Positions 1-7,794 of a DNA stretch of 7,794 nt are shown one piece after another; position 1 is the first letter of the stretch; each line of letters begins with the position of its first letter. The DNA is from JAUXIQ01 sp030620925 [NCBI: Nitrospinota bacterium] (GTDB lineage: Bacteria; JAUXIQ01). A program made the translations under genes and the position numbers. The stretch covers positions 1 through 7,794 of the forward strand of contig JAUXIQ010000080.1 of NCBI GenBank assembly GCA_030620925.1, given 5' to 3'. The notes under the pieces were generated by a model. It saw only the letters and a program-made list of their open reading frames with translations. It had not been told where the DNA came from and searched no databases.

Positions 1-198
1 GAAGCGGACCGCAGGCACTTCGATCCGGATGCTACCCCCCACCACCATATAATCTGCTCCATCTGCCGCCGAATAGAGGATATCTCTGAAGAACTCCCTC
101 AAATGACCGGTCTTCCCGGTTCGGTGAAGAACAGGTACAGGCTGACAGGCTACAGCGTGGAATTCCACGGTGTGTGCAAAGACTGCGAGCGGAAATAA
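1..198 (+). CDS. Fur-family metal-dependent repressor, PerR-like (C-terminal part, 5' end outside window)
   Basis: This is the last 65 codons of a Fur-superfamily transcriptional repressor, ending in TAA; the N-terminal winged-helix DNA-binding domain lies before the window. What remains is the dimerisation and metal-sensing domain. Two CxxC pairs (local residues 19/22 and 59/62) are 40 residues apart, as in the structural Zn(Cys)4 site of Bacillus subtilis PerR (C96/C99 and C136/C139). Aligned on those cysteines from memory, D8, H14, H16 and D27 fall on the PerR regulatory ligands D85, H91, H93 and D104. Fur proteins usually have Glu at the last position, so I lean towards a peroxide-responsive PerR-type regulator. 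The fifth ligand (H37 of PerR) is outside the window, so Fur or another family member is not excluded. The stop is 48 bp before the next gene on the same strand, so co-transcription with the oxidase genes is possible. Family call firm; subtype moderate. Confidence 0.9.
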   Translation, partial: EADRRHFDPDATPHHHIICSICRRIEDISEELPQMTGLPGSVKNRYRLTGYSVEFHGVCKDCERK

Positions 199-246
199 TT
201 TTACCTCAAGCGTAGTTGATATCCGTTATAAAGCAGGTCGATCTCC

Positions 247-732
247 ATGGGCAGCAAGTTGAAATCGTTAGTGCTGGCAGGATGCTCCTTCCCATTGGTT
301 TTCAGATACGCACAGGCCGCACATCTCACCGTCAGCGAAAAACCGGGCGAGCCTCTATCCCTCTACGTCATGGCGGGGGGCGGCCTGGCCCTCATATTTC
401 CCGGGATTCTTTTCCTGCTGGGCGTCTTTCTGGCCAGAGGCGTCAAGAAGGGGTGGGGCTTGATTGCTTCAGGGGCGGCCCTTATTATAATCGGAGCGAT
501 AATTACCGCTGAGAGAGAAGAAGGGGGGGCGGCGATCGACCACCGCCTGTTTTCCCTGCCCCTCATACTGCTGCTGGTTTTTTTCGGCCTGGGGGTGTTC
601 CTGCTGCTGTTCTGGGCTTACAGGACGGGCCAGTTTAAAGAAATGGAGGGAGTGAAACATAGAATGCTGGAGAGGGAACTCGGTTTCCTTTGCGATAACC
701 GGGAGAAGGACGGAGGAGAGCCGGATGAGTGA
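247..732 (+). CDS. Membrane protein with C-terminal CcoS/FixS-like cbb3 oxidase assembly domain
   Basis: This 161-residue protein has predicted membrane segments at about 42-62, 70-87 and 104-124, and an N-terminal hydrophobic stretch at about 7-24. Residues 104-142 resemble CcoS (FixS), the roughly 50-residue protein needed to mature cbb3-type oxidase: a hydrophobic helix followed by FWAYRTGQF, then EMEG and a basic HRML stretch, matching the family pattern FWAxxSGQF-DDLEGPAxRIL. Its direct fit to ccoN supports this. The first 100 residues are not part of ordinary CcoS and I do not recognise them. An LAGC lipobox-like motif ends at C13, but the preceding hydrophobic stretch is very short. 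The ATG is the first possible start after an in-frame stop at 229-231; its ribosome-binding site is weak (AGG about 10 bp upstream). The last 8 bases overlap ccoN, which suggests translational coupling. CDS confident; CcoS assignment moderate; role of the extension unknown. Confidence 0.75.
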   Translation: MGSKLKSLVLAGCSFPLVFRYAQAAHLTVSEKPGEPLSLYVMAGGGLALIFPGILFLLGVFLARGVKKGWGLIASGAALIIIGAIITAEREEGGAAIDHRLFSLPLILLLVFFGLGVFLLLFWAYRTGQFKEMEGVKHRMLERELGFLCDNREKDGGEPDE

Positions 733-2083
733 TACCCTGGTGGATACCAAACTGGTGAAGAATTTCCTCATATCGTCTTTAATATGGTTCATGGTGGCGA
801 TCGTGATCGGCCTGATCATCTCTTTAAAACTGCTCTACCCCGATTTCCTGGGACACATCTCATGGCTCTCCTACGGGAGGCTTCGGCTGGTGCACACAAA
901 CGGGATAGTCTTCGGCTGGCTGACCACCGCTTTCATCGGACTGGCCTACTACCTTACCCCCCGTCTTACCGGCGTCCCCATGTACAGCGACAGGCTGGCT
1001 AGGCTTACCCTCTGGATGTGGAACGGGATAATAGTCATAGTCGTGGTTACCCTCCTGGCGGGCTACAACCAGGGGTTGGAATGGGCTGAAATTGCTTTCC
1101 CCGTGGATATTCTGGTGATGGCGGCGCTGATCATAGTCACCGTCAACGTGTTCAAGACGGTGTTCCGGCGGAAGGAAAAACAGCTCTACGTGAGCCTGTG
1201 GTACCTGTGCGGGGCTCTGGTATGGACGATCATGAATTACGCCGTGGGAAACACCATCCCCTACTATTTCGCCTCGGGCGTAAACGGCGCGGCCATCTCC
1301 GGTTTCTATATCCACAACGTGGTGGGCCTGTGGGTGACGCCGGTCGGTCTGGCCATCGCCTATTATCTATTCCCCGTCCTCACCCGTTCCCCCCTCTACA
1401 GCCATAAAATTTCCATACTCGGTTTCTGGACGCTGGCCTTTTTGTATCCTTTCACCGGCGCCCACCATTTTATATACAGCGCCATACCCTCCTGGGTGCA
1501 GACGGTGGCCATCGTCACCAGCATGCTGCTCATTCTTCCGGTGTGGACGGTGATGACCAACTTCCTGGGCACCATGAGAGGCAACTGGGAAAAAGCGATA
1601 GGAAACACCCCCTTGAAATTTCTCATCGCAGGCGCCCTGTTCTATCTGTTGACCTGTATACAGGGACCCGTTCAGGCGCTGGCGACGCTGCAGCCCATAT
1701 TGCATTTCACCGACTGGGTAGTGGGGCATGCCCACATGGCGCTACTGGGCGTCTTCTCATTTTGGGTCATCGCCGCCATTTACGCCCTGCTCCCGGCACT
1801 CACCGGCAGACAGATATGGAGCAAAACCTTGAGCGAGGCCCATTACTGGCTCACGCTCATACCGGTGGCCGTCTTCTTGCTGACCCTCTGGGCGGTAGGC
1901 CTGATAGAAGGGACCATGTGGAGCGCCGGAGTCTCCTTCTATACCCCTCTTCAGGCGGCCAAGCCTTACTGGTTGGTTAGGACCGCCGCCGGCTCGGTGA
2001 TAATAGCCGCCCAGGTTCTCTTCGTTGTTAACGTTTTTAAAACCATTACTTCGGGCAAACCGGTGACGGCCGAAACCTCATAG
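725..2083 (+). CDS. ccoN: cbb3-type cytochrome c oxidase subunit I, catalytic subunit
   Basis: This 452-residue, roughly 12-helix inner-membrane protein is the subunit that reduces O2 to water and pumps protons; it carries low-spin haem b and the haem b3-CuB centre. Visible ligands are H57 (RLVHTNG) and H337 for the low-spin haem, H335 for haem b3 (GHAH), and H197, H247 and H248 (TGAHH) for CuB. Y241 lies 44 residues after H197 and 6 before H247, the spacing of the cross-linked His207-Tyr251 pair and His257/258 in Pseudomonas stutzeri CcoN as I recall it. The GLEWAE...P.DI segment (117-129) is also typical of CcoN. It is somewhat shorter than the usual 470-490 residues. One oddity is Q313, in IQGP, where the family normally has Glu (P. 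stutzeri Glu323). The ATG has a strong ribosome-binding site, GGAGGAG at 712-718. The cbb3-type assignment is supported by ccoO downstream; a NorB-type reductase is unlikely given the Tyr and the CcoO partner. Confidence 0.96.
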   Translation: MSDTLVDTKLVKNFLISSLIWFMVAIVIGLIISLKLLYPDFLGHISWLSYGRLRLVHTNGIVFGWLTTAFIGLAYYLTPRLTGVPMYSDRLARLTLWMWNGIIVIVVVTLLAGYNQGLEWAEIAFPVDILVMAALIIVTVNVFKTVFRRKEKQLYVSLWYLCGALVWTIMNYAVGNTIPYYFASGVNGAAISGFYIHNVVGLWVTPVGLAIAYYLFPVLTRSPLYSHKISILGFWTLAFLYPFTGAHHFIYSAIPSWVQTVAIVTSMLLILPVWTVMTNFLGTMRGNWEKAIGNTPLKFLIAGALFYLLTCIQGPVQALATLQPILHFTDWVVGHAHMALLGVFSFWVIAAIYALLPALTGRQIWSKTLSEAHYWLTLIPVAVFLLTLWAVGLIEGTMWSAGVSFYTPLQAAKPYWLVRTAAGSVIIAAQVLFVVNVFKTITSGKPVTAETS

Positions 2084-2146
2084 CGCGCGGAATAAAGGGC
2101 AATGCTTCAGCGTCATAGATATATTGATACCCTGAAGGAGTAATCG

Positions 2147-2974
2147 ATGAGATTGAATAATCTGATATTTATAGCCGGCTTGGGGTTTTTCATGATCTCG
2201 TTCTTCATAGTGGGGATCCTGCCCTGGATTCAGGGCGCCGACTTAAAGCCCGCGCCTTACCTCACCGACTATAACGAAATTGAGAGCCTGGGACGCAAAA
2301 TTTATATCCGGGAAGTATGCTGGCACTGCCATACCCAGTTTGTCAGGCCGGTGGGAGGCGAAAGCGAGAGGTACGGGCCCGTCTCCTCGATCAACGAGTA
2401 CGTTTACGACAAACCGCAACTGTTCGGCACCAGGAGGATCGGCCCCGATCTGGCCCGGGAAGGGGGCAAGAGGACGGACGGGTGGCATACGGCGCATCTG
2501 AAAAACCCCCAGGCGCTGGTCTCCGCATCGGTGATGCCCAAATATACATGGCTGACCGATGAGGAAGTAAAAGCGCTCACAGCCTATCTGCAGAAGCTGG
2601 GCACGGGGATAGGCGATTGGCGCGCCGCCAGGGCGGCTGAAGCGGCGCCCAAAGAAGAGGAGAAAGGGGTCGATAAGGCTCCAGTGGCGGTTTCGGCGGA
2701 ATTGCTGGCCAAGGGGAAACAGGTCTATCAGCAGCTCTGCGTCGGCTGCCACGGCCCCAATGGAGACGGCAAAGGCCCGGTGGCCGCAGCACTCACGCCC
2801 AAACCGGCGGATTTCACGGACGACGAATGGAAACAGGGTGGAACCGACCGGGAAGTTTTCAACACCATCACCAGGGGCGTCCCCGGCACGGCCATGCCCC
2901 CCTTCGGGGCGCAGCTCAGCGAGGGAGACCGCCGGGGTCTCGTATTTTACGTTAAATCATTTTCCGAAAAGTGA
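2147..2974 (+). CDS. ccoO: cbb3-type oxidase cytochrome c subunit II (CcoO) fused to a second cytochrome c domain
   Basis: This 275-residue protein has one N-terminal membrane anchor (about 6-28) and a periplasmic part with two c-type haem sites. Residues 35-155 are CcoO: CWHCH at 58-62, then RPVGGE-ERYG, the GTRRIGPDLAREGG segment, and the axial Met in SVMPKYTWL (M130). After an Ala/Glu/Lys-rich linker (160-180), residues 186-275 form a second monohaem cytochrome c domain with CVGCH (198-202) and the likely axial M250 in GTAMPPFG. Ordinary CcoO is about 200-240 residues with a single haem, so the C-terminal domain is an addition, perhaps replacing one of the two haem domains of the missing CcoP. 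That domain closely matches the separate cytochrome at 3382-3807. The start has a good site, AAGGAG at 2135-2140. It lies 63 bp after ccoN and probably belongs to the same operon. Confidence 0.94.
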   Translation: MRLNNLIFIAGLGFFMISFFIVGILPWIQGADLKPAPYLTDYNEIESLGRKIYIREVCWHCHTQFVRPVGGESERYGPVSSINEYVYDKPQLFGTRRIGPDLAREGGKRTDGWHTAHLKNPQALVSASVMPKYTWLTDEEVKALTAYLQKLGTGIGDWRAARAAEAAPKEEEKGVDKAPVAVSAELLAKGKQVYQQLCVGCHGPNGDGKGPVAAALTPKPADFTDDEWKQGGTDREVFNTITRGVPGTAMPPFGAQLSEGDRRGLVFYVKSFSEK

Positions 2975-3027
2975 GCAATCGAACCAGAGGAGTAATAAAT
3001 TAATTAGAAACGGGGAGTCGATTTAAA

Positions 3028-3159
3028 ATGACAGACCATAAATACGAACATTTCGACATCGAAGAGAAAGAAGGTAAGGTTCCCGGCTGGCTCAAGGTGG
3101 TATACGTGATAATGATCGTATGGGCCGGCATCTATTTAGCCCTCTATCTGCGACCCTGA
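3028..3159 (+). CDS. Small single-helix protein resembling the CcoP N-terminal anchor
   Basis: This 43-residue ORF runs from ATG at 3028 to TGA at 3157-3159, with GGGGAG at 3012-3017 as a plausible ribosome-binding site. It has a charged N-terminal segment rich in Asp, Glu, His and Lys (2-17), a VPGW turn at 18-21, and one transmembrane helix (about 21-41) ending LYLRP. This is the architecture of the N-terminal anchor domain of CcoP/FixP: an acidic stretch ('DGI-E-DN'), then LPxWW, then a helix rich in Tyr and aromatics. It lacks the dihaem cytochrome part that normally follows. A CcoQ-like small subunit is the main alternative. Its place directly after ccoO, where ccoQ or ccoP normally sits, supports an oxidase subunit, probably a stand-alone anchor helix packing against CcoN. 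Gene call likely; exact homology inferred from pattern and position. Confidence 0.72.
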   Translation: MTDHKYEHFDIEEKEGKVPGWLKVVYVIMIVWAGIYLALYLRP

Positions 3160-3381
3160 ACGGCGGCCAAGGTGTACAGAGTCGTATATACTACATTCAT
3201 CTTCATTTATTGATTTATATCCTTCCTTTTGATAACCTATTTCAACTTGTAAAGCAGGCGGCTCACTCTGAAACCCGACTGCGGCGGGTTGTTCAGAAAG
3301 ATTTTTCGAGCAGATATGTTCGCAGTAAAAAAATTATCCGCTTCATGAAATCGAGCGGGTAAATTTCAAGAGGAGGTTGAG
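3160..3381 (+). other. AT-rich intergenic spacer within the oxidase cluster
   Basis: These 222 bp hold no gene I can support. About 3175-3265 is clearly more AT-rich than the flanking coding DNA. Two small inverted repeats are visible: AACCCG (3272-3277) with CGGGTT (3285-3290), and CCGCT (3338-3342) with AGCGG (3354-3358). Neither is followed by a T-run, so I do not call a terminator. TTGATT (3210-3215) and GATAAC (3231-3236) resemble -35 and -10 boxes but are only 15 bp apart. A strong ribosome-binding site for the next gene, AGGAGG at 3371-3376, closes the spacer. A separate promoter for the downstream cytochrome is plausible but not shown. Confidence 0.4.
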
Positions 3382-3807
3382 ATGACATCGAGCGGAATTC
3401 GCTGGGCGGCTGGACTGGGGGTGATTGCAGCCTTCCTTCTGGTCGGCACAACACAATGGATAGAAAACGCAAACACCGGGTTGATGAACCCCTTAGTCGA
3501 AAAGGCTTACGCCGATGAAAAAAAAGCCACTCCGGAAATGATAGAGAAGGGTAAAAGTATCTACGCCACACTCTGCGTAAGCTGCCACGGCCTCAACGGC
3601 GACGGCAAGGGTCCGGTGGCTGCTGCGTTGACACCCAAACCCGCGGATTTCAACAGCGGTCAATGGAAATACGGGGGCAGCCCCCAGAAGATATACGATA
3701 CGATCACTAAAGGTATTCCTGGAACGACTATGGTCCCCTTCGGCGGCCAGATGGGCGAGGACGACCGGTGGGCGGTGGTGTTTTACGTCAAGTCCTTCTC
3801 AAAGTAG
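3382..3807 (+). CDS. Membrane-anchored monohaem cytochrome c, oxidase-associated
   Basis: This 141-residue protein has an N-terminal hydrophobic segment (about 8-24) that could be an uncleaved anchor; a YADE sequence near 43-46 also leaves cleavage after the Ala at 44 possible. A class I cytochrome c domain covers 52-141, with CVSCH at 65-69 binding haem c and M117 in GTTMVPFG as the likely sixth ligand. It matches the C-terminal domain of the CcoO fusion at about 56 of 85 positions by manual count, including 19 consecutive identical residues after CHGxx (72-90), and both proteins end in FYVKSFS. It probably passes electrons to the oxidase or is one of its subunits, standing in for a CcoP haem domain. 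The start is set by AGGAGG at 3371-3376, 5 bp before the ATG. The same motifs occur in other small cytochromes c, so the physiological partner is inferred from position. Confidence 0.93.
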   Translation: MTSSGIRWAAGLGVIAAFLLVGTTQWIENANTGLMNPLVEKAYADEKKATPEMIEKGKSIYATLCVSCHGLNGDGKGPVAAALTPKPADFNSGQWKYGGSPQKIYDTITKGIPGTTMVPFGGQMGEDDRWAVVFYVKSFSK

Positions 3808-3921
3808 GGTCGGCTTCGCCTGCCGCGGGGCGATCGCTCCTGCTCACCCTCTCGTTTGTGAAGACCGGGGCCGGGTGAGTGTGGCATCAGTCGATCCCCG
3901 AGGTGGATACTGTGAATAATC
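3808..3921 (+). other. Intergenic junction between oxidase cluster and trp genes
   Basis: These 114 bp separate the cytochrome c gene from trpD. I see no hairpin with a T-run, no leader peptide rich in Trp codons and no clear promoter boxes. A 14-bp near-palindrome centred on GCGATCGC lies at 3827-3840. GAGGTGG (3900-3906) is the nearest ribosome-binding-like sequence to trpD but is about 15 bp from its ATG. The boundary between transcription units is therefore unresolved. Confidence 0.35.
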
Positions 3922-4932
3922 ATGCAGGGTGAAATAGCCAAACTGGTTGACGGACGGAACCTCACGGAGGAAGAAGCGCGTTGCGCCATGGAGGCCATCA
4001 TGGACGGTGAAGCTACACCGGCCCAGATCGCCGCCTTCATGGTGGCCCTCAAGATGAAAGGGGAAACGCCGGACGAGATAGCAGGGTGTGCTAAAGCCAT
4101 GCGGGCCAGGGCCTCGGTTATAGAGGTCGATGCACCCCTCCTGGTAGATACCTGCGGGACAGGCGGTGACGGCGCCCACACCTTCAACATCTCCACCACC
4201 GCCGCCTTCGTAGTGGCCGGTGCGGGGGTATACGTGGCCAAACACGGAAACCGGGGCGTCTCCAGCAAGTGTGGCAGCGCCGATCTGCTGGAAGCGCTTG
4301 ATGTTAAGATCGATTTGGAGCCCCTGCGGGTCAAAGCCTGCATAGAGGAGGTGGGTATCGGCTTTATGTTCGCCCCCGTCTTTCACCAGGCCATGAAACA
4401 CGCCGCCGGACCCAGAAAAGAGGTGGGCCAGCGCACCATTTTTAACCTCCTGGGCCCCCTCACCAATCCCGCAGGCGCCTCCTGCCAGATAATCGGGGTA
4501 TACGCCCCGGGACTCACCGGTCTCCTGGCGGAGGTGTTGAAAAAGTTAGGGCATAGCAGAGGCTTCGTGGTCCACGGCATGGAGGGACTGGACGAAATCT
4601 CCAACACCGGTGAGACGCTGATAGCGGAGCTGCGCGACGGGGTGGTTAAAACCTATTCCCTTCACCCCCGGGAACTGGGCATAGACGTCGCCGGCCTGGA
4701 TGATCTCGCCGGCGGCACGGCGCGGGATAACGCGAATATAACCCTTAATATATTAAAGGGAGAAAGAGGGCATCGCACCGATGTGGTGCTCATCAACGCC
4801 GCCGCGGCACTCGTCGCGGCGGAGGCGGCTCCTTCCCTCAAAGAGGGCGTATCCGTGGCCAGGGAATCCCTGGAATCGGGGGCCGCGCTGGGGAAACTTG
4901 ATGCGCTGAGAGAGTTTTGCAGCGGAGGGTGA
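3922..4932 (+). CDS. trpD: Anthranilate phosphoribosyltransferase
   Basis: This 336-residue cytoplasmic enzyme joins anthranilate to phosphoribosyl pyrophosphate to give phosphoribosyl-anthranilate, the second step of the tryptophan branch. An N-terminal helical domain (1-65) precedes the nucleotide-phosphoribosyltransferase fold. Diagnostic motifs are GTGGD (79-83) for PRPP binding, KHGNRGVSSKCGSADLLEAL (107-126), R165 in the GPRKEVGQRT anthranilate-site segment, NLLGPLTNP (175-183), and the magnesium-binding D224-E225 in GLDEIS. Length is normal. There is no glutamine amidotransferase (TrpG) fusion. The ATG gives the usual N terminus, but the upstream GAGGTGG is about 15 bp away, farther than ideal. 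It is the first gene of the trp run; trpC begins 2 bp after its stop. Confidence 0.97.
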   Translation: MQGEIAKLVDGRNLTEEEARCAMEAIMDGEATPAQIAAFMVALKMKGETPDEIAGCAKAMRARASVIEVDAPLLVDTCGTGGDGAHTFNISTTAAFVVAGAGVYVAKHGNRGVSSKCGSADLLEALDVKIDLEPLRVKACIEEVGIGFMFAPVFHQAMKHAAGPRKEVGQRTIFNLLGPLTNPAGASCQIIGVYAPGLTGLLAEVLKKLGHSRGFVVHGMEGLDEISNTGETLIAELRDGVVKTYSLHPRELGIDVAGLDDLAGGTARDNANITLNILKGERGHRTDVVLINAAAALVAAEAAPSLKEGVSVARESLESGAALGKLDALREFCSGG

Positions 4933-4934
4933 AA

Positions 4935-5747
4935 ATGCTGCGCCGAATAGTCAACGATAAGTTGGAAGAGCTGGCGCTGGCCAAAACCAGGCAACCGCTT
5001 AATGAAGTCAAGGCCAGGGCAGTAGATGCGCCTCCGGTGAGGTGCCTGTTGCAGTGCCTGGGAAGCGCCCCCGAAGAGTATATGCCGATTTACAAAATCA
5101 TCGCCGAGATAAAAAAAGCATCCCCATCGCGTGGCGTTATAAAGGAGGATATGAACCACTGCGACATTGCCGCACAGTATCAGGAATGCGGCGCCGCGGC
5201 CATATCCGTTCTCACCGAACGAAAATATTTCGGAGGCGAGCCGGAGCATATCCAGTCCATAAGGGAGACGTGCGGCATACCTATTCTGAGAAAAGATTTC
5301 ATCTTCGATATGTACCAGCTATACGAGGCCCGGGCCTGGGGTGCGGACTCCGTTCTGCTCATCGCGGCGATACTGGATGTGGAGCAGATAGTGGACCTCT
5401 TCTTCGAGGCCACCGAGTTAGGAATGCACCCCTTGATCGAGATACATGATGAGGAGGATATGGAAAAGGCACTTGCCGTGCCCTGCAGGCTGCTGGGTAT
5501 AAACAACAGGGACCTCAAGACTTTCAAAACAGATATCACCAACACACTGAGGCTTATTAACCACGTTCCCGACGACAGGCTGGTGGTGAGTGAGAGCGGC
5601 ATTAAGAGCCTGGATGACTTGAAGGAGCTAAGTGCGGCCGGTGTGCGCGGTTTCCTCATCGGTGAGCTTTTCATGGCAGAGGAAAGGCCCGGGGATAAAC
5701 TGAGGGAGCTGCTGGGATTGCAAAGGCCCGCCTCCGGCGAAAAGTGA
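4935..5747 (+). CDS. trpC: Indole-3-glycerol-phosphate synthase
   Basis: This 270-residue TIM-barrel enzyme closes and decarboxylates carboxyphenylamino-deoxyribulose phosphate to indole-3-glycerol phosphate. Catalytic positions known from the Sulfolobus enzyme are all present: E58 and K60 in AEIKKASPSRG, K120 in LRKDF, E169 in LIEIHDEED, N190 in INNRDL and S221 in VSESGI; GFLIGE near the C terminus helps bind phosphate. I chose the ATG at 4935 rather than an in-frame TTG at 4917, because GGAGGG (4924-4929) sits 5 bp before the ATG and trpD ends 2 bp earlier, so translation is probably coupled. It is a single-domain protein, not the TrpC-TrpF fusion of enteric bacteria; trpF follows as a separate gene overlapping its stop codon. 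Confidence 0.97.
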   Translation: MLRRIVNDKLEELALAKTRQPLNEVKARAVDAPPVRCLLQCLGSAPEEYMPIYKIIAEIKKASPSRGVIKEDMNHCDIAAQYQECGAAAISVLTERKYFGGEPEHIQSIRETCGIPILRKDFIFDMYQLYEARAWGADSVLLIAAILDVEQIVDLFFEATELGMHPLIEIHDEEDMEKALAVPCRLLGINNRDLKTFKTDITNTLRLINHVPDDRLVVSESGIKSLDDLKELSAAGVRGFLIGELFMAEERPGDKLRELLGLQRPASGEK

Positions 5748-6367
5748 TGGTTAAGGTCAAAATCTGCGGAATCACGACAGAAGATGATGCCCGGGCCGCC
5801 GTTGAAGCTGGAGCGGACGCCGTGGGGTTTGTGCTCTATCCCGAAAGCCCCAGGTATATCACCGTCGGTGATGCCGGCAGGATAGCCCGCTCGCTGCCCC
5901 CCTTCATAACCACGGTGGGTCTCTTCGTGAATGAGGACCCATTGACGGTTAATAAGTATATGGATGAGGCGGGTCTCGGCGTGGCTCAGCTCCACGGCGA
6001 CGAGACGGCCCCCATGTGTGAAGAAGTCCGCAGGCCGGTGATTAAAGCGGTTCGCGCTGCGAGTGAAGAAGACCTGAGTGAGATGGGGTCGTACCAAGTG
6101 GTGGCTTTTCTTCTGGATGCCAGGGTCGAGGGCCTGTACGGTGGGACGGGCAGGACCTCCTCCTGGGAGGTGGCCGTCCGGGCCAGGGAATACGGGAGGA
6201 TAATACTGGCCGGAGGATTGTCGTCTGAGAACGTTGCCCGGGCGGTCAGCCACGTGCGGCCTTATGGTGTGGATGTGAGCACGGGTGTGGAGTCCTCCCC
6301 CGGCCGGAAAGACCATCGTAAAATCGAGGAGTTCATCCGGGAAGCCAAAAACGCCGTAACAGATTGA
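5747..6367 (+). CDS. trpF: Phosphoribosylanthranilate isomerase
   Basis: This 206-residue TIM-barrel enzyme performs the Amadori rearrangement of phosphoribosyl-anthranilate, feeding trpC. The general base is C7 in KVKICGIT and the general acid is D124 in FLLDA, the pair known from Thermotoga maritima TrpF (Cys7/Asp126). QLHGDE (81-86), [10 protein letters not shown] (131-140), LAGGL (154-158) and GVDVSTGVE (174-182) complete the family signature. I chose ATG 5747, whose first base is the last base of the trpC stop (TGATG). A GTG one codon upstream at 5744 would give a 4-base GTGA overlap and cannot be excluded. Either way the gene is translationally coupled to trpC. Length is normal. Confidence 0.96.
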
Positions 6368-6380
6368 GAGAGAACGGAAA

Positions 6381-7580
6381 ATGGAAAGCAGAGGGTTACC
6401 CGATGCCCGGGGATATTTCGAGGCCTTCGGGGGCAGGTTCGTCCCCGAGACGGTGATAACCGCCCTCGAGGAATTGGAGCGCGCCTACAGGGACGCCCAA
6501 GGGGATTCCTCCTTCCAGGCCCGGCTGGATGACTGCCTCCGCCAGTATGCCGGACGCCCCACGCCGCTCTATCGCGCCGACAACCTCACCCGTCTGTGGG
6601 GCGGCGCCAGTGTCTATCTCAAGCGCGAGGACCTCTGCCACACCGGCGCCCATAAGATAAATAACACCCTGGGCCAGGCCCTCCTGACCATGCACATGGG
6701 CAAAAAGCGGGTCATAGCGGAGACGGGCGCCGGACAACACGGCGTGGCCACCGCCACGGTCGCCGCCCTGTTCGGCCTCGAATGCGAGATATACATGGGC
6801 GAGGAGGACATCAGGCGGCAATCCCTCAACGTGTTCAAGATGAAGCTGCTGGGAGGGGTGGTGATCCCCGTTTCTTCAGGGAGCCGCACGCTCAAGGACG
6901 CCGTCAACGAGGCCATGCGTGATTGGGTCACCAACATAGAGACCACCCATTACATCCTGGGCTCGGTGGTCGGGCCGCATCCCTATCCCTTGATGGTGAG
7001 GGATTTCCAGGCGGTCATAGGGCGGGAGACCATCGAGCAGATGAATCATGCCGAGGGAAAGCTCCCCGACTGCTGCCTTGCCTGCGTGGGAGGCGGAAGC
7101 AACGCCATGGGTATGTTCCACCCCTTTTTGTCGCACGAGGAGGTGAAGCTGATAGGCGTGGAGGCGGCGGGGTACGGCCTGGATACCGACAAGCACGCCG
7201 CCCCCCTGGCGGTGGGTACGCCGGGGGTCCTCCACGGCAGCATGAGCTACCTGATGCAAGATGAAAACGGCCTCATAACGGTTCCCCATTCGGTTTCCGC
7301 GGGGTTGGACTACCCCGGTGTGGGCCCCGAGCACAGCTACCTCAAAGCCAGCGGGAGGGTTGAATATACCTCCGCCTCGGATAGGGAAGCGCTGGAGGCA
7401 TTCAAGCTGTTGGCCGAGCAGGAGGGCATAATCCCCGCCCTGGAGCCCGCACATGCCCTGGCCCGCGCTCCCGAGATCGCCGCCGAGCTGGGCGAGGGGA
7501 AAATACTGGTGATATGTCTTTCCGGCAGAGGCGATAAGGATATGGGGATCATAGCGGAGGAAATGGGGGTGAGCCTTTGA
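6381..7580 (+). CDS. trpB: Tryptophan synthase beta subunit
   Basis: This 399-residue PLP enzyme condenses indole with serine to form tryptophan in the alpha2-beta2 complex. K92 in HTGAHKINN is the Schiff-base lysine, E114 in AETGAGQHG corresponds to the catalytic Glu109 of Salmonella, and GGGSN (237-241) holds the cofactor phosphate. The N-terminal [13 protein letters not shown] and the segment [12 protein letters not shown] mark the common TrpB1 class that pairs with TrpA, not the stand-alone TrpB2. Length matches the family. The ATG lies 13 bp after the trpF stop with only a weak purine-rich upstream site. The stop overlaps the likely trpA start by 4 bases, consistent with equal synthesis of the two subunits. 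Confidence 0.98.
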
Positions 7581-7794
7581 GCAGGATAGGAGAGGTATTC
7601 CAGGAGCTCAAGAGGCGGGATGAAAAGGCCCTCATCCCCTATATCACCGCCGGAGACCCCGATCTGGAGACCACGGTCAAGCTAGTGAAGACGCTCGAAG
7701 AGAACGGGGCGGATATAGTGGAGCTGGGCATTCCCTTCTCCGACCCCATGGCCGACGGCGCCACCATACAGCGCGCCTCGGTGCGGGCGCTGGA
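7577..7794 (+). CDS. trpA: Tryptophan synthase alpha subunit (N-terminal part, 3' end outside window)
   Basis: The first 72 codons of the alpha subunit, which cleaves indole-3-glycerol phosphate to indole and glyceraldehyde-3-phosphate and channels indole to Trp[13 protein letters not shown] (18-29) and [13 protein letters not shown] (49-61) are diagnostic; catalytic E49 and D60 fall at the same numbers as in the Salmonella enzyme. The only start that gives this normal N terminus is TTG at 7577, overlapping the trpB stop as TTGA; no ATG or GTG in frame lies immediately upstream. GGGGGTGAG (7565-7573) lies a few bases before it and could serve as the ribosome-binding site. The reading frame stays open to the window end. 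Confidence 0.95.

What the first reader, a model, noticed from the sequence alone, without database searches (positions are those of the whole stretch)
247..3807. Rearranged cbb3 oxidase cluster without a canonical CcoP
Seen: ccoN, a ccoO carrying an extra cytochrome c domain, a 43-residue CcoP-anchor-like ORF and a separate anchored cytochrome c, preceded by a CcoS-like protein. Known: the standard order is ccoNOQP, with CcoP holding an anchor plus two cytochrome c domains. Inference: the parts of CcoP have been redistributed, one haem onto CcoO, one onto a separate protein, and the anchor as a mini-subunit. Such an enzyme would have the usual three c-haems in a different arrangement, which could change its electron donor or docking.
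Basis: partly seen in the sequence, partly recalled or inferred. Interest (0 to 1): 0.6.

Follow-up and report, generated by a model that had tools for sequence, protein, structure and literature searches.

The report
Free-anchor cbb3 oxidase without CcoP
This is an oxygen-consuming respiratory enzyme (cbb3 type) in which the usual third subunit is not one protein: its membrane anchor is a tiny separate protein and the electron-carrying haem parts sit elsewhere, a layout that turns out to be widespread in bacteria and may be older than the textbook one.

Summary
In detail: CcoS-like protein, CcoN, CcoO with an extra cytochrome c domain, a 43-aa CcoP-anchor-like ORF and a separate monohaem cytochrome c; no ccoP over cut-off elsewhere in this 89.5%-complete MAG. 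The reading "CcoP was taken apart here" is half right. The anchor is homologous to the CcoP N-terminus (profile match 96%; column-shuffled nulls at most 37%), but it is no local oddity: 67 of 80 named relatives carry such an anchor after ccoN, 60 without haem motif, under twelve phylum names; Sinorhizobium plasmids have it beside a three-haem CcoO. The catalytic subunit differs too: the Glu323 position (3mk7) is Gln in 84 of 84 non-CcoP rows, Glu in 12 of 12 CcoP rows and 5 of 5 solved chains. In a second sample 32 Glu enzymes all have a haem-bearing CcoP; of 26 Gln enzymes 16 have a free anchor, 3 anchor+haem, 7 none found. The Glu/CcoP clade is nested among Gln enzymes (Gln monophyly rejected, p=0.0005, post hoc). 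The window's two extra cytochromes are duplicates of each other (98/95), not CcoP's two domains; whether the separate one belongs to the complex is unproven. New variant of a known kind.

The parts
247..732 (+). CcoS/FixS-like assembly protein with an extra N-terminal membrane part
   Evidence: PF03597 31.9 bits over residues 106-141, cut-off 23.1
725..2083 (+). CcoN, catalytic subunit of a C-family haem-copper oxidase, Gln type
   Evidence: PF00115 289.4 bits; best PDB hits are cbb3 CcoN chains; ligands and Tyr241 (=Tyr251 in 3mk7_A) conserved
1661..1663 (+). codon CAG for Gln313, at the position of Glu323 in 3mk7_A
   Evidence: alignment; Q in 84/84 non-CcoP rows, E in 12/12 CcoP rows
2147..2974 (+). 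CcoO with two haem c sites: FixO domain plus a C-terminal cytochrome c domain (about 2690-2965)
   Evidence: PF02433 152.7 bits, Cytochrom_C at residues 188-271; domain place
3028..3159 (+). free-standing CcoP-type membrane anchor, 43 aa, no haem motif
   Evidence: PF14715 35.7 bits; profile match to CcoP N-termini 96.4%; conserved after ccoN in relatives
3382..3807 (+). separate monohaem cytochrome c, tandem duplicate of the CcoO C-terminal domain
   Evidence: Cytochrom_C 54.3 bits; 62% identical to 2690-2965; sister in tree 98/95

Best explanation
The cluster encodes a C-family (cbb3-type) O2 reductase of a widespread 'Gln type', whose third subunit is only the CcoP membrane anchor without haem. 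Electrons would enter through the second haem domain fused to CcoO (and perhaps the duplicated separate cytochrome), pass to the CcoO haem, then to haem b and the haem b3-CuB site of CcoN. The free anchor would pack against CcoN where the CcoP helix sits in solved cbb3 enzymes and stabilise the complex. The donor is probably the cytochrome bc-type complex with a multihaem cytochrome that the same genome encodes. Shown: gene content, homologies, active-site residues, recurrence, correlation with the Gln, duplication. Inferred: complex membership, position of the anchor, electron path, donor. In evolution Gln looks older than Glu, and the free anchor may be older than CcoP.
For: Homologies. Anchor = CcoP N-terminus: hhalign 96.4% (95.4% without the window), 40 column-shuffled nulls max 37.2%, CcoS control 5.2%, reversed controls 23.8% and 8.7%; no FixQ match among 31 members at E<=0.1. 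Recurrence: 67 of 80 named loci, 60 without CXXCH; a model of canonical CcoP N-termini alone finds 15 loci (one, L124, was in its seed) and 0 elsewhere at E<=0.05. Gln/Glu split 84/84 vs 12/12, 5/5 PDB chains Glu; second sample of 60 CcoN (58 new): Glu 32/32 with haem-bearing CcoP and one-haem CcoO; Gln 26 with 16 free, 3 anchor+haem, 7 none. Natural anchor+1-haem fusions in Bacillota. Three-haem CcoO plus free anchor on Sinorhizobium plasmids. Own bc-type complex: Rieske, cyt b, multihaem c; cyt b on the ccoN strand of the fetched locus in 18 of 80 named loci.
Against: No biochemistry. The anchor is short; its profile match rests on about 40 columns around one membrane helix, and anchors against their own reversal still reach 47%, so helix composition alone scores something. 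Pfam FixP_N misses it in 17 of 20 relatives' genomes at E<=1e-3 (one of the 3 hits is the CcoP-bearing L124 genome) and hits only 10 of 31 members at E<=0.1, where CrgA also hits 5 weakly (best 0.0088). All three models behind the 67 of 80 were seeded in part from these loci. 7 of 26 Gln enzymes of the second sample and 13 of 80 named loci show no anchor (3 and 9 of them on contigs or loci that end nearby). Free ancestor beats fused ancestor by only 4 against 5 changes.
Confidence: 0.75

Rival explanations
1. One reading: a normal ccoP was split here, its two haem domains going to CcoO and to the separate cytochrome, its anchor left as a mini-subunit.
For: Three CXXCH sites and one CcoP anchor in the cluster; the best NCBIfam hit of the separate cytochrome is to ccoP's second haem domain.
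Against: The two extra haem domains are sisters of each other (98/95; the backbone of that tree is unresolved); the nearest relatives have two c-haems in the cluster; CcoP enzymes form one clade nested among the others.
Confidence: 0.1
2. A broken ccoP: frameshift, decay or assembly error cut a normal gene into anchor and cytochrome.
For: Anchor and cytochrome lie in the ccoP order, 222 bases apart.
Against: Free anchors of similar size recur under twelve phylum names; the cytochrome has, by eye, its own ribosome site and an N-terminal hydrophobic stretch; only one haem domain is present and it is a CcoO duplicate.
Confidence: 0.03
3. The separate cytochrome is not a subunit but a diffusible or membrane-tethered donor (or serves the cell's other, ba3-like oxidase), and the oxidase proper has two c-haems.
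For: Not beside ccoNO in L047-L049; 222-base gap after the anchor gene; a ba3-like oxidase is encoded on C10; possible signal-peptidase site some way after the hydrophobic stretch (by eye).
Against: Same strand, no promoter-like or terminator-like site between 3160 and 3381 in the scan; close kinship to the CcoO domain.
Confidence: 0.5
4. The enzyme is a nitric oxide reductase rather than an O2 reductase.
For: C-family oxidases and cNOR are relatives; NorB chains hit at much lower score.
Against: Tyr at the cross-link position in 84/84 non-CcoP rows, no Tyr just before the HH pair in 3 NorB; FixO and FixS present.
Confidence: 0.05

Closest known systems
Canonical cbb3 oxidase CcoNO(Q)P (P. stutzeri 3mk7, R. 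capsulatus 6xkw)
   Same: CcoN family, haem and CuB ligands, cross-link tyrosine, CcoO haem domain, a CcoP-type anchor helix
   Different: No haem on the anchor; extra haem domain on CcoO; Gln instead of Glu323; CcoS upstream with an extra membrane part
NCBIfam PRK14486, 'putative bifunctional cbb3-type cytochrome c oxidase subunit II/cytochrome c'
   Same: CcoO fused to a cytochrome c domain is thus already named (179.7 bits)
   Different: Below that family's cut-off (447 bits); its description says nothing of a free anchor
'Unknown group' near authentic cbb3 in PF00115 trees (Muntyan 2015, cited in PMC5492636)
   Same: [quoted passage not shown] it may overlap the Gln type (inference)
   Different: Identity not checked: the 2015 paper is not held; subunit make-up is not mentioned in the passages seen
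Aneurinibacillus/Brevibacillus CcoP with anchor plus one haem
   Same: Same anchor family, Gln-type CcoN
   Different: Anchor fused to a cytochrome domain; CcoO has one haem

Membership tests
C-family haem-copper (cbb3-type) oxidase | CcoN with haem b/b3 and CuB histidines and helix-VII tyrosine | tested here: met
   His57, 197, 247, 248, 335, 337 and Tyr241
C-family haem-copper (cbb3-type) oxidase | CcoO membrane cytochrome c | tested here: met
   PF02433 152.7 bits
C-family haem-copper (cbb3-type) oxidase | O2 reduction and ion pumping | not testable with these tools
   needs enzyme
Canonical CcoNOQP cbb3 oxidase | haem-bearing CcoP with N-terminal anchor | tested here: not met
   only the anchor is present; no ccoP over cut-off in the genome, which is incomplete
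Canonical CcoNOQP cbb3 oxidase | Glu at position 323 (3mk7_A) | tested here: not met
   Gln313
Canonical CcoNOQP cbb3 oxidase | monohaem CcoO | tested here: not met
   two CXXCH; 32/32 Glu-type enzymes of the second sample have one
Gln-type, free-anchor C-family oxidases (as defined here) | Gln at the 323 position and an anchor ORF without CXXCH after ccoN | tested here: met
cNOR | no cross-link tyrosine; NorC partner | tested here: not met
   Tyr241 present, FixO partner

The most novel reading that the evidence does not exclude
The textbook CcoP is a late invention: ancestral cbb3 oxidases had a free-standing, haem-less anchor subunit and Gln at the Glu323 position; CcoP arose when cytochrome c domains were fused to that anchor (once in the Glu clade, again in Bacillota and a few other lines), together with a single Gln-to-Glu change. 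The anchor, not the haems, is the conserved core of the third subunit, and the haems are interchangeable modules that sit on CcoO, on the anchor or on separate proteins.
Probability: 0.45. Interest if true: 0.65.

Novelty: new variant of a known kind. Interest (0 to 1): 0.52.

Why it matters
cbb3 oxidases support respiration at very low oxygen and are usually described as CcoNOQP with three c-haems (recalled). A broad grade of bacteria instead uses a haem-less anchor subunit that Pfam's model mostly misses, with haem domains moved to CcoO in many of them, and a fixed Glu/Gln difference in CcoN. That gives a concrete, testable order of events for how the third subunit was assembled, an assembly subunit to test in a tractable Sinorhizobium, and a warning against calling such enzymes incomplete because 'ccoP is missing'.

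Tried and rejected
Considered and rejected: pseudogene or split ccoP; CcoQ (no FixQ match in 31 members); aa3 subunit IV (only E=0.63 to 7ate_D); NOR. Considered for Planctomycete loci: alternative complex III upstream; dropped because the ~220-aa membrane protein has no Pfam match.

Led nowhere: AlphaFold2 of CcoO gave mean pLDDT 61, pTM 0.40, so I ran no fold search. A phylum search round G047 held one genome only. Rfam found nothing. The promoter/terminator scan of 1900-4000 found no promoter-like site and 3 terminator-like sites, as many as shuffles. PMC4013037 (passages) says nothing on CcoP-less cbb3. Supplements could not be read.

Mistakes and drops: the first anchor iteration crashed (redone in 23). 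Wrong ORFs stood for L013 and L015 and for L014 and L015; redone. L040, a long odd row, was left out of later trees and of the counts; L077 was left out of the tree. The first AU test (53 non-CcoP rows as one clade, p=0.289) did not reject; there the single Gln row nearest the CcoP clade (L039) stood on the other side. The later test (28 Gln rows, p=0.0005) was named after seeing a tree and used 43 of the 83 rows; on 77 rows it did not finish. From I fetched 60 of 67 matches; 2 of the 60 (G025, G050) were already in the first set. L232 (Ile) and L233 (Asp) fit neither class. In the alignment NorB is shifted round the first CuB His, so that column is not used against NOR. L144's CcoP reads as two ORFs with one CXXCH each.
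Full report
What is in the window. The cluster 247-3807 holds, on one strand, a CcoS-like protein, CcoN, a CcoO with a second cytochrome c domain, a 43-aa ORF with the CcoP N-terminal domain FixP_N over Pfam's cut-off, and a separate monohaem cytochrome c; trp genes follow (trpD by Pfam, the others by eye). The genome is a 2.5 Mb MAG in 445 contigs, 89.5% complete; the genomes drawn as relatives and listed are no nearer than 'same domain'. Elsewhere it has a ba3-like oxidase (C10, by eye from subunits I and II), a small COX1-like protein (C32) and a bc-type complex with Rieske, cytochrome b and a multihaem cytochrome cut by a contig end (C402). No other FixP_N and no ccoP over the cut-off were found (Caulobacter rings in both as control); the genome is incomplete, so absence is not proof.

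The anchor is real and is a CcoP anchor. From 80 named CcoN relatives I took ORFs downstream of ccoN. Free small ORFs of the same kind recur. A profile of 21 free anchors matches a profile of 8 canonical CcoP N-termini at 96.4% probability (95.4% without the window); 40 nulls with columns shuffled inside the hydrophobic and polar classes reached at most 37.2%, CcoS gave 5.2%, reversed profiles 23.8% and 8.7%; anchors against their own reversal gave 47%. The three divergent anchors L094, L099, L125 match CcoP at 75.5%, the Bacillota anchors at 87.3%. Counting with three models, 67 of 80 loci have an anchor 0.3-4.2 kb after ccoN, and each model has at most one hit elsewhere among 9217 ORFs; 60 of the 67 ORFs have no CXXCH, 7 have one. 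All three models were seeded in part from these loci; a model from canonical CcoP alone still finds 15 loci (14 without its own seed L124) at E<=0.05 with none elsewhere, and 25 against 1 at E<=1. Of the 13 misses, 9 have under 1500 bases after ccoN; L065, L092 (weak hit, E 0.17), L106 and L112 have room. Pfam's own model mostly misses the family: 3 of 20 genomes tried of the 80 at E<=1e-3, one of them the CcoP-bearing L124 genome, and 10 of 31 members at E<=0.1. The free form stands under twelve NCBI phylum-level names, plus 7 loci without one (mostly MAGs), and also on two Sinorhizobium plasmids next to a CcoO with three CXXCH.

The extra haems. CcoO's second domain and the separate cytochrome are identical at 57 of 90 residues; the next best, the Tectomicrobia CcoO domain, has 50 of 90 and 43 of 91. 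In a tree of 40 haem domains they are sisters at 98/95, while most of the backbone is unresolved. So the separate cytochrome is a duplicate of the CcoO domain (or the reverse) and not the other half of a CcoP. The nearest relatives, L047-L049, have the two-haem CcoO and the anchor but no such cytochrome beside them. Among the window and the 80 named loci CcoO carries one haem motif in 68 and two in 10; in 3 no CcoO was in reach.

The catalytic subunit is of a distinct type. Ligands and the cross-link tyrosine are kept. At the position of Glu323 of 3mk7_A (window Gln313) all 12 rows with a haem-bearing CcoP have Glu and all 84 other cbb3 rows have Gln (haem motifs of the four plasmid CcoPs counted); all five solved CcoN chains have Glu. 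To test this on other genomes I searched 389 genomes (65, own included, with CcoN at E<=1e-50) and fetched 60 of 67 matches. Result: Glu in 32, all 32 with an anchor fused to at least one haem motif and with a one-haem CcoO; Gln in 26, of which 16 have a free anchor, 3 an anchor with one haem, 7 none found (three on contigs ending nearby); one Asp, one Ile. CcoO of the Gln enzymes carries one haem in 6, two in 9, three in 7, and was not found in 4.

Order of events. Rooted on three NorB, the CcoP rows form one clade (100/98) among free-anchor rows. Holding all other cbb3 rows of that set together was not rejected (p 0.289), but there the one Gln row nearest to CcoP enzymes (L039) stood on the other side. 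With eight such Gln rows, they and the Glu rows form a clade at 100/100 and Gln monophyly is rejected (p 0.0005; a post hoc test). Parsimony on that tree needs one change if Gln is ancestral and three if Glu is; for the anchor 4 changes if free is ancestral and 5 if fused is. So Gln-first is fairly well supported, free-anchor-first only favoured.

How it probably works. Inferred: electrons from a bc-type complex (own genome; cytochrome b in the locus of 18 of 80 relatives) pass to the extra CcoO haem, the CcoO haem, haem b and the b3-CuB site; the anchor helix takes the place of the CcoP helix; the separate cytochrome is either a third haem of the complex or a donor. None of this is shown biochemically, and the one structure prediction was too poor to use.

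What is known. CcoO fused to cytochrome c is already a named NCBIfam family. [quoted passage not shown] that this is the same Glu and the same group is my inference. Muntyan 2015 and Ducluzeau 2008 are not held. In the listings (titles and starts of abstracts; several showed only part of the papers found) I saw no paper on a free-standing CcoP anchor; the library leaves out most subscription journals, so earlier notice is quite possible. Roles of P. stutzeri residues beyond the alignment are recalled, not checked.

Verdict.

Noticed in passing
L137 5950-9441 (S. meliloti AK76 pSymA), L138 5887-9438 (S. americanum plasmid C): Gln-type ccoN, three-haem CcoO (554 aa) and a free anchor ORF on large plasmids, beside genes that look by eye like groEL and ALAS; no annotated feature is given there.
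   Followed up: partly
L067 5071-6875, L087 2178-4061 and other Planctomycete loci: Upstream of ccoN lie a dihaem cytochrome and a ~220-aa membrane protein without Pfam match; the latter is on the ccoN strand in 41 of 80 named loci.
   Followed up: partly
L061 5208-7010; own genome L044 3364-4344: Multihaem cytochrome (7 and at least 5 CXXCH) next to cytochrome b, with a stretch resembling FixO (25.2 and 33.7 bits, cut-off 29.6): possible direct link between bc-type complex and oxidase.
   Followed up: no
own genome L003 1468-1992: 174-aa COX1-like membrane protein standing alone on C32 (23.3 bits, below cut-off).
   Followed up: no
window 247-560: The CcoS-like protein has an extra N-terminal membrane part; the Planctomycete CcoS-like protein L067 9580-9864 is also extended.
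   Followed up: no
L192, L193, L195, L196, L198: Free anchors with a longer C-terminal tail that resembles the start of the CcoP linker; they belong to the Gln group that is sister to the Glu/CcoP clade, a possible intermediate (L193 and L195 were not in the tree).
   Followed up: partly
L232 (Ile), L233 (Asp): Two distant CcoN with neither Glu nor Gln at the 323 position.
   Followed up: no
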